Made by a program: the position numbers and the translations under genes. Of a stretch of 64,000 bases of DNA, positions 1 to 64,000 are shown one piece after another (within the stretch, counting starts at the first letter, position 1; every line of letters begins with the position of its first letter). The stretch covers positions 806,001 through 870,000 of the forward strand of contig NZ_CP096658.1 of the NCBI RefSeq assembly GCF_023238445.1. The letters are read 5' to 3'. Origin of the DNA: Halorussus gelatinilyticus (GTDB lineage: Archaea > Halobacteriota > Halobacteria > Halobacteriales > Haladaptataceae). The notes under the pieces are model-generated. The model was not told where the DNA came from and searched no databases. It worked only from the letters and a program-made list of their open reading frames with translations.

Positions 1-42
1 GGCTCCCGAAATCGAACCGGCGAGAATCGGACCGTACGATGC

Positions 43-318
43 CTACGCGTCTTCCAGACTTCCGGCGTCGAACTCGCCGTCGAGGTACTCCTCGCCGAGG
101 TCGGTGATGGCGTAAGTGCCGCCGCCGACGTTCTCCAGCAGGCCGTGGTCGTCGAGCGCGCGACAGCGCATCCCGAGGTGGTTGGTGGAGTACCCGAGGT
201 CGTCGCCGGTTTCGGCCAGTCGGTCGCGGATGGCCGACGGCGGGTAGTTGCCGTTCTCGCGGAGGAATTCGAGGATTCGCTCGTCGGCTTGAGTGAGCCA
301 GTCAGCGTGTTTACGCAT
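43..318 (-). CDS. Small winged-helix DNA-binding protein (PhiH1 repressor-like)
   Basis: The 91-residue protein begins MRKHADWLTQADERILEFL and continues with a helix-turn-helix core (NYPPSAIRDRLA then YSTNHLGMRCRAL) and a wing (GLLENVGGGTYAITDLG). This order is typical of the small haloarchaeal winged-helix proteins often named after the phage PhiH1 repressor. The tail is acidic and has no sensor domain, so it should act as a simple DNA-binding regulator in the cytoplasm. The ATG at 318 fits the upstream TATA-like box. The target is unknown. The family call rests on motif pattern only. Confidence 0.85.
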   Translation of the reverse strand: MRKHADWLTQADERILEFLRENGNYPPSAIRDRLAETGDDLGYSTNHLGMRCRALDDHGLLENVGGGTYAITDLGEEYLDGEFDAGSLEDA

Positions 319-344
319 GGTCGGACGGATTTTCGGTGCCGAGC

Positions 345-358
345 CGGATATATCTATT
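345..358 (-). promoter_or_regulatory. TATA-type promoter for the wHTH gene at 43-318
   Basis: On the minus strand the sequence reads cgaatagatatatcc, an AT-rich TATA-like box in GC-rich DNA. It lies about 30 bases upstream of the ATG at 318, the spacing expected for a leaderless haloarchaeal transcript. Seen in sequence; promoter use is inferred. Confidence 0.5.
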
Positions 359-479
359 CGTTTGAGAAATGTAGAGGTTGCTCTCCGGTGGGCAGAGGCG
401 GGGTATCTGAGCGTCGAGATAGGTCTTCAGATTCCGGGCGCGAGTCGAGCGAGACCGACGACGGAGGAGGCGACAGTCG

Positions 480-875
480 CTACTCGACGGGTTCGCGCCA
501 GTGAACGGTGACGTTGTTCACCGCGAACGCGTCGTCGTCGTCGTTCGTCCGGTCGCGGACGATTTGCAGGGTGTTCGCGCCCTCGACCAGTTCGACTTCG
601 GTGATGGCGTCCTCCCAGTACTGCCACCCGCTGGCCGGCGGGACGTCGAACCCGCCCAGCGACTCGCCGTTTATCCTGAGTTCGTGGCCGTACTCGCCCA
701 CGCGGAACGCCTGCAAGCCGACGTACGGGTCGGTGGCGCGGTCGGTCGGCACCGTGAACTCGAACTCCGGGGTCGCGTCGCCGACGAACTCCGCCCACGG
801 CACGTCTAACTCGTCTCGCTCCGGGCCGAGGAAGGCGCTGACGTTCACCAGCGCGTAGTTGGCGCGGTAGGTCAT
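480..875 (-). CDS. Conserved haloarchaeal protein, DUF7383-like, probable beta-sandwich
   Basis: The 131-residue product starts at ATG 875 (MTYRANYALVNVSAFLG). A longer reading to 1094 adds 73 low-complexity residues and is rejected. The protein has no signal peptide or membrane segment. Phrases such as LRINGESLGGFDVPP, GWQYW and EGANTLQIVRD resemble galactose-binding-like beta-sandwich folds, in which a bound-ligand face is built from strand pairs. I recall this pattern as haloarchaeal DUF7383, but I could not check the number. No function is known to me. It is probably monocistronic: the next gene upstream is over 400 bases away on the other strand. Confidence 0.75.
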   Translation of the reverse strand: MTYRANYALVNVSAFLGPERDELDVPWAEFVGDATPEFEFTVPTDRATDPYVGLQAFRVGEYGHELRINGESLGGFDVPPASGWQYWEDAITEVELVEGANTLQIVRDRTNDDDDAFAVNNVTVHWREPVE

Positions 876-1278
876 ACGTTCGCTCACGACGGCCGTCGTC
901 AAAGTCGTAGTGGGAGCGGGGGAGTGGAGGAGCGTGGAATCCGTTGGTAGCACGATGGACTCGCGTGACGAAATCGACCCTGACAGCATCGTGACTACAC
1001 CGCGAATCGCAGGAGAGTTAGCGTCAGACTTGAGCAAAGGAGTCTCCGCCACCGCTCCGCACCGCCACCGCTCTGCACCGCGACTGCACGGCACCGCACC
1101 GCCACCGCGACGGCCTCACACCTCCCCAGCCTCGCGGTCGCTTCGCTCCCGCGTCCCTCGCGCGCTGATGGCGCGGCCTCGAACCGCGAGGCCGCGCCAG
1201 CGCGCGCCGGGTCGAAACCGCCGTAGCCTCCCGTGCGAATGAGAAACCGGTAAACCGCCGCGTCGCCACGCTTCCAAC
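876..1278. other. 403-base gap with repeats and a strong hairpin
   Basis: I see no credible gene here. The stretch separates the divergently oriented DUF7383-like gene and pus10. It holds a 15-base direct repeat (ccgcaccgccaccgc at 1057-1071 and 1094-1108) in a C-rich tract and a perfect hairpin at 1169-1199. The pus10 promoter must lie at the right end, but no clear TATA box stands out. Confidence 0.6.
1169..1199. repeat. Perfect 13-bp inverted repeat with 5-base loop
   Basis: The left arm tggcgcggcctcg (1169-1181) and right arm cgaggccgcgcca (1187-1199) pair perfectly around aaccg. The hairpin lies 80 bases before the pus10 start. It could be a transcription attenuator, a protein-binding palindrome or a dispersed repeat unit. 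The sequence alone does not decide. Confidence 0.7.
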
Positions 1279-2604
1279 ATGACCATCCTCGAAGACGCCC
1301 GCCGCGTCGCCGCGAACGGCCCGGTCTGCGACTCGTGTCTGGGCCGGTGTTTCGCCGACCGGAGTTTCGGGCTGACCAACGCCGAGCGCGGTCGCTCGCT
1401 CCGGGTCGCGGCCGCCCTCGAAGACGACGACCCCTTCGAACCCGCCGACGCCGACGACTGCTGGGTCTGCGAGGGCGAGAGCCAGCGCTTCGACGAGTAC
1501 GCCGAGCAGGCCGCCGAATCGCTCGCGGACTGGAAGTTCGCCACCTACCAAGTCGGGACGCGGACCCCGCCGCTGCTCGAAGAGAACGAGAAGTTGCTCC
1601 GCGAGTCCGCGGACCTCCCCGAGGACGCGGGCGAGTCGTTCAAGTCGGAGTTCAACCGCGAGGTCGGCAAGCGCGTCGGCCGGTTGACCGACACGGAGGT
1701 CGATTTCGAGCGCCCCGACGTGCTGGCCCTGCTCAACGTGGACCCCGAGCGCGAGGAACTCTCGGACCACGCCGTCGAAGTGCAGATCAACTCGGCGTTC
1801 GTCTACGGCCGCTACCGGAAGCTCGAACGCGACATCCCGCAGACCGAGTGGCCCTGCCGGGAGTGCGGCGGCACGGGCAAGCAACTCGCCGAGGGCGGCG
1901 GCGAGGAATCGTGCGACCACTGCGGCGGGTCGGGCTACCTCTACGACGAGAGCGTCGAGCAGTTGACCACGCCCCCTGTCCTCGACGCGATGGACGGCGA
2001 CGAGGCGCTGTTCCACGGCGCGGGCCGCGAGGACGTGGACGCGCTGATGCTCGACACGGGCCGACCCTTCGTCGTCGAGGTCAAGCGCCCCCGGCGACGC
2101 GACGTGGACACCGACGCGCTCGAAGCCGAGATAAACGAGTTCGCCGACGGGAAGGTCGAAGTCACCGACCTCGCGCTGGCGACCCACGAGATGGTCGAGC
2201 GCGTCAAGGAACTCGACGCGAGCAAGACCTACCGGATGGACGTGGAGTTCGACGCCGACGTGACGAGCGAGGACCTCGATGCGGCCATCGAGGAGTTGCG
2301 GGGCACCACCGTCGAGCAGGATACGCCCCAGCGCGTGGACCACCGCCGCGCGAGCATCACCCGGACCCGGACCGTCTACGACGCGGAGGGCCACCTCGAA
2401 GACGAGCGCCACGCGGAACTCGAAGTCCACGGCGAGGGCGGTCTCTACGTCAAGGAACTCGTCTCGGGCGACGAGGGGCGGACTACCCCGAGCCTCGCGG
2501 GACTGCTCGGCGTCGGCGCGGTCGTCACGGCGCTCGACGTGGTCGCCGTCGAGGGCGAAGACGAGGCGTTCGACGACCCCGAGTACCTGAAGGAAGCGAT
2601 TTGA
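1279..2604 (+). CDS. pus10: tRNA pseudouridine(54/55) synthase Pus10
   Basis: This enzyme isomerises U54 and U55 in the T-loop of archaeal tRNAs. The 441-residue protein shows the family's parts in order. Zinc-binding cysteines C17/C20 (CDSCLGRCF) and C61/C64 come first, then a THUMP-like region (about 80-180). A second cysteine cluster C193/C196 and C212/C215 follows (CRECGGTG and CDHCGGSG, resembling DnaJ zinc-finger repeats). The pseudouridine synthase core carries GREDVDALML at 249-258, with the catalytic aspartate at 252 or 254. The start at ATG 1279 gives the standard N-terminus. It stands alone, followed by a DUF2270 gene in the same direction. Confidence 0.95.
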   Translation: MTILEDARRVAANGPVCDSCLGRCFADRSFGLTNAERGRSLRVAAALEDDDPFEPADADDCWVCEGESQRFDEYAEQAAESLADWKFATYQVGTRTPPLLEENEKLLRESADLPEDAGESFKSEFNREVGKRVGRLTDTEVDFERPDVLALLNVDPEREELSDHAVEVQINSAFVYGRYRKLERDIPQTEWPCRECGGTGKQLAEGGGEESCDHCGGSGYLYDESVEQLTTPPVLDAMDGDEALFHGAGREDVDALMLDTGRPFVVEVKRPRRRDVDTDALEAEINEFADGKVEVTDLALATHEMVERVKELDASKTYRMDVEFDADVTSEDLDAAIEELRGTTVEQDTPQRVDHRRASITRTRTVYDAEGHLEDERHAELEVHGEGGLYVKELVSGDEGRTTPSLAGLLGVGAVVTALDVVAVEGEDEAFDDPEYLKEAI

Positions 2605-2676
2605 GCGCCGCCAGCGCGCGAATCGACCGGGACCCGCGCCACAAACGGTAGATGTGGAAACGGCGTACCGCCGGTA

Positions 2677-3459
2677 ATGGCGGATCAGAACGACCAGCGG
2701 GACGGCGACTCCGACCGGGGCCGAGCCGACCGCGACCAGAATCGAGCCGACCGCGAGGAGTTGCCCGACGACGACCCCGGCGAGCGATTCGGACAGGACG
2801 TCGGCGAAGTCCTCGCGGGCGACCCCTCGGCGATGACCGGGATGATCGGCCACTTCTACCGGGGGCAACTCCATCGGGCGACGACGTGGCGGGGTCGCCT
2901 CGACCAGACCTCCTACTGGGCGGTCACCGTCATCGCCGCCCTGCTGACGTGGGTGTTCTCCAGTCCCGGCAACCCCCACTACCTCCTGCTCATCGGGATG
3001 GGCGCGATGGTGGTCTTCCTCGGGGTCGAGACCCGCCGGTACAGGGCTTACGACGTGTGGCGCGAGCGCGTCAGACTCCTCGAACAGGACCTGTTCGCCG
3101 GAATGTTCGACCCCGAGAGCGAACCGACCCACCCCGACTGGCGACAGCGCCTCGCGGCCGACCTCCGGAACCCCGCGGTCAAGACGCCGATGGCCGTCGC
3201 CTTCGCCCGGCGACTCCGCCGCATCTACTATCCGCTCCTGCTGGTCGTGCTGGCGTCGTGGCTCGTCAGAATCAGCGTCTTCCAACCGAAGGAGACGTGG
3301 CGCCAGACCGCCCGAATCTTCGGAATCTCGGGCGTCGCCGTCGTCGCGGGCGTCGGCCTGTTCTATCTCGTCGTGACGGGCGTCGTCGTCTACGGCGTCG
3401 TGAGTCGGGGCGAACGCGAGTTCCACGAGCGCGAAAACACGGACCCGTGGCGCGACTGA
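2677..3459 (+). CDS. DUF2270 family integral membrane protein
   Basis: The 260-residue protein has a highly charged N-terminal 45 residues (MADQNDQRDGDSDRGRADRD) that look unstructured. A conserved block follows (MIGHFYRGQLHRATTWRGRL), then four hydrophobic segments at roughly 88-106, 109-126, 188-206 and 214-238. The middle loop includes DVWRERVRLLEQDLFAG, a DUF2270 signature. The family is common in haloarchaea and some bacteria, and its function is unknown. It lies 72 bases downstream of pus10 on the same strand, so co-transcription is possible but not shown. Confidence 0.85.
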   Translation: MADQNDQRDGDSDRGRADRDQNRADREELPDDDPGERFGQDVGEVLAGDPSAMTGMIGHFYRGQLHRATTWRGRLDQTSYWAVTVIAALLTWVFSSPGNPHYLLLIGMGAMVVFLGVETRRYRAYDVWRERVRLLEQDLFAGMFDPESEPTHPDWRQRLAADLRNPAVKTPMAVAFARRLRRIYYPLLLVVLASWLVRISVFQPKETWRQTARIFGISGVAVVAGVGLFYLVVTGVVVYGVVSRGEREFHERENTDPWRD

Positions 3460-3484
3460 TCGGCTCGAACCGGATTCCGGCGCG

Positions 3485-3784
3485 TCACTCGGCGGCCGCG
3501 GGCAACACGGCCACCTCGCCGTCGGCGCGAACGCGAATCGCGTACTTCTCGACCGAAAACGTGAACTCCCAGTCGGCGGCGGCGGGCGCTCGGTAGAGGT
3601 CGTCAATCGCCTCCACGTCCACGTAGTCGTAGAGTTGGACGTCGAGGTCGGTCGGCGCGACTCCCTCGACCGCCGCGAGCGCGGTGTAGATGGACCGGCT
3701 TATCGGCTCGGAACTGTCGGGGTCGTGTCGGGTTTGGTAGAGCGTCGCCGCGTCGATGTCGGCGGAGGGAGTTGCGATTGCCAT
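3485..3784 (-). CDS. HalOD1 output-domain protein
   Basis: The 99-residue protein from ATG 3784 consists almost wholly of a HalOD1 domain. It has RSIYTALAAVEGVAPTDLD, then LYDYVDVEAIDDLY, then a strand-rich C-terminus (EKYAIRVRADGEVAVLP). HalOD1 is a haloarchaeal domain seen alone or at the end of sensory proteins, and its biochemical role is unknown. The reading frame stays open upstream to 3985, but that extension is arginine-rich and unlike the domain, so the shorter start is preferred. The gene is convergent with the DUF2270 gene. A second HalOD1 gene lies at 50648-51001. Confidence 0.85.
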   Translation of the reverse strand: MAIATPSADIDAATLYQTRHDPDSSEPISRSIYTALAAVEGVAPTDLDVQLYDYVDVEAIDDLYRAPAAADWEFTFSVEKYAIRVRADGEVAVLPAAAE

Positions 3785-3933
3785 ATTTCCTGTAGGCTCC
3801 CCTACCCTATCAATTACCGGCAGACGGCCGTCAGACGCGCGGAACACGGCGTCCGTGGCCGAGCGCACCGCCGCGTTCGCGCGGCGAACGCGGCGTGAAT
3901 CACGGAGGAACCGCGAAAGAGTTGCGGCGATTC

Positions 3934-5376
3934 TCAGTCGTCGGCCGACGCGCCCGGCCGGAACTCCCGGCTGATGGCCTTCCACTTGCCGGTCGAGAAC
4001 CGGTGGTAGTTTATCAGGGCCGGAACCGTCGTCTCGGCGACGAACGAGAGGTAGAGTCCCGCTATCCCGAGCGAGGTGGTCGCGCCGAGATACGCGACCG
4101 GGATGGCGACGCCGAACATGCCGACGACTTGGCTGTAGAACGTCCAGCGCGTGTCGCCGCTGGCGTCGAGCGGTCCGGCGGTCGCGGACTTGACGCCCTG
4201 CCCGACCGCGGCGACGCAGGCCGAGTATATCAGCGCGACCGCGACGGGAATCGTGGCGTCACCGCTCTCGCCGACGAAGAGTCCGACGATGGGTTCGGCG
4301 AACGGGCCGACCGCGAGCGCCACGACGACGTAAGTGGCGACCGAGAAGGCGACGATGTCGCGGGCGTAGGCCTCGGCCTCGAGTTCGTCGCCCTCGCCGA
4401 GTTCCTGGCCGACGAGACTGCTGGCGGCGAGTCCGAAGCCCCAGCCGGGCGTGTTCATCAGCCCCCAGATTCGACGGGCGATGACGTAGGCCGCGACGAC
4501 GCTCGGACCGAATAGGCCGACGATGGCCAGCATCGGGAACTTGGCGGCGGTCCAGACGCTGTTTCTACCCACGACCGGGAGACCGATGCGGACCAGGTCC
4601 ACGATGGTCTCGCGGTCGGCGTAGGCCCCGAACGGGTCTATCGTCACCGGGAGTTCGCCGAGACCGGGCAGGCGTCCGGCGACGAGACCGGCGACGAAGG
4701 CGCCCGTGACGAGGACGTTCGACAGCACGGTGCCGACCGCGGCCCCGGCGACGCCCATACCGAGTCCGAAGATGAGGACGCCGCTCAGGACGATGTTGGC
4801 TATCGCGCCGCCGCCGCGGACGACCATCGGGGTCCACGAGTCGTCCGCGCCGATGTAGATTCGGCTCCCGACGAGGTTGAGCGCCGCGAAGGGGACGCCG
4901 AGCGCGAGAATCCGGAGGTAGATTGCACCGAGTTCGATGGCCCTCGCCTCGTCGGTCATGAGCGAGATGAGTTCGGCGGGCGCGAGCCAGAACGCCGCCG
5001 CGACCGGGAGCGAGACCGCGAGGACGACGAGCGCGCTGGCCCGGATCGCCACGCCGAGTTCGTCGTACGCCTCCGCGCCGAACCGCTGGGAGACCAGCGC
5101 GATGGTGCCGCCGGCCAACCCGCCGCCGAGCGAGAACGCGATGCCCCAGTAGGGACTGGCGAAGCCGATGCCGGCGATGGCGACGGGACCGACCGCGAGA
5201 CCGACCATCGCCACGTCCACGGCGTTCTTCGACATGCGCGCGAGACCGGTGACGATGCGGGGCCACGCGAGGTCGGTCGTCCGGCGAACGCGCTCGGGCG
5301 AGACGAGGCCGGCGCGGGCGAGCGCCCGGCCGACCGCGAGGACGACCAGTCGCACTGGGTTCGGGAGCGATGGCAC
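3934..5376 (-). CDS. MATE family efflux transporter
   Basis: The 480-residue protein has about twelve hydrophobic segments in two related halves. Conserved MATE features include PRIVTGLARMSKNAVDVAMV near residue 40, the alternation GGGLAGGTIALVSQRFGA, and GWGFGLAASSLVGQELGEGD at the start of the second half. MATE proteins export organic cations or drugs using Na+ or H+ gradients. The NorM/DinF branch is likely, but the substrate is unknown. The ATG at 5376 lies 27-43 bases from an AT-rich promoter-like stretch. No partner genes adjoin it. Confidence 0.92.
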   Translation of the reverse strand: MPSLPNPVRLVVLAVGRALARAGLVSPERVRRTTDLAWPRIVTGLARMSKNAVDVAMVGLAVGPVAIAGIGFASPYWGIAFSLGGGLAGGTIALVSQRFGAEAYDELGVAIRASALVVLAVSLPVAAAFWLAPAELISLMTDEARAIELGAIYLRILALGVPFAALNLVGSRIYIGADDSWTPMVVRGGGAIANIVLSGVLIFGLGMGVAGAAVGTVLSNVLVTGAFVAGLVAGRLPGLGELPVTIDPFGAYADRETIVDLVRIGLPVVGRNSVWTAAKFPMLAIVGLFGPSVVAAYVIARRIWGLMNTPGWGFGLAASSLVGQELGEGDELEAEAYARDIVAFSVATYVVVALAVGPFAEPIVGLFVGESGDATIPVAVALIYSACVAAVGQGVKSATAGPLDASGDTRWTFYSQVVGMFGVAIPVAYLGATTSLGIAGLYLSFVAETTVPALINYHRFSTGKWKAISREFRPGASADD

Positions 5377-5402
5377 GTTGATTGGGCTATTTCGAATCGA
5401 AA

Positions 5403-5419
5403 CTAAAGTATTTTCTATA
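5403..5419 (-). promoter_or_regulatory. TATA-type promoter for the MATE gene
   Basis: Minus-strand reading is cgtatagaaaatacttt, an AT-rich box 27-43 bases upstream of the MATE start at 5376, in otherwise GC-rich DNA. Position and composition fit an archaeal TATA/BRE. Inference from sequence only. Confidence 0.5.
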
Positions 5420-5480
5420 CGTCGCGGCGAGTCGAGACCTCGTCAGTGCCCCTCCGAACCGAAGACAGACCGACGCCGTC

Positions 5481-6197
5481 CTAATCCCGTTGCCCGCGGA
5501 GCGTCTCGACGATCGCCTCGGCGCGCTTCTCGCCGACGCCCTCCACCTCACGTAACTCCGCAGGCGTCGCCGCCAGCAACGCCTCGACGGAGGGGAACGC
5601 CTCGTAGAGCGCGTCGGCGGTCCGCGGGCCGACGCCCTCGATGCAACCGAACAGTCGCTTGGTCCGCGGGGTGGCGTACCCCGTCACGCTCCCGCCGGCG
5701 AGCGGGCGCGGCGAGGGGTCCTCGCGGTGTTTCCGGAGCAGGCGAATCGCCACGTCTACCAACCGCTCGCGGTCGGAACAGGGCAGGACCGGCGTGTCGT
5801 GGCGCGCGGCGAACGAGGCCATCGTGCCGTGGACCGACGCGGCGTCGAGGCCCGGTCTGTCTGCGCCCACGTCGGCGAGGTCGCCCTCCAGCAGGACGTA
5901 GCCGCGGTCGTAGACCTCGCCCATCTTGAGGACCTGCTCGCGGAGGTCGGTCCCGGAGGTGCCGATGGCGGAGTTGGCGTAGTCGGCGACGGTCTTGCGC
6001 TCGATTCCGACCGCGCCGAGTACCGAGCCCGCGTCTCCGGTCTCGTCGGGGTCGATGGCCGCGATGTCCGCCGCGGGGAGGCGGCGCACCTCGACCGCGG
6101 TCACGTCGGGGTGGGCCTCGACCGCGCGGCCGACCGCCTCGGGTTCTCTGTCGTCTACGGCGACCGAGAGCGTCATTCGACGGTCGTAGGTGGTCAC
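5481..6197 (-). CDS. XPF/ERCC4-type nuclease with C-terminal HhH, no helicase
   Basis: This is a structure-specific DNA endonuclease of the XPF/Mus81 family. The 238-residue protein carries the ERCC4 nuclease signature VDDRE (14-18) and the catalytic ERKTVAD (66-72, matching ERKxxxD). Two helix-hairpin-helix motifs follow near the end (GCIEGVGPRTADALYEAF and VEGVGEKRAEAIVETL). The fused helicase of archaeal Hef is absent, so this is the short form. It likely cuts branched or flap DNA during repair, as a dimer with PCNA. Start may be 6197 or the in-frame ATG at 6176 (MTLSVAVDDRE). It is divergent from rnhB. Confidence 0.9.
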   Translation of the reverse strand: MTTYDRRMTLSVAVDDREPEAVGRAVEAHPDVTAVEVRRLPAADIAAIDPDETGDAGSVLGAVGIERKTVADYANSAIGTSGTDLREQVLKMGEVYDRGYVLLEGDLADVGADRPGLDAASVHGTMASFAARHDTPVLPCSDRERLVDVAIRLLRKHREDPSPRPLAGGSVTGYATPRTKRLFGCIEGVGPRTADALYEAFPSVEALLAATPAELREVEGVGEKRAEAIVETLRGQRD

Positions 6198-6296
6198 CGC
6201 GTATCAGCGTCTCGGCTCTCGGAGGGGAAGTCGAGATTCGAGTCCGTCGCGCCGACCATCGCAAAAGCCAATTACTTTCGCGCAGATTTCGAGAGC

Positions 6297-6989
6297 GTGT
6301 TCGGAGTAGACGAGGCCGGGAAGGGGCCGGTGCTGGGTTCGATGTTCGCCGCCGCGGTCCGAGTCGCGGACCCCGACGCGCTCCCCGCGGGCATCGACGA
6401 CTCGAAGAACGTCGCGCCCGAGCGCCGCGAGGAGATCGCGGCCGAACTGCGCGACGACGACCGAATCGCGGTCGGCGTCGCCGAGATTCCGGTCGAGCGG
6501 ATCGACGGCGACGAGGACATGAACACGCTCACCGTGACGGCCCACGCCGAGGCGGTCTCGCAGGTGGTCGGGCGGGAGGCCGACGCGCCCGCCGCGGAGG
6601 CGGCACGCGACCCGGAAGGCATCGCGGACGCCGGCGACACCAGCGAGGAGCGATTCGCCCGGCGCGTCGCCGACGGAGTCCCCGAGAGCGTCGAGTTGAC
6701 CGCGGAACACGGTGCCGACGAGGAGTACCCGGTGGTCGGCGCGGCCAGCATCGTGGCGAAGGTCGAACGCGACGCCCACGTCGCGGCCCTCGCGGAACAA
6801 TACGCCGCCGCGCACGGCCCGGAACTGGGCGAGTTGGGGTCGGGCTACCCGAGCGACCCGAACACCCGCGAGTTTCTGGAGGCGTTCGTTGCCGAGCGGG
6901 GCGAGTTGCCCGACTGTGCACGCCGGAGTTGGTCCACCTGCGAGGACGTGCTGGCCGCGGCCGAGCAGTCGGGACTCGGCGACTTCTGA
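6297..6989 (+). CDS. rnhB: Ribonuclease HII
   Basis: RNase HII cuts RNA in RNA/DNA hybrids and at single ribonucleotides in DNA. With the GTG start at 6297 the 230-residue protein opens MFGVDEAGKGPVLGSMFAA, which holds the catalytic Asp5-Glu6 pair. It continues with DDSKNV (34-39) and GAASIVAKVERDA (148-160). The reading frame is open far upstream, but family proteins begin just before this motif, so the GTG is chosen. A variable acidic, alanine-rich insertion (about 90-125) precedes ERFARRV; the third acidic residue is probably D111 or D114. Confidence 0.93.
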   Translation: MFGVDEAGKGPVLGSMFAAAVRVADPDALPAGIDDSKNVAPERREEIAAELRDDDRIAVGVAEIPVERIDGDEDMNTLTVTAHAEAVSQVVGREADAPAAEAARDPEGIADAGDTSEERFARRVADGVPESVELTAEHGADEEYPVVGAASIVAKVERDAHVAALAEQYAAAHGPELGELGSGYPSDPNTREFLEAFVAERGELPDCARRSWSTCEDVLAAAEQSGLGDF

Positions 6990-7015
6990 GGTCTGTCCGG
7001 TCAGTTCATTCCTGG

Positions 7016-7261
7016 TTACCACTTCAACAGGAGCGTCCGAATCCCCTGTCCAATCAGCGCGATGCCGAGGACGACGAAGGCGGTCGTGACGACGCTCCAC
7101 CCCGCGGCGTTGAAGCCGAGCGCGACGAGACCGAATCCCGCGTAGATGCCGACGAGAGCGACGACCGTCCAGAAGAGCCGTCCGGCGAGTCGGCGGAGTT
7201 CCGCGCGGACCGCGCGCCGGACGACGCGCTCTAACCGCTCGTCGGAGATGTCGGAGGGCAT
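7016..7261 (-). CDS. Small membrane protein, unknown function
   Basis: The 81-residue protein has a charged N-terminus (MPSDISDERLERVVRRAVRA) followed by two hydrophobic segments, about 30-50 and 58-76, ending in LLLKW. No enzyme motif is visible. It starts at ATG 7261 and converges on rnhB, with 26 bases between the stops. Length, start and hydrophobic pattern look like a real small haloarchaeal membrane protein. The charged helix before the membrane pair could bind a partner; that is a guess. Confidence 0.7.
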   Translation of the reverse strand: MPSDISDERLERVVRRAVRAELRRLAGRLFWTVVALVGIYAGFGLVALGFNAAGWSVVTTAFVVLGIALIGQGIRTLLLKW

Positions 7262-7401
7262 AGCCCGGAGTTATCCATCATCGCACAAAAACCTTCGCGT
7301 CGGGTGCTTTCGTTCTCGAATGCGCCGTCGAGAGACGGATCGGTCGTAGGGCGACTCACAATCTCTCACCGACAATTGAGAGATACTGTCCAATTTTACA
7401 A

Positions 7402-7420
7402 TATTTATAAAGATATAAAT
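7402..7420 (+). promoter_or_regulatory. Strong AT-rich promoter of the Cys-rich protein gene
   Basis: The stretch atatttataaagatataaat lies about 30-45 bases upstream of ATG 7449 and contains two overlapping TATA-like boxes. The whole interval 7380-7450 is much richer in A/T than its surroundings. Seen in sequence; strength is inferred. Confidence 0.6.
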
Positions 7421-7448
7421 AACTCGGGTGTAGAGATGAAAATATATA

Positions 7449-8036
7449 ATGGAATTTGATAGCAATACAATCGACCGGCGGAGCGTTCTCAAGAAGGTAG
7501 CGACGGGTGCAACGGTCATGGCCGGCGCAAGCGGTGTCGCAGGAGCCAAGACCGGAGACGTGTCACACACGATGGCCGACCACGAGGAGGCCGTCGCTGG
7601 ATACGAAGCGCCGGAGAAAGTTCGAGAAGTCGTCTCGAACCACGAGGACGCGCTCGAATCGCTCGCCGCCGAGGGCCTCGTTGAGGCGGAGGTTGCGGCC
7701 GATCTGACGGTCGACCCGAACGGCGACATGCGCGGAGACGAAAACGAACACGAGAAAGTAACGTCGATTCAACGAGCTGACGGGTCGGTCGAACCAGAGA
7801 TCAAGATCAACCGGATGACTGACAAAGGACGGCTGACGTTCGCAATTCGGCCGGAGAGCGACGTGCGATGGGCACTTCTTGGAGAGCGCGGGTCGGAGCC
7901 GAAGGTCCTCGACGGTGCGACTACGCTTAGCGTCTGCGATGGCGGGACGTGTGAGAAGGAATGCTGTAAATGGGAAACCTGTGAAGACCCCTGCTGGGGT
8001 GCGTGCGTGGACTGGTGCTACAAGTGTAACTGCTAA
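7449..8036 (+). CDS. Tat-exported protein with ten-cysteine C-terminal tail (halocin-like candidate)
   Basis: The 195-residue protein begins with a Tat signal: DRRSVLKK at 10-17, then a weakly hydrophobic alanine/glycine stretch to about residue 34. Residues 35-150 are acidic and lysine/glutamate-rich with no cysteine. The last 35 residues hold ten cysteines, including ECCKWETCEDPC and CVDWCYKCNC, the only cysteines in the protein. Known family knowledge: halocin C8 is a Tat-exported precursor whose C-terminal part has ten cysteines and is released as a peptide. The layout matches but the spacing does not, so homology is not claimed. Other options are a secreted metal-binding or disulfide-rich peptide. 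The gene is AT-richer than its neighbours, with a strong promoter, which suggests acquisition. Confidence 0.85.
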   Translation: MEFDSNTIDRRSVLKKVATGATVMAGASGVAGAKTGDVSHTMADHEEAVAGYEAPEKVREVVSNHEDALESLAAEGLVEAEVAADLTVDPNGDMRGDENEHEKVTSIQRADGSVEPEIKINRMTDKGRLTFAIRPESDVRWALLGERGSEPKVLDGATTLSVCDGGTCEKECCKWETCEDPCWGACVDWCYKCNC

Positions 8037-8063
8037 CTGTACAGTCCGTCCAGTTCGGCGTTG

Positions 8064-8068
8064 TTTTT
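8064..8068 (+). terminator. T-tract after the Cys-rich protein gene
   Basis: Five thymines (gttgtttttct) occur 28 bases after the TAA of the Cys-rich gene and before the convergent secD stop. Short T-tracts are typical archaeal terminators. Inferred. Confidence 0.4.
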
Positions 8069-8085
8069 CTCAAAAATGAGTTAGA

Positions 8086-9660
8086 TTATCTGTCCGTCAG
8101 CAGACTCCGCAGGATGTCGCCGTACGCCGGTCGCGTCACCAGTACGCCGATGAGCACGCCGAGGATGGTGATGATGGCGAAGCCCTGGAGGTCGCCCAGC
8201 GAGAGGACCGCCAGCGGACTCATGGCGATGATGGTCGTCGCGGCGGCCGCACCGATGACCCAGAACGCCTTCCGGAAGCGGCTCTGGAAGACGCGCGAGG
8301 ACGACACGTCGCCCTCGGACATCACCTCGTCGGCGATGATGATGAGGTCGTCCACCCCGGTCCCGATGACCGCGATGAACCCGGCGATGTGGCTGAGGTC
8401 CAGCGGGAGTTGAATCGCCGCGGCGAACCCGAGTAGGATGACGACCTCCGAGAGCGCCGTCACCAGCATCGGGGCCGCGACCTTCGGGTCGCCGTACCGG
8501 AGGAAGACGACGGCGCTGACCGCGCCGACCGCGACGAGACCGGTGATGAGCGAGTAGAGCTTGAACCGCTCGGCCAGACTCGGCGCAAGGAAGTACGACG
8601 TGCCCTCCTCCATATTGAGTGAGGCCGGGAGCGAACCCGCGTTCAGGTGAATCTGAAGCTGGCGGGCTTCCGACATGTTGGCCGTCTGCATGACGAAGCT
8701 TGGGCTCTGCGTGAACTTCTGTTGACGGAACGTCTGGGCGAGGTCCGGACTCATGCCTGCTGCATAGACGATTTCCCCGTCTACGACCGTATAGAGACAG
8801 TAACCGGGGTTATCGGGGGTTGCTCCGTAGCGACAATTACTGACGCCCTCGTTGGTGAAACCGAATTTCCGCATCGCGTTCGAGAAGTTCTGTGCCGCCT
8901 TGTCGTTCAGCGTGACCGGAACGTGCGTGCCGAGTTGCGGACTCTCCTGTGCGGTCCCGATACTCCTGAAGTCGCCCTGTGTGAGGAGCGGCGTCGTCTT
9001 CGTGACGGTCCCGTTGTTCGTCTGGACCGGGTAGGCGGCGACGACCTGCACCTGCCCGCGCTGGGTCACGAGTTCTTCGAGTTGGCTCCGGTTGGTGTTG
9101 GGCATCTCGATGACGACGAAGTGTTCGTTGCTCGCCGTCGTCACCTGTTGGACTTGCCCGCCCGAGAGGCCCGCCTCGGAGACCTTGTCCCGGAGGATGC
9201 GCACGATGGTGTTTCGGGTCTCGGCGGTGACGCCCTGCCGGACGGTCTGGTAGTCGTAGCCCGCCTGCTGGAGCGCGTTCCCGAAGGCCGACTCGGTGAC
9301 GTTGCCCGCGAAGACCTCGACGGTCGTGGTCTCGTTGGCCGCCTGCGCGAACCGAACGGTCACGTCGGCCGCGCTCACGCCCGAGAGGTTGCCGGCGACG
9401 CGACTCTCGACCGTAGTGGCGTCGGTTCCGCGGGGCACGTCCACGCCTTCCGCGGTCAGGCCGTCGACGGGCGCGCGGATGCGGGTGCCGCCCGAGAGTT
9501 CGAGACCGAACTTCAGGTTGGTCGGCGTGTCGGCCGCCGTCTCGTTGACGAACTCGTTACTCCCGCCGTCGCCGCCGACGCCGGGCGAGAAGAGCGCGAA
9601 CGTGCTGACGACGAGGAAGATGGCGAGGAGGATTACCCGCCAGTTGTCGCGGATGTCCAT
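8086..9660 (-). CDS. secD: Protein translocase subunit SecD
   Basis: SecD works with SecF at the membrane to help the Sec channel release and fold exported proteins, probably using the ion gradient. The 524-residue protein has an N-terminal membrane segment (about 8-27). A large extracytoplasmic domain follows with the conserved LKFGLELSGGTRI, and then a block of five hydrophobic segments (about 365-520) including IAGFIAVIGTGVDDLIIIAD. The start codon at 9660 overlaps the secF stop by one base (TAATG), so the two are translated as a pair. Confidence 0.96.
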   Translation of the reverse strand: MDIRDNWRVILLAIFLVVSTFALFSPGVGGDGGSNEFVNETAADTPTNLKFGLELSGGTRIRAPVDGLTAEGVDVPRGTDATTVESRVAGNLSGVSAADVTVRFAQAANETTTVEVFAGNVTESAFGNALQQAGYDYQTVRQGVTAETRNTIVRILRDKVSEAGLSGGQVQQVTTASNEHFVVIEMPNTNRSQLEELVTQRGQVQVVAAYPVQTNNGTVTKTTPLLTQGDFRSIGTAQESPQLGTHVPVTLNDKAAQNFSNAMRKFGFTNEGVSNCRYGATPDNPGYCLYTVVDGEIVYAAGMSPDLAQTFRQQKFTQSPSFVMQTANMSEARQLQIHLNAGSLPASLNMEEGTSYFLAPSLAERFKLYSLITGLVAVGAVSAVVFLRYGDPKVAAPMLVTALSEVVILLGFAAAIQLPLDLSHIAGFIAVIGTGVDDLIIIADEVMSEGDVSSSRVFQSRFRKAFWVIGAAAATTIIAMSPLAVLSLGDLQGFAIITILGVLIGVLVTRPAYGDILRSLLTDR

Positions 9661-10541
9661 TATCGGGTCACCCCCTCGTACTTGTACCAGCGAAGCAGGC
9701 TGAGGTTGAGCATGTAGGTGTTCATGAGGTCGGTCGCCAGTCCGAGGACGAGGACGATGCCGATGTCACGCAGGAGGTCGATGCCGAATATCCACGCGAC
9801 GACGGCCATGACGGCCATCGCCGACAGCGAGGTGACGGTCATCGTCACGCCGGTCCGCATCGCGCGGTGGGTGGACTCGTAGAAGTCACCCGACCGGCGC
9901 AGGATGTGGTTGTTCAGCAGGATGTCGGAGTCCACCGAGTACCCGATGAGCATCAGCAGCGCCGCGACCGTCCCGAGCGACAGCGGGATGCCCAGCAGGT
10001 TCATCAGCGCGACGGGAATCACGATGTCGCTGAACGCGGAGATGACCACCGCGATGGAGGGGACGAACGACCGGAACATCAGGAACACGAGGACGCTCAT
10101 CCCGACGAACGCGAGGCCGATGCCTAGTAGCGCGGTCTCTTGGGCGGACTTGCCGAAGCTAGCGGACGTTCCTTGGATGGACTTCACCATGTCCGCCGCC
10201 GACTGGCCTCGGACCGGTTGTAAGTTGTTTCTCGCCTGTTGGCCGATGTTGTCGGCCTCGGGCGGGAACGTCACGATGTAGGTGTCTTGGACTGTCTGAA
10301 CGGGCGTGACGGTCGCTTGGGTGTCGAACGCCGCGGGGATTTCGGAGGGCGGGGTCGAGGTCTGGACGCGTAGCTCCGTGCCACCAGTAAACTCCATGCC
10401 GAGCCGTACCGGTGCGCCGGTGAAGACGTACCACCCGACGATAACCAGCAGTGCGACGGCGAGAATCGCGAGGGGAATCGCCGCCAACTGCCGGTTGGTG
10501 TACTGGGTGTAGTCCACCTCCGGCACTTCGAACGCTACCAT
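9660..10541 (-). CDS. secF: Protein translocase subunit SecF
   Basis: The 293-residue partner of SecD starts at ATG 10541 (MVAFEVPEVDYTQYTNRQL). The open frame continues upstream to 11093, but that part is a shadow of the opposite-strand gene. Features are an N-terminal hydrophobic segment, the SecF motif GMEFTGGTELRVQ, an extracytoplasmic domain, and five membrane segments with LMLIGYSVDSDILLNNHILR. It is first in the secFD operon, whose promoter lies between this gene and the divergent gene at 10653. Confidence 0.96.
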   Translation of the reverse strand: MVAFEVPEVDYTQYTNRQLAAIPLAILAVALLVIVGWYVFTGAPVRLGMEFTGGTELRVQTSTPPSEIPAAFDTQATVTPVQTVQDTYIVTFPPEADNIGQQARNNLQPVRGQSAADMVKSIQGTSASFGKSAQETALLGIGLAFVGMSVLVFLMFRSFVPSIAVVISAFSDIVIPVALMNLLGIPLSLGTVAALLMLIGYSVDSDILLNNHILRRSGDFYESTHRAMRTGVTMTVTSLSAMAVMAVVAWIFGIDLLRDIGIVLVLGLATDLMNTYMLNLSLLRWYKYEGVTR

Positions 10542-10652
10542 ATGGATGAGGAATGTGAGACGGCCGTGAATAAGTGTTCTTATCGAGTTCCACCGCCCGC
10601 GACCGTTTCCGTGGGAAGAAGGCTCAAACGACTCGGGCACGTAGTCGGGTGT

Positions 10653-11078
10653 ATGGGGCGCAACAACGCCGACGACTCGACCGACGCCGACGAATCGTCC
10701 ACGTCGGACGACGGCACGTCGCCGACGCCGGGCGAGGACCTGAGCGACCGCCACGAGAACCTCGCGCCCGCCGAGCGCGTCGTGATTTCCTACCCCGAGG
10801 ACCTGAGCGACTGGGGACGATTTCAGGTCGAGAAGGACGCCTTCGCCGCGTACCTCCGGAAGACGAAGACCGACCGCGTCCGGCAGGGCGACGCGTGGGA
10901 GGAGTTCGTGGGCGTCGGGTGCTGTGGCAGTACGCTCGACGTGCCGCTCCGCGTCGAGGAGATAACCGGCGGCGAGACGCTCGGTTCCGACACGGCGGTC
11001 GAGTGGACGGTCAGGGAGGCCTGCGGAATTCGGGGCGGATGGCAGGTCCAGAGTCGGGGCGGCCCGAACGAAATCTGA
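10653..11078 (+). CDS. Conserved haloarchaeal protein of unknown function
   Basis: The preferred start is ATG 10653 (MGRNNADDSTDADESSTSDD), giving 141 residues. The longer frame from 10542 overlaps the divergent secF start. The first 35 residues are acidic, serine/threonine-rich and probably disordered. The folded part contains YPEDLSDWGRFQVEKDAF, then a cysteine pair in FVGVGCCGSTLDVPLRV, and a last block with EACGIRGGWQVQS. Three conserved-looking cysteines could bind metal. I do not recognise a named family. It faces away from secFD and may share its promoter region. Confidence 0.75.
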   Translation: MGRNNADDSTDADESSTSDDGTSPTPGEDLSDRHENLAPAERVVISYPEDLSDWGRFQVEKDAFAAYLRKTKTDRVRQGDAWEEFVGVGCCGSTLDVPLRVEEITGGETLGSDTAVEWTVREACGIRGGWQVQSRGGPNEI

Positions 11079-11281
11079 GACCGCGGACGGCATCGGGCCG
11101 CGTCCGAGCGATAGCTACCCGTCGCTGGCCGTACTGACGCTTCTAGGGCAATGTATCGACGCCTCCGGGGAAACGCACCGACGCCTACAGGCCGACCGTT
11201 CGGCCACGTAACGCGCGTTCGCGTCGGAAAAACTGGCGTCGGAGTGACGACCGGAAGTTCGTCGCGCGGTCGCCGAACCGT

Positions 11282-11785
11282 TTAGGTTCGTTGCTCGGTA
11301 CCGATTCCGGCCGGGGCGTCATCGGCGGTGAACGCGGCGTACCCGGCGAGGATACCGACGAGCGCGCCGACCGCGACGTCGTTCCAGAACAACAGGTCGG
11401 TCACTTCCCAGACGAACGCGCCGATAAGCACCCAGAGGCCGAGGAAACCGTTGATCGCGCTGGCCCAGTTGCCGGCCTCTAAGTCGTCGTCGCCCGATTC
11501 GTAGTAGCTGTACGCCGCGAGCGCGACGATGCCCGCGCCGACGATAAGGTCGCTCCAGAAGTCGGCACCGTCGGCTCCCCAGAAGAACGTCGGGACCACG
11601 AGGAGCCAGAGACCGAGGAGCGCGGTCACCGCCGACGCCCACTTTGCACCCCCATCGGAGTCGTCGCTGTCGTACGTCGTCTCGTCGTCGTACGTCGTCT
11701 CGTCGTCGTACGTCGTCTCGTCGTCGTAGGTCGCTTCGTCGTTGTACTCGTCGGTGTCGTAGTCGTCGTCGCGTTCCGTACTCAT
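11282..11785 (-). CDS. SPW-repeat membrane protein with repetitive acidic N-terminus
   Basis: The 167-residue protein has an extremely acidic N-terminal 47 residues built from a repeated six-residue unit (ETTYDD). Two copies of a two-helix membrane module follow: ASAVTALLGLWLLVVPTFFW and ASAINGFLGLWVLIGAFVW, each followed by FW-containing turns and a second helix. This matches the SPW repeat family of small four-helix membrane proteins, whose function is unknown. The start at ATG 11785 is preceded by a short purine-rich stretch. The acidic tail faces the cytoplasm if the usual topology holds. Confidence 0.85.
   Translation of the reverse strand: MSTERDDDYDTDEYNDEATYDDETTYDDETTYDDETTYDSDDSDGGAKWASAVTALLGLWLLVVPTFFWGADGADFWSDLIVGAGIVALAAYSYYESGDDDLEAGNWASAINGFLGLWVLIGAFVWEVTDLLFWNDVAVGALVGILAGYAAFTADDAPAGIGTEQRT
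11672..11743. repeat. 18-bp tandem repeat inside the SPW-repeat gene
   Basis: The unit gtacgtcgtctcgtcgtc occurs at 11672-11689, 11690-11707 and 11708-11725 with no mismatch. A degraded fourth copy (gtaggtcgcttcgtcgtt) lies at 11726-11743. The period is a multiple of three, so copy-number change would lengthen or shorten the acidic tail without breaking the frame. Confidence 0.9.
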
Positions 11786-11892
11786 CCTGTCTCTCCCCCA
11801 ACTAGTCGGAGTGGCCTCACGACAACAAGACTTGGGGCCTAGAACGAGCTGCGTTCGATGGAAACTGGCAACTCACGCGACGAGGAGGACGC

Positions 11893-12366
11893 TTACGGCA
11901 TGTACCGGACGCTGACGACGCCGTCCTCGGCGCGGACCTCGACGCGGGAGACGCCGAGTCGGGCCGCCCGCGAGAGCGTGCCCTCGTCGTCCAGCACGTC
12001 TGTCGCGGCCTCCTCCGTATCCTCGGGCGGCACCGTGAGGACGTGAATCTCGCCGTCGCCGGCGCGCTCGGTCCGGGCGATTTCGCCCACGTCCTGCTCG
12101 GCCGCGAGGTCCTGCTCTTGGGTGGTCGGCGGCTCTTCGCTCCGCTCGGTCGAGAGGCCCCGGCGCTCCTCGACCTCCACGACCGACCACGTGAGGTTCA
12201 TCGGCGGGTCGGGCGCGACGGTGGCTTCGACGGCGTCGGTCTCCTCGACGCCGGGATTCGAGGAGAGGGTGTGGACCTGTCCGTCGTGTACGTCCTTCAG
12301 CACGGCCGAGTCGCCCTCGGCGTGCGTGACGAGGAAGGTACTCGTCTTCTCGTCGGAGTCGCTCAT
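11893..12366 (-). CDS. DUF5812 family protein
   Basis: The 157-residue protein starts at ATG 12366 (MSDSDEKTSTFLVTHAEGDS). The strings LKDVHDGQVHTLSSNPG, PPMNLTWSVVEVEERR and AGDGEIHVLTVPPE match the haloarchaeal DUF5812 pattern I know. The fold looks beta-rich at the start, with an alpha/beta end (RLGVSRVEVRAEDGVVSVRY). It is a soluble cytoplasmic protein without known function. The long upstream extension in frame is low-complexity and is left out. It sits alone between two convergent or divergent neighbours. Confidence 0.85.
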   Translation of the reverse strand: MSDSDEKTSTFLVTHAEGDSAVLKDVHDGQVHTLSSNPGVEETDAVEATVAPDPPMNLTWSVVEVEERRGLSTERSEEPPTTQEQDLAAEQDVGEIARTERAGDGEIHVLTVPPEDTEEAATDVLDDEGTLSRAARLGVSRVEVRAEDGVVSVRYMP

Positions 12367-12709
12367 GAGTCGAGTTAGGGAGCCCCGGCTTTTCTCCGTT
12401 GCGTTTGCAATACGGGGTGTTTGGTCTGGACGGCTCTGTCGAAACCCTATCGGTGATACGTTCCCTCTCGTCTCCGGGACCGCGTTGATGGGTCTCGTGC
12501 TGATAGGCGGAGGTGTTGGCTTCGGTCTGAAGCGGTATAGAGTGAGATGAAACGGACGTTCCGCGTCGGCGGAGAGACACCGATGCCACCTGAAGGGATT
12601 ATCCCGCTCGACCACCGAGAACCCGTATGGAGTGGTGCGACCAGCCAACGGGACCGTTCGAGAGCGAGGGTACGAAGGCTCGGAACAGACGCTCGAAGGA
12701 GGAAGCGGT
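12367..12709. other. 343-base gap upstream of rnhA
   Basis: I see no firm gene. A 61-codon plus-strand frame (12365-12550) ends in a hydrophobic helix (ALMGLVLIGGGVGFGL) followed by basic residues, but its ATG overlaps the DUF5812 start codon and the rest is arginine-rich shadow-like sequence. Promoters for DUF5812 (left) and rnhA (right) must be here. An AGGAGG ribosome-binding-type stretch at 12697-12702 precedes the rnhA GTG. Confidence 0.5.
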
Positions 12710-13363
12710 GTGACCGACGACCGCCTCCCGACCGAACACCTCTCGCCGCTCGCCACGCTCGTCGACGAGGTACTCGCGGGCGTCGGCTACGAAGTGGCGG
12801 CCGCCACCGACGCCATCGACGACGCCGTCCCCGGCCACGGCGGTCTCTTCGACCCCGCGACCACCCCCGACGAGTTGCGTCCCGCGCTCGAACGCCTGCT
12901 GGCGTCGGGACTCACCCGGCCACCCGTCCCCGAACCGACGAGCGACGCGTTCGTGCTCTACGTAGACGGCAGTTCGCGCGGCAACCCCGGCCCCGCAGGT
13001 GCGGGCGCCGTCGTCATGGACGCTGCGGAGGAGGAACTCGCCCGTCTGGGCCGACCCGTCGGCTCGCGGACGGGGAACAACACCGCCGAGTACGTCGCCC
13101 TCCAGCTCGGACTCTCCGAACTGGTGGCGCGCTACGAGCCGCGCAGGCTGGAAGTGCGCATCGATTCGATGACGGTCATCCGAGACGTCTGGGGTGGCGA
13201 CGACCCGACGGAACCGGGCGTCGAGACGTACAGCGAGGCCGTCACGGAGACACTGTCGAGCATCCCGGACCACCGGTACACGCATCTGGCCGACAGCGAC
13301 CCGAACCCCGCCGACGCACTGGCGACCGTGGGAGCCGATATCGCGAGTTTCGGACCCGGATAG
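12710..13363 (+). CDS. rnhA: Ribonuclease HI, archaeal type
   Basis: RNase HI removes RNA from RNA/DNA hybrids. With the GTG start at 12710, chosen because AGGAGG lies 7 bases upstream, the protein has 217 residues. Residues 1-75 form an N-terminal extension of the kind seen in haloarchaeal RNase HI. The catalytic domain then shows YVDGSSRGNPGPAGAGAVV (D86), TGNNTAEYVAL (E127), VRIDSMTVI (D152) and DSDPNPADALA (D202), a full set of four acidic residues. A second RNase H (rnhB) lies 6 kb away, so the window holds both types. Confidence 0.93.
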   Translation: MTDDRLPTEHLSPLATLVDEVLAGVGYEVAAATDAIDDAVPGHGGLFDPATTPDELRPALERLLASGLTRPPVPEPTSDAFVLYVDGSSRGNPGPAGAGAVVMDAAEEELARLGRPVGSRTGNNTAEYVALQLGLSELVARYEPRRLEVRIDSMTVIRDVWGGDDPTEPGVETYSEAVTETLSSIPDHRYTHLADSDPNPADALATVGADIASFGPG

Positions 13364-13433
13364 TGAATCTCCGCCGCTTACGGTTCGAAGCTAACAGGAG
13401 CAGGTATTCGTTGCCGCACACGTCTCGTTCGCA

Positions 13434-13952
13434 TTACCGCGCGAACCGATGCACGGCGAGGATGAGCGCCGCCGCGACTAACGGCGGTGCGACGGCGTAC
13501 GCGGCGGGAAGCGAGTAGAGGAACTCCACGACTGGCGCGAGGAGCGCGGGCGGCGTCTCGCGCTGGTCGGGCGGCGCGGAGACCAGCAGCGAGGCGTACA
13601 GCGACAGGACGAACAGGTAGCCAGCGAGTGCGAGCGACACGTCAGCGCGGGCGCTCGCCGTCCCGCGGTCGTGTCGCCGCCCGGCCGAGACCACGGGCGC
13701 GACCAACGCGACCAACAGCAGGACGCCGCCGACGACGAGGAACGCCCGCGAGAAGGTGGCGAGTTCCGACTGGCCGGCGGTCTGGAACACCCAGACCGGG
13801 AAGGCGAGCAGGAGCAGGACCGCGAGTAACCCGCCTAACAGCGCGCTGACGAGGACGTACGACTTGAGGAGCCGCGACTCGGTGTGGGCGAACGCGCTCC
13901 GGAACGCGCCGACGACGACGCTCCGGGACCCGTCGGCGGTCGAATCCGACAT
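13434..13952 (-). CDS. Haloarchaeal membrane protein, unknown function
   Basis: The 172-residue protein starts at ATG 13952 (MSDSTADGSRSVVVGAFRSA) and has four hydrophobic segments at about 31-55, 66-88, 104-122 and 138-165. The loop between the second and third is basic (SAGRRHDRG). No catalytic motif is visible. Start choice drops nine residues (MAAVAKGRT) that precede a better ATG. It is convergent with rnhA. No family name is offered. Confidence 0.75.
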   Translation of the reverse strand: MSDSTADGSRSVVVGAFRSAFAHTESRLLKSYVLVSALLGGLLAVLLLLAFPVWVFQTAGQSELATFSRAFLVVGGVLLLVALVAPVVSAGRRHDRGTASARADVSLALAGYLFVLSLYASLLVSAPPDQRETPPALLAPVVEFLYSLPAAYAVAPPLVAAALILAVHRFAR

Positions 13953-14039
13953 CGTTCGCCCCTTAGCAACGGCCGCCAATAAGCCGTGCGATGCCGTCGT
14001 CGGCGTTCGAGTCAGTTGCCCCCGGCATCGCCGTTCGCG

Positions 14040-14807
14040 TCAATTGTCGTCGTCGCCACAGCCGCCGGTCCGGATTTGGATTGGTTCGTCTAGTTCGAGC
14101 GAGATGCGCTCGGAGAGGCTCGCGGACCCCGAGAGAAACTGCCAATCGGTTATCCTCCCCTCGTAGTGGTCGCCGTAGAGCGCGGCCGCCTCGTTGAACG
14201 CTGGTTGGACGGTCACGGAGAACTCCTCGCCGAGACCGCGGAACGCGCCGCCGTCGGTGCCGGAGGTGCCCCACGTCCAGTCGATGCGGTGGTCGTCGCC
14301 CTCGGTCGCCCACTGGTCGTAGTTCGTCTCGGCGATGTCGCCGGTCTCGGGGTCCGGGTAGAGGTCGTCTTTGACCACCCACTCGCCGTCGGTCGGCATG
14401 TCGTACAACTGGAACGTCACCGCGCCGGCGTCCGGGTTGCCGACGCTCCCGTGAACGAAGACCAGACTCGTCCCCTTGGGTCCCTGATAGAGGAACGCGA
14501 TGCTGGTGTGTTCGCGCTGGAGGTTTCGCGTCCCCGCGGAGGCGTAGGTCACGCTCCCGTCGCCGACCGCGCCGTTTTCGTCCATCACTCGCTCGGCGGG
14601 CAGGTGGTACTCGTAGAACGTCTCGACCGGCAACTGGCTACGGAGCGGCCGAATCGGGACGCACCGCTCGCCCTGCACGAGGACGCACTGAGAGTCGTCC
14701 TGCGTCGCCCCCGCGCCGCGCGCCGCGGACGACCCGACTCCGAGTCCGCCGCCGACGGCGGCCAACAGCGACCGCCGAGTCGTCGTCACGCTGGTGTTCT
14801 CGTCCAT
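14040..14807 (-). CDS. Tat-exported protein, unknown function
   Basis: The 255-residue protein begins at ATG 14807 with a Tat signal (TTTRRSLLAAVGGGLGVG, about 9-26) and a likely cleavage near ARGAGA. The mature part has a cysteine pair in SQCVLVQGERCVPIRPL, a beta-rich body (HTSIAFLYQGPKGTSLVFVH) and ends with two further cysteine/glycine residues (TGGCGDDDN). No catalytic motif is recognised. It is probably a secreted or cell-surface beta protein. An upstream ATG at 14894 would put 29 residues before the Tat signal and is rejected. It is divergent from pgi. Confidence 0.8.
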   Translation of the reverse strand: MDENTSVTTTRRSLLAAVGGGLGVGSSAARGAGATQDDSQCVLVQGERCVPIRPLRSQLPVETFYEYHLPAERVMDENGAVGDGSVTYASAGTRNLQREHTSIAFLYQGPKGTSLVFVHGSVGNPDAGAVTFQLYDMPTDGEWVVKDDLYPDPETGDIAETNYDQWATEGDDHRIDWTWGTSGTDGGAFRGLGEEFSVTVQPAFNEAAALYGDHYEGRITDWQFLSGSASLSERISLELDEPIQIRTGGCGDDDN

Positions 14808-14982
14808 CTCTCGTTCGGCCACGGGAAGGGTGAATTTTGTTATCCGGTCGTTACTTCCGTTCCCCTCAGCCGGGAAATTAATCTGCGGTGACAAGTCGAG
14901 GCGGAGCGAGGTAGTTCGCTCCCGGCGGACCGGACCAGACCGGACCGGCCCATTTTTGGTCCGCGCCGTCGCCGTCTACGGC

Positions 14983-16275
14983 ATGCGCGTAGACCTCGGT
15001 AACGCACTGTCGGAAGTCGCCGACCCCGGACTCTCCCGCACGGGACTCGACGAGTTGGACGAGCGAGTCGCCGACGCCCACGAGCGCATCGAGCGCGGCA
15101 GGGCGAACGCCGACCACGGCTACGCCGCGTTGAACCTCCCCGAGACCGCGAACCCCGACGAGATTCGGGCCGCGGTCGAACCCTTCGCCGACGCCGAGGC
15201 GGTCCTGACCGTCGGCATCGGCGGGTCGGCCCTCGGTGCGGCCACGCTCGCTCGCGGTCTGCCCTCAGAGACGGACGCCTACTTCCTCGACAACGTGGAC
15301 CCCGAACACGTCTCGCGCCTGCTCGACTCCCTGCCCCTCGATTCGACCGCGGTCAACGTCGTCTCGCGCTCGGGCACGACCGCCGAGACGCTGGCCAACT
15401 TCCTCGTCGTGCGCGAGGAGATGGAGCGGGCGGGCGTCGATTGGACCGACCGGACCTTCGTCACGACCGGCGACGAGGGCAACCTCCGCCGCCTCGCGGA
15501 GAAGGAGGATCTGCCCGCGCTCGACGTGCCCGACGGCGTGCCCGGTCGCTTCTCGGTCCTCTCGACGGTCGGTCTCGCCTGCGCCGCGATTCAGGGCCAC
15601 GACCTCGACGCGATTCTCCGAGGAGCGAGCGACGAGGCCGACCGCCTCGCGGGGTCGCTGTACGACTCGCCGGCCTACGCCTACGGCGCGGTGGCCTACG
15701 CCCTCGAAGAGCGCGGCGCGGCGGTCAACGCGATGATGCCCTACGCCGAATCCCTCGAAACCTTCGCCGAGTGGTTCGCCCAGTTGTGGGCCGAGAGCCT
15801 CGGCAAGGACGGCCGGGGCCAGACCCCCGCCCGCGCGCTCGGCGCGACCGACCAGCACTCCCAACTCCAACTCTACCGCGCGGGCCCCCGCGACAAACTC
15901 GTCACGCTCGTTCGCCCGGAGACGCGCGCCGACCGCGCGATTCCCACGACCGACTTAGACGGCCTCTCGTACCTCGGCGGCTCGTCGCTCGGCGACCTGC
16001 TCGACGCCGAGTTCGAGGCGACCGAGGCCAGCCTCGCGGCCGCGGGCCAGCCGAACGTTCGGGTCGAAATCGACCGCGTGGACGAGGAGAGCCTCGGCGA
16101 ACTCCTCTACGGCATGGAGGCCGCCTGCGTCGTCTACGGCGAACTCGCCGAGGTCTCGACGTTCACGCAACCCGCCGTCGAGTGGGGTAAAAAGGCCGCC
16201 CGCGGACTGCTGGGCGGCGGCGACTTCGAGGAGGCCGACGCCGTGGCCGAGAAGACGACGCTGACCGTCGAGTAG
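14983..16275 (+). CDS. pgi: Glucose-6-phosphate isomerase
   Basis: The enzyme interconverts glucose-6-phosphate and fructose-6-phosphate in gluconeogenesis and glycolysis. The 430-residue protein from ATG 14983 (MRVDLGNALSEVADPG) shows VGIGGSALGAATLARG for sugar-phosphate binding and VVSRSGTTAETLANF of the SIS fold. It also has PGRFSVLSTVGL and GATDQHSQLQLYRAG with the conserved histidine and glutamine. It belongs to the bacterial-type PGI superfamily used by haloarchaea. The earlier in-frame start at 14794 overlaps the divergent Tat gene and is not used. Confidence 0.95.
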   Translation: MRVDLGNALSEVADPGLSRTGLDELDERVADAHERIERGRANADHGYAALNLPETANPDEIRAAVEPFADAEAVLTVGIGGSALGAATLARGLPSETDAYFLDNVDPEHVSRLLDSLPLDSTAVNVVSRSGTTAETLANFLVVREEMERAGVDWTDRTFVTTGDEGNLRRLAEKEDLPALDVPDGVPGRFSVLSTVGLACAAIQGHDLDAILRGASDEADRLAGSLYDSPAYAYGAVAYALEERGAAVNAMMPYAESLETFAEWFAQLWAESLGKDGRGQTPARALGATDQHSQLQLYRAGPRDKLVTLVRPETRADRAIPTTDLDGLSYLGGSSLGDLLDAEFEATEASLAAAGQPNVRVEIDRVDEESLGELLYGMEAACVVYGELAEVSTFTQPAVEWGKKAARGLLGGGDFEEADAVAEKTTLTVE

Positions 16276-16316
16276 GTCGGCTTCTATCACGGAACGCAGC
16301 GGGAAAAGAACAGAAG

Positions 16317-16321
16317 TTTTT
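16317..16321 (+). terminator. T-tract after pgi
   Basis: Five thymines (gaagtttttgac) lie 41 bases after the pgi stop and before the next gene's start region. It fits a short archaeal terminator; inferred. Confidence 0.35.
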
Positions 16322-16355
16322 GACAACCATCTAACTACAGTCGGGAGAACGTATC

Positions 16356-17270
16356 GTGTTCGACACAGCCCTCCACCGGCAGGTAGTCCTCGCCGCGCTG
16401 GTCGCCCTCGCGGGCGTCGCTGGCGCGGCCGCGGGCGCATCCGCGGCGGCAGACGACGTATCGGCGCACTCGGTACAGCAACTCGACTCGTCAGTCGCAC
16501 AGACCGACGAAACCAATCAGAGCGAGAACGTCACGGCGTCGTTCGTCCACGACGGCGAGAAACTCGACATAAGCCCTATCAGCGAACAGAACGTCACCAC
16601 TCGAACGAACGCGGCCGCCGGGACGACGCTTAATCTCGTATTGCGAAAGAACGGTAGCTTCGTCGACCAGCGTGAGGCAACAGTCTCGAAGAACGGTACC
16701 GCGACAGTCTCCATCTACTCTCAAAATCTCCGCCTGAGACCGCACTCCGAGATATCGCTCGTCGTTCGCTACGACGGCCGGACTCTCGCCGAGACGACCG
16801 GGGTCGTGAAAGAGACCTCCGTCGAGTTCGTTCACGACGGCGAGCGCCTCGTGCTCGAAAACACTGCAAACCAGACCGTCAAACTACGGACCGACGCCGA
16901 ACCGGGCGAGAAGGTAGTAGTCAAGATAGAGGGCGAATCGTTCGGCATAATGACTCCGGAGGTCGTCGCGGCGGACGGAACTGCCAACGCAACGTTCGAC
17001 CTGAGCGACGTGCCGTCCGGGACCGAAGTCAACCTCACCCTCCAATCCAGTTCGAAGGTGACCGAAGGTGTAATCCTGAACGAGTCGGCGATGGCGACCG
17101 AGACGACGACGGACGCGCCGACCGAGACGACCACCGACGATACAGCAACGACCACCGACGAAATCGAAACGACCACGCAGGGCGACAACGAGTCCGGCAT
17201 CCCCGGATTCGGCGTCCCGGTAGCGCTCCTCGCGTTGGTCGCCGGCGTCGCGCACGCGCGGCGCGCCTGA
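16356..17270 (+). CDS. Secreted surface protein with PGF-CTERM anchor
   Basis: The 304-residue protein starts at GTG 16356 and has a hydrophobic signal peptide (about 9-30, VVLAALVALAGVAGAAAGAS). Two beta-rich repeats each begin VxFVHDGExL (around 63 and 150). A threonine-rich linker (about 247-278, typically O-glycosylated) follows, then the tail SGIPGFGVPVALLALVAG. That PGF motif plus hydrophobic helix plus basic end is the archaeosortase (PGF-CTERM) sorting signal. The protein is probably cut and lipid-anchored at the cell surface. The repeats resemble haloarchaeal BGTF/DUF7827 surface domains. The ligand is unknown. Confidence 0.85.
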   Translation: MFDTALHRQVVLAALVALAGVAGAAAGASAAADDVSAHSVQQLDSSVAQTDETNQSENVTASFVHDGEKLDISPISEQNVTTRTNAAAGTTLNLVLRKNGSFVDQREATVSKNGTATVSIYSQNLRLRPHSEISLVVRYDGRTLAETTGVVKETSVEFVHDGERLVLENTANQTVKLRTDAEPGEKVVVKIEGESFGIMTPEVVAADGTANATFDLSDVPSGTEVNLTLQSSSKVTEGVILNESAMATETTTDAPTETTTDDTATTTDEIETTTQGDNESGIPGFGVPVALLALVAGVAHARRA

Positions 17271-17359
17271 CCGGCGACTCGGCGCGGTTTCCCGCATCCA
17301 ATCACCGCTTCTCGCGTCCAAGCACAGGGCCTTTAGCGCGGCCGCCCGTGCTTCGAGGC

Positions 17360-18142
17360 ATGGAAGACCGTTCTGCCGCGAGCTTGGGTGACGACCGAGA
17401 CTCCTCGGTCTCGCTCGGGCGGGCCGCCAAAGCGGTCGGGTGGAGTCTCGCGGTCGGCTACGCCGGACTGTTCGCTATCGCGGTCTGGGGCAGTCTGCTC
17501 GTGAGTATCGGGTCGGGACTGGTCCCCGGCGAACTCGGCACCGCGATGGAACTCGCGCTCGGTGCGGTCGCGCTCGGGTTCGGGACCGCGACGGTCGCGC
17601 TACTCTACTTCCAGTGGACCGACGCGACCCTCTCGTACCTCGACTTCCGGTGGCCCTCCCTGCGCGACGCGGGCTACGTGGTCGGCGGCGTCGTCGCCCT
17701 GTTCGCGCTCCAGATGCTCGTCACCGTCGTCTTCTCGGCCGTCGGCGTGAGTACCGCGAGCCACAACATCGAGCAGACCGCGAAGGGCAACGCCGACATC
17801 CTGCTGTTGATGATTCCGGCGTCGTGGCTCATCATCGGTCCCGGCGAGGAGTTGCTCTACCGCAACATCATCCAGAAGGACCTCTACGACACGTTCGGCG
17901 ACTGGGGCGCGGTGCTGGTCGGAAGCGCGGTGTTCTCGCTGGCTCACATCCCGGCGTACGCGGCCGGAGCGTCGGGCCTCGCGGCGCTCGCCAGCACGCT
18001 CGCGGTCATCTTCGGCCTCTCGCTGATACTCGGCGCGACGTATCTGGCCACGGAGAACCTGACCGTCCCGGCACTGATTCACGGGACGTTCGACGCCGTC
18101 GTCTTCGGCGCGATGTACCTCCAACTGACCGGAGGCGCGTGA
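17360..18142 (+). CDS. CPBP family intramembrane protease
   Basis: This is an Abi/CAAX-type intramembrane glutamic endopeptidase. The 260-residue protein from ATG 17360 has seven or eight hydrophobic segments and the family's motifs. EELLYRNIIQKDL carries the catalytic glutamate pair and arginine, and FSLAHIPAY carries the first histidine. LTVPALIHGTFDA carries the second histidine. Targets of haloarchaeal members are not known. The family takes part in protein processing, immunity to bacteriocins or prenyl-protein cleavage elsewhere. A GTG at 17348 would add four residues. Confidence 0.9.
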   Translation: MEDRSAASLGDDRDSSVSLGRAAKAVGWSLAVGYAGLFAIAVWGSLLVSIGSGLVPGELGTAMELALGAVALGFGTATVALLYFQWTDATLSYLDFRWPSLRDAGYVVGGVVALFALQMLVTVVFSAVGVSTASHNIEQTAKGNADILLLMIPASWLIIGPGEELLYRNIIQKDLYDTFGDWGAVLVGSAVFSLAHIPAYAAGASGLAALASTLAVIFGLSLILGATYLATENLTVPALIHGTFDAVVFGAMYLQLTGGA

Positions 18143-18257
18143 CCGAGGGCGGAGCGAGTTGGACTCCGGGGAAACCGGGGAGTCTGCCGGGCGTCCGCTT
18201 CGCGTCCGCCCTCCGTCTGACGTAGATTTAACAGCTCCAAATACTTTTGAAAAGTTC

Positions 18258-18401
18258 ATGGAGCGTCGGTACTCGGTGAGCATCGAACGGGAGCGGGCCA
18301 GACGCATCGAGACGCTGGCCCGCGAGTACGACCTGACGACCCAAGAAGTTCTCCAGCAACTCGTCGAGGTCGGTCTCGAAGAGATAGAGACCGACGAGTA
18401 A
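18258..18401 (+). CDS. Small ribbon-helix-helix (CopG-like) protein
   Basis: The 47-residue protein from ATG 18258 ([20 protein letters not shown]) has the short strand then two helices of a ribbon-helix-helix DNA-binding domain and ends [15 protein letters not shown]-like aaatactttt lies just upstream, consistent with a leaderless transcript starting at this ATG. The longer frame upstream (18159) is low-quality sequence. No toxin gene directly follows; the neighbour nob1 is convergent. The target is unknown. Confidence 0.75.
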
Positions 18402-18496
18402 CTGGACGAGCGGCGGTCGCAGTCGCGTCGAATCGCGACGGTCGCGCGAGAACGCGTTCGATTCGAAGGAGCGCGTTCGGCGTTGGGAAGGCGCGG

Positions 18497-18961
18497 TCAG
18501 GCGTTCGAGGGGTTCTTGCGCGTGAGTTTGCTCCCGCAGATGGGACACCGGTCTTTGTTCTCGTCGAACTCCCGACCGCAGCCCTGACACTGGAACTTCC
18601 AGTTGCGCTGTTCGGAGATGCCGTCCTGCGCGATGACTTCGACGCTCACGTCCATGTGTTCGGCGACATTCTGCATCGCGTAGTCGTCGGTTACGAGTCT
18701 GGCGTCGAGTTCGAAGGCGGCCGCGATGAGGCGAACGTCGGTGGTCGAAAGCTCCTCGAAGTCCCCCGTCTCCTCGGCGGCCCGGCGGACCCGCTCTACC
18801 GCGCCGTCCTGCGGGATGTGGATGTGCATCCCCGACCCCTCCATCGCGTCGAAGCGATAGGCGCTCTCGTCTTCGAGTTCCTCCCGGACCATCGGGATGG
18901 TCGCGATGTCTTCTGTCGTGTGATACTCGTTGATGAAGGCTGAGGCGTCTAGAACGTACAT
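18497..18961 (-). CDS. nob1: rRNA maturation endonuclease Nob1
   Basis: Nob1 trims the 3' end of 16S rRNA during small-subunit maturation. The 154-residue protein has a PIN nuclease domain ([13 protein letters not shown] with D5, [20 protein letters not shown] with D75, [11 protein letters not shown] with D92/D93). A C-terminal zinc ribbon follows with C125/C128 and C139/C142 (CQGCG, CPICG). Its start directly abuts the stop of the PRC-barrel gene, so the two form an operon reading leftward. Confidence 0.95.
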
Positions 18962-19207
18962 TTACCGCTGAACGACGATGTAGTCTTTTACTGCCTGCAC
19001 TCGTTTCACGGGGACTTGGAATCGACCCTCTTCGTCCGAGTCGAACGCCACCGTGGCGTTGTCCAACTGTTCGTCCGGTTCGATGAGCAGGTCGGCGAGT
19101 TCGCCCGTCTTGAGGTCCATGGTGATGTTGTACAACATACCGAGTTCTGTCCCGTCTGACCCCATGACGGCTTTCCCCGAGAGGTTTTCGGCGAGGATTT
19201 CCGACAT
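18962..19207 (-). CDS. PRC-barrel domain protein
   Basis: The 81-residue protein is a single PRC barrel ([20 protein letters not shown], then [17 protein letters not shown], then [16 protein letters not shown]). The family shares its fold with the RimM ribosome-maturation domain. A stand-alone PRC protein directly upstream of nob1, with no bases between, suggests a role in small-subunit RNA processing; that part is inference. The ATG at 19207 is the only reasonable start. Confidence 0.9.
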
Positions 19208-19392
19208 ACGGGGGGTTACTGAACGCTCCTACATAAAGGGTAGGGGGACCCGCGACTCGCGGGGGTCCGCGCGCCGAATCGCCGGGCGGAGACTCGCGCG
19301 GAGTCCGTGACGGCAAGGAGCCGCGCTCGCAAAAGTTAAATGCCGTGCGAAGTACTTCACGAGTAAGAAACCTTCTTTCCCCGGTGGTAGTT

Positions 19393-21195
19393 ATGTCTGA
19401 CACTGATACACGCGACGGCGAACACGGTTTGCGAACCCCAATCGTGGCAGTACTGGGACACGTAGACCACGGCAAGACCAGTCTACTGGACAAGATTCGC
19501 GGCTCGACCGTCATCGAGGGCGAGGCGGGCGCGATCACCCAGCACATCGGGGCCACCGCGATTCCGCTCGATGTGGTGTCGAAGGTCGCCGGAAGCCTCA
19601 TCGACCCGAGCGACTTCGACCTGCCCGGCCTGCTCTTCATCGACACGCCGGGCCACCACTCGTTCACCACCCTGCGGTCTCGCGGGGGCGCGCTGGCCGA
19701 CATCGCTATCCTCGTCGTGGACGTCAACGACGGCTTCCAGCCCCAGACCCTCGAAGCTATCAACATTCTCAAGCAGTCCCAGACGCCGTTCGTCGTCGCC
19801 GCGAACAAGATAGACACCGTGCCGGGGTGGAAACCAAACGAGGACGCGCCCATTCAGCAGACCAAGGAGGCCCAGAGCGACCGGGCGAGTTCGATGCTGG
19901 ACGAGAAGCTCTACGAAGTCATCGGGGAGTTGAGCGACGAGGGGTTCACGGCGGACATGTACTGGCGCGTCCAGGACTTCCGGGGGAACATCGGCGTCGT
20001 GCCGGTCAGCGCCGAGACCGGGGAGGGGATTCCCGACCTGCTGACCGTCCTGATGGGACTGGCCCAGCGGTACATGAAAGAGGACATGGCCATCGACGTG
20101 ACCGGGCCGGGCGCGGGCACCGTCCTCGAAGTCAAAGAGGAGAAGGGCTTCGGGACGACCCTCGACGTGGTGCTGTACGACGGCACCATCCGGGAGGACG
20201 AGACCATCGTCGTCGGCGGGATGGACGACCCCATCGTGACCGACGTGCGCGCCATCCTGAAACCCCGACCGCTCGCCGAGATTCGGACCGAGGACCGCTT
20301 CGAGAAGGTCGAGGAGATAGCGGCCGCCTCCGGGGTGAAGATCGCCGCGCCGGAACTCGACAGAGCGATGGCGGGCGCGCCCGTCCGAGTCGTCCGGGAC
20401 CGCGACATCGAGGAAGTCATCGCGGAAGTCCGGGCCGAACTCTCCGAAATCGAGGTCGAGACCCAAGAGCAGGGCGTCGTCGTGAAGGCCGACACCCTCG
20501 GGAGTCTGGAGGCCATCGCCAACGCGATGGACGAGGCCGAGATTCCCGTCATGCGCGCCGAGGTCGGCGACGTCGCTCCTCGGGACATCAGCGTCGCTTC
20601 GACCGCCAACGAGGACAAGCACAAGACCATCCTCGCGTTCAACGTGGACCTGCTGGCCGACGCCGAACAGCGGGCCGAGGAGAGCGACGTGAAACTCTTC
20701 GAGAGCGGCGTCATCTACCGACTCATCGAGGAGTACGAGGAGTACGTCGAGGAACTGGAGCGCGCCCAGCAGGAGACCGTCCTCGACAACATCACCCGAC
20801 CCTCGCGGTTCCAGATTCTACAGGACCACACCTTCCGGCAGAACGACCCTGCGGTGGTCGGCGTCGAGATTCTGGCGGGCACCGTCAAGAAGAACAGCAA
20901 CGTCGTGAAGTTCGAGGGTAACGACCCGACGCGGGTCGGCCAGTTGAAGGGGATTCAGGAGCAGGGCGAGGACGTGGACGAAGCCCGGAGCGGCAACCGC
21001 GTCAGCGTCGCCATCGACGGGCCGACGGTCGGCCGCCAGATAGAGGAGGGCGACGAACTCTGGATCGAGATTCCCGAGAAGCACGCCAAGATTTTAGAGC
21101 AGGAACTGAGCGACGACATCCCGGCGGACGAACTCGAAGCGCTCAAGATGTACCTCGACAAACAGCGCAAGCGCGACCCCTTCTGGGGCAAGTAA
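19393..21195 (+). CDS. infB: Translation initiation factor aIF5B (IF-2)
   Basis: This GTPase promotes initiator tRNA binding and subunit joining. The 600-residue protein from ATG 19393 ([20 protein letters not shown]) contains the G1 loop [15 protein letters not shown]3 [15 protein letters not shown] and G4 [10 protein letters not shown]. Two beta-barrel domains surround an alpha/beta domain ([20 protein letters not shown]), and the C-terminal barrel ends [12 protein letters not shown]. Length matches the compact archaeal form. The upstream region has an AT-rich box (aaaagttaaatg) near 19330. The 16 extra codons before this ATG are excluded. Confidence 0.97.
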
Positions 21196-21511
21196 CCGCT
21201 CGCGCCGACGAGGAACCGGTATTTTCCGTTGCGCTCCGGCCGGGAGCGACCGCGCACTGCGGTCGCCGAGTTCGAATTCCTCACAGTACACATCAGATTC
21301 ATTATTACTAAAGCAGATTCTTTTTAAGAAGAAGTCCGAATTATCATTGTTTATTCGGCACTACCATCCATACATTAAGAATATTAAATTAACTATTCAA
21401 TAGATGTATTTTGCTAGTTCCAGCGCTTCTCCGGTGGTTTTGGCCCGTCTAAACGCCGCAAACGGCAACGACCAGTGAAGTGGTAACCGTCGCTCAGCGC
21501 CGAGTGGAACG
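21196..21511. other. 316-base gap with a marked AT-rich tract
   Basis: No gene is seen. From about 21290 to 21420 the sequence is strikingly AT-rich for this genome (for example attaagaatattaaatta), with several TATA-like stretches and T-runs (ctttttaag). It could carry the infB terminator, the promoter of the Tat gene at 21512, or a nucleoid-protein binding site. Confidence 0.55.
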
Positions 21512-22468
21512 ATGACCGAACGCAATACGACGCGACGACGGTTCCTGAAGGCATCGGCCGCGACGGTCGCGACCGCCGCAGTCCCCGCGACTGCGACCGC
21601 CGCCGAATCGCAGTGGACGGTCGCCGAGACCCCCACCGGCAACACCCTCTACGACGTGGAGTACGCCGCGGACGGTGCGTACGCCGTCGGTGCCGGCGGC
21701 GTCGCCCTGAAGCGGACCGCGAAGGGATGGACGAAGATTTTCGACGGCGGCGTCACCGGGAACGGCAACTCGCTGTACGGCGCGGACGTGACCGACGACG
21801 GCAAGCGCCTCTGGTTCGTCGGTTCGTCCGGCGCGGTCGGCGCGTACGACGTCGAGACGGGCACCCTCTACAACCACTCCAAGCCCGTCGGAAGTACGAA
21901 CAACTTCAACGACGTGTCCGTGATGGGGCAGGCCGGCGAGGCCAACGTCTACGTCGCCGGCGACTCGGGCAAGATATACTACAGTTTCGAGAACGGCGCG
22001 TCCCAGACGTGGGACTACGTCACGCCCGGTAGCGGGGCCAGTCTCTCGGCCATCGACTTCCACGACGCGAAGTCGGGCCACGTCGTGGACACGAACCAGA
22101 AGGTGTTTCAGACCACCGACGGCGTCTCTTACACCGATATCGGCATCACCGACGCCAACGTCAACTTCTACGGCGTGGACAGCGACGCCACCGACGACGT
22201 GAGGGTCTCGGGCGGCGGCGGCACGGTCTTCCACTGGGACGGCGCGAACTGGACGCCGACCGACCTCGGCGACGCCGGTCTGAAGGACATCGAAGTCACG
22301 ACCGACGACTCGGAAGGCCTCACCGTCGGCGGCGGCGGTAAGGTCTTCGACAAGACCGGCCTGAAGTGGGCACAGGACGCCACGCCGACCGGCCAGAACC
22401 TGAAGGCGGTCGTCCGCGGCGACGTGGACGTCGCCTTCGGCGCGGGCGGGACCGTCGTCGAGAAGTAG
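21512..22468 (+). CDS. Tat-exported YCF48-like beta-propeller protein
   Basis: The 318-residue protein starts with a clear Tat signal (TTRRRFLKASAATVATAAV) and probable cleavage near ATATAAES. The rest is a set of about seven short repeats, each with a G-x-G-G turn and a strand pair (AVGAGGVALKRTAKGW, FVGSSGAVGAYDVETG, VAGDSGKIYYSFENGA, SGGGGTVFHWDGANW, VGGGGKVFDKTGLKW, AFGAGGTVVEK). This is the layout of YCF48/BNR-type beta-propellers. It is likely a soluble secreted scaffold; the ligand is unknown. It is a single gene following an AT-rich region. Confidence 0.85.
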   Translation: MTERNTTRRRFLKASAATVATAAVPATATAAESQWTVAETPTGNTLYDVEYAADGAYAVGAGGVALKRTAKGWTKIFDGGVTGNGNSLYGADVTDDGKRLWFVGSSGAVGAYDVETGTLYNHSKPVGSTNNFNDVSVMGQAGEANVYVAGDSGKIYYSFENGASQTWDYVTPGSGASLSAIDFHDAKSGHVVDTNQKVFQTTDGVSYTDIGITDANVNFYGVDSDATDDVRVSGGGGTVFHWDGANWTPTDLGDAGLKDIEVTTDDSEGLTVGGGGKVFDKTGLKWAQDATPTGQNLKAVVRGDVDVAFGAGGTVVEK

Positions 22469-22668
22469 ACGGGACGGTCCGGCCCGGTCCGGCAGCCGTT
22501 TCGACCCGGTTTCCGGCCTCGGCTTCAGCCCTTCACCCCCGACTTCCGCCCTTCGGCTCCGCCTCCCGCATTCGACTCCGCGCCTCGACCGCCGCGAATC
22601 GCGGTCTTACCACCGGGCAATAATTTTTAGTTCTCCCCGAACGTAGTGCCTTACCGGAGGGTGATTCC

Positions 22669-22968
22669 ATGCTCGGGCAGAACCTACTACGCAGTGGTAA
22701 CGCCGGAGTACCGAACGTCTCTTACTACGACCTCGCGCTCGCCGTCCTCCCGCTCCCGCTGTTGGTCGGTCTGCTGGCTGGCGAGGTGCTGGCGCTCCCG
22801 GTCCAGACCGGCGTGGCGGCGGGCGCGCTGGTGTCGGCGCTGGCGCTCGGTCACCTGCTGTTCCGGGACCCGCCGACGCGGCGCGGGCCGCGAGATAACA
22901 GCGACGTCGAGAGCGAAGGCCTCGGGAGCAAGGGCGTCGGCGGAAACGTCGGCAAATCGTCGCCCTGA
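22669..22968 (+). CDS. Small haloarchaeal membrane protein
   Basis: The 99-residue protein begins MLGQNLLRSGNAGVPNVSYY, then has two hydrophobic segments (about 22-42 and 47-66) and the end of the fold HLLFRDPPTRRGPRD. A low-complexity glycine/serine tail follows. I have seen this N-terminal pattern as a conserved haloarchaeal unknown, but no name is claimed. A TATA-like ataatttttag occurs about 45 bases upstream. Function unknown. Confidence 0.75.
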   Translation: MLGQNLLRSGNAGVPNVSYYDLALAVLPLPLLVGLLAGEVLALPVQTGVAAGALVSALALGHLLFRDPPTRRGPRDNSDVESEGLGSKGVGGNVGKSSP

Positions 22969-23025
22969 ATGCCTCTGTTGGGACTGAAGCGAAAAACGGT
23001 GAACCGAGAGTCGAGTGAGACCCGC

Positions 23026-23418
23026 TTATCGTGCGGTCGGCGTGATGTTGTCGCCCATCATCTGCTTGACCTGCATGGCCGCGCTCGCCGCGAGACCGCG
23101 GGCGACCTCGGTCTCCTCGTGGGTCACGAGGTCGTCGCCGTCGAAGTCTTCGAGGTCGGGCTGGAAGCCGGCGCTCACGGGGTGGCCGACCGGCGGTTGG
23201 ACCGAGACTTGCGCCTGCGGTCCGCTCCCGTCGTCGGCGACCTTCGACCCGACGACGTACTCGTCGGGGAGGAACTCGCGGGTCTGGCTGGCGATAGCGG
23301 TGATACTGTCGCGGAGCGACTCCTTCTGCTCGGGGGAGAGGTCCGGAACGTCGGTCTCCGCGCGGTGGCCTGCCTGCGTCTTTCCGGGGACGCCCGCGTA
23401 GGGGGTATTTCCGTTCAT
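23026..23418 (-). CDS. DUF5811 family protein
   Basis: The 130-residue soluble protein shows the DUF5811 pattern: MNGNTPYAGVPGKTQAGHRA, then LSPEQKESLRDSITAIASQT, then FLPDEYVVGS, VQPPVGHPVSAGFQPD and a final helix with AASAAMQVKQMMGDNITPTA. It is found throughout haloarchaea and has no known role. The start is ATG 23418. The next gene upstream on this strand (pyruvoyl arginine decarboxylase) is 84 bases away, so an operon is possible. Confidence 0.88.
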   Translation of the reverse strand: MNGNTPYAGVPGKTQAGHRAETDVPDLSPEQKESLRDSITAIASQTREFLPDEYVVGSKVADDGSGPQAQVSVQPPVGHPVSAGFQPDLEDFDGDDLVTHEETEVARGLAASAAMQVKQMMGDNITPTAR

Positions 23419-23501
23419 CGGTCTGACGAACAGACCTTAGGTCCCAATGGCTTAAAAGCTCTCGGCTTCGGCAGACCGTGACACGGTTGCCGGCGAGCGG
23501 G

Positions 23502-24032
23502 TCAACAGATGGGTTCGCTCTCGCCGTAGGCCGCCACGACGACCGCCGTGGCGAACGTGCCGGGTTCGGCGTGAACGTCGGCGGTCCGAATCCGCTCGTC
23601 GGTGAACGCCCAGTCGCGTAGCTCGCGGCCCGCCGCCAGACCGGTCCGGACGCGCTCGGCGACGTCCTCGGGGTCGGTCTCGTCGGCGGCCTCGTAGAAG
23701 AGTCCGGGGCCGGACTCGTCCTCGGATTCGTCGCCCCTCGACTCGGCTTCCTCCCCGCCCGATTCGCCGTCGCTCGTACTCCATCCGAGAGCGGCCGAGA
23801 CGCGGCCGGGACCGACGCAGGTCGCGCGCGCCTGTACGACCGTCAGGCGTTCGCCCGCGGGACCGAGGTCCGGGGCCGTGCCGACCGCCTCGATCTCGGT
23901 GTCGGCCGGAATCACCGACGAGACCGCCACGAGGTTGTAGTTGTGGAGGTTGGCGTCCGCGAGGGCGGCGTCGTACGAGGACATCTCGGTGGGACCGGTC
24001 CCGGTGCCCCACGCGACCCGAATCGTGCTCAT
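23502..24032 (-). CDS. pdaD: Pyruvoyl-dependent arginine decarboxylase
   Basis: The enzyme converts arginine to agmatine. The precursor cleaves itself at a Ser-Ser bond to make the pyruvoyl cofactor. The 176-residue protein from ATG 24032 shows RVAWGTGTGPTEMSSYDAAL, then the cleavage region NYNLVAVSSVIPAD with Ser38-Ser39, and a C-terminal strand set. Residues about 86-110 are an acidic low-complexity insertion (DGESGGEEAE...DESEDESG) not usual in the family. In haloarchaea agmatine is needed for the agmatidine base of tRNA-Ile(CAU), so that is the likely purpose. Confidence 0.92.
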   Translation of the reverse strand: MSTIRVAWGTGTGPTEMSSYDAALADANLHNYNLVAVSSVIPADTEIEAVGTAPDLGPAGERLTVVQARATCVGPGRVSAALGWSTSDGESGGEEAESRGDESEDESGPGLFYEAADETDPEDVAERVRTGLAAGRELRDWAFTDERIRTADVHAEPGTFATAVVVAAYGESEPIC

Positions 24033-24183
24033 GGCTGGAGTGAATCGCCGGGAGCGGTAAGGGGTTGCGATTTCCGACCCGTCGTCGGCCCGAACGGCAC
24101 GGAGTGGCACGCTCGGAGCCCGAATCAACACGCATAACCTCGCCGCCGACCGACCGGGAACTAACCGGAGCGCAGCTACGCAC

Positions 24184-24723
24184 ATGACCATCAGATTCGT
24201 GACGAGCAACGAGGGAAAGGTCCGGGAGGCCCGCGAGTACCTCACCGACGACGTAGAGCAGATCGACTACGACTACACCGAAATCCAGAGCGACGACCTC
24301 GCGGAGATCGCCGTCGCCGGAGCGAAGGAGGCCTTCGAGGAGACGGGCCGCGACGACCCGGTTCTCGTGGACGACGCGGGCCTGTTCGTGGACGCGCTCG
24401 GCGGGTTCCCCGGCCCGTACTCCTCGTACGCCGAGGACACCGTGGGCGTCGAGCGCGTCTGGAACCTGGTGGAGCAGGAGGAGAACCGCCGGGCGAAGTT
24501 CCGGTGCGTCGTCGCCTACTACGACGGCGACGAGGCCCGGACATTCGAGGGAGCCGTGCCGGGGCGCATCGTCGCGCCGCGAGGCGACGGCGGGTTCGGC
24601 TACGACCCCATCTTCGAACACGAGGGCGCGACGATGGCCGAGATGAGTACCGAGCGCAAGAACGCCGTCTCCCACCGCGGCCGGGCGCTGGCGAAGTTCG
24701 CGGACTGGCTCGCCGAGAACTGA
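24184..24723 (+). CDS. dITP/XTP pyrophosphatase (RdgB/HAM1 family)
   Basis: This enzyme hydrolyses non-canonical purine triphosphates such as ITP and XTP to keep them out of DNA and RNA. The 179-residue protein opens MTIRFVTSNEGKVREAREYL (nucleotide-binding SNxxK motif). It has VDDAGLFVDALGGFPGPYSS (active-site acidic residues), GDGGFGYDPIFEHEG and the closing SHRGRALAKFADWL. The length is normal for the family. It is divergent from the arginine decarboxylase and followed by a T-tract and a small membrane protein. Confidence 0.95.
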   Translation: MTIRFVTSNEGKVREAREYLTDDVEQIDYDYTEIQSDDLAEIAVAGAKEAFEETGRDDPVLVDDAGLFVDALGGFPGPYSSYAEDTVGVERVWNLVEQEENRRAKFRCVVAYYDGDEARTFEGAVPGRIVAPRGDGGFGYDPIFEHEGATMAEMSTERKNAVSHRGRALAKFADWLAEN

Positions 24724-24733
24724 GCGAAAGATG

Positions 24734-24738
24734 TTTTT
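24734..24738 (+). terminator. T-tract after the ITPase gene
   Basis: Five thymines (gatgtttttccg) 11 bases after the ITPase stop. It fits a short archaeal terminator; inferred. Confidence 0.4.
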
Positions 24739-24762
24739 CCGACGACGTGTAGACGGACGAGT

Positions 24763-24948
24763 ATGAGCGCCGACGCGAAACGCTGGCGCTCGGTCGGGGT
24801 TCTTCTGGTCGGTGTCGTCGCTTGGCTCGCGCTGTCGGTGTTTCCCTTCCAGTACGGGGTCGTAGAGAGCGGCGTGCTGGCCGGATTGCTCGTTCTCTTC
24901 GGCCTCTTCGAGTTCGTACTGGACGAGGCGGTCGTTGGTTCGAGGTGA
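24763..24948 (+). CDS. Small two-helix membrane protein
   Basis: The 61-residue protein MSADAKRWRSVGVLLVGVVA continues with two hydrophobic segments (about 10-28 and 33-55) joined by FPFQYGVVESG and ends DEAVVGSR. No motif gives a function. The ATG at 24763 sits 39 bases after the ITPase stop. Codon use is normal for the genome, and the hydrophobic pattern supports a real gene. Confidence 0.65.
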   Translation: MSADAKRWRSVGVLLVGVVAWLALSVFPFQYGVVESGVLAGLLVLFGLFEFVLDEAVVGSR

Positions 24949-25047
24949 TTCGTCGGCCGGAGGACTCCGGGACCGACGACGGAGACCGCCGAGACGAGGT
25001 GAAAAAGCGGTAGAAAGCCCTGCTCGTCGGGGTCGCCGTGCGCTCGC

Positions 25048-25995
25048 TCAGTCCGAAGTCGCCCGCGTGCCGTCGGCCGACGCGCCGCACGTTCGCTCCA
25101 TTTCAAGGACGTTCAGGTCGCCGTCGAGAGTCACCGACAGCACCTCGTCGTCGAGCGGAATCTCGACCAGAATCTGCCACGGGTCGTCCGAGAGGACGGT
25201 CGTCTGCTCGTCGCTGACGCACCACGCGAGGTCCCAGTACGGCGTCGTACAGAGGTCCACGCCGTGTTCGCGGTGGAACGTCACCACGTCCGACTGGTCG
25301 AGCAGCGAGAGACCCACCGCCGAGTAAAGTTGGTGGCGACACTGCTCGCACTCGTGGTCCACGCGGACCTCCAGTCCGAGGAAGTCCTCCGTGTCGCGGG
25401 TGATCGTCGTCGTCATCCGGCCGTTGCACTCCGGGCAAACGCCGTCCGCGGCGAGGCAGTGGAGGTGGCGCACGCGCTGGTTGAACGCGTCCATTATCTC
25501 CTCGCGGGTGCGGTCGTTCAGTCCGCCCGGCGGGAAGGGGTAACAGCCGTGGTTCTTCTGGCACTCCTCGCACTCGATGACCAGCATCTCGTCGTCGTAG
25601 TACGCCTGAAGACCTCCGTCGCAGGTCGCGCAGGTGCCCTCCACGTCGAACGGACCCATCTCCGGGTGTTCGTTGAACGACCCGGCCAGAATCGCACGGA
25701 CGACCTTCTTGCCGGCCTGCCGGAAGTCGTAGCCGTCGTCGGTCTGGACGACGAAGTGGTCGGTGAGTTTCTTGAGGTGGTAGTTGAACTGTGCGCTGTC
25801 GGCCATCCCGACGTCGCGTCGGAGTTCCGAGAAGCTGACCGGCCGGTCGGGAGCCTGCCAGAGCGCCTCCAGAATCGACAGTCGCGTCTCGTTTGCGATG
25901 ACCGAGAAGGCCTCGGCCGGGGCCACGCAGTCCTCGCAGTCCTGAATCACGGACTCGTCGTCGAGGTCCGCGTTCGGCCCGGTTGTTCCGCTCAT
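25048..25995 (-). CDS. ArsR-like winged-helix regulator with zinc-ribbon C-terminal domain (DUF7351-like)
   Basis: The 315-residue protein starts at ATG 25995 (MSGTTGPNADLDDESVIQDC). Residues about 25-110 form a winged helix (AFSVIANETRLSILEALWQ, then VSFSELRRDVGMADSAQFNY, then HLKKLTDHFVVQT). The rest carries several CxxC pairs: CEDC, CATC, CEEC, CPEC and CEQC, likely zinc ribbons. This matches a haloarchaeal family in which ArsR-type HTH is fused to DUF7351. It probably represses or activates genes in the cytoplasm; signal and targets are unknown. It lies convergent with the small membrane gene at 24763. Confidence 0.88.
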   Translation of the reverse strand: MSGTTGPNADLDDESVIQDCEDCVAPAEAFSVIANETRLSILEALWQAPDRPVSFSELRRDVGMADSAQFNYHLKKLTDHFVVQTDDGYDFRQAGKKVVRAILAGSFNEHPEMGPFDVEGTCATCDGGLQAYYDDEMLVIECEECQKNHGCYPFPPGGLNDRTREEIMDAFNQRVRHLHCLAADGVCPECNGRMTTTITRDTEDFLGLEVRVDHECEQCRHQLYSAVGLSLLDQSDVVTFHREHGVDLCTTPYWDLAWCVSDEQTTVLSDDPWQILVEIPLDDEVLSVTLDGDLNVLEMERTCGASADGTRATSD

Positions 25996-26037
25996 GTGGG
26001 AGAGTTGTGTTGGCAACCCGCTAAAGTGTTGCCGTAA

Positions 26038-26274
26038 TTGGATTTTTGTAACTCTTCCAATAATTCCCCGTGGCCGGACGTTCGGTATGGTGGCGCGCGT
26101 CGTCGTCTCCCGGAGAAAGACGTGGTCCTCGAAGACCGGACGCGTCGGCGAGCGAAGACCCCGGTTCCGGAGCCGGCCGGCCCGTTCGGCGACCGGGGGG
26201 ACGTCCTCATCGTCGTCGCGGGCTTTTTCATCACAGTGGACGCCCTCTACGACGTGTACCGACGACAGACGTAA
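26038..26274 (+). CDS. Possible small membrane protein (uncertain)
   Basis: An open frame of up to 78 codons ends with a plausible membrane helix (GDVLIVVAGFFITVDALYDV) and a basic end (YRRQT). Its only wide start is TTG 26038; an internal GTG near 26122 would give about 51 residues. The first half is arginine-rich and unconvincing. If it is not a gene, 25996-26408 is a 413-base gap containing promoters for the ArsR-like gene and the downstream Tat gene. Confidence 0.4.
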   Translation: MDFCNSSNNSPWPDVRYGGARRRLPEKDVVLEDRTRRRAKTPVPEPAGPFGDRGDVLIVVAGFFITVDALYDVYRRQT

Positions 26275-26408
26275 GTTTCACGTAATGAAGCGCCGCTACT
26301 GGCAGGCTCGACGGGTCCTATTGGTGGGGCATCGAGCCTTTTGAAACGGCACAGAGCAAGCGCCCACTATATTACATTATCTATTAGAAGATATTAAGGG
26401 TTAAAGAG

Positions 26409-27246
26409 ATGAGTTATGCATGCATGTCAGGTGATAGTCTCACTTCGCGAAGACGGTTCGTCAAATCAAGCGGCGTCGCACTCGGAACGCTGGGCACCCT
26501 CAGTTCGATTACAGGTACGACAGTGGCGACTAGTACAGGGTCAACGTGGAAGGCATCCAATGAGAACTCTATGTTTATAAAGACCCGATGTCGGATAACC
26601 CCAAAGAAAAATACTCTTCTGCCCAGCTCAGAGTCAAAAAACTGGGGAGAACGAGGACGGAGATTACAAAGTCCACGACTTGGAAATTGCAACCCTCAAT
26701 TCTGCCGTAAAAGATGTCCGGAAGGACACTTGTGGCGGCTACGGTTGTAGTTACGAACGCGGCAAGGTGCCCTGTGCCACGGGATACGGCCTCACAATCG
26801 ACAAGGTCGATAGTGCTGTCCAATTTCAATGGTGGGGAGGAAATCCCGAGAGCAATCCGTTCATTCAAGGTGGTCCCGCTTACAAAGATGGCTCCAGCGA
26901 GCTAGAGGGGAAAGATGATCCGCCTGCATATCTTTCCACATTCGTCGATTTGGTCGGCTTAGCGCTGAGTAGAGGCTACCCAGTTGCTGGGACGGCCTAT
27001 TCCGCAGCTAATATCGCCCTCGGTCTCGATTTCAATGGCGAAGACAAACCCCACTCCGAGGAGATACGATGGACTACCGACTCGTCACCCGAAGGGACGT
27101 ACGCGATAAGCTACCGATATCTCCAAGTCTACATTCCCAAGTCGGCTAGTTCGGGAACGATAGAGATAGGGACCGAAACACGGACTGGAACGATGGTTGG
27201 CGATGCTACACTCCGTGCGTCGGAGCAGATAACGATCAACCAGTAG
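26409..27246 (+). pseudogene. Tat-exported protein gene interrupted by a frameshift
   Basis: The first frame (from ATG 26409, or the in-frame ATG at 26424) encodes a Tat signal with SRRRFVKSSGVALGTLGTLS and runs in frame to about 26639. The following frame (26641-27246) encodes a coherent 201-residue mature part (TGENEDGDYKVHDLEIATLN onward). It has four cysteines in DTCGGYGCSYERGKVPC and ends in beta strands. The frames differ by one base, and the join coincides with a run of six A at 26636-26641. Removing one A fuses them into 278 residues. This is either a real inactivating mutation or a sequencing error. The gene is AT-richer than its surroundings, with an AT-rich promoter (ctatattacattatc). 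No family is recognised. Confidence 0.75.
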
Positions 27247-27413
27247 TCTCAGGGGTAGATGCGTTGTACCGGAGAATCGCAAGACAAAGAGTGCTGAATT
27301 ATCGAACCTTCAAGAGGTTCCGACTCGACGCCGGGCGAAAAATCGACAGCGAGAACGCGTGCGAACGGACGCCACGGGTCTCAGCATCGCGCTCGGGGCG
27401 GACCGAGAACAGT

Positions 27414-27465
27414 AGGTTTATCACTCGCTCGGGGCGAATCTTCCAGTAGAATTACTTCAGGAGGT
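27414..27465 (+). promoter_or_regulatory. TATA-like box and strong Shine-Dalgarno for aIF2-gamma
   Basis: A TATA-like aggtttatc lies at about 27414-27422. GGAGGT at 27460-27465 stands five bases before the TTG at 27471. The strong ribosome-binding site decides in favour of the rare TTG start. Confidence 0.65.
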
Positions 27466-27470
27466 CAACT

Positions 27471-28703
27471 TTGACAGGAAATTACGCCCAACCGGAGGTG
27501 AACATCGGACTGGTCGGTCACGTAGACCACGGAAAGACGACGCTCGTGCAGGCGCTTTCCGGCGAATGGACCGACCAACACTCCGAGGAGATGAAGCGTG
27601 GCATCTCCATCCGGCTCGGGTACGCAGACGCCACGTTCCGGCAGTGTCCCGGTCTCGACGAGCCAGAGCGCTACACGGTAGACGAGACGTGTCCCGACGG
27701 CAGCGAGAGCGAGCCGCTCCGGACCGTCTCGTTCGTGGACGCGCCGGGCCACGAAACGCTGATGGCGACGATGCTCTCGGGCGCGGCCATCATGGACGGT
27801 GCCGTGCTGGTCGTCTCCGCGACCGACCCCGTCCCGCAGGCCCAGACCGAAGAGCACCTGATGGCGCTGGACATCATCGGCATCGACAACATCGTCGTCG
27901 CCCAGAACAAAATCGACCTCGTAGACCGCGAGCAGGCCGAGCGAAACTACGAGGAGATCCAGGAGTTCGTGGAGGGCACCGTCGCCGAAGACGCGCCGGT
28001 CGTCCCCATCTCGGCCCAACAGGAGGTCAACATCGACCTGCTGATTCAGGCGGTCGAAGAGGAGATTCCGACGCCCGAGCGCGACCCGGACGCGGACCCG
28101 CGGATGCACGTCGCCCGGAGCTTCGACATCAACCGTCCCGGCACCGAGTGGGACGGTCTCGTCGGCGGCGTCCTCGGCGGCAGTCTGGTCGAAGGGAAGC
28201 TGACCAGCGGCGACGAGATAGAGCTTCGCCCCGGCCGCGAGGTCGAAGAGGGCGGCGAGACCCGCTGGGAGTCCATCGAGACCGACGTGCGCTCGCTACA
28301 GGCGGGCGGCGAGACGGTCGAGGAAGTGACCCCCGGCGGACTCCTCGGCGTCGGCACGGGACTCGACCCGAGCCTGACGAAAGGCGACGCGCTGGCGGGA
28401 CAGGTCGCCGGGACGCCCGGCACGCTCCCGCCGACGTGGGAGCAGTTCACGATGGAGGTGGACCTGCTCGAACGCCTCGTCGGACTCGACGACCAGGACA
28501 TCGACGACATCTCGACCGGCGAACCGCTGATGCTCACCATCGGCACCGCCACGACGGTCGGTTCCGTGACCAGCGCCCGCGAGGGCGAGTGCGAGGTCGC
28601 GCTGAAGCGCCCCGTCTGTGCGCCCGAAGGTGCCCAAATCGCCATCAACCGCCGCATCGGCGCTCGCTGGCGGCTCATCGGGGTCGGCACCCTCACCGGA
28701 TAG
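27471..28703 (+). CDS. eif2g: Translation initiation factor aIF2 subunit gamma
   Basis: This GTPase subunit of aIF2 delivers Met-tRNAi to the ribosome. The 410-residue protein uses a TTG start ([20 protein letters not shown]) supported by GGAGGT. Motifs are [49 protein letters not shown] and AQNKIDLVD, followed by two beta-barrel domains ending in [11 protein letters not shown]. The zinc knuckle of the family normally has four cysteines. Here only C59 and C74 remain, with leucine 62 and glycine 77 at the other sites. It heads a long co-directional run of information-processing genes. Confidence 0.97.
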
Positions 28704-29132
28704 ATGGTCGTCACGGTCGCCTTGGACACCAGCGCGCTCATGATGCCCGTCGAGAGCGACGTTCGGCTCTTCGAGGAGCTAGAGCGTCTCGTCGGCGGTA
28801 GCGAGGTGCGTTGCACCTCGGACCCGAGCGGCGATACGCCGCGAGGAATCGAGTGCGTCGTGCCGCGCGCGGTCTGCGAGGAGCTTTCGAAGCTCTCGGA
28901 CGGCGCGAGCGAGGAGGCCGTCGCGGCCAGCGTCGGCGCGGACTTGGCGACCGAGCGGTGTCGAGTCGTCGAACACGAAGCATCGTACGCCGACGACGTG
29001 CTGGTCGAACTCGCCCCCGAGTTCGACTACGTCGTCACGAACGACGGACCCCTCAAGGAGCGTCTGCTCGACGCGGGCGCACCGGTAATTCATATAAGGG
29101 GCCGGAACAAACTCGCAATCAGCAAACCTTAG
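28704..29132 (+). CDS. Fcf1-like PIN domain protein
   Basis: The 142-residue protein starts immediately after the aIF2-gamma stop with no gap. It is a PIN-fold nuclease: VALDTSALMMPV (D8), VPRAVCEELSKL, and FDYVVTNDGPLKERLL (acidic pair near 115), ending in GAPVIHIRGRNKLAI. The pattern matches the archaeal homologues of eukaryotic Fcf1/Utp24, which cleaves pre-rRNA; an rRNA-processing role is likely but inferred. Placement between aIF2-gamma and Rpo7 is typical in archaea and supports a housekeeping role rather than a VapC toxin. Confidence 0.9.
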   Translation: MVVTVALDTSALMMPVESDVRLFEELERLVGGSEVRCTSDPSGDTPRGIECVVPRAVCEELSKLSDGASEEAVAASVGADLATERCRVVEHEASYADDVLVELAPEFDYVVTNDGPLKERLLDAGAPVIHIRGRNKLAISKP

Positions 29133-29133
29133 C

Positions 29134-29706
29134 ATGTACAAACGGGTCAGACTCAAGGATACGGTCGAGGTTCCCCCAGAACACCTCGCGGACGTGACGC
29201 CGAACTTAGTGAAGAAGCTCCTGCAGGACAAGCTGGAGGGGCGGATGGACGAGGACGTTGGAAGCGTCGTCAGCGTCGTGAACGTCAACGACATCGGCGA
29301 CGGTGCGGTCCTGCCGAACCGACCGGGCGTCTACTACGAGGCCGATTTCGACGCGGTCACGTACGACCCCCAGATGCAGGAAGTGGTGGACGGAGAGATA
29401 GTGGAAGTGGTCAACTTCGGTGCCTTCGTCGGCATCGGGCCGGTAGACGGCCTGCTCCACGTCTCCCAGATCTCCGACGAGTACCTCGCCTACGACGAGG
29501 AGGGCCAGATGCTCGCCTCCCGCGAGTCGAACCGCACGCTCGGCGTCGGCGACTCGGTGCGGGCGCGCATCGTCACCAAGAGCATCGACGAGCGCAACCC
29601 CCGCGAGAGCAAGATCGGGCTGACGGCGAAGCAGGTCGGACTCGGCAAGCACGGCTGGCTGAAAGAAGAGCGCGAGAAACGACAAGCGACCACTGAGAGT
29701 GAGTAA
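29134..29706 (+). CDS. rpo7: DNA-directed RNA polymerase subunit Rpo7 (E')
   Basis: This stalk subunit of archaeal RNA polymerase pairs with Rpo4 and contacts emerging RNA. The 190-residue protein has an N-terminal tip domain (MYKRVRLKDTVEVPPEHLAD, then DEDVGSVVSVVNVNDIGDGA). An S1 RNA-binding barrel follows (EIVEVVNFGAFVGIGPVDGL, then LHVSQISDEYLAYDEEGQML). The basic acidic-mixed tail ends at 29706. It starts two bases after the PIN gene and is followed by spt4, an arrangement conserved in archaea. Confidence 0.97.
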   Translation: MYKRVRLKDTVEVPPEHLADVTPNLVKKLLQDKLEGRMDEDVGSVVSVVNVNDIGDGAVLPNRPGVYYEADFDAVTYDPQMQEVVDGEIVEVVNFGAFVGIGPVDGLLHVSQISDEYLAYDEEGQMLASRESNRTLGVGDSVRARIVTKSIDERNPRESKIGLTAKQVGLGKHGWLKEEREKRQATTESE

Positions 29707-29708
29707 CG

Positions 29709-29906
29709 ATGGCCAGTGACCGCCTCGCCTGCCGCGAATGTCACGCCGTGGTCGAACCCGACGAGGACACCTGTCCCATCTGTGGCTCGACCAGTCTCAC
29801 CGAGGACTGGGCCGGCTACGTCATCATCGCCCACCCCGACGAGAGCCAGATCGCCGAGGAGATGGAAGTAACCAAGCCGGGCAAGTACGCGCTGAAGGTC
29901 CGATAG
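29709..29906 (+). CDS. spt4: Transcription elongation factor Spt4 (RpoE'')
   Basis: Spt4 binds Spt5 and raises RNA polymerase processivity. The 65-residue protein has the zinc site CRECHAVV and CPICGSTSLTEDWAGYVII, and the standard ending KPGKYALKVR. The stop of rpo7 and this ATG are separated by two bases, so the genes are co-transcribed. Length is exactly that of the archaeal family. Confidence 0.96.
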   Translation: MASDRLACRECHAVVEPDEDTCPICGSTSLTEDWAGYVIIAHPDESQIAEEMEVTKPGKYALKVR

Positions 29907-29910
29907 GGCC

Positions 29911-30462
29911 GTGAGCGACGTTCTCGTCACGTTGCCCGCCGAGATGCGCGGGGAACTCAAGGAGCCGATGGGGCCGATTTTCACCGACGCCGAGCGCCTG
30001 CTGGACGCGGCTGGCGACCCGCTCGTCGCCGTCGGCGACGTCGTGACCTACCACCTCGAACGCGCCGGGGTCCTCCCGGACGTCGCGGTCGTGGACGGCC
30101 TGACCAAGCGCGAGGAGGTCGCCGACGACGTTGCCGAGGGCGTCGCCCGACTCGGCGGCGAGACCCGCGAGGTCCGCGTCGAGAATCCCGCGGGAACCGT
30201 CTCCCGGGGGTTGGTCGAGGCCCTCCGAGACGCCATCTCGGACCCGGAGCCGACGCTGCTCGTGGTCGAAGGCGAGGAGGACCTCGTGACGCTCCCCGCA
30301 ATCGTTGCCGCGCCGCTCGGCGCGAGCGTCGTCTACGGCCAACCCGACGAGGGGATGGTGCTGGCCGACGTGACCGACGAGTCGAAGGCCGAGATGCGTG
30401 ACCTACTGAGCAGGATGGAGGGCGATTCGGACGCGCTGTTCGAGATTCTGGACGCGGCGTAG
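29911..30462 (+). CDS. GTP-dependent dephospho-CoA kinase
   Basis: The enzyme makes coenzyme A from dephospho-CoA using GTP, the last step of archaeal CoA synthesis (DUF359 family). The 183-residue protein starts at GTG 29911, four bases after spt4. Motifs visible are VGDVVTYHLERAGVLPDVAV, VVDGLTKREE, VENPAGTVSRGLVEAL, VVEGEEDLVTLPAIVAAP and YGQPDEGMVL. Its place after rpo7-spt4 is the usual archaeal order. Confidence 0.93.
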   Translation: MSDVLVTLPAEMRGELKEPMGPIFTDAERLLDAAGDPLVAVGDVVTYHLERAGVLPDVAVVDGLTKREEVADDVAEGVARLGGETREVRVENPAGTVSRGLVEALRDAISDPEPTLLVVEGEEDLVTLPAIVAAPLGASVVYGQPDEGMVLADVTDESKAEMRDLLSRMEGDSDALFEILDAA

Positions 30463-30753
30463 CGTCGGACCGCCGTCGAATACGGATATTCTACCGCGAG
30501 TAAACGACCGATAGCGCGGCGCAAAGCGCCGCGATTGGTGAGGGTGTGAAACCGCGAACCGGGGAGCGAGCGAACCACGGAACTTTCGAACGAGCGCCCT
30601 CGCGCTCGTGAGGGGTTGGACGACTTTTATCAACCGTTTGTAAGGGAGCGAGCGCCCGAGTCTGCGACTCGGGCGCGACCGGCCGCTGGAAAAGGTTGTT
30701 CGTAATCCTTTTACAGGCTACGTGGCCAAGTAGTGAGTAACTGAGCGATACAC
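30463..30753. other. 291-base gap with two perfect hairpins before rps24e
   Basis: No gene is seen. Hairpin one pairs cgcggcgc (30515-30522) with gcgccgcg (30526-30533) around aaa. Hairpin two pairs gcgcccgagtc (30652-30662) with gactcgggcgc (30666-30676) around tgc. Between them lies an AT-rich patch (gacttttatcaaccgtttg). The region probably ends the aIF2-gamma operon and starts the ribosomal protein operon. Confidence 0.65.
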
Positions 30754-31077
30754 ATGGAAGTCGAAATCCTCTCCGAGGAGCAGAATCCGATGCTCCACCG
30801 GTCCGAAGTGCGGTTCCAGATCGTCCACGACGAAGCGACCCCCTCGCGGCTGTCGGTCCGCGACAGCCTCGCGGCGAAGCTCGATAAGGATTCGAGCGAG
30901 GTCGTCGTCCACGAGATGAACACCAAGTTCGGCATGCGCAAGACCGTCGGCTACGCGAAGGTCTACGACAGCCCCGAACACGCCCGCGACGTCGAGCAGG
31001 ACTACATGCTCGAACGCAACAAGATCTCCGCAGACACTGACGCCGAGGCAGAGGCCGAGGCGGAGGAGGCCGAATAA
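30754..31077 (+). CDS. rps24e: 30S ribosomal protein S24e
   Basis: The 107-residue protein opens [20 protein letters not shown] and has the S24e core ([20 protein letters not shown], then [20 protein letters not shown]). It ends in an acidic alanine/glutamate tail (about 92-107, [14 protein letters not shown]-like) typical of halophile ribosomal proteins. The TAA stop overlaps the ATG of rps27ae by one base. It binds 16S rRNA in the small subunit. Confidence 0.97.
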
Positions 31078-31211
31078 TGGCACGAAACGAGTACTACAAC
31101 GACGACGGCACGACCGACAAAGAACAGTGTACCCGGTGTGGCGACGCGTTCCTCGCCGACCACGACGACCGCCTCCACTGCGGTCGCTGTGGGTATACCG
31201 AGTGGAAGTAG
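31077..31211 (+). CDS. rps27ae: 30S ribosomal protein S27ae
   Basis: This short gene of 44 codons starts at ATG 31077, overlapping the S24e stop (TAATG). The protein is [20 protein letters not shown] followed by a four-cysteine zinc finger (CTRCG then [10 protein letters not shown]). S24e-S27ae is a universal archaeal gene pair, which supports the call. The stop TAG at 31209-31211 is four bases before the Kae1 start. Confidence 0.96.
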
Positions 31212-31214
31212 CGA

Positions 31215-32807
31215 ATGCGCGTCCTCGGAATCGAGGGCACCGCGTGGGCGGCCAGCGCGGCCGTGTACGACGACGCGGCTGACGCGGCCGACGCGACCGA
31301 TTCGATTTTTATCGAGACCGACGCCTACCAACCGGACAGCGGCGGGATTCACCCGCGAGAGGCCGCCGAACACATGAGCGACGCGATTCCGAAGGTCGTG
31401 GAGACGGCCCTGGACGCGGCCGACGGCCCCATCGACGCCGTCGCCTTCTCGCGCGGTCCCGGTCTCGGTCCCTGCCTGCGGACGGTCGGCACCGCGGCGC
31501 GCGCGCTGGCTCAGACGCTGGACGTGCCGTTGGTCGGCGTCAACCACATGGTCGCGCACCTCGAAATCGGTCGCCAGCAGTCGGGATTCGACTCGCCGGT
31601 CTGCCTGAACGCCTCGGGCGCGAACGCCCACGTACTCGGCTACCGGAACGGACGGTATCGCGTCCTCGGCGAGACGATGGACACCGGCGTCGGCAACGCC
31701 ATCGACAAGTTCACTCGCCACCTCGGGTGGTCCCACCCCGGCGGCCCGAAGGTCGAGGCGGCCGCCGAGGACGGCGAGTACACCGAGTTGCCCTACGTCG
31801 TCAAGGGGATGGACTTCTCGTTTTCGGGCATCATGAGCGCCGCGAAGGACGCCTACGACGACGGAGCGGCGGTCGAAGACGTCTGTTACGCGCTGCAAGA
31901 GAACGTCTTCGCCATGCTGACGGAGGTCGCCGAGCGCGCGCTGTCGCTGACCGGGAACGACGAACTCGTCCTCGGGGGCGGCGTCGGGCAGAACGACCGC
32001 CTCCGGGAAATGTTGCGGGAGATGTGCGACCAGCGCGGCGCGGACTTCTACGCGCCCGACCCGCGCTTCCTCCGGGACAACGCCGGGATGATCGCGGTCC
32101 TCGGCGCGGAGATGGTCCGGGCGAGCGACACCCTCGCCGTCGAGGAGTCGGCGGTGAATCCGAACTTCCGGCCGGACGAAGTGCCGGTCAGTTGGCGGAG
32201 CGATAGCGAGTCGGTCGCGGTCTGGCGCGACGAGGAGAACGAAGTGAAAGGCGCAGAGGCCACGGTCGAAATCGGCGACGAGCGGGTGACGAAGCGCCGC
32301 CTACCCAAGAGCTACCGGCATCCCGAACTCGACGCGCGACTCCGGCGCGACCGGACCGTCCTCGAAGCGCGCCTGACCAGCGAGGCGCGCAGGGCTGGGG
32401 TGCCGACCCCCGTGGTCTACGACGTGGACCCCGAATCGGGCCTCCTCGTCTTCGAGCGCGTGGGCGAGGCAGACCTGCGCGAGGGCCTCACGGCCGAGCG
32501 CGTGCGTGAGGTGGCCCGCCACCTCGCGGCGATTCACGGCGCGGGGTTCGTCCACGGCGACCCCACCACGCGGAACGTCAGGGTCGGACCCGATCGCACC
32601 TACCTCATCGACTTCGGACTGGGCTACAACACCGACGACGCCGAGGACTACGCGATGGACTGCCACGTCTTCGGCCAGAGCCTCGCCGGCACCGCCGACG
32701 ACGCCGACGCGCTCCGCGAAACCTTCGAGGAGACCTACGCGGGGGTCGGCGACGGGGCGGTCCTCGACCGACTCCGAGAGGTCGAAGGCCGCGGTCGGTA
32801 CCAGTAG
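31215..32807 (+). CDS. kae1-bud32: Bifunctional Kae1-Bud32, tRNA t6A synthase and kinase/ATPase
   Basis: The fusion forms the core of the archaeal KEOPS complex, which adds threonylcarbamoyl to A37 of ANN-reading tRNAs. Residues 1 to about 325 are Kae1: MRVLGIEGTAWAASAAVYDD, SRGPGLGPCLRTVGTAARAL and VGVNHMVAHLEIGR, with metal histidines H111 and H115, then GGGVGQNDRLREML. From about 340 to 530 lies the Bud32 kinase: GFVHGDPTTRNVRV (HGD) and LIDFGLGYNTDDAEDYA (DFG-like). The total of 530 residues is normal. It follows rps27ae by three bases. Confidence 0.96.
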   Translation: MRVLGIEGTAWAASAAVYDDAADAADATDSIFIETDAYQPDSGGIHPREAAEHMSDAIPKVVETALDAADGPIDAVAFSRGPGLGPCLRTVGTAARALAQTLDVPLVGVNHMVAHLEIGRQQSGFDSPVCLNASGANAHVLGYRNGRYRVLGETMDTGVGNAIDKFTRHLGWSHPGGPKVEAAAEDGEYTELPYVVKGMDFSFSGIMSAAKDAYDDGAAVEDVCYALQENVFAMLTEVAERALSLTGNDELVLGGGVGQNDRLREMLREMCDQRGADFYAPDPRFLRDNAGMIAVLGAEMVRASDTLAVEESAVNPNFRPDEVPVSWRSDSESVAVWRDEENEVKGAEATVEIGDERVTKRRLPKSYRHPELDARLRRDRTVLEARLTSEARRAGVPTPVVYDVDPESGLLVFERVGEADLREGLTAERVREVARHLAAIHGAGFVHGDPTTRNVRVGPDRTYLIDFGLGYNTDDAEDYAMDCHVFGQSLAGTADDADALRETFEETYAGVGDGAVLDRLREVEGRGRYQ

Positions 32808-32809
32808 CC

Positions 32810-32830
32810 CGCGCTCGGAAACCGAGCGCG
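32810..32830. terminator. Hairpin between convergent genes
   Basis: The arms cgcgctcgg (32810-32818) and ccgagcgcg (32822-32830) pair perfectly around aaa. They lie in the 30 bases between the stops of kae1-bud32 and the AEC transporter gene. The position suggests a shared two-way terminator, although archaeal termination does not usually need hairpins. Confidence 0.45.
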
Positions 32831-32837
32831 AGTCGGG

Positions 32838-33791
32838 TCAAATCACCGCTCCGGCCTGTAGGAGCGCGATGAGTCCCGTCAGCGTCACCACGCTGGCGAC
32901 GGTGCTGGCGAAGATGGCGGTACTCACGTACTCCGGGCCGGTCAGTCCCTCGCCGCCGGAGTCGTACTCGATCGTCAGGATGAGCGGCGTGACCGCGGCG
33001 GGCATCGCACACTCCAAGACGAAGACGCGCGCGACTTGGGGGTTCGTCCCGAGACCGAGCAACAGCGCGACCCCGACCCCGACGACGGGCGCGACGACGA
33101 GTTTGAGACCGTTCGAGACGCCGACCCGCGAGATGGCCGCGCCGTGCTTTGTGTTGGCGAGTTGGATGCCGAGCATCAGCAACATCACCGGAATCGACGC
33201 GTCGCCGACCAGTCGTAGCGTCTCCATCGCCGCGGTGTCGCCGGCCGGAACGACGCCGAGCCAGCGCGCCAGCCACGCCGCCGCGACGGCGTAGACCAGC
33301 GGCAGGCGAAAGACCTCGCGGGCCGCCCCGCGGAGGTCGGTCCCCTGCCCCCGCGAGGCCAGATAGACGCCGACGGTGTACATCAGAATCGACTGGCCCG
33401 CGATGAACAGGACGGCCGTCGAACGCCCGACCGCGCCGAACGCGAACGCCGACAGGGGGATGCCGTAGTTGCCCGCGTTCGGGAACGACGACGAGAGGAC
33501 GAGCGCGCCCAGCGCGGGTTCGGACTCGCCGAGCGTGCGGCCGACGAGTTCCGCGAGGACGACCATCGCCATCGTGAAGACCGCGACGGCCAGAATCAGC
33601 TTCGCGGCCAACCCTCCCGAAATCTCGGAGGTGGCGAGGCTGTGGAAGATGAGCGCGGGCGTCAGGACGTAGATGGTGACGGTCCCGAGCGCGTCCACGT
33701 CTATCTCTCGCACCTTCCCGAGCAGGAAGCCGACCGCCGCGACCGACAGGACCGGCAGGATGGCCGTCCCGAGCGCAGAGACGAGTGACAC
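32838..33791 (-). CDS. AEC (auxin efflux carrier-like) family permease
   Basis: The 317-residue protein has ten hydrophobic segments in two sets of five. Conserved AEC features are LPVLSVAAVGFLLGKVREID at the start, PALIFHSLATSEI, SSSFPNAGNYGIPLSAFAFG (the crossover asparagine region) and LECAMPAAVTPLILTIEYD near the end. These permeases move organic anions or similar small molecules out of or into the cell. The haloarchaeal substrate is unknown. The start at ATG 33791 is the first good one. It is convergent with kae1-bud32. Confidence 0.9.
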   Translation of the reverse strand: MSLVSALGTAILPVLSVAAVGFLLGKVREIDVDALGTVTIYVLTPALIFHSLATSEISGGLAAKLILAVAVFTMAMVVLAELVGRTLGESEPALGALVLSSSFPNAGNYGIPLSAFAFGAVGRSTAVLFIAGQSILMYTVGVYLASRGQGTDLRGAAREVFRLPLVYAVAAAWLARWLGVVPAGDTAAMETLRLVGDASIPVMLLMLGIQLANTKHGAAISRVGVSNGLKLVVAPVVGVGVALLLGLGTNPQVARVFVLECAMPAAVTPLILTIEYDSGGEGLTGPEYVSTAIFASTVASVVTLTGLIALLQAGAVI

Positions 33792-33918
33792 GTCTGGTGG
33801 GTGGCGGTTCGGAGGTACAAAGGTATCGAAGGCGGTTAGCTCTGTAGGTGTCCCGATAGAGGCTCACCCGGACGGACGGCAGGAACGGCGAGTTACGTGT
33901 TCGGCGTTCCGAAAATCC

Positions 33919-34839
33919 TCACTCCTCGCCCGGCGGGGTCAGGTCGCGCTGGAACTCGTCGAAGATCTCCAGGTCGTCCGGAATCTCGTCCTCGATGTGG
34001 CGGGCCTCCTTCTCTGACGCGACCTCCGCGTCCACCGGCTCGGCCACCTCCTCCCATCCGGGCTTGATTTTGACGCTCTTGGCCGGCTGGCCCACCGCGA
34101 CGTGGTGGTCGGGCACGTCGCGCTGGACGACCGACTTCGCGCCGACGATGGAGTTCTCGCCGACCCGGACGCCCGCTCGGACCATCGAGTCGTAGGTCAC
34201 GCGGGCGTCGTCGGCGATGATGGTTCGGTAGTTCTCGACTTCGGTCTGGTCAACCACGTCGTGGTCGTGGGTGTAGACGTGCGCCGAGTCGGAGATGGAG
34301 ACGCGGTCGCCGACGGTCAACTCGCCGCGGTCGTCCAGATGCACGTCGTCGTGGACCACCACGTTGTCGCCCATCGTGATGTTGTGGCCGTAGGTGAACG
34401 TGATGCCCTTGAAGAACCGGCAGTCGTCGCCGCACTCGGCGAAGAGGTGGTCGGCGAGCATCGCGCGGAACCGGAGCGCGAACTCCACGTTGTCGGCCAT
34501 CGGCGTGGCGTCGAACTGCCGCCAGAGCCACTGGAGGTGCTTCGAGCGCTTGAACTTCTCCTCGTCCTTCTCGGCGTAGTACTCACTTTCGAGGGTCGCG
34601 TTACACGGGTCGTAGCTCTGGAGGCGCACCCGCTCGGCGGGCGAGACGGACTCGCCGTCCTGCCAGCGGTCGTAGGCGTCACGGTCGCCGTGGAGGTCCA
34701 CCAGCACCTCCTCGACTACCTCGCAGGTCCGCTCGGGTGCCTCGGGACCGGCCTTCGAGAGCCGTCGGTCCACGTCCGCGAGAAACGCTTCGAGGGAGTC
34801 CTCCATCTCGTCCGGGAGGGTCACGTGTCGTTTGGTCAT
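33919..34839 (-). CDS. Hexapeptide-repeat acyltransferase
   Basis: The 306-residue protein has an alpha-helical N-terminal half (MTKRHVTLPDEMEDSLEAFL, acidic). A left-handed beta-helix follows from about residue 150 (GITFTYGHNITMGDNVVVHD, then LTVGDRVSISDSAHVYTHDH, then SIVGAKSVVQRDVPDHHVAV), ending GQPAKSVKIKPGW. The DHDV histidines are candidates for the catalytic base. The C-terminal half is the usual LbH acetyltransferase fold (maltose/galactoside acetyltransferase-like). The acceptor may be a sugar, but nothing near it says which. The N-terminal helical region may set oligomer contacts. Confidence 0.88.
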   Translation of the reverse strand: MTKRHVTLPDEMEDSLEAFLADVDRRLSKAGPEAPERTCEVVEEVLVDLHGDRDAYDRWQDGESVSPAERVRLQSYDPCNATLESEYYAEKDEEKFKRSKHLQWLWRQFDATPMADNVEFALRFRAMLADHLFAECGDDCRFFKGITFTYGHNITMGDNVVVHDDVHLDDRGELTVGDRVSISDSAHVYTHDHDVVDQTEVENYRTIIADDARVTYDSMVRAGVRVGENSIVGAKSVVQRDVPDHHVAVGQPAKSVKIKPGWEEVAEPVDAEVASEKEARHIEDEIPDDLEIFDEFQRDLTPPGEE

Positions 34840-35103
34840 ACAGGGTCCTCCGTGGTCACTTACTGCTACTTGTCATCGTAACCTGATGGGGGTTTTGGTT
34901 GCGGCGGGGAGTGCAGAAATCGACGCTCGTCGCCCGCTCACGACTCAGAAGGTACGAACGGCCGTCTTCGACCCGGTTGAAACCGGAGTTTCTCTGGAGG
35001 AATCAAGAGAATTACGGCAGAAATCATTTCGGCTCGGAAGAGCCAGCGTCGGGGGAGACGGAAGTCGGAACCCCGAGAGCAACGAGTGAGACGGACGGCG
35101 CGG

Positions 35104-36669
35104 TCAGGCCAAGAAGACGTGGCGCGGCCGGTCGGCCAGCACGTCCCGGCCCCAATCGACGGTGTCGGCGAAGTCGTCGCTCCGGAAGAACGACATGGCG
35201 TCTTCCTTGGACTCCCACTGGCTGGCGATGAACATGTCGTTCTCGTCCTCGCGGTTGGCCAGCAGGTCGGTTTCGAGGTGGCCGTCCATGTCCCCGAGCA
35301 GGCCGCCCACGGTCTCGAACTTCTCCACGAAGTCCTCGCGGTGTTCGGGCTTGACGGTGTAGAACATCCCCATCGTGCCGAAACCGCTCTCCTCTCCGGC
35401 GCGGGCGACGATGCCCGGCAGGTCGGCGAGGAACCCGCCCGCGGTGTCGGCCGCGCTCTGGGTCTCCCAGATGCTCACGACCGCCGAGCGGTCGCGGTCG
35501 GACGCTTCGTTGGCCTGATACACCGCGGTCTTGACGTGGGTGTCGTAGTGGTCGAAGTTCTTTCGCAGACCGTCTACCTCCTCGAAGAGTTCCTCGGGGT
35601 CGGCCTCCGAGTAGAGGACCATCGCGTACACGTCCTCGCCGTGGGGCTGACCCGCGTAGATGTCGAGGTCTTCGAGTTCGCCGCGGATGCTCCCCGAGTC
35701 GTCGTCCGCGGACGACGACTCGTCGCCGCCGTGGTGGTCGCTTCCGCCGTGGTGACCACCCTCGCCGTGATGGTGGCCCTCGCCGTCGCCGTGGCCGTGG
35801 TGGCTCTCTGACTCGCCGTGGTGGCCGCCCTCGCCGTGGCCTCCCGACTCGCCGTGGGGATGGCCGGAGTCGCCCTCGCCCTCCTCGGCGGGGACCGCTT
35901 CCCCGGCCATGAACGCGGGCAGGTCCTCGGGCGGGAACTGGCGGCCGAAGTAGAACGGGCCGAACTCGGCGTACTTCGAACTGCTCTCGTCGAACCGGAG
36001 TTCGTAGAGCAGGTCCTTGATGTTCGTCGCGTCGTTGCTGAACAGGTCCACGCCCCACTCGTAGTCGTCGAAGCCGATGGAACCGGTGATGACCTGCGAG
36101 ACCTTCCCGGCGTAGGTCTTGCCGATTTCGCCGTGGGTGTCCATCATGTCGGCGCGCTCGTCGAAGGGGAGGTCGTACCAGTTCTCGCCGGGCGCGCGGC
36201 GCTTGTCCATCGGGTAGAAACAGACGAACTCGCTGTCGGGAATCTCGGGGTAGAGTTTGCTCTCGGCGTACCGGGCGAGACCGGTGTCCTCGATTTCCGA
36301 CGGCTCCTTGGTCATCTCCTCGTTGGTGTAGCCGCCGACCTCGGTCACCGAGACGTAGGAGTTGGTCTGGTCGGTGTACTCGGCGAATTCGGTGTCCTCG
36401 AAGGCGCGTTCGGCCGTGTCGAGGTCGGCCATCGTCGGCCGGAAGTGGAGGACGAGCAGGTCGGCCTTGTGACCGAGCATCGAGAACACCGCCGAAGAAC
36501 CGTCCTCGGCGTCGGTCACGTCCACGCGGTCGCGCAGGAACGAGACGCCCGAGTCGAGCGCGGCCTCGCGGTCGCGCTCCGGGGCGTCGCGCCACGCGTC
36601 CCAGTCGATGGTTCGGAAGTCGTGTAGCGCGTACCACCCTTCGTTCGTCGCCGGGGGTTCTCTGGTCAT
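35104..36669 (-). CDS. pitA: PitA: chlorite dismutase-like (HemQ-type) and ABM domain fusion
   Basis: Residues 1 to about 255 form the chlorite dismutase/HemQ-like domain (EGWYALHDFRTIDWDAW, then ADLLVLHFRPTM, then FVCFYPMDKRRAPGENWYDL, then ITGSIGFDDYEWGVDLFS). A histidine/glycine/glutamate-rich linker (about 258-325) follows. An antibiotic-biosynthesis-monooxygenase-like domain (about 330-521) carries DNDMFIASQWESKEDAMSFF. This two-domain form was described in Haloferax volcanii as PitA. The Cld domain is related to coproheme decarboxylases, so a role in heme synthesis is likely. The linker could bind metal. It is transcribed away from a PadR gene. Confidence 0.93.
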   Translation of the reverse strand: MTREPPATNEGWYALHDFRTIDWDAWRDAPERDREAALDSGVSFLRDRVDVTDAEDGSSAVFSMLGHKADLLVLHFRPTMADLDTAERAFEDTEFAEYTDQTNSYVSVTEVGGYTNEEMTKEPSEIEDTGLARYAESKLYPEIPDSEFVCFYPMDKRRAPGENWYDLPFDERADMMDTHGEIGKTYAGKVSQVITGSIGFDDYEWGVDLFSNDATNIKDLLYELRFDESSSKYAEFGPFYFGRQFPPEDLPAFMAGEAVPAEEGEGDSGHPHGESGGHGEGGHHGESESHHGHGDGEGHHHGEGGHHGGSDHHGGDESSSADDDSGSIRGELEDLDIYAGQPHGEDVYAMVLYSEADPEELFEEVDGLRKNFDHYDTHVKTAVYQANEASDRDRSAVVSIWETQSAADTAGGFLADLPGIVARAGEESGFGTMGMFYTVKPEHREDFVEKFETVGGLLGDMDGHLETDLLANREDENDMFIASQWESKEDAMSFFRSDDFADTVDWGRDVLADRPRHVFLA

Positions 36670-36731
36670 GTCTCCACCTCGGTACCGGGACGGTAATAGG
36701 TTTTTGAGTCGCAGTCGGGCCTTCCTTCTAA

Positions 36732-36745
36732 CGGGGATTTCCCCG
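36732..36745. promoter_or_regulatory. Palindrome between pitA and padR, candidate operator
   Basis: The perfect inverted repeat cggggattTccccg (arms cgggga and tccccg, 2-base spacer) lies in the 115-base divergent promoter region. It is 40-53 bases from the padR ATG and 63-76 from the pitA ATG. A TATA-like tttcaaaaata (36756-36766) follows toward padR. A binding site for the PadR protein is plausible. Confidence 0.5.
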
Positions 36746-36784
36746 ACCGAAAGCCTTTCAAAAATACGGTCTGAACTATCGCCA

Positions 36785-37303
36785 ATGCGGAAAAGCGGCC
36801 CGCCGAAAGGCCTAATCGCGTATCTCGTGCTCGAACTGCTGGACGAGAAGCCTCGTTACGGGTACGAGATTCTCAAAGAGATTCGGTCTATCAGTGGCGG
36901 CCACTGGGAACCCTCCTACGGGTCGGTCTACCCCATCCTCTACAAGTTCGAGGAGAAGGGCTGGGCGGAGCGCATCGAGCGCGAGGACGAACCCGACCGC
37001 AAGTACTTCGAGTTGACCGACGCGGGCCGCGACGAGTTGACCGAGAAGCGCGAGGAGACCGGCGGCAAGGCCCGGGATTTCGCGGACGTCATCTTGGGCT
37101 TCTACCACGTCTTCGCGGCGTTCGCCACCGACGACCGCTTCGAGGTCGAGGACCGCGCCGACGAGTGGCGCTTCGACGAGGACTTCAACGCGTGGATAGT
37201 CGAACAGCTCATCCGCCACTACGAGCGGGACTTCGGCGACTTCGAGCGCATCCCCGACACGCCCGAGGAGTTCGCAGAGCGGATGGGACTCGACGAGGAG
37301 TGA
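36785..37303 (+). CDS. PadR family transcriptional regulator
   Basis: The 172-residue protein from ATG 36785 begins MRKSGPPKGLIAYLVLELLD and has the PadR winged helix (KPRYGYEILKEIRSISGGHW, then EPSYGSVYPILYKFEEKGWA, then RKYFELTDAGRDELTEK). A helical C-terminal dimerisation part (about 85-170) includes FADVILGFYHVFAAF. PadR proteins repress neighbouring genes and respond to small molecules. The divergent pitA with a palindrome between suggests that it controls the heme-related gene; this is inference. The earlier start at 36608 overlaps pitA and is not used. Confidence 0.9.
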   Translation: MRKSGPPKGLIAYLVLELLDEKPRYGYEILKEIRSISGGHWEPSYGSVYPILYKFEEKGWAERIEREDEPDRKYFELTDAGRDELTEKREETGGKARDFADVILGFYHVFAAFATDDRFEVEDRADEWRFDEDFNAWIVEQLIRHYERDFGDFERIPDTPEEFAERMGLDEE

Positions 37304-37348
37304 ATTGGGGTCGCGTCCGCCCCGAGGTGTATCTTTCTCCCTCGACAC

Positions 37349-39163
37349 TCACGCGAGGAACCGCGGTCCGAAGATGGAGATGAAGAGCGCCGAGGCCATC
37401 GTCAGTCCGATGGTGACGGTGACGACTTTCGTGAGCCGATAGCTCCCCTCGACCGGGAGTCGAGAGACGACCGCCTCCGCGCTCGTCCGGAGGATGTGGC
37501 CGCCGTCGAGCGGGAACGCCGGGATGCAGTTGAAGAAGCCGAGGTTGACGTTTATCCACCCGACCCAGAACAGGACGTTCGCCAGCATGAAGACGCCGCC
37601 GCCGAACACCGCCAACGGTCCCTCCACGACGTAGAAGCTGGTGTTCATGCCGACGAAGCCGGCGAAGTTGTACGCGGCGTTGAACGACTGGGTGGCGAGG
37701 GGCAAGACGAGCGCGCTACCGATGCTCGTGAAGAAGGAGACGATGGGGCCGGCGTCGGTGCCGCCGAGCGACTGCAGTCCGCCCGAGAGGATGTTGTGGA
37801 ACCCCTCGGCCGGGTAGAGTCGAGTACCGAAATCGATCATGTTGACGCCCGAGACGCCCGGCGCTGCGATGAGACCGGAGTCGACGCCGTCCTCCGAACC
37901 GGCGAGCGTCAACTCGAAGGTGCGGCGTTCGTACTCGGTGCCCTGCTTGGAGAAGGCGCTCACGGTGACGGTCTGTCCGGCATCGAAGTTCGAGAGGACC
38001 GTCGAGAGTTGGCTCCCGTTGGCGACCCGCCGCCCGTCGATGGCGGTGACGACGAGCGAGTCGCCCGTCGAGAGACCGGAGACGTTCGGAGCCGGCCCGT
38101 TCGGTTGGACCGTGGCGAGCGCGCCGACCGGGGCGGCGAACGTCGTTTCGGAGCTCCCGTTTTCGGCGGTGAACGTCGCTATCGGCCGGTCGGCGAGTTC
38201 GCGCGCCAGCGACGAGTCGGTCGCCACGTCCGTCCCGTTCACCGACGTCACCGTCCACCCGGTCCCGATCTCCTCGTTGAACGGCGACGTCTTCGCTATC
38301 CGCGTGACGAGGAGCTCGCGTCCGACCGTCGTCGTCGTCCGAGAGCCGTCCCGGACGACCGTGACGGAGACGTCGGGCGTCGAGACGCTGTCGAGTGCAG
38401 GACCCAGGTCGGCGTTGCCCTCGACTTCCGTCCCGTTGATCGCGACGATGCGGTCGCCGCGTTCGATGCCGTCGTCGGCCGCCGCCGAGTTGGGGAACGT
38501 GTCGGCGACCGCCGCGCCGGGAGCGACCCCGATGGACCCCATCACCGGTCCGAACAGGAGCGCGAACGCGACGAGCGTGATGGCGAAGTTGTTCGTCACG
38601 CCCGCGGCGAACATCCGGCTCTGGCTCCCCCGGTCGGCCTCGCGGCGGTTCTCCTCGTCGGGTTCGACGAACGCCCCCATCGGAATCACCGCCAGCAGGG
38701 CGATGCCCATCGACTCGATGTCGATGTCCTCGACGCGGCACATCAGGCCGTGGCCGCCCTCGTGGACGACGAGACCGACGAGGAGACCGAAGAGAATCTC
38801 CGGCGCGACCGACAGCGGCAGGAAGTCGTTGACGCCGGGGATGACGAGGACGTTCTGGGGTTGGGAGACCGCGGTCGGTTCCGGCGGGTTCTGGACGACC
38901 AGCACCGCCTGTAGCGCGAACAGCAGAAACGACCCGAGCATCACGACCAAGGTGATGCCGAGTCCGAAGTTACCCCACGCCCGCCAGAACCGTTTCGGCT
39001 TGGCGAGGCGGTTCAGGAGCCGGCGGCCTCGCTTGGTGTGGATGGTCACGATCGGCCCTTGGAGACCGACGTACGACGGCAACCACCCCTGAGAGTCGAG
39101 ATACAGCATCCCGAACCAGTAGACCGCGAGACCGACGGCGATCCACAACAGCGTGTCGTTCAT
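37349..39163 (-). CDS. Site-2 protease family membrane metalloprotease (M50) with PDZ domains
   Basis: The 604-residue protein (ATG 39163, MNDTLLWIAVGLAVYWFGML; a GTG codon just before is less likely) is an intramembrane zinc protease. The active-site helix has VVHEGGHGLMCRVED (HExxH-type) and the third ligand is in FPLDGGHILRTSAEAV. Between them lie two PDZ-like modules with GDRIVAINGTEVEGN and GDSLVVTAIDGRRVANGSQL. Such proteases cut membrane-bound regulators to release signals. The long insertion between the catalytic motifs is typical for haloarchaeal forms. The substrate is unknown. Confidence 0.93.
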   Translation of the reverse strand: MNDTLLWIAVGLAVYWFGMLYLDSQGWLPSYVGLQGPIVTIHTKRGRRLLNRLAKPKRFWRAWGNFGLGITLVVMLGSFLLFALQAVLVVQNPPEPTAVSQPQNVLVIPGVNDFLPLSVAPEILFGLLVGLVVHEGGHGLMCRVEDIDIESMGIALLAVIPMGAFVEPDEENRREADRGSQSRMFAAGVTNNFAITLVAFALLFGPVMGSIGVAPGAAVADTFPNSAAADDGIERGDRIVAINGTEVEGNADLGPALDSVSTPDVSVTVVRDGSRTTTTVGRELLVTRIAKTSPFNEEIGTGWTVTSVNGTDVATDSSLARELADRPIATFTAENGSSETTFAAPVGALATVQPNGPAPNVSGLSTGDSLVVTAIDGRRVANGSQLSTVLSNFDAGQTVTVSAFSKQGTEYERRTFELTLAGSEDGVDSGLIAAPGVSGVNMIDFGTRLYPAEGFHNILSGGLQSLGGTDAGPIVSFFTSIGSALVLPLATQSFNAAYNFAGFVGMNTSFYVVEGPLAVFGGGVFMLANVLFWVGWINVNLGFFNCIPAFPLDGGHILRTSAEAVVSRLPVEGSYRLTKVVTVTIGLTMASALFISIFGPRFLA

Positions 39164-39275
39164 CACGCGAAAGAAAGGACGCGGCGGTCAAAGGCGTTTG
39201 GGAACGCGCCGACTCGGCCGCGATACCGGGACCGACCGCTCGATACGGGCGGTCTCTCGGGAGTCGAGACCCCGA

Positions 39276-39590
39276 CTACTCGGCGGTCTGCCAGTCCTCT
39301 TCGAGGTCCTGCTGTTCGGACCCCGACTTCCGGCGCTGGCGGAGTTTCCGGGCCGCGGCGACGCCCGCCGCGGTCCCGCCGAGGACGACGAGTCGTCGGC
39401 CGTACTTCCGGACGCGACTCTTGCCGCCCGACTGACTCTCCTGGTCGATTTCGGTCTCGGCGTCCACCATCTCGGCGGTCTCGTCGGTATCGATTTCGGC
39501 CGTGACGTTCTTCTCTTCGACCTGTTCGTCCTCGACCGATTCGACGCGCTTCAGCGCGGGTTTCTCGAGGTTGAGTTCGATTATTGCCAT
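39276..39590 (-). CDS. Conserved haloarchaeal protein, acidic with basic tail helix
   Basis: The 104-residue protein starts MAIIELNLEKPALKRVESVE. Its first 60 residues are acidic (DTDETAEMVDAETEID). A basic hydrophobic helix with GRRLVVLGGTAAGVAAARKL follows, and the end is charged. The helix could be a single membrane anchor with the arginines inside. No family name is recalled. A start at ATG 39590 with a stop at 39276 gives a normal codon pattern. It lies upstream of the site-2 protease on the same strand, 112 bases apart. Confidence 0.7.
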   Translation of the reverse strand: MAIIELNLEKPALKRVESVEDEQVEEKNVTAEIDTDETAEMVDAETEIDQESQSGGKSRVRKYGRRLVVLGGTAAGVAAARKLRQRRKSGSEQQDLEEDWQTAE

Positions 39591-39701
39591 AGTAATCTCC
39601 TTGGGTCGGTGCGGGCTTAACCGTGCCGCCCGACTCTCTGTCCGAAGAAAGGGGTGGTAACCACTTTGTTATGGTGGCCCTGAAGAGGGGCTAGGCGGTT
39701 C

Positions 39702-41570
39702 CTACGCCTCTCTGCGGAGTCGCGCCAGCACGAACTCCTCGTCGAGTTTGGCGAGGAACGGACCGAGTTTCGGTCCCTGCTCCTCGTCGAAGAAGAGGCG
39801 GTAGCCGACCGAGAAGAACTCGCCGATGTCGATGTCGTGGCGCTTGGCGGTCTCGTAGATTTCGCCCTGAATCTCGTCGGGGTCGTCGTGACCCGCCACG
39901 AAGTCGGCGAGTTCGTCCAGCGCGGCCTCGGTCTCGTCGTCCAGTTCGACGGCGGGCATCTCGGTGCGCTTGAGTTCGTAGTCGAACTCGTTGCCGGTTC
40001 GCCGCGCCCATTCACGGGCGCGGACGACCCGCGAGAGCGCGAACTCCGTCACCCACTCGGGCGCATCGTCGGGAACGTGACCCTCGCGGCGCGCGATCTC
40101 CTCGCGGAGGGCCGGGTCGTCGGTCATCCCGAGGACCGCCGCGAACGTGTACGGCAGGCGGACGCGCTCGCCGAACGTCTCGTCGGCGAGCGCGTCCAGT
40201 TGCGCGCGCCGGTCGTCGTCGGTGACGGGCACGCTCTTCTCGTCGGAGGCCGGAACCGGTTCGCCGTCGGCGTCGAAGCGGGCCGCGAGCGTCGGCCGAA
40301 TCGTCGGCGGGTAGGCGGCCGCCGCGATTTCCGAGGCCTTCTCGTCGGCGTCGGTCGCGTCGGCGTCGGACTCTCCGGCGTCGCTCTCGTGGGCGTCTCC
40401 GTCGCGGTCGTCCGCGTAGTAGGTGCGCTCGAAGGCGTCGAAGTCGTCCACGAGGTGGTCGAAGTGTTCGACGCTGAAGTCCCGCGCCTTGCTCGGGTCC
40501 TTGGTGAAGAAGTACCGGAGGACCTCGGGTTCGATCATCTCCAGCACGTCCTGGACCATGACGACGTGGCCCGACGACGAGGAGAACGCCTCGCCGTCGA
40601 GCGTGAACCACTCGTAGGCCATCGGGACCGGCGGTTCGACGTCGAGGACGTTGCGCGCCACGTCGCTCCCGCTGGGCCACGAGCCTTCGGCGTGGTCCTT
40701 GCCGAACGGTTCGTGGTCCACGCCCAGCACCTGCCACTGGCCGGGCCACTCGAAGCGCCACGGGAGTTTGCCCTCGCGGAACGTCGCGGTCCCCTCGTGG
40801 CCACACCCCTCGATGGTCTGGTCGCCCGCCTCCATGTCGGTGCAGACGTACTCGACGGTGCCCTCGTCGGGGTGGACCGCCGTGACGGTCTCGGTTATCT
40901 TGCCGCAGTCCTCGCAGATGGGGTTGAACGGGACGTAGTTCTCGTCCACCTTGTCCTGATAGTGCGAGAGGACTTCGCGTGCCGTCTCCCGGTTCTCCAG
41001 CAGGTAACGGGTCAGGTCCTCGAACTCGCCGTCCTCGTAGAGTTCGGTGTTCGAGACCATCTCGACCGGGATGCCCAGCAGTTCGGCGCTTCGCTCGATG
41101 AGGTTCGAGAAGTGTTCGCCGTAGGAGTCACAGCACCCGAAGGGGTCCGGAATCTCGGTGTAGGGCTTACCGAGGTTCCGGCCCAGCGCGCCGGCGTTCA
41201 CGTCGCCCAGTTCCACGATGTTGCCGTCCAAGTCCGCGAGCTTCCGGGGGAGCTTCCGGAGCGGGTCGCGGTCGTCGGCGGTGAACACCTGCCGGACCTC
41301 GTAGCCCCGGTCCCGGAGGGCTTCGGCGACGAAGTAGCCCCGGACGATCTCGTTCATGTTTCCGAGGTGCGGGACGCCGGAGGGCGAGATGCCGCCCTTG
41401 ACGACTATCGGCTCGTCGGGATTCCGGTCCAGAATCTTCTCGGCGACCGATTCGGCCCAGAAGGCGTGGGGCTGCGGGCCTTGCAGGACGTAGGGGTCGT
41501 CGTCGGGGTGCATCTCGCGGGCGGCGTCGGAGCCGACTCCCGCGGACTCGTCGGCGGACTCGTCGCTCAT
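39702..41570 (-). CDS. lysS: Lysyl-tRNA synthetase, class I
   Basis: The enzyme charges tRNA-Lys. The 622-residue protein belongs to the class I archaeal type. The HIGH-like motif is GISPSGVPHLGNMNEIVRGY near residue 60, and the KMSKS-like motif FSSSSGHVVMVQDVLEMI lies near 340. A zinc-binding CEDCGKITETV with a later CGHEG lies between. Residues about 395-425 are an acidic haloarchaeal insertion (ESDAGESDADATDADEK). The C-terminal part is helical (anticodon binding). The ATG at 41570 overlaps the pyrH stop by four bases (ATGA), forming a pyrH-lysS operon. Confidence 0.95.
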   Translation of the reverse strand: MSDESADESAGVGSDAAREMHPDDDPYVLQGPQPHAFWAESVAEKILDRNPDEPIVVKGGISPSGVPHLGNMNEIVRGYFVAEALRDRGYEVRQVFTADDRDPLRKLPRKLADLDGNIVELGDVNAGALGRNLGKPYTEIPDPFGCCDSYGEHFSNLIERSAELLGIPVEMVSNTELYEDGEFEDLTRYLLENRETAREVLSHYQDKVDENYVPFNPICEDCGKITETVTAVHPDEGTVEYVCTDMEAGDQTIEGCGHEGTATFREGKLPWRFEWPGQWQVLGVDHEPFGKDHAEGSWPSGSDVARNVLDVEPPVPMAYEWFTLDGEAFSSSSGHVVMVQDVLEMIEPEVLRYFFTKDPSKARDFSVEHFDHLVDDFDAFERTYYADDRDGDAHESDAGESDADATDADEKASEIAAAAYPPTIRPTLAARFDADGEPVPASDEKSVPVTDDDRRAQLDALADETFGERVRLPYTFAAVLGMTDDPALREEIARREGHVPDDAPEWVTEFALSRVVRAREWARRTGNEFDYELKRTEMPAVELDDETEAALDELADFVAGHDDPDEIQGEIYETAKRHDIDIGEFFSVGYRLFFDEEQGPKLGPFLAKLDEEFVLARLRREA

Positions 41571-42292
41571 GACTCGTCTTGGACCCAGTAGGTCATCTGG
41601 TCGTCGGCACCCTCGGGCAGTACGTCGGTCCCCTCGTGTTCGCCGTAGCGCACTGCGTCGGCGATGCGCTCGGGGTCCGTGCCGTCGAGGACGATGGTCC
41701 GCACGCCCGACCGCTCGATGAGCTTCGCCGCGAGCAGGTCCACCGGGGCGGAACTCCCGGCGTTCATCTCCAGTCCCGCGATGACGTCTACGAGTTCGTT
41801 CGCGGTGAGTTCGTCGTACTTCTGGGCGTCGTCGGTCTCGTTGGGGTCGTCGCTGAACACGCCGGGGACGCTGGTCGCGTAGACCAGCAGGTCGGCGTTG
41901 GTGTACTCCGCCAAGGCCGCGCTCACGGCGTCGGTGGTCTGGCCCGGCGTCACGCCGCCCATGACCGCGATGTCGCCGCGGTGCATCGCCGCGCCCGCCG
42001 ACTCGTAGTCCTCGGGCGGACTCGGCGCGGCCTGCTCGGAGAGCGCCGCGATGAGCAGGCGCGCGTTCAGTCGCGTCACGTCGATGCCGATGTCGTCGAG
42101 TTCTATCTCGTTGGCTCCCAGGTCGCGCGCACTGGCGATGTACTCGCGGGCGACGCCGCCGCCGCCGACGACGGTCCCGACGGTACAGCCTTCGGCGGCG
42201 AGGTCCTCGATTACGTCGGCGTGGGCGCGCACCCGCTCGGACCCGAGGTCCGGCGCGAGGACGCTCCCGCCGATGGAGACGACTACTTTCAT
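41567..42292 (-). CDS. pyrH: UMP kinase, archaeal type
   Basis: The enzyme phosphorylates UMP to UDP. The 241-residue protein opens MKVVVSIGGSVLAPDLGSER (phosphate loop), then TVVGGGGVAREYIASARDLG, VTPGQTTDAVSAALAEYTNA (UMP-site region), LLVYATSVPGVFSDDPNETD, and AKLIERSGVRTIVLDGTDPE at the end. This is the compact archaeal PyrH of the amino-acid kinase fold. It is first in the operon with lysS, and the four-base overlap suggests translational coupling. It is divergent from the MoaE fusion gene. Confidence 0.96.
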   Translation of the reverse strand: MKVVVSIGGSVLAPDLGSERVRAHADVIEDLAAEGCTVGTVVGGGGVAREYIASARDLGANEIELDDIGIDVTRLNARLLIAALSEQAAPSPPEDYESAGAAMHRGDIAVMGGVTPGQTTDAVSAALAEYTNADLLVYATSVPGVFSDDPNETDDAQKYDELTANELVDVIAGLEMNAGSSAPVDLLAAKLIERSGVRTIVLDGTDPERIADAVRYGEHEGTDVLPEGADDQMTYWVQDES

Positions 42293-42534
42293 TCTGTCGC
42301 GCTATTGCCCGGACGCGGCCTTAAGGATTGCCAACTGGCGGGAGCGACGCCCCGATTTTCGTCACCGCGAAGGCACTTCGAAGTGAGTCCCGTTCACGTC
42401 ACGCACGCGATGGCGGTAGACTCCTTCCCGTCGGCGACAGCCCGCTGTGCCGTCGCGTCGCGGTCACATCACTGACTCTCGACCGCTTCGAGTCCACCGA
42501 AGGCTACAAGCGCGCGCCGGTCCAAAACCGGAGT

Positions 42535-43359
42535 ATGCACGTACTGAGCGTCGTCGGCCGCGATTCGGCGGCCCGAGGCGTCGCCGACCGGTTGGCGACC
42601 CGCCTCTGCGAGACGGGTCGGGTCGCGGAGGTCCACCGGACCGAGACCAACGTCGAACCCCACGACGAGCCCGCGGACGCCGCGTACGAACTCGACCCCG
42701 AGGGGTGGACGGCCACCGGGCGCGACCGGTCGCTGGACGACCTGCTGGCGGACCTCGCGCCGGACTACGACTACGCGCTCCTCGTCGGCTTTCCGGAGGC
42801 CGACGCGCCCCGAGTGGTCGTCGGTGACGCAGACGACTGGACGGCCGACGACGCCGAATCCGAGGAGCCGGGCGAGACCCTCGTAGTGGCCGACACGCCG
42901 GCCGACGTGGACCCCGACGAGGTCCGCGACCGACTCGCCGACACCGAACCGTACGAGACGCTCGAATCGCTGGTCGCCGACGTGAAGCGGTCCGACGACG
43001 CGCCCTACTCGGGAGCTATCGCCACCTTCACCGGCCGGGTGCGCGCGAAGGAGGACGAAGACGACGAGCCGACCCAGTTCCTCGAATTCGAGAAGTACGA
43101 GGGCGTCGCCGAGGAGCGGATGGACGCCATCAGTACGGAGTTGGAGGAGCGCGAGGGCGTCTTCGACGTGGTGATGCACCACCGCACGGGCGTCATCGAG
43201 TACGGCGAGGACATCGTGTTCGTCGTGGTGCTGGCGGGCCACCGCGAAGATGCGTTCCGCACGGTCGAGGACGGCATCGACCGGCTCAAGGACGAGGTGC
43301 CCATCTTCAAGAAGGAGGTCACGACCGACGAGCAGTTCTGGGTCCACGAGCAGTCCTGA
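42535..43359 (+). CDS. moaE: MobB-MoaE fusion, molybdopterin synthase large subunit
   Basis: MoaE inserts sulfur into precursor Z to make molybdopterin, using a ubiquitin-like MoaD/SAMP partner. The 274-residue protein from ATG 42535 has an N-terminal MobB-like part (MHVLSVVGRDSAARGVADRL, about 1-130) lacking an obvious P-loop. Residues about 140-274 form MoaE: APYSGAIATFTGRVRAKEDE, LEFEKYEGVAEERMDAISTE, VVMHHRTGVIEYGEDIVFVV and VPIFKKEVTTDEQFWVHEQS. Haloarchaea are known to carry this fusion. In Haloferax, MoaE is a target of SAMP conjugation. Confidence 0.94.
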   Translation: MHVLSVVGRDSAARGVADRLATRLCETGRVAEVHRTETNVEPHDEPADAAYELDPEGWTATGRDRSLDDLLADLAPDYDYALLVGFPEADAPRVVVGDADDWTADDAESEEPGETLVVADTPADVDPDEVRDRLADTEPYETLESLVADVKRSDDAPYSGAIATFTGRVRAKEDEDDEPTQFLEFEKYEGVAEERMDAISTELEEREGVFDVVMHHRTGVIEYGEDIVFVVVLAGHREDAFRTVEDGIDRLKDEVPIFKKEVTTDEQFWVHEQS

Positions 43360-43373
43360 GACGCTTCCGGACG

Positions 43374-43378
43374 TTTTT
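43374..43378 (+). terminator. T-tract after moaE
   Basis: Five thymines (ggacgtttttctc) lie 14 bases past the moaE stop. It fits a short archaeal terminator; inferred. Confidence 0.45.
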
Positions 43379-43682
43379 CTCACGCCACTCGGCCGCGTAG
43401 TCTCGACCGACCCGACGCTCGACTCTCTCGGTCTCGCCGATTCCCTCGCTCCTCACGGGGTCAATGTCAGTCTCTCGCACGGCGTTCTCGGCTAGGCGCG
43501 GTGTCCCCGAAACAAAGACTTAGAATTACTTTTGAACGATAAAAAGGTCGTAGAAAACGTCGTAAAAAGTCAGTTTCACCCCATTTTCCGGCCTCGTGTA
43601 GATTTTATGACCGAAATCGTCGGAAAACGACACTAACCGTCTCCCCTTTATATCATCCCTCCCTGCTTACGTGGAAACGACG
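43379..43682. other. 304-base AT-rich control region upstream of the DUF7123 gene
   Basis: No gene is seen. From 43510 the DNA becomes AT-rich. Two near-tandem 12-base units lie at 43547-43558 (gtcgtagaaaac) and 43559-43570 (gtcgtaaaaagt). A clear TATA box (tttatatc, 43648-43655) stands 28-35 bases before the ATG at 43683, so transcription should begin close to the start codon. Confidence 0.65.
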
Positions 43683-43934
43683 ATGAGCGCAACTACCCAG
43701 CCCTCCGACGCCCCGGAACCGCAGTCCAAGGAACAGCGCCTCAAGCAGTTCCTCCGGTCCAAAGCAGACGACGGGGAGATGTACTTCAAGAGCAAGTTCA
43801 TCGCGGACGAAGTCGGTCTCTCCGCGAAGGAGATCGGCGCACTGATGGTCAAGCTCAAGGACTCGGCGACCGATCTCGAAATCGAGAAGTGGTCGTACAC
43901 GAGCGCGACGACGTGGCGCGTCTGCTCGGCGTAG
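43683..43934 (+). CDS. DUF7123 family small protein
   Basis: The 83-residue protein (ATG 43683) reads MSATTQPSDAPEPQSKEQRL, then a compact winged-helix-like core (LKQFLRSKADDGEMYFKSKF, IADEVGLSAKEIGALMVKLK), then LEIEKWSYTSATTWRVCSA. I know this as a conserved haloarchaeal family, DUF7123. The core could bind DNA or act in a complex; no function is proven. A GTG at 43671 would add four residues. Its unusually clear promoter suggests high expression. Confidence 0.88.
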   Translation: MSATTQPSDAPEPQSKEQRLKQFLRSKADDGEMYFKSKFIADEVGLSAKEIGALMVKLKDSATDLEIEKWSYTSATTWRVCSA

Positions 43935-44206
43935 ACGGTCGAACCGCGTGACCGCTCGCGCGGTCGAGTCGCGTCGTCTCGAACCGAGTCGAATCGTTGC
44001 GTGCGCCGTCCGATTGGTCCCTATTCGGACGCGACTTCCCTTCTTCCGTGCGGGTTCGCCCGCACGAGTTCCTGCTTCAGACGGTCCCGAACAGCCGTGC
44101 ATCTCCGAGTCGCTCCGCGACCCTCCCGTCACGCCGACCGTACCGTCCCCGTCACGCCGACCCACGAACCACGCCGTTTTTCTCCCGCGGTATCGTTGGT
44201 CTGCCC

Positions 44207-45310
44207 ATGAAGCGGCGTTCGTACCTGCGGTCGCTGGCCGCGGTAGCGGGCACGGTCGGTATCGGCGGCTGTCTGCGGACCGCCGGGAGCGAACAGCCGA
44301 CCACGACCGACGAGCCGCGATTCCGCATCGAGACGGTCACGATGGAACTGGAGGTGCCGTGGGGTCTCGACGTCGCGCCCGACGGGGACCTCTTCGTCAC
44401 CGAGCGTCCCGGCCGCATCCAGCGCGTCGCCCGCGAGAGCAACCGCAGTGAGCAGGTCGCGGACCTCACCGACGAGGTGGCGGCCCACGGCGAAGGCGGC
44501 CTGCTGGGGTTCGCGCTCCATCCCGACGACCCGGACTTGGCGTACACCTACCAGACCTACGAGGGCGAGTCGGGCCTGACCAACCGCGTGGTCCGTCATC
44601 GCGTCTCCGAGGGGTTCGCCCGCGAGTCGGTCGTCTTCGACGGGATTCCCGGCGCGTCCATCCACGACGGCGGCCGTATCGCGTTCGGTCCCGACGGGAA
44701 CCTCTTCGTGACGACCGGCGACGCCGGTCAGGGGAGTCTCGCGCAGGACCGCGACTCGCTGGCCGGGAAGGTACTCAGACTGACGCCCGAGGGCGAACCT
44801 CACCCGGACAACCCCTTCGGCAACGCCGCGTACACCTACGGCCACCGGAACCCGCAGGGGTTGGCGTGGCGCGAAGGGACGCTGTTCGCAACGGAACACG
44901 GTCCCTCGACCGGCGACGAGATAAACGTCCTACGCGCCGGCGAGAACTACGGCTGGCCCGAGGTCACGGGACCGAGCGACGGCGACCGGTTCGCCGACCC
45001 CATCGCGGCCTACACGCCGACCATCGCCCCCGGAAGCGCGACCTTCTACGACGGTCCCGTCGGCGACTGGCAGGGCGACTTCTTCTTCGGGACGCTCGCC
45101 GGAACCCACCTTCATCGCGTCCGCATCGACGACCGGAATCGAGTGGTCGAGCAAGAGCGCGTGCTGGACGGGAAGTACGGCCGCCTCCGGACGACGTTCA
45201 CCGGGCCGGACGACCACCTCTACGTGACGACCAGCAACCGGGACGGCCGCGGAACGCCCGCGCCCCAAGACGACCGCGTGCTTCGGATTCAGCCGTTCGA
45301 GCAGCAGTAG
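44207..45310 (+). CDS. PQQ-dependent sugar dehydrogenase-like lipoprotein
   Basis: The 367-residue protein from ATG 44207 begins MKRRSYLRSLAAVAGTVGIG followed by GC, a Tat signal with a lipobox cysteine at 22, so it is a surface lipoprotein. The mature part is a six-bladed propeller of the soluble glucose/aldose sugar dehydrogenase family. It shows VPWGLDVAPDGDLFVTERPG, EGGLLGFALHPDDPD, IHDGGRIAFGPDGNLFVTTG, YGHRNPQGLAW and FATEHGPSTGDEINVLRAGE. It would oxidise sugars using PQQ, though haloarchaea may lack PQQ synthesis. The histidine and arginine expected at the active site are present. Confidence 0.9.
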   Translation: MKRRSYLRSLAAVAGTVGIGGCLRTAGSEQPTTTDEPRFRIETVTMELEVPWGLDVAPDGDLFVTERPGRIQRVARESNRSEQVADLTDEVAAHGEGGLLGFALHPDDPDLAYTYQTYEGESGLTNRVVRHRVSEGFARESVVFDGIPGASIHDGGRIAFGPDGNLFVTTGDAGQGSLAQDRDSLAGKVLRLTPEGEPHPDNPFGNAAYTYGHRNPQGLAWREGTLFATEHGPSTGDEINVLRAGENYGWPEVTGPSDGDRFADPIAAYTPTIAPGSATFYDGPVGDWQGDFFFGTLAGTHLHRVRIDDRNRVVEQERVLDGKYGRLRTTFTGPDDHLYVTTSNRDGRGTPAPQDDRVLRIQPFEQQ

Positions 45311-45366
45311 GGAGCTGAGCGGCAGAACGAGAGTGAGAGGCGTCCGAGAGACCGACGGCCGCGCTC

Positions 45367-46635
45367 CTACTCGCGGCGGAAGACGGCGAGGCTCAGGTCC
45401 AGCAGGAAGACGAGACCGCAGACGACCATCCCCGCGAGCGTGAGGAGTTCGGGCAGTTTCACCCACGTCGGGAAGACGAACGCGGCGTAGGCCTCGGCCT
45501 GCTTCAGCGTGCCTTCGAGCGAGCTGACGCCGCTGTAGCGACTCCGGAGTTCGGTTCCGGGGACCGTCTCGTGGTCCTCCTCGGGGACCGAGAGGCGGTC
45601 GGCGGTGTAGGGCATCATGACGCCCTCGTACTTCCAGACCACCTCGCCGCGCTGGTTTATCTCCACGACGCGGTTGTTGAAGGTGTCCACGATGAGCGTG
45701 TTGCCGTTCGGCAGGCGGTCGGCGTCCCGCGGCCAGTGGAGCAGACCACGGCCGCCGTACTGCCAGACGATTTCGTCGGTCGTCGCGTTCAACTCGACCA
45801 CGCGGTCGTTCTCGCTGTCGGCGACCAACAGGGTCCCGCCGCGGAGTTTGTAGGGGTTGTGCTGGTGGTCGAGGACCTCGGTCTTGCCGGGTGCGCCGAC
45901 GACGTTCGTGATGTTCTTCGTCTCGGGGGCCACCTCGATCACCACGTCGAAGTTGCGAATCGAGAGCTGGAAGTTACCATTTTCGAGCTTGTCGATGTCG
46001 TTGACGTGGGTCCAGTCGGCCTCGCCGCCGGGGTTCGGGGGGCCGCCGTACTTCTCGCGGAACGCGGTGCCCTCTCCGAGGTGGTTCTCGGCGTGCCACT
46101 CCCAGACGATTTCGCCCGACTCGTTCACGACGAGCGCCCGGTCGTTACCCATATCCACGATCGCAGTGTTCCCGTTTTCGAGGCGGTCCACGTCGTGGAC
46201 CTCGTGGTGGGTTATCTTCTCGTCGTACCACGAGTAGTTCCAGACGACCTCCTTGGTCTCGTAGTCGAGTTCGAGGACCTTCGCTTCGATACAGTGGCCC
46301 GGCACGAGGACGAGCTGGTTCTCCGGGCACTCGCTTGGCGGCAGTTTGGTCGTCACCGCCACGAGGAAGTTACCGTTGTCCAACTGCTCGGCGTCGAACA
46401 CCCGCGAGTTCGGCGGGTCGTACTTCCAGACGACCTCGCTCTCCTCGTTCAGTTCGAGGAGTTTTCCGTCGAGACCGTAGCTCTGGACGCTGACGAGCGT
46501 GTGGCCCTCGTAGGGACCGTCGGCGGCCGAACTCGCCGACACGCTCTGGTTGGCCGCCAACCCTTGCACGCCGAGCGCCAGTCCCAACAGCAGCACCGCC
46601 CACGCGAGATGCCGCATCCGCCGTCGTCGCTCCAT
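45367..46635 (-). CDS. Arylsulfotransferase (ASST)-like beta-propeller membrane protein
   Basis: The 422-residue protein has an N-terminal signal or anchor helix (about 9-28). A six-bladed propeller with repeating D-x-L-x-N-G-N units follows (DAEQLDNGNFLVAV, DVDRLENGNTAIVD, DIDKLENGNFQLSI, DADRLPNGNTLIVDTFNNRV). A membrane helix lies at about 393-416 (LLTLAGMVVCGLVFLLDLSL). This matches the arylsulfotransferase/ASST superfamily, enzymes that pass sulfate between phenols. Haloarchaeal members may act in surface glycan sulfation. The outside location is clear from the helices; the enzyme role is inferred. ATG 46617 is an alternative start. Confidence 0.82.
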   Translation of the reverse strand: MERRRRMRHLAWAVLLLGLALGVQGLAANQSVSASSAADGPYEGHTLVSVQSYGLDGKLLELNEESEVVWKYDPPNSRVFDAEQLDNGNFLVAVTTKLPPSECPENQLVLVPGHCIEAKVLELDYETKEVVWNYSWYDEKITHHEVHDVDRLENGNTAIVDMGNDRALVVNESGEIVWEWHAENHLGEGTAFREKYGGPPNPGGEADWTHVNDIDKLENGNFQLSIRNFDVVIEVAPETKNITNVVGAPGKTEVLDHQHNPYKLRGGTLLVADSENDRVVELNATTDEIVWQYGGRGLLHWPRDADRLPNGNTLIVDTFNNRVVEINQRGEVVWKYEGVMMPYTADRLSVPEEDHETVPGTELRSRYSGVSSLEGTLKQAEAYAAFVFPTWVKLPELLTLAGMVVCGLVFLLDLSLAVFRRE

Positions 46636-46745
46636 GCATTTTCCTCTCGACTGGCCGGGTTAAGGGTTGCCGGTCTGGGTTCGGTCGCCGACCCGCCCTC
46701 GGAACCGACAGAAGAGCAAAGTACCATGATACCGTATGGCACGGT

Positions 46746-47033
46746 ATGGGCGTTTGGGGCTGGATCGTCCTCTACGTGCTCCTCTTCGCGCTCCTCCAGT
46801 TGCTAATCTATCGCTATCTCAGGAGCGACGAGGACGCGCCGCTGTTCCGCTCGACGCCGCCGAACCGGGAGACGACCCCCGTCGAGGAGGCTCCTATCGA
46901 GGAAGTCCGGGAGTTCGAGGACCGACGCCAGAGCGACGACCCCTCGGTCGTGGTCTGTCCGCGGTGCGGTGCCGAGAACGACACGGGGTACACCTACTGC
47001 CGGAACTGCGTGAGTCCGATGTCGGCGCGGTGA
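46746..47033 (+). CDS. Membrane-anchored zinc-ribbon protein (DUF7577-like)
   Basis: The 95-residue protein has one N-terminal membrane helix (MGVWGWIVLYVLLFALLQLL), a charged linker rich in glutamate, and a C-terminal zinc ribbon (CPRCGAENDTGYTYCRNC, about 72-89). It matches a common small haloarchaeal protein family, with the ribbon on the cytoplasmic side if the helix is a signal anchor. Function is unknown. The start lies 10 bases past an AT-rich box (gtaccatgataccgtatggc region). Confidence 0.8.
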   Translation: MGVWGWIVLYVLLFALLQLLIYRYLRSDEDAPLFRSTPPNRETTPVEEAPIEEVREFEDRRQSDDPSVVVCPRCGAENDTGYTYCRNCVSPMSAR

Positions 47034-47101
47034 ACGGGCTTCCGGCGTCGAAACCCGGAGAGCGACAATCACTTCCCGGTAGCACTCCTCGGAACGCTCG
47101 A

Positions 47102-47809
47102 ATGCCCCGCGCAGTCGCCATCAACGTCGGAGCCAACACGAACGCGCCGGGCGTCCGCGGCCCGATCTACCCCGACGGACGCTTCGAGTTCGTCCCCATC
47201 CCCGAGGAGTCGCCGACCGGCGAGACCGTCCCGACCTACGCCGACCTCGACCTCGACACCCAACTACCCGAAGGGGCCGCGGACGCGCCGGTCCACCTCG
47301 ACCCAGAGTTCGCGGAGTACCCCGAGTGCGAGGCGTACACCTACGGCGACCCGCACGGCGTGAAGGCCCGGCCGCTGCTCGACCTGCGCGAGGGCGACTA
47401 CGCGCTGTTCTACGCGACGTTGACCACTCGCGGCACCCCCGAGCGCGACTGGATTTCCCCCGAGTGGGGCGCGTACCTCGTCGGTCAGTTCCGCCTCGCG
47501 CGCGACCCCGTGGCCGGCGACGCGTACCCCGACCTGCCCGCCGACGAGCGCCGACGGTTCCGGAACAACGCCCACGTCAAGCGCGAGGAGTTCGACGCCG
47601 CGGTCCTGCTGGCGGGCGACGACGAGGAGTCGGGCCTCTACGAGACCGCGGTTCCGCTGAGTTCGCCCGAGCAGGGCGCGACGGCCAACCGCCTCGTCAC
47701 CGACCTCTCCAGCGACTCGGGCAAGGGACCGTGGTGGCGACGACCGATGAAGTTCGGCGAACCCGAGACCGCCGAACTGCTGGAACTGGTCGCGGACGGC
47801 GACGAGTAG
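47102..47809 (+). CDS. Conserved protein, possibly Nmad3-like (nucleotide-modification-associated)
   Basis: The 235-residue protein from ATG 47102 opens MPRAVAINVGANTNAPGVRG and continues PIYPDGRFEFVPIPEE, then EAYTYGDPHGVKARPLLDLR, then GDYALFYATLTTRG, and later RRFRNNAHVKREEFDAAVLL. The opening and the DGRFxxxPIPE block resemble the Nmad3 family, which occurs in phage and genome islands tied to base modification. The resemblance is by eye only and the match is weak. The protein is soluble. It is downstream of the zinc-ribbon gene in the same direction, 68 bases apart. Confidence 0.75.
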   Translation: MPRAVAINVGANTNAPGVRGPIYPDGRFEFVPIPEESPTGETVPTYADLDLDTQLPEGAADAPVHLDPEFAEYPECEAYTYGDPHGVKARPLLDLREGDYALFYATLTTRGTPERDWISPEWGAYLVGQFRLARDPVAGDAYPDLPADERRRFRNNAHVKREEFDAAVLLAGDDEESGLYETAVPLSSPEQGATANRLVTDLSSDSGKGPWWRRPMKFGEPETAELLELVADGDE

Positions 47810-47899
47810 CCGGGGTCTCGTTTCGGCCCGGACCGACCCGAGACCGACTCCCGCGACGGCCCCACAAGACATTTGCTCGCGGACGGGAAGGTACGGTCG

Positions 47900-48481
47900 A
47901 TGGCGAGCCGATGGATTCTGGCGGTCGTCGTGTGCGTCCTTCTCGCAGGATGTGGGGGCCCGTCCACCGATGGTGGAACCGGCGAGACGACGCAGACGAC
48001 GAGCGCAGAGCGCGTCCTCGCTCCGCCGCCGGGGACGACGACCGCCCCGGAGACCGGTTCGACGACTGGAGCTGCGACGGGCGGAACCGGAGCAACCGCG
48101 GCGAACGCCGCTACGACGAACGCCTCTACGAGCAACGCGACGAACGGAACGGCCCAGACGACGATGGCGACGTACGACAAGAACGTGGGTTACGAACTCC
48201 GGGTCTCGAACGCGGGACCGACCGAGCGAACCGTCACGGTCCGCGTCGTGGACGCGAACGACTCGACCGTGACCGTCGAGGTGTCGGTGGACCTCGCGGC
48301 CAACGAGTCGGTCGAGCGCGACCTCGACTTCCCGTCGGCGGGCACCTACGAGGTGTCGGTCGAAGTCGGCGACGCGAGCGCGACCGAGGAGTGGGCGGTC
48401 GCCTCGCGGGACCCCGAGGACGCGCTCTCGGTCCACGTCTCCGAGGACGGCGAGGTGTATCTCGGGTTCGTGGCTATCTGA
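47900..48481 (+). CDS. Secreted lipoprotein with threonine-rich linker
   Basis: The 193-residue protein from ATG 47900 starts MASRWILAVVVCVLLAGCGG, a signal peptide with lipobox LAGC (cysteine 18). A 75-residue low-complexity stretch rich in threonine, glycine and alanine follows, likely glycosylated. A single beta-sandwich domain (about 100-190) comes last, with YELRVSNAGPTERTVTVRVV and AGTYEVSVEVGDASATEEWA, similar to a cohesin/CARDB-like or DUF11-type fold. It is a surface lipoprotein; the ligand is unknown. The longer start at 47873 is not needed. Confidence 0.82.
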   Translation: MASRWILAVVVCVLLAGCGGPSTDGGTGETTQTTSAERVLAPPPGTTTAPETGSTTGAATGGTGATAANAATTNASTSNATNGTAQTTMATYDKNVGYELRVSNAGPTERTVTVRVVDANDSTVTVEVSVDLAANESVERDLDFPSAGTYEVSVEVGDASATEEWAVASRDPEDALSVHVSEDGEVYLGFVAI

Positions 48482-48601
48482 GACGCGAGCGGGACGTTCG
48501 TGCCGACCGCTTCGAATGCTGGCACGCCGCACCTGCGGCGCGCGACCTCACGGAACGACACGCTCTGACGCGCGCGAAGCGCCTCTACGTGACGGGCGGA
48601 G

Positions 48602-48955
48602 TCACCGGCGAGTTTCGTACGGGGCAATCAGCGCCAGTAGTTCTTGGCCCAGTTCGTCAGCGACGTTTCGGACCTGCTCGGTTTCGGCATCGTAGACGAC
48701 CATCTCGCACGCTTCCAGTTTCGGGAGGTGGGTGTGATGGAGTGCAGTGCGGACGCGTCGTCGCTGGTCGTCGTCCGGCGGTTCTCCGTCTCGCACGTGT
48801 TCGGCAACCGCATCCGTGAGCGCACTCATCTCCATTACGCCCCCGTCGGTCCGGTTCAGAATCTGAAGGACGGCCCGTCGGTGGTCGTCGGCGACGGCCG
48901 AGAGAACCGCGTCGGGGGAAATCGTGTCTCTCGTCTCCGCGGAACTGTTCGTCAT
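48602..48955 (-). CDS. DUF7344-type winged-helix regulator
   Basis: The 117-residue protein from ATG 48955 shows SPDAVLSAVADDHRRAVLQI, then EMSALTDAVAEHVRD, then RVRTALHHTHLPKLEACEMV and VYDAETEQVRNVADELGQEL. The pattern is that of a haloarchaeal wHTH (DUF7344). It has no sensor part. The long upstream frame to 49393 is a shadow of the Bat-type gene. It lies next to two other HTH regulators, in a regulatory cluster. Targets are unknown. Confidence 0.85.
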   Translation of the reverse strand: MTNSSAETRDTISPDAVLSAVADDHRRAVLQILNRTDGGVMEMSALTDAVAEHVRDGEPPDDDQRRRVRTALHHTHLPKLEACEMVVYDAETEQVRNVADELGQELLALIAPYETRR

Positions 48956-49065
48956 TTCGTCACTCCGAACGGGAAGCGCGCTGCGTTCAGCGAGCGGTGC
49001 ATACGCGTTAAATGACCTGCAAGCTCCGTGGGTCTTCGCCATGGTACACGAGGGATATCGGCGGT

Positions 49066-49722
49066 TCACTCCGCCGATTCGGACGGAGCGAGCGTGTACG
49101 TGACCAGCGCGACGATGGCGCGACGGAGTCGTTCCGTCACGGCCTGGTCGGAGATTCCGAGCTCGTCCGCGAGTTCCTTCGTGGTACACCCCCGCGGGAT
49201 GTCGTAGTATCCCATCTCCACGGCGAGCGTAATCGCTTCGCGCTGGGGGTCGGTCAAGCCGTACCACTGACCCGCGTCGGGTTTCGTCGGGTTGTACACC
49301 CGAATCGCCTCTACGGAGACCTGCGCGTCCTCGCAGTGTGCCGTGAACCCGCTGAGGGCGTCGTGGTCGGGAAACCGAAGCTCGAAGTCCCACGCGTCGG
49401 GAGTTCCGGTGGCGCTCAAGAGCTGTCCGTTACTCTCGTTGATTCCCCGGAAGAGGTGGTCGTGGTTGGCGTCCCAGTCGAGCGTGAAGAGCGTCCGGTC
49501 CTCGAACACGTCCACCTCCGTCGCGTCGTTGACTGCCGGATGGCGTTGGACGGTTTCGAGAAACGACTGGCGTGTCGAGTTGTGGATCCAGAACAGCGGA
49601 ACGGCGGCCTCCCCGATCGGGACGAGGGTCTCGAGTTCGATGGACGTGACGCCCTCGACGCGGAGAATCCGTCCGAGTTCGAAGTCGGCAGATGGGACCC
49701 GAAATTCGGCAATGACACTCAT
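49066..49722 (-). CDS. Bacterio-opsin activator (Bat)-type HTH regulator
   Basis: The 218-residue protein (ATG 49722, MSVIAEFRVPSADFELGRIL) has an N-terminal half of the Bat-associated GAF-like type (VEGVTSIELETLVPIGEAAV, PLFWIHN) and a C-terminal HTH-10 domain. That domain shows LTDPQREAITLAVEMGYYDI, PRGCTTKELADELGISDQAV and TERLRRAIVALV. These proteins regulate haloarchaeal genes in response to light, oxygen or other cues; the signal here is unknown. A paralogous gene lies divergent at 49920, with 197 bases between, likely a shared control region. Confidence 0.9.
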   Translation of the reverse strand: MSVIAEFRVPSADFELGRILRVEGVTSIELETLVPIGEAAVPLFWIHNSTRQSFLETVQRHPAVNDATEVDVFEDRTLFTLDWDANHDHLFRGINESNGQLLSATGTPDAWDFELRFPDHDALSGFTAHCEDAQVSVEAIRVYNPTKPDAGQWYGLTDPQREAITLAVEMGYYDIPRGCTTKELADELGISDQAVTERLRRAIVALVTYTLAPSESAE

Positions 49723-49919
49723 TACTCGCTCTTGGTACCTTGGTTGGTCATGCCCGTACAAAACGAGACGGCATGATGCACCAAGCCCTCTCGAATCCGG
49801 TCGCGAACCGCCCTCCGGTTTCGCTCACGAAGTCGTCACCGTCGCGTGTGCGGCCAGCGCGGTCGCGGCTTGGTACACCACCCACGCGGGTTATCGGCCT
49901 TCGACACGAACCGTTCGGT

Positions 49920-50561
49920 ATGGCGACCGTAATGGAGTTCACGAGTCCAGCAGACGAGTTTCCGCTAGGAACGATCTTCGAAACTCTGCCGGCGGTGACG
50001 GTCGAACTGGAGCGACTCATCCCGCACGAGACCCGGATTATCCCGTACTTCTGGGTTCGTGGCGCGGACGCCGAGGACATCGAAGCCGCGTTCAACGCCC
50101 ACGCTGGCGTGACCAGCATCAAACTCATCGACAGCGTCGAGAACGAGTATCTCATGCGGGCCGAGTGGGACCGAGAGTACGTCGGCGTCCTGAGCGCCCT
50201 CGCCGAAACGCACCTCGTTACGCTTTCGGGAGTCGGGACGAACGACGGGTGGAAGTTCGAGGTGCGCGGCGAGAGTCAGGAGGACGTGAGTGAGTTTCGG
50301 ACGTACTGCCAGGAACACGACATCCCGATCGACATCACCGCCGTACACGCGTTGCTCCCGATACAGGGAGAGGGATACGAGTTGACGGACACCCAGCGAG
50401 AGGCGTTAGTGTTGGCCTACGAGCGCGGGTACTTCGATTCACCGCGCGAGGCGTCGCTCGAAGACATCGCCGAGGAACTCGGCATCACTCAGCAGTCGCT
50501 CTCCTCCCGACTGCGACGCGGGCATCGACGGCTCATCGCCGCGACGCTCGTCCGGCAGTAG
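49920..50561 (+). CDS. Bacterio-opsin activator (Bat)-type HTH regulator, paralog
   Basis: The 213-residue protein (ATG 49920, MATVMEFTSPADEFPLGTIF) has the same layout as its divergent neighbour. The N-terminal half has FETLPAVTVELERLIPHETR and IIPYFWVRGADAEDIEAAF. The HTH-10 has LTDTQREALVLAYERGYFDS, PREASLEDIAEELGITQQSL and SSRLRRGHRRLIAAT. About a third of residues match by eye. The start is inside a longer open frame whose first 60 residues are arginine-rich and shadow-like. Together the pair may cross-regulate. Confidence 0.9.
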   Translation: MATVMEFTSPADEFPLGTIFETLPAVTVELERLIPHETRIIPYFWVRGADAEDIEAAFNAHAGVTSIKLIDSVENEYLMRAEWDREYVGVLSALAETHLVTLSGVGTNDGWKFEVRGESQEDVSEFRTYCQEHDIPIDITAVHALLPIQGEGYELTDTQREALVLAYERGYFDSPREASLEDIAEELGITQQSLSSRLRRGHRRLIAATLVRQ

Positions 50562-50647
50562 GTCCGGCCGCAGCGCGCAGGCACTTATATACCCCCTGTA
50601 TAATCAGAAGTCAAGATAACCCGGCCGAGGCCGCTAGGACACGCGTA

Positions 50648-51001
50648 ATGATTACTACGCCGATCGGTGTCGCGTTGGACTCGGAAACGTATCATCGGGG
50701 CTCGGGGACGCATCGGTTCGAGTACGACCAAGCGACGATTCCCCCCAGCATGGCCGTCGTGGCGGCGCTATCGGAGGTGGTGGACCGAGACCCGACGGAC
50801 CTGAAACCGCTCCACGATTACCTCGATGCCGACGCGCTCGACGAACTCGTCCGCGTTCGGGGTGCGACGGACGGAGATGTCTCGGTCACGGTAACCAGAG
50901 CGGAATACGTGATCACCGTCCACAGCTACGGTACCGTCTCGGTCGCTCCGCTACCGCACGACCGGTCCGACGACTCGAGCGAGGACGTGGTTCACGAGTG
51001 A
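50648..51001 (+). CDS. HalOD1 output-domain protein
   Basis: The 117-residue protein begins MITTPIGVALDSETYHRGSG and is mainly one HalOD1 domain (MAVVAALSEVVDRDPTDLKP, then LHDYLDADALDELVRVRG, then RAEYVITVHSYGTVSVAPL). An acidic tail follows. It lies 86 bases after a Bat-type regulator. A TATA-like tataccccctgtataatcag region precedes it. Its last codons overlap the next gene by four bases (GTGA), so the two are co-translated. Function of HalOD1 is unknown. Confidence 0.88.
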   Translation: MITTPIGVALDSETYHRGSGTHRFEYDQATIPPSMAVVAALSEVVDRDPTDLKPLHDYLDADALDELVRVRGATDGDVSVTVTRAEYVITVHSYGTVSVAPLPHDRSDDSSEDVVHE

Positions 51002-51183
51002 CCACCGAAGAGACCCCGCTCACGTCCGCCGACGCGTTGAACGCGAAACTGAAAGCGCTCCTCCGGCGGGCGCACGCCAGCGGAATCGATGTCGAAGGCG
51101 GGTGGGAGTGCCGAAACGATACCGAACATCCGGACTGGGACGTGATCGTCACCGAAGTGGAGAAAGACGAGGAATCAGCGTGA
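50998..51183 (+). CDS. Small acidic protein coupled to HalOD1
   Basis: The 61-residue protein starts at GTG 50998, inside the last codons of the HalOD1 gene (GTGA overlap). It contains SADALNAKLKALLRRAHASG, then IDVEGGWECRNDTEHPDWDV, and ends EVEKDEESA. The middle part with a single cysteine and tryptophans looks folded. It has no name known to me. The overlap strongly suggests that it acts with the HalOD1 protein. Confidence 0.75.
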   Translation: MTTEETPLTSADALNAKLKALLRRAHASGIDVEGGWECRNDTEHPDWDVIVTEVEKDEESA

Positions 51184-51453
51184 ACGTCCTCACCCGGTTG
51201 TACCGGTCTACTCGCCATCGGAGTCCTTCCACGTTCTGGGCCACCTTCGCGAAATAAGTGCGACGAGAAGGCCGGCCCCTCAAGGGGAAGCCCTACGGCA
51301 AATCGAAGACGTCTGGACACTGACGAGCAGGAACAACTTTACGGCTGGTGGCTCGGCGGGTGAGGCTCTCGTCGCTCGGTGAGCGGTGGAAACAAGTACA
51401 CCCTCGTTCACCATGGCGTGGAAACATGCGGTCGGAGTGCGTTACGTTACCCC

Positions 51454-51657
51454 ATGGAACAGCGGGCATCTGTGGGCACCACACCGCAGGCCGACGAGGA
51501 GAACCACACGCTACCGACCGACAGTCGAATTCGGAGGCTGGCAAGCGGTCATCTCGAAGAAGCGCTAGCCGCGGACGTGCGCTCGGAGAAAGAGTATCAC
51601 ATCCGGTCGGCATTACAGGCGCTGGTGATTGCCGAACGACCCGTCTCGACCGACTGA
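51454..51657 (+). CDS. Small conserved haloarchaeal protein
   Basis: The preferred start is ATG 51454 (MEQRASVGTTPQADEENHTL), giving 67 residues. A longer frame from 51379 adds poor sequence. The C-terminal helix pair (RIRRLASGHLEEALAADVRS, then EKEYHIRSALQALVIAE) recalls small haloarchaeal proteins of unknown function found near HalOD1 and regulators. It is probably helical and cytoplasmic. No catalytic residues are evident. Confidence 0.65.
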   Translation: MEQRASVGTTPQADEENHTLPTDSRIRRLASGHLEEALAADVRSEKEYHIRSALQALVIAERPVSTD

Positions 51658-51789
51658 ACCGTCGGCCGATACTACCCTCTACGACTTTCACGCCGGACTT
51701 CACGTCTCCCGGTGATTCGTCACCCTCGATTCAGACAGTCGTCCGGTTCACTCGCCACCGGGCTATCTATCTCCGTCACCGTATCGCTG

Positions 51790-53139
51790 TCAATCCGTGT
51801 ACTCGGTCTGACCCGTCCCGACTCCTAACGCGGTCCGAGCGTTCGAGGTACTTCGCTTGAGGAGTTCGCGGACACCTTCGCGCCGAGCGATGAGCAGTCC
51901 GACACCGAGGACGACGTATACCGCGGTGTAGGCGTAGAGGATGGACATACTGATCCGCGTCGCGGCCGGTTCGGCGTAGGTCCGAATCACGTAGAATTCC
52001 GCGAGAACCTGCGTAGCGAACAGGACGAGCAGTGTGACCGCCTCGCGAGTGCTGATTTCGAAGTTCGTCAGTATGGCGATCGCGAAGAGGCTCTGAGCGG
52101 CGGTGATCCAGATCTCTGCCGCCTGTTTCGAATCGAACGGGAGCGTTCCGATAGCGCCAGCGGAGATGGAATAGACGACGGCGAGCGTCCCGATGAGTAA
52201 CGTCCACTGGTTGAGTTTCGAGGAGATGAGCGTATTGAACCCGGCGGTCGAGCGCGCTTTGTTCACCAGATAGGCGACGACGATGAGTTCGGGGCTCTCC
52301 GAGGCCAGCGGTGCGAGCCACTGAATCATGAAGAACTCGGGGATGCCGTACTGTAGCCCCAACTGCTCCAGTCCCTCGGCGAACGGATGTACCGCGGTGA
52401 ATATTATCGCGCCCGAAAACGCGAAACCGAAGAGGACGACTGCAATCCGTCGTGCTTTCGGATACTGCTGGAAGTACGCGGGAACGCCAACGTGTTCCTC
52501 GGACGCGTCAACGTCACCGCGGATGACGACGAGGAGATAGAGCAGATACAGTCCGACGAGGACGAGGGTATCGAGCGGTCCGATACCGCCACTCAGGGGG
52601 ACGAAAAACGCGTACGCAGTCGCGGCGAACAGGAACGTAATCTCGGTGGCGACGTCTCGGTCGAGAGTGACCGCGTTTGCGAGGAATCCCGAGCGGTACT
52701 CGACCGCCGCGTCGGCGGTGCGCTTCGCGCGGTAGATGGTGAACAGCGCAATCCCGGACCATCCGAGACCGATGAGAATACGGTTCGCACCGGTCATGTT
52801 GGCCACTGCGAGGTTGGCGGCCTCGCTAGAGCCAGCACCGGCCTGCCACGCGTAGAGGGCGTCGACGGCGTACTCGGGGGCCACGGCGAGCACTGCCAGC
52901 ACCGCGATGGCGAACGCTTGCGGAACGTCCTTTTCGGCGGTCTCGGTCGCCCACGCGAGCAGGAATGCCGCACCCACGATTGCGAGGCCAGCGACGATGA
53001 CGGACGTGGCTGGCGCGATGTTTTCGCCCGGATGCACGGTTCCGTATCCGCCGGACGAGACGAACGTTCCGATCCATGGGACTGTCAGTACCAGCGCGAC
53101 GGCGACAGCGACAAGTGGGTGACGAAACCGATCGAGCAT
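51790..53139 (-). CDS. Sodium/calcium exchanger-type antiporter (CaCA superfamily)
   Basis: The 449-residue protein has about eleven hydrophobic segments in two halves. The two alpha repeats carry the family's acidic ion site: APEYAVDALYAWQAGAGSSE in the first half and PLASESPELIVVAYLVNKAR in the second. Both glutamates are inside helices, as in CaCA exchangers. The protein would export Ca2+ or another cation against Na+ or H+. The exact ion is not determined. The start is ATG 53139; the promoter lies upstream between it and the small gene at 53236. Confidence 0.88.
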   Translation of the reverse strand: MLDRFRHPLVAVAVALVLTVPWIGTFVSSGGYGTVHPGENIAPATSVIVAGLAIVGAAFLLAWATETAEKDVPQAFAIAVLAVLAVAPEYAVDALYAWQAGAGSSEAANLAVANMTGANRILIGLGWSGIALFTIYRAKRTADAAVEYRSGFLANAVTLDRDVATEITFLFAATAYAFFVPLSGGIGPLDTLVLVGLYLLYLLVVIRGDVDASEEHVGVPAYFQQYPKARRIAVVLFGFAFSGAIIFTAVHPFAEGLEQLGLQYGIPEFFMIQWLAPLASESPELIVVAYLVNKARSTAGFNTLISSKLNQWTLLIGTLAVVYSISAGAIGTLPFDSKQAAEIWITAAQSLFAIAILTNFEISTREAVTLLVLFATQVLAEFYVIRTYAEPAATRISMSILYAYTAVYVVLGVGLLIARREGVRELLKRSTSNARTALGVGTGQTEYTD

Positions 53140-53235
53140 CAGTTCGATAACGGCGGGACACGTACCTACTTCTTGTGCCCGTCAGCGGTACGGATTCGGA
53201 CACGGGTAGCGGAACTGTCAAAACCGGGCGTGATC

Positions 53236-53475
53236 TCAATCGTCGAACTCGTCGTCGTATCGTTCGTAGGTAATCGTCAGTCTCCCCGGTGCGGGACGCT
53301 TCGCTTCCTCTCGGAGCGCTTCGAACTCGCGCAGGAGTTCGCTGGCGTCGTCCGAACCCTCTCGGACGCTGCGAATCTCTTCTCTGACCGCGTCGTACAC
53401 CTGCGATAGGATGCGTCGCACGGCGTACGCGTCGGTTTTCGAATCTATTTCGAAGGAAGCCTCGTATCGCGACAT
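53236..53475 (-). CDS. Small conserved haloarchaeal protein
   Basis: The 79-residue protein from ATG 53475 begins MSRYEASFEIDSKTDAYAVR, a strand then two long helices (RILSQVYDAVREEIRSVREG, SELLREFEALREEAKRP). It ends in a strand (GRLTITYERYDDEFDD). It looks like a compact alpha/beta protein. No motif for catalysis is seen. It sits just upstream of the antiporter on the same strand, 96 bases apart, so a shared transcript is possible. Confidence 0.75.
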   Translation of the reverse strand: MSRYEASFEIDSKTDAYAVRRILSQVYDAVREEIRSVREGSDDASELLREFEALREEAKRPAPGRLTITYERYDDEFDD

Positions 53476-53593
53476 GCCCGTAGTTAGTTCTCCACTGGAA
53501 TAACGGTCTTCATGTGTCAGGGAGAGCGACAATCGCTCGCGCCGGACTGTCCTCGTCCCCAGTCCGTTTCGCGCTCGCCGACTGGTCGGTGGA

Positions 53594-54202
53594 CTATATA
53601 CCGAGCCACTCGTCGTTCCGGACTTGGTACCCGTTCGACCGACAGAACTTCGCCGCTCGCCTGCGGACCGCCCGAGACCCCGGAAGCTTCTCTTTGGCAC
53701 GGACCTGCTCGACGACCCAGTCGCCGACCGCCTGCACTCCTTCGTCGTCGTCATCGGCGTCTATCGCTTCGAGCTCTTGGAACGTCTTCTCGTAGGCCTC
53801 GCGCTGTGACCCCCGGAAATCGGCGTTCGGAAGCGTCCGGCTGGCTTCCGCGACCCGTTTCATGGCGGCGGCGACCGTCGGCCGCTGGACCCGCATTCGG
53901 ACGGTGGCAGGAGAATCGAACGTCTCTGCGTCCGTGTCCGGAATCAGTTCCTCGACGGTGTACGTCCCGTCGGCCGATTCGACCTCGCGGTCGCCGACCG
54001 CATCGACGACCTCGGCTCCCGTCGCCGGGAACGCTACCGACTCGAGGTCTGCGAGTACTCCCGTTTCGACTGGCGGTTCCGTTTCGTCCCCCCGCTCCAG
54101 TTCCTCGGCGATGCTACGCTCCCGCTGGCGTCTGTCGGCGTCGTCCGCTTGCTCGTCTCGCCCCGATTTGTTGTCTGCCATCTCGTAATATTGGTCCTCC
54201 AT
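53594..54202 (-). CDS. DUF5789 family protein
   Basis: The 202-residue protein starts at ATG 54202 (MEDQYYEMADNKSGRDEQAD), or at ATG 54181 (MADNKSG), which would give 195. A charged N-terminal helix (about 15-45) precedes a DUF5789-like core with VAFPATGAEVVDAVGDREVE and VEELIPDTDAETFDSPATVR. A C-terminal helical region follows, with LPNADFRGSQREAYEKTFQE and GSRAVRRRAAKFCRSNGYQV. The family is common in haloarchaea and has no assigned role. Confidence 0.82.
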   Translation of the reverse strand: MEDQYYEMADNKSGRDEQADDADRRQRERSIAEELERGDETEPPVETGVLADLESVAFPATGAEVVDAVGDREVESADGTYTVEELIPDTDAETFDSPATVRMRVQRPTVAAAMKRVAEASRTLPNADFRGSQREAYEKTFQELEAIDADDDDEGVQAVGDWVVEQVRAKEKLPGSRAVRRRAAKFCRSNGYQVRNDEWLGI

Positions 54203-54332
54203 CCGGATAGTCCTGTGGTCGAGGACGGGCGTTCCGAACGCAACGGGCGGCCGTCGAAACCGAGGGTTCGGCGACTTCGCCGCCGATTCCCCGGTCGAGT
54301 CCACGACGTTGACGAACCGCGAGAACGCGCGG

Positions 54333-54761
54333 CTAGCCCTGCGTCCGGCGGGCGAACTCGTCGAGTTTCGCTTCGACGAGTGTCGCGACTCGCTCGCTGT
54401 ATCGCCAGAGCGCCGCGTTGAGTCGCTCCTCGGTCTCGTCGTCCAAATCGTCGACTCCTCGAAGCACGGAGTCCTCGGTAATCTGTGGGTGATAGACGCA
54501 GACGACTCCGAGTGACGTGTCTGCACCCGTGGTCCCGGCAGTGTGGATGCCGTACTGGTCGGTCCCCCAGACACCGTCGCCACCCCGCCGCTCCAGTTCG
54601 GAGTCGAGTGCGTCGAGGAGTCGCACTTCCTCGGGGGAGAGGACCGAATCGTCACCTTCGAACAGTTCGGTGTACGCCTCTCTCCGGGCGCTTCTCGTCC
54701 AGTCCTCCAACTGGGAACGCGCCCGCACGACGAGTTGCCGTTCGTCTGGAAGTTCGACCAT
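54333..54761 (-). CDS. Conserved haloarchaeal protein (DUF7539-like)
   Basis: The 142-residue protein begins MVELPDERQLVVRARSQLED and continues WTRSARREAYTELFEGDD, then SVLSPEEVRLLDALDSELER, then VWGTDQYGIHTAGTT. A beta patch (SLGVVCVYHPQI) and two helices end it. I recall a similar haloarchaeal family, DUF7539, but the number is not verified. It is soluble, with no metal-binding motif. It lies 130 bases upstream of the DUF5789 gene on the same strand. Confidence 0.78.
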   Translation of the reverse strand: MVELPDERQLVVRARSQLEDWTRSARREAYTELFEGDDSVLSPEEVRLLDALDSELERRGGDGVWGTDQYGIHTAGTTGADTSLGVVCVYHPQITEDSVLRGVDDLDDETEERLNAALWRYSERVATLVEAKLDEFARRTQG

Positions 54762-54857
54762 GCCTCTAGGATGCCAGCCAAGTCAATCAACGTTCGGACG
54801 ACGCCGACGAACCGGACGTGTGACCGCGGCGTGCGACGCCGAGCGAGACCGCGCGAA

Positions 54858-56729
54858 TCACGCACGGACGCCCCAGAAGAACGCGATTCCGAGGACGGTG
54901 ACTATCGAGAGCAGGAACTGCAACGGTGCCCCGACCCGGAGGAAGTCCGAGAACCTGTAGCCGCCGGGACCGTAGACGAAGAGGTTCGTCTGGTAGCCCA
55001 CCGGCGTCATGAACGCCGTCGACGCCGCGAACGTCACGGCCAACACGAACGCGAACGCGTTCGCCCCGATCGCCTGCGCGGCGTTGGCGGCCACCGGAAT
55101 CATCAACACGACGCTCGCGTTGTTGCTGATGACGCTCGTCAACAGGCCGGTCGCGAGATAGAACACCCACAGGACGCCGATCGGTGGCAGGAACGTCGCC
55201 GTCGAGGCGACGGTCTCCCCGAGAAGTGCGGCGGCCCCCGTCTGCTGGAGGGCGATGCCGAGCGGAATCACACCGGCGAGGAGGAAGATCACGTTCCACT
55301 CGACCGACGAGTAGAGTTCGGTCGGTTCGAGGACGCCGGTGAAGATCATCGCCACGACGCCTGCCAACGCCGAGACGACTATCGGGAGGACGTTCAGCGC
55401 TGGCAGGGCGACGACGCCGGCGATGATGGCGACCGCGAACGGAATCTTGTCGCTCCGATAGGTCACCTCGTCGAACTCGTGGGCCACGATGAAGTCCTCG
55501 TTCTGAACGAGTCGCGTGAGGCTGTCGGGTGGGGCCTGCACCAAGAGGGTATCACCGACGCGAATGCGGATGTCCTCGAACCGGTCGCGGACGACGTCAC
55601 CGCGGGTCCGAAACGCGAGGACGTTCGCGTCGTAGCGCTGTCGGAAGGTCGAACTCGCCAGGGTTTCGCCGACGAGGACCGACCCCGACGGAATGACGAC
55701 CTCGACGAGGACGGGTTCCTCCTCGTCGGGGTGGAGGTCGTCTTCGGCCTGCGGACCGCCCGAGAGGACGAGTCCCTCCGCGTCGATGATGCGTTCGAGC
55801 GTCTCCCGGTTCGTTCTGAGTCGGAGCGTGTCCGTTTCGCGAATCTCCTTGCTCGCCAGCGAGTCGCCAAAGCGGTCCCCGTCTCGGAGCAACTGTAACA
55901 CGTCGATGTCGAGGTCGTCGTCTCCCAACGCCTCGTCGATGGTCTCCCCGACCAACGACGAGTTCGCAGGAACGACGACGTCTGCGAGGTACTCCTGAAG
56001 GGCGTACTCTTCGACGAGGTCCTCGTCGGCCGGAATCCGTTCGGGGAGCAGCCAGACGCCGACCGTCATGAGATAGAGGGCGCCGACTGCGAAGACGACG
56101 ACCCCGAGTTTGGTGAACTCGAACATCCCGAACGCGAACAAGTCGAGACCGGGTGACTCCGCCCCGAGTTGGGCCGCGATATCGCTCGCGAGGATGTTCG
56201 TCGAGGTGCCGATGAGCGTCAGCGTCCCCCCGAGCATCGAGGCGAACGATAACGGCATGAGCAACTTCGACGGTGAGGTCTCGCCCTCGTGCGCGAGGTC
56301 GGCGATGACCGGAACCAGAATGGCGACGACCGGCGTGTTGTTGATGACTCCCGAGACCGGGCCGGTGACGCCGATGGTCGCGGCGAGTTGCTTGCGCCGG
56401 TCGGTCCCGGCGAACGTGGCCATCTTCCGGCCGAGAAGCTGGACGATACCGGTTCGATTGATTCCGGTACTCAGAATGAGCATGGCCAGTACGGTGATGG
56501 TCGCGGGGTTAGCGAAGCCCGAGATGCCCTCTCGGGGGGAGATCTGCGTCCACGGCTCGAGCACCATCAACAGCACCATTATCAGAATGGCGGTAACGTC
56601 GATGGGGAGCCGCTCGGTCGCGAATAGCACGAGGGCGAGGAGAATGAGGGCGAAAACCACGAGCATATCGCCCGTCACCGAGGTCGAGGCTGGGCCTTGG
56701 AGAGCCAGCGACGCTGCGGAGAACGACAT
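54858..56729 (-). CDS. SLC13 family permease with two TrkA-C domains
   Basis: The 623-residue protein from ATG 56729 (MSFSAASLALQGPASTSVTG) is a transporter of the Na+/sulfate or dicarboxylate type. Membrane segments fill residues about 20-180 and 430-620. Signatures include GFANPATITVLAMLILSTGI, INNTPVVAILVPVIADLAHE, LGGTLTLIGTSTNILASDIA and VISNNASVVLMIPVAANAAQ. Between the halves lie two RCK/TrkA-C domains (VVVPANSSLVGETIDEALG and VVIPSGSVLVGETLASSTF) that may sense a ligand. The longer frame upstream crosses the tRNA fragment and is excluded. Confidence 0.92.
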   Translation of the reverse strand: MSFSAASLALQGPASTSVTGDMLVVFALILLALVLFATERLPIDVTAILIMVLLMVLEPWTQISPREGISGFANPATITVLAMLILSTGINRTGIVQLLGRKMATFAGTDRRKQLAATIGVTGPVSGVINNTPVVAILVPVIADLAHEGETSPSKLLMPLSFASMLGGTLTLIGTSTNILASDIAAQLGAESPGLDLFAFGMFEFTKLGVVVFAVGALYLMTVGVWLLPERIPADEDLVEEYALQEYLADVVVPANSSLVGETIDEALGDDDLDIDVLQLLRDGDRFGDSLASKEIRETDTLRLRTNRETLERIIDAEGLVLSGGPQAEDDLHPDEEEPVLVEVVIPSGSVLVGETLASSTFRQRYDANVLAFRTRGDVVRDRFEDIRIRVGDTLLVQAPPDSLTRLVQNEDFIVAHEFDEVTYRSDKIPFAVAIIAGVVALPALNVLPIVVSALAGVVAMIFTGVLEPTELYSSVEWNVIFLLAGVIPLGIALQQTGAAALLGETVASTATFLPPIGVLWVFYLATGLLTSVISNNASVVLMIPVAANAAQAIGANAFAFVLAVTFAASTAFMTPVGYQTNLFVYGPGGYRFSDFLRVGAPLQFLLSIVTVLGIAFFWGVRA

Positions 56730-56881
56730 ACCAAAACGAGACGCTACCGACGGAAAAGGACTGGTGTCTACACCGACCCGGAGCGTCCTGCTAAGTGTCT
56801 GTTGTCGGGTCTGTGAGCCTCGGTTCGGGTCACGTGGGTTGCACTGGAAATTCGGAAGCCAGCGGAAGAACCCTTGAGAAG

Positions 56882-56924
56882 TGCGCCGGCCGGGAATTGA
56901 ACCCGGGCTATGAGCTTGGGAAGC
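56882..56924 (-). repeat. Displaced 43-bp tRNA-Gly 3' fragment (att site)
   Basis: This copy matches 61741-61783 base for base and includes the acceptor 3' strand, the T arm, the variable loop and part of the anticodon arm. It has no D arm or 5' acceptor strand, so it is not a tRNA gene. The short palindrome acgtg-tca-cacgt (56928-56940) lies just inside the element. Confidence 0.92.
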
Positions 56925-57407
56925 ATGACGTGTCACACGTGCGAAATCTTCTGTCACCTACCCCGAAAACCCTCGTTCTTCCAGCACGTTTTCACACGCG
57001 ACCAACCCAAGATCGACGCTCCGTCTGGCATTCTCGCTCGTTGGCGGTTCCGAGTTCCTCGGCTCGTAGTACTATCCGGTATTTTATAAAGACCCGCACC
57101 GTGAACTCCCAGCTTATTCGTCTCAGCCGAGTCCATTTCCAACCCTCAATCGCTGATTTGAAACCATGATAGTAGCCAAAACCCGGATTTTCCTGTCCGC
57201 TAGTTGTATCGTTCTGTCAGACGGTAGTTTTCCCTCGAAACAATCGAAGCGTATAAGAACTGGGAGATGGCTACGACACCAGCTGAAATCCACAATTCGT
57301 AGAAATTACGTTCGAAAGCCTTCTGATGAAATACCGGCTGGATAAGTTCCGAACTTATCCACGGGGGTGGAATCAGATGTGATTTCGGATCGCCGTGAAC
57401 TCGCAGC
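56925..57407. other. 483-base left-end region of the element, no clear gene
   Basis: Several short frames are open here, but none has a convincing start, codon use or motif. A 23-base imperfect direct repeat is seen (57099-57121 and 57393-57415; ccgtgaactcccagcttattcgt versus ccgtgaactcgcagcttattggt). The DNA is less GC-rich than the chromosome and has TATA-like stretches (attttataaag near 57081). The region may hold the element's control or recombination sites. Confidence 0.55.
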
Positions 57408-57902
57408 TTATTGGTGGTCACAGACGCATTCGTGTTGTTCTCCGGCGAGGTGGAGGATGTGACCGTGGATTGCATCGGCGAGTTCCAGCATCTTCTCGGC
57501 TCTCTCCTCCGTGGCGACTCCTTCGCGATAGTACGTGTCGGAGCGGTTGTTCCGCCAGAGGTTGTCGAGTTTTCCGGCGAATTCTTGGCTATAGAGTCCT
57601 GCCTCGGTTCCGCGTTCGTAGACCTCGGCGTGGTTGACGTACTCGTCTTCGTGGAGGAGACCGGTATCGAGTAAGTAGAATTGGATGGTTCTCTCGATTG
57701 CTGCGAAGCTCGTCTCGACGATTACGGTGTAGTAGCCGTTTCGATCTTGGAGGAACTTGGCCGCGTCTATCAGGCGACAGGCTTTCCGGAGTTGGAGTAA
57801 GTCCGGGTCGTCGACGTCTAACCCTGCTTCGAAGTTCTCGCCTGGGCGTTCAAACAGTGACGTTGCTTGGTCGAGAAGATCTTCAATTTCACTATTCTCC
57901 AT
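57408..57902 (-). CDS. HEPN domain protein (putative toxin of a HEPN-MNT pair)
   Basis: The 164-residue protein from ATG 57902 is all-helical. Residues about 25-150 resemble HEPN: LLQLRKACRLIDAAKFLQDR, then YTVIVETSFAAIERTIQFYL, then LDNLWRNNRSDTYYREGVAT, and EKMLELADAIHGHILHLA. The RNNRSDTYY stretch sits where HEPN nucleases carry the R-x4-6-H motif, here with tyrosine at the final position. The tail ends HECVCDHQ. Its start overlaps the MNT gene's stop by 11 bases. Known HEPN-MNT modules act as toxin-antitoxin pairs or in phage defence. Direction of effect here is inferred. Confidence 0.85.
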   Translation of the reverse strand: MENSEIEDLLDQATSLFERPGENFEAGLDVDDPDLLQLRKACRLIDAAKFLQDRNGYYTVIVETSFAAIERTIQFYLLDTGLLHEDEYVNHAEVYERGTEAGLYSQEFAGKLDNLWRNNRSDTYYREGVATEERAEKMLELADAIHGHILHLAGEQHECVCDHQ

Positions 57903-58557
57903 GGAAAACCGTCTCCTGCACCGCTTGGAGTTCGTCGGTAGCGAAGATGGAAATTCCCTGGGAGAAGATTTCTTGAAGCTTCCCGCCGTAGTTTTTGCTG
58001 GATTCGACCGATTCGACGAGAAGTTGTATCTCGTACCGGTTGCCGTCGAACGTCTGGTTCTCAATCTGTTGGCGAACGTCTTGGAGTTCTCTCCGTGCCG
58101 CCACGAGATCGTCTTTTACGATGGTTTGTACGTCGATGTCGCTAGCGCGATCGGCTTCTCCTCTCGCGACGCTTCCGAATACGAGTATGCCGACGAGGTT
58201 GTCCCCCTGTGTTTCCATGGCAGCTTCGACAAACGCTCGCACTGGTTTCCTGAACTCTTCTTGCGGGATTTCGAGAAGTGGGTCATCGGGTTTTCGAATT
58301 TTTTCCTGATTGATTCTGATGAGCGAGCGCCGGCCGTCCCGCTCTTTCTGTATGAGATCCAGGCTGTCGAGTATCTGAATGGCGTTATCTACAGATTTTC
58401 CGCCGTGGTCAGTGGTCTTCCGGAGTTCCGTTACTGTGAACTTTCGGTGTGGGTTTCGGTATAGTAGTTCGAGGATGTCGTCTGCCGCCTTGTAGCGGAA
58501 GACTTGTTCGTCGGGGAGTGGGACTTCGAGGAAAACTCCGCTCATCTCGTCACTCAT
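57892..58557 (-). CDS. MNT nucleotidyltransferase with winged-helix N-terminus (putative antitoxin)
   Basis: The 221-residue protein from ATG 58557 (MSDEMSGVFLEVPLPDEQVF) has a winged helix at about 25-85 (KFTVTELRKTTDHGGKSVDN) and a minimal nucleotidyltransferase at about 105-205. The catalytic signature is VFGSVARGEADRASDIDVQT (GSxxRG then DxD). Fusion of a DNA-binding winged helix to MNT would allow self-regulation. The MNT enzyme of such pairs can AMPylate and silence the HEPN toxin; that role is known for the family and inferred here. ATG 58572 would add five residues. Confidence 0.9.
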   Translation of the reverse strand: MSDEMSGVFLEVPLPDEQVFRYKAADDILELLYRNPHRKFTVTELRKTTDHGGKSVDNAIQILDSLDLIQKERDGRRSLIRINQEKIRKPDDPLLEIPQEEFRKPVRAFVEAAMETQGDNLVGILVFGSVARGEADRASDIDVQTIVKDDLVAARRELQDVRQQIENQTFDGNRYEIQLLVESVESSKNYGGKLQEIFSQGISIFATDELQAVQETVFHGE

Positions 58558-58567
58558 AGAGACACAC

Positions 58568-58599
58568 GTCACTCTTAGTGACTGTTATTTATATATGTA
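58568..58599 (-). promoter_or_regulatory. Promoter and palindromic operator candidate of the HEPN-MNT operon
   Basis: A perfect inverted repeat gtcact-ctt-agtgac (58568-58582) lies 11-25 bases upstream of the MNT ATG. A TATA-like box reads ctacatatataaataac on the minus strand (58583-58599). The palindrome sits between the TATA box and the start, where a repressor would block transcription. The winged helix in the MNT protein is the obvious candidate ligand. Confidence 0.6.
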
Positions 58600-58662
58600 G
58601 GGGAACTTCATCCACTCCTCCGATTTCGATCGAGTCGATACACTCGATGGAGGGACATCCTC

Positions 58663-58680
58663 CCCGTCGTGAACGACGGG
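58663..58680. repeat. Short hairpin resembling IS200/IS605-type ends
   Basis: Arms cccgtcg (58663-58669) and cgacggg (58674-58680) pair around tgaa within catcctccccgtcgtgaacg. Haloarchaeal IS200/IS605 and TnpB-type units often end in hairpins of this look. No transposase or TnpB gene is present, so at most this is a remnant. Confidence 0.4.
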
Positions 58681-58726
58681 AGTCTCTCCTCGAAGAAAGA
58701 TAGAGATAGATACTCGTATCGACTAG

Positions 58727-59059
58727 TTAATCGATGTACTCTACCACGTGGGCGACCGCCCGTTCGACGACATCCTCACGGAGTGCTCCCTGTCGGTAAT
58801 CAATCCACTCGTTTTTGATGGCGTTCACCGACCACGGCATAATAGAACTGGACTTTGGAGCGCCGCCATCCGTCCAGTGCTCGTCTTCGAGTGGAATCCG
58901 TTCGTCGTGCCACGTCCGGGTCGTCAGCGAAAGCGCGATGTACTGGTCGCCGTGAAACGGCGTCTCGCTGTCACTGATCACGAGAAACGGACGGCCAGCC
59001 GTCTCGTCGTCCTTGAACGGGTCGATTGCGACCACGACGTCCCCGCGTTCCCAACTCAT
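58727..59059 (-). CDS. PemK/MazF-type endoribonuclease toxin
   Basis: The 110-residue protein from ATG 59059 (MSWERGDVVVAIDPFKDDET) has the PemK/MazF barrel pattern: GDVVVAIDPFKDDETAGRPF, then LVISDSETPFHGDQYIALSL, then TTRTW, PKSSSIMPWSVNAIKNEWID and REDVVERAVAHVVEYI. Toxins of this family cut mRNA. Its ATG overlaps the stop of the wHTH gene by four bases, so the two form a coupled pair with the regulator first. The longer frame adds 11 basic residues (MAGSRRGEPRR) from the shadow of the upstream gene's end. Confidence 0.85.
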   Translation of the reverse strand: MSWERGDVVVAIDPFKDDETAGRPFLVISDSETPFHGDQYIALSLTTRTWHDERIPLEDEHWTDGGAPKSSSIMPWSVNAIKNEWIDYRQGALREDVVERAVAHVVEYID

Positions 59060-59406
59060 TCGTCTCGGCTCGCCGCGGCGTGATCCCGCCACTCGTCGAT
59101 GTCTTCTGCGCCGAACCGGTCGTCTAGGTCCGCCATAGTCCGGTGGAATCGAAACGCCTCTCGGACCGTCTCCTCGTCTCCGATCGCCCAGTAGTCCCCC
59201 TTGTGTTCGACGAGATTCCGCTCCCTGAGCCGACGGAGGACGGTGCTTATCGAACTCTTCTTTACGCCTGCTCTCTCCGCGATCTCGGAGGGCGTGAACG
59301 CCTTGTCGTCGTTCCGGTGGAGGAACCGGACGACCTTCTCGGCGTTCGTCACCTCCGTGAGCTCCTCGTCGCTGGCGTCACTGAAGGTCTCGATATCGAT
59401 CGGCAT
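59056..59406 (-). CDS. Winged-helix protein upstream of the PemK toxin (putative antitoxin)
   Basis: The 116-residue protein from ATG 59406 (MPIDIETFSDASDEELTEVT) has a MarR-like winged helix (ADE-type start NAEKVVRFLHRNDDKAFTPS, then EIAERAGVKKSSISTVLRRL, then RERNLVEHKGDYWAIGDEET). A helical tail follows (FRFHRTMADLDDRFG...EWRDHAAASRDE). The tail could bind the toxin, as antitoxin tails do. ATG 59433 would add nine residues (MTLKTVLTY). The ATGA overlap with the PemK gene supports a shared job. MazE-type antitoxins are usually AbrB or RHH; a winged-helix partner is less common. Confidence 0.85.
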   Translation of the reverse strand: MPIDIETFSDASDEELTEVTNAEKVVRFLHRNDDKAFTPSEIAERAGVKKSSISTVLRRLRERNLVEHKGDYWAIGDEETVREAFRFHRTMADLDDRFGAEDIDEWRDHAAASRDE

Positions 59407-59688
59407 GTATGTCAGTACTGTCTTCAGTGTCATAACCGTTCCCCCGTCAGCTACGTCACGACAGTCGGGGTTCGACCCAAACGGAAGACGACCAGCCGAC
59501 TGGTCGAACGACGACTCACGGTCGGTGGCTCTCGATGGAGCGCGTCGAGAATCCGTATTGCGGTTCCTTCCGTCCACCGATACAGACGCTCCACGGACCG
59601 GGACGCGAGACGTATGCGGACCCACTCTCGGTCCGGGCGGTGGATTCAATGTCACTGCGGTCGTCGTGTTGCCAGACGGGGCGAAACT

Positions 59689-60492
59689 GTGACGGTTGCC
59701 GAACGCGACATCCGGGACCTCTGTACGGAGGCCGTCTTCGAGCGCGGCGTGACCTACCGCGAGGAAGGGCGAATCCATCAGCTTACGCGGACTGGAGAGA
59801 CGGTCACCGCACTCGTTCAGGGAACGCGGCGGTACAACGTGACCGTGGACTTGAGCGCCCCGGACTTCGGCCCCACGTGCAGTTGTCCGTACGCCGGTCC
59901 CGGTGTGTGCAAACACGTCGTCGCAGTACTGCTCGCGCTCACCGACGACCTCCCCGCCGACGTCGGGAAGCAATCGGATGCGCTGTTAGAAGCGATTCCC
60001 CACGACCAACTCCGGGACTTCGTTCGAGACGAACTCGTTCGAAATCCGAGTCTGCGTGAACGCTTTTTCGCTCGCTTCGGCGAATCCCCGGCCGAGTCGG
60101 TCGACGACTACCGCACGGAAATCGATCAGCTCTTCGAGCAACACACGCGGGACTCTCCGACTATCGTGTTCGGTATCGACTTCTCTCGGTTCACCGACCT
60201 CGCCGAGCAGTATCGAAAGCGTGGTGACTACCGATCCGCCACCACCATCTTCCGGGCGCTCGTGACGAGTATCGACGAACACATGCACCTCGTGGATGGT
60301 GCGTACGACCACTACGCGCGAACGTTTTCGACCGCGCTCGACGCGTACGTCGACTGCGTCAAGAACGCCGACCTCGGTTCAGGCGAATTACAAGATCAGG
60401 TGGAGTTCCTGTCCGAACGTGCAACGTCGGGGACGGACTACTTCCAACCGGAGTACGAGAGGGCATTGGATAACCTTCGAGGAGAGCTGTAA
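59689..60492 (+). CDS. SWIM zinc-finger protein
   Basis: The 267-residue protein starts at GTG 59689 (MTVAERDIRDLCTEAVFERG). The first 65 residues form a domain before the SWIM motif CSCPYAGPGVCKHVVAVLLA (CxCx7CxH, about 66-78). The remainder is helical and TPR-like (DLAEQYRKRGDYRSATTIFR, ALVTSIDEHMHLVDGAYDHY). SWIM proteins bind DNA or proteins, and some work with SNF2 helicases or Rad51 paralogues. No helicase gene is beside it. It is convergent with the integrase (14 bases between stops). The frame extends upstream to 59143, but that part shadows the wHTH gene. Confidence 0.82.
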   Translation: MTVAERDIRDLCTEAVFERGVTYREEGRIHQLTRTGETVTALVQGTRRYNVTVDLSAPDFGPTCSCPYAGPGVCKHVVAVLLALTDDLPADVGKQSDALLEAIPHDQLRDFVRDELVRNPSLRERFFARFGESPAESVDDYRTEIDQLFEQHTRDSPTIVFGIDFSRFTDLAEQYRKRGDYRSATTIFRALVTSIDEHMHLVDGAYDHYARTFSTALDAYVDCVKNADLGSGELQDQVEFLSERATSGTDYFQPEYERALDNLRGEL

Positions 60493-60506
60493 GGAGTAGA
60501 TTCCAT

Positions 60507-61616
60507 TCACTCCATCCGTTCCAAGGCCTCGTGTCTGGCTTCGAGTGGTGCCTGATCGTACTTGATGGTCGATTGGATCGTCTTGTGCCGGAGTTGAGTC
60601 GCTGCGGCCTTGAGACCGCGCTCCTCGGTCATGTACGTACCGACCGAGTGGCGGATCGAATACCATGTGAGATCGCGGTTCGTGAGATCGATTCCGGCGA
60701 CGTCGCAGACCTTCCGGAGAAGTGGGTTCAACGCTTGACTCCCGTACGGATTCCCGTGCTTGGTCAGCCAGAGCGCGTCCGTCTCCTCGTACATCGACCG
60801 AAGGGTCCGCTCGTGAAGCCACTTTTCCACCGCTAGTACCGTCCGTCGTTGGAGGCTCGTCTGCCAGTTCTCGTGGTTCTTCGCCGACTTCTCTTTCGGA
60901 ATCCGTAACACCGCGTTCTCCGTATCGACCCACGACACGCGGGCGCGCTCGACTTCGATTGGCCGCAAGCCAGCGTCGAGTGTGACCCACAGCAGAGAAG
61001 GAATCTTCCAACTGTTCGCTCGTTGCCAGTCGTCGGGCGTGACTTCGCTCTTCGGCTTCCCGAAGCGCTGGGCGAGATAGGCCGTCCACGCGCTTCGGTC
61101 GCTCGCGGGGACGTCGTAGTAGTTCGGTACCGACCCGACTTCGAGTGCGGCCTCGCGGAGTCGATTCCGTTCGTCCTTGGTGAAGAAGTCCCGCGGCTGT
61201 CGTGCCCGCGTGGACGAAAAGCGCTTGGTTGGTTCCCAGGTCATCGGCGTATTGCTCTCGGCGGCTTTCCACTCGAAGAGCGTCACCAGTGCCTTCGAGC
61301 AGGCGGCTTTGTAGCTCTCGGTGTACGCCTGCTCGTCGATGTGTTCGAGCCACGCATCGGCGTGGGCAGTCGTGATGCCCTCCGTGTAGCGGCGTTCAGC
61401 AGTCCAGACGGCGCGATAGAATTTGTCCAGTCGATAGGCGCGCATCGTGGCGGTCGAGTGAGCGTATCCGTCTCCGCGAGCCGGGTCTTTTCCCTCGTCG
61501 AGCATCCAGTCGATGAGTCGCCGTCGGTGTGCTCGGTACGACGTGAGTTGCCGTTGGTTGAGTCGCGCTTCGGAGTTCTGCGTCGTCAGTGGAACGTCTC
61601 GGTATTTCTCTGGCAT
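60507..61616 (-). CDS. Tyrosine recombinase (integrase) of the element
   Basis: The 369-residue protein (ATG 61616, MPEKYRDVPLTTQNSEARLN) has a SAM-like N-terminal domain (about 15-130, EGITTAHADAWLEHIDEQAY) and a tyrosine recombinase catalytic domain. The arginine is in LDAGLRPIEVERARVSW (near 221). The lysine is in LRIPKEKSAKNHEN, and the second arginine box reads WYSIRHSVGTYMTEERG. The final tyrosine lies in STIKYDQAPLEA (near 354). It would cut and join the 43-bp att sites. The gene begins 125 bases from the 3' end of the tRNA-Gly gene, as expected. Confidence 0.93.
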   Translation of the reverse strand: MPEKYRDVPLTTQNSEARLNQRQLTSYRAHRRRLIDWMLDEGKDPARGDGYAHSTATMRAYRLDKFYRAVWTAERRYTEGITTAHADAWLEHIDEQAYTESYKAACSKALVTLFEWKAAESNTPMTWEPTKRFSSTRARQPRDFFTKDERNRLREAALEVGSVPNYYDVPASDRSAWTAYLAQRFGKPKSEVTPDDWQRANSWKIPSLLWVTLDAGLRPIEVERARVSWVDTENAVLRIPKEKSAKNHENWQTSLQRRTVLAVEKWLHERTLRSMYEETDALWLTKHGNPYGSQALNPLLRKVCDVAGIDLTNRDLTWYSIRHSVGTYMTEERGLKAAATQLRHKTIQSTIKYDQAPLEARHEALERME

Positions 61617-61740
61617 TGGTAGTGGTATTCGCTACGGTAAGTTGACCATAATCGGATTGACCCAGGGTAATGAGCTACGCACCCATCGATGGGAGATGAG
61701 TAGCTCTCAAACACCTGAGTTCGACCAAGAGAAACCCGGA

Positions 61741-61811
61741 TGCGCCGGCCGGGAATTGAACCCGGGCTATGAGCTTGGGAAGCTCATGTCCTACCACTAG
61801 ACCACCGGCGC
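61741..61811 (-). tRNA. tRNA-Gly (anticodon CCC)
   Basis: The 71-base minus-strand sequence folds as a full cloverleaf. The acceptor stem is GCGCCGG with CCGGCGC and an A discriminator, and the D arm is GTCTAGTGGTAGGAC. The anticodon stem TGAGC/GCTCA closes loop TTCCCAA, giving anticodon CCC and glycine identity. The T arm carries GGGTTCAATTCC. CCA is not encoded. It serves as the attachment site of the integrated element; its 3' 43 bases belong to the repeat. Confidence 0.95.
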
Positions 61812-61888
61812 ACTGCGTTTTGCTTCGCTCACTCGTACGCCGAGGCTCGCAAATCCTGCGAATTTGCTCACCACCGGCGCACTGCGTT
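61801..61888. repeat. 19-bp repeat of the tRNA-Gly 5' end
   Basis: accaccggcgcactgcgtt occurs at 61801-61819 (tRNA 5' end plus upstream) and again at 61870-61888, 69 bases away. It may be the trace of a second tRNA copy or of an earlier recombination event. Confidence 0.8.
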
Positions 61889-62026
61889 CGCGTTTCACCG
61901 TATCGCTCCCCAGTACTTCAACGTAGCGCTTCAGCCCGGCCCTTCGCGCCGGAAAGACGTGCCCATTCGTCCAGAAATCTCGACTTGACACACGTCTTTT
62001 AGTCGTCGCCACCCCTAGCGAACGCC

Positions 62027-62824
62027 ATGATAGACCTGCGACTCTCCGAGTCGGAACTCGAAGCGCGCCGGGACCACCTCGTCGGGTTCATCCGCGAGAC
62101 GGCCGAAGCGGCCGGTACCGACCAGGCGGTCCTCGGTCTCTCGGGCGGCATCGACAGCACGCTCACGGCCTACCTCGCCGTCGAGGCGCTGGGCGAGGCG
62201 AACCTCCGCGGGTTGGTGATGCCGGGCGAGGTCAGCCGCGAGGACAACATGAGCGACGCCGAGTGGGTCGCACAGGAGTTGGGCATTCCCTACGACGTGT
62301 TCGAGATAAACCCCATCGTGAACGAGTTCCTCGACACCTACTCGGAGGCCGAGGACGACCGCTTGGCGGTCGGCAACGCCCGCGCCCGGACCCGTGCCGT
62401 GCTGAACTACCTCGTGGCCAACCACGAGGGCTCGCTGGTGTTGGGCACCGGGAACCGGAGCGAGGCGCTGGTCGGTTACTTCACGAAGTACGGCGACGGC
62501 GCGGTGGACTGCCACCCGCTCGGGAACCTCTACAAACAGCAGGTCCGCCAGCTTGCGGCGCACGTCGGCGTGCCAGAGGAGTTGGTCGAGAAGCCCGCGA
62601 CTGCCGGTCTCTGGGCGGGACAGACCGACGAGGAGGAGTTGGGCATCGGATACGACGCGCTCGATGCCATCCTCGCGCTCCACGTGGACGGTCCCCTGTC
62701 GGTCGCCGCCACGGCGCGCGAACTCGACGACGTGACCGAGGAGCAGGTCCGGACTATCAGAGGGATGGTCGAGCGAAGCCAGCACAAGCGCCGCGTGCCG
62801 CCCTCCCCCGACCCGCTCGAGTGA
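62027..62824 (+). CDS. nadE: NAD+ synthetase, ammonia type
   Basis: The enzyme makes NAD+ from deamido-NAD+ and ATP with ammonia as nitrogen donor. The 265-residue protein from ATG 62027 (MIDLRLSESELEARRDHLVG) has the ATP P-loop VLGLSGGIDSTLTAYLAVEA, then GNARARTRAVLNYLVANHEG, then VLGTGNRSEALVGYFTKYGD and CHPLGNLYKQQVRQLAAHVG, and ends KRRVPPSPDPL. There is no glutaminase domain, so it uses free ammonia. Length is normal for the archaeal form. It lies just outside the integrated element, convergent with the next gene. Confidence 0.95.
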   Translation: MIDLRLSESELEARRDHLVGFIRETAEAAGTDQAVLGLSGGIDSTLTAYLAVEALGEANLRGLVMPGEVSREDNMSDAEWVAQELGIPYDVFEINPIVNEFLDTYSEAEDDRLAVGNARARTRAVLNYLVANHEGSLVLGTGNRSEALVGYFTKYGDGAVDCHPLGNLYKQQVRQLAAHVGVPEELVEKPATAGLWAGQTDEEELGIGYDALDAILALHVDGPLSVAATARELDDVTEEQVRTIRGMVERSQHKRRVPPSPDPLE

Positions 62825-62846
62825 GCGGCGAATCGTCGGTGGGCCG

Positions 62847-63575
62847 TTATGCCGACCCAGACCCGTTCGCCGCCGATGCGTTTGCCGACGACGAGTTTCC
62901 TGCGGAGGCGTTCGCCACGATGCGGACCCGGTCGCCCTTCTGAAGGACGTACTCGGTGGGGGTCACGGATTCGCCGTTCACCAGCACGCGTGCCGTCTCG
63001 CCGGGGTCGTCGCCGTACGTCGTTCCCCGGTAGCTGACGGTCCCGTTCGTCACGTCGATGCCGAGCGTCTGCATCGCCCACGCGAGCGTCACCTCCTCGG
63101 CGTGGACGTGCCAGCGCCGACCCTCGCCGTTCTCGAAGTGGAAGGCGTCGGCCTGCAACTGGAACCGCTGGCGGCCGAAGTCGAGTTGCTGGCCGCCGAT
63201 GGTAGCCTCGATGGTCCCGTGGTAGTGGACCGACCCCACCGCCTGCGGTCGGGTGAGGCCGCTCGCGTCCGGCGTGCCGCCCGCGTCGTCCGGCCCGCCA
63301 GCGCCGCCCGCCTCGCCGCCGGAGAAGAAGAGCAGGTACGCCAGCAGGACGCCGATGGCGAGCGCGCCGACCGCGCCGCCGTACATCGCTATCGTCGGCC
63401 CGTCGTCGTCGAATCGGAGGCTATCGACGCGGCGCTGTTCTATCGGTCCGAGGTCGTCGCCGTGTTCGGTACTCAGGTGGCGCAAATAGCCCTCCTCGTC
63501 GTCGAAAGTCGCCCCGCAGTGGTCGCACCGCTCGCTTTCCGTCGTCTGGTCCCCCGCGTCTGACTCCTCCCCCAT
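62847..63575 (-). CDS. C2H2 zinc-finger protein with a membrane helix and extracytoplasmic domain
   Basis: The 242-residue protein has an N-terminal C2H2 zinc finger (CDHCGATFDDEEGYLRHLST, closing histidines near 32 and 37). A single membrane helix (about 62-84, YGGAVGALAIGVLLAYLLFF) and a glycine-rich linker follow. The extracytoplasmic beta domain has LTRPQAVGSVHYHGTIEATI, FELENGE-like FHFENGEGRRWHVHAEEVTL and RVLVNGESVTPTEYVLQKGD. The tail is serine/asparagine-rich. The mix of cytoplasmic zinc finger and exported domain fits a membrane-spanning sensor or anchor. Function is unknown. Confidence 0.82.
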   Translation of the reverse strand: MGEESDAGDQTTESERCDHCGATFDDEEGYLRHLSTEHGDDLGPIEQRRVDSLRFDDDGPTIAMYGGAVGALAIGVLLAYLLFFSGGEAGGAGGPDDAGGTPDASGLTRPQAVGSVHYHGTIEATIGGQQLDFGRQRFQLQADAFHFENGEGRRWHVHAEEVTLAWAMQTLGIDVTNGTVSYRGTTYGDDPGETARVLVNGESVTPTEYVLQKGDRVRIVANASAGNSSSANASAANGSGSA

Positions 63576-63792
63576 GCCGTCCGAGTACGGGCCAGAACCA
63601 TTCAGTCTTTGCGCCGCACGGGGTCGGACCGTCGGCGCAGAGCGGACGTCACACCCGAGGGAGTTTGTGACCGGGCGGTGGGTTCGTGGCCGGAGCGGTT
63701 TGTGGCCGCCCGGCCGATTTCGCTTCGAGCAAGGTTCGATTACCGCGTCCCGTCACGGGGTTTATCACTGTCCGAACCGTAGCGAAACCCGA

Positions 63793-64000
63793 ATGGGTTC
63801 GACCGACCCGCCCGCCGACGGTCCATCGCTGGAGCGACTCAGTGCCGTATTTCGCGTCTACGAAGCCCGCCGCGACGGTGACCGGCTGGTGTACTACGGC
63901 GAACCGCTGGTCTCCCGCGAACGACTGCTCGAAGCTGCGTGGCCCCTCTTCCGCGAACACGGCTACGAAGTGCAACTGACCACCGAGACCGGCGAGTACG
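63793..64000 (+). CDS. Probable site-2 protease family protein (cut by window end)
   Basis: From ATG 63793 to the window end, 69 codons are open: MGSTDPPADGPSLERLSAVF, then RVYEARRDGDRLVYYGEPLV, then SRERLLEAAWPLFREHGYEV, ending TTETGEY. This N-terminal cytoplasmic part matches my memory of haloarchaeal site-2 protease (M50) proteins, but the catalytic motifs lie beyond the window. It is divergent from the C2H2 membrane-protein gene, sharing a 217-base control region. Confidence 0.75.
   Translation, partial: MGSTDPPADGPSLERLSAVFRVYEARRDGDRLVYYGEPLVSRERLLEAAWPLFREHGYEVQLTTETGEY

Follow-up and report, generated by a model that had tools for sequence, protein, structure and literature searches.

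A gene of the haloarchaeon Halorussus gelatinilyticus quite possibly encodes the precursor of a secreted disulfide-rich peptide, built on a shared export and pro-domain and perhaps antagonistic to other haloarchaea. The gene lies in the stretch of 64,000 nucleotides that was analysed as a whole (the window), and its parts are the following:

7400 to 7448, + strand: AT-rich promoter region with the TATA-like sequence TTTATAAAGATATAAATA at 7404-7421; GC content of 33% over the 100 bases preceding the gene
7449 to 8036, + strand: gene for the precursor (Tat signal, body and Cys-rich tail), ATG start, 195 aa, homologs found
7449 to 7556, + strand: N-terminal Tat signal region, residues 1-36, with the twin arginine at 7476-7481
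7557 to 7934, + strand: Cys-free conserved body domain, predicted as three helices followed by five strands (AF2 model; alignment A3 of 60 homologs)
7935 to 8033, + strand: 33-residue tail with ten cysteines, CX4CX3CCX4CX3CX3CX3CX2CXC (from the sequence; low-confidence structure)

All ten cysteines of the window protein are located at residues 163-195, residues 1-162 are free of cysteine, and the chance that ten randomly placed cysteines would all fall in the last 33 of 195 residues is about 2e-8. The original prediction had described a ten-cysteine tail following a Tat signal and a Cys-free body; this layout stands, with the tail comprising the last 33 residues instead of 35. That the body is acidic is nothing unusual among haloarchaeal proteins. 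Tat export is supported by both motif and homology: the twin-arginine motif reads DRRSVLKK (residues 9-16), and its two arginines, R10 and R11, are invariant in all 29 aligned family sequences. The Tat model TIGR01409 scores 15.4 bits against the window protein, just under its curated cut-off of 16.7. Elsewhere in the window, another ORF (14040-14894, minus strand) also has a twin-arginine-like start, TTRRSLLAAVGGG.

The window gene belongs to a multi-copy family. Searching with the single protein returned a paralog in the source genome and homologs in 15 of the 28 genomes of the taxonomic family, several of them in one genome. A full-length profile (A1) matched 139 of 392 haloarchaeal genomes, with many weak matches covering the Tat signal and little else; the count to use is therefore the one obtained with a second, body-only profile (A3), from which the Tat signal and the tail were left out. 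This profile places the family in 59 of 392 haloarchaeal genomes and 24 of 95 genera, patchily distributed, and the richest genomes (G012, G024 and G035) have 7-10 matches each. In a sample of 295 genomes from the phylum, matches were found in the same order only. The source genome has three members, namely the window gene, a second gene at 2139029-2139694 and, near 1598255-1598767, a short one with six cysteines. Every good member consists of a Tat signal, a Cys-poor body of about 110-150 residues and a Cys-rich end. At one locus (L121, G208:C1:3414238-3416474), three family genes with 10, 8 and 14 cysteines are arranged in tandem, a possible site of duplication and divergence.

The body is the constant element of this family. 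An AF2 model computed with 54 homologs predicts three helices followed by five strands, mostly with pLDDT above 90. The body would fold on its own and is common to all members. Neither the PDB nor the viral models of BFVD contain a match to this fold at E <= 0.001, and the body sequence matches no PDB chain. Likewise, the family body has no counterpart among the Pfam, NCBIfam, PHROG and PADLOC models, and the window protein has no Pfam match at all.

The tail, on the other hand, varies between members, and it does so under an unusual rule. The cysteine count is even in 101 of 106 distinct tails, while the tails show 93 distinct spacings and mostly contain between 6 and 22 cysteines. As a control, other genes at the same loci with at least three cysteines were counted, and 30 of them have an even number and 55 an odd one. 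Among the five odd-count tails, some look cut or degraded (L205, L214); at L205:2080-2907 and L214:2119-2727 the body is recognisable and the Cys tail is missing or out of frame, and these may be decaying copies. Because the number of cysteines is even while the framework changes, disulfide-bonded peptides are indicated, and the tail sequences thus point to cysteines that form disulfides. The earlier suggestion of an exported protein with a disulfide-type tail is supported by the cysteine parity and by the twin-arginine motif kept throughout the family. The tail of the window protein is polar and acidic and is modelled at a pLDDT of about 49-59.

The same cysteines could instead chelate metal. 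According to this alternative, which the original prediction had left beside a disulfide-rich peptide, the protein is a secreted or surface metal binder of metallothionein type, with tail thiols holding Cu, Zn or Fe outside the cell. Cysteine makes up 23% of the tail residues, CC and CXC motifs and acidic residues are present, and the capacity for metal could be adjusted through the many copies that a genome may hold. Metal binding does not, however, require the even cysteine number seen in 101 of the 106 tails, which favours disulfides, and 93 spacings speak against one metal site. Exported thiols tend toward disulfides in an oxidising medium, which also counts against a metal binder. Furthermore, no metal transporter was recognised among the recurrent neighbours, and family members match no metal-binding family in Pfam or NCBIfam. 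We consider a metal binder decidedly unlikely.

Within subfamilies, purifying selection acts on the tails, and often more strongly than on the body. More specifically, simple NG86 estimates on short alignments give a tail dN/dS of about 0.06-0.26 inside many subfamilies, and identity is higher in the tail than in the body for the pairs L134/L139 (89% versus 73%), L109/L120 (81% versus 54%) and L102/L116 (76% versus 51%). This conservation inside subfamilies implies that the tail is a functional unit and no loose end. A hypervariable tail under positive selection was considered as a general rule and rejected, since tails are conserved in most subfamilies. In other pairs the tail changes faster than the body. 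One such pair is the window gene and its nearest relative, from G012, with an identity of 65% in the tail versus 76% in the body and two cysteines gained; the tail of this relative has 12 cysteines in a framework that overlaps that of the window tail.

Both base composition and genomic position suggest that members of the family come and go. The AT-rich promoter of the original prediction proves real, and low GC content extends into the window gene itself (GC 0.60; GC3 0.69 versus a median GC3 of 0.86 in its neighbours). The same holds family-wide: all of the 66 members compared have a lower GC3 than their neighbours, and the median GC content over the 100 upstream bases is 36%. The window gene is flanked by a small membrane-protein gene adjoining rnhB on one side and by secD on the other, both names being assigned by sequence recognition without a family search. 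In this rnhB-secD slot, 3 of 18 congeners carry a family gene, one of the three having two genes from different subfamilies, and in two genomes of another genus the slot is occupied by a third subfamily, which is oriented the opposite way. The remaining slot loci have no family gene within 1.5 kb. As 15 of 18 congeneric genomes lack the gene at this spot and its GC3 is low, the view that the gene was acquired is probably right; low GC3, AT-rich upstream sequence and slot turnover together are typical of genes that are repeatedly gained and lost.

The slot beside secD seems to be a small insertion spot. In congeners, a pair of genes recognised by eye as an AbrB-like antitoxin and a MazF-like toxin replaces the Cys-tail gene at two of the slot loci:

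L157:792-1418 (G021): AbrB-like/MazF-like pair
L160:793-1419 (G013): AbrB-like/MazF-like pair

In two genomes, members of two subfamilies (L097 and L100) are found beside the same zinc-ribbon protein gene; this site is another slot in which family members have been exchanged, as at secD. Another candidate for acquired DNA in the window is the segment 26001-27500, with a GC of 0.53 against about 0.67 around it. As for the source of such genes, a phage or plasmid origin was considered and rejected: tblastn against plasmid and phage collections returned no match, and PHROG and PADLOC returned no meaningful one.

If the tail is antagonistic, immunity may reside with neighbouring genes in part of the family. 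The 81-aa membrane protein next to the window gene was considered as the cognate immunity protein and is rejected because it is present across the genus in congeners that have no family gene; the window locus has neither a dedicated immunity gene nor an adjacent ABC system. At several other loci, an ABC-2 ATPase and permease adjoin the family gene. ABC-2-type exporters often confer bacteriocin self-immunity. Pfam confirms ABC genes beside the family gene at five loci (at L144, the scan covered the ATPase and the permease was recognised separately), and a similar arrangement is seen at L183 and L185. Across 37 genomes, an ABC-2 permease is encoded no more than 2 kb away from 9 of the 107 family genes, a minority, versus 1.0 expected (P = 1e-6), a count that includes some related cases and three genomes chosen after their ABC genes had been seen; without these three genomes, 3 cases are observed versus 0.82 expected (P = 0.05). 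Pairwise identity among the ATPases is mostly 35-60%, which does not imply a single clade. One 16-Cys subfamily (L102, L112 and L116; G026 and G250) spans two archaeal taxonomic families with a strongly conserved tail, CxxPGxCQDC...CVCCxC...C, and an ABC-2 ATPase and permease adjoin each of its copies at unrelated genomic sites. Overall, the genes that recur around 60 loci belong to housekeeping functions or ABC systems or are unrelated ORFs.

A constant body with a changing end would also suit a protein that is never cut. Under this explanation, the product is an adhesin, a mating or species-recognition factor or a virus-receptor decoy at the cell surface, exposing its varied disulfide-rich end; the shared body, the varied tail, the low GC3 and the slot turnover all fit surface genes under changing selection. 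We nevertheless regard it as unlikely, given that no membrane anchor or transmembrane segment is seen after the signal, that tails are strongly conserved inside many subfamilies, and that the ABC-2 exporters beside some members are left unexplained.

The closest known counterpart of a secreted peptide precursor of this kind is that of halocin C8. ProC8 is exported by the Tat pathway and matures into an immunity part, HalI, and a 76-residue C-terminal halocin, HalC8 (PMC11509114). Both precursors are encoded by a single gene and combine a Tat signal, a Cys-free body and a C-terminal domain with ten cysteines; in models of the window protein and ProC8, moreover, helices, five strands, a linker and the Cys region appear to follow in the same order. 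The two nonetheless differ in their C-terminal ends, the window tail being 33 residues long, polar and acidic, whereas the HalC8 peptide has 76 residues and is hydrophobic and helical. The halocin model TIGR04449 (cut-off 24 bits) matches neither the window protein, as scanned with NCBIfam, nor any of 29 family members, while it gives HalC8 61.5 bits and finds precursors in 37 of 293 genomes, congeners included. In 20 aligned TIGR04449 precursors the ten cysteines are invariant, as opposed to 93 spacings in the family of the window gene, and the ten cysteines of the window tail follow a different, shorter spacing. Membership in the halocin C8 family is rejected on these grounds, that is, the missing TIGR04449 match and the different cysteine framework.

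The bodies were also compared. Two hhalign runs of the family body against the ProC8 body gave probabilities of 0.6-1.9%, which are not significant, so homology of the bodies is not established. The full-length profile had produced weak matches to C8 precursors (in G248, G162 and the G034:C4 locus, among others); these are absent with the body-only profile and are therefore put down to the Tat signal. What persists of the resemblance to halocin C8 that the original prediction had noted is the layout. A junction motif, [VILFT][ST][TI]Q, occurs just before the Cys region in 10 of 103 family members and 9 of 28 halocin-C8-type precursors versus 5 of 3297 genome windows as background; the counts were made after the motif had been spotted in these same sequences. 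Since only about 10% of the members carry it, a universal junction motif is rejected, and the window gene is among those without it. The shared order of elements and this motif may reflect distant shared ancestry or identical processing; we take them as leads rather than proof. A gene with the halocin C8 domain and a member of the family share a contig in one genome (L187, G059:C6); they are located at 109 kb and at about 102.8-103.5 kb, respectively, at most 6 kb apart.

Other precursors provide further comparison. In conserved-leader, variable-core RiPP precursors, the N-terminal part is likewise shared and the cores differ. The family of the window gene differs from them by Tat export and by a body that is predicted to be a folded domain and not a short leader, and no modification enzyme was recognised by eye among the recurrent neighbours of 60 loci. 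Precursors of animal Cys-rich venom peptides, such as conotoxins, keep the signal and pro-region conserved, while their disulfide-rich peptides at the C-terminus vary. The organisms are unrelated and the family of the window gene is Tat-exported, so the analogy is one of layout, with no common ancestry implied. Taking it further, the family could form a venom-like haloarchaeal arsenal, in which a self-protecting Tat-exported pro-domain carries dozens of disulfide frameworks swapped in fixed slots, an extension we regard as doubtful.

Small disulfide-rich modules of varied framework are also typical of protease inhibitors, and a secreted inhibitor or signalling peptide of the cystine-knot type is a further candidate. 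Serine proteases secreted by haloarchaea do turn antagonistic precursors into their active form (PMC12893001), although no inhibitor family in Pfam or NCBIfam matches and the tails have no framework in common; we judge this explanation very unlikely. One of these precursors, HmHapP (HFX_0892) of Haloferax mediterranei, is secreted and an extracellular serine protease cuts the antagonistic fragment out of it (PMC12893001). Compared by description only, HmHapP offers protease activation as a possible route for the family of the window gene and differs from it in that the active part is an N-terminal helical fragment, for which cysteines are unmentioned (PMC12893001).

For the favoured reading, a disulfide-rich peptide precursor, the following mechanism can be proposed. 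The Tat signal would export the precursor, whose middle domain would probably serve, like HalI in ProC8, as a pro-domain, as an aid to folding or as a module for self-protection. The C-terminal 33 residues, judging from cysteine parity, would form up to five disulfides. An extracellular protease would probably release the tail as the active peptide, a step made plausible by the cleavage documented for the haloarchaeal precursor HmHapP (PMC12893001). Given different tails on the same body, the family would supply alternative peptides, which would most likely act against other haloarchaea, and in some subfamilies the neighbouring ABC-2 exporter may give immunity.

Halocin C8 already provides an example of a Cys-rich archaeocin precursor exported by Tat. 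What would be new is a multi-copy family with one body and dozens of Cys frameworks. Priority is uncertain: the 2019 survey by Makarova et al. in mBio is reportedly the main earlier one of archaeal antimicrobial peptides, and the family may already figure there. To our knowledge, only a few halocins are known at the sequence level. If the members are archaeocins, one body profile leads to about a hundred distinct disulfide-rich peptides, many of them from culturable hosts, and with pairs of relatives whose main difference is the tail, target specificity, self-immunity and the diversification of archaeal peptides become directly testable. Even if they are not antimicrobial, they constitute a widespread, unannotated family of secreted proteins that follows an unusual rule, an even number of cysteines in a changing framework.
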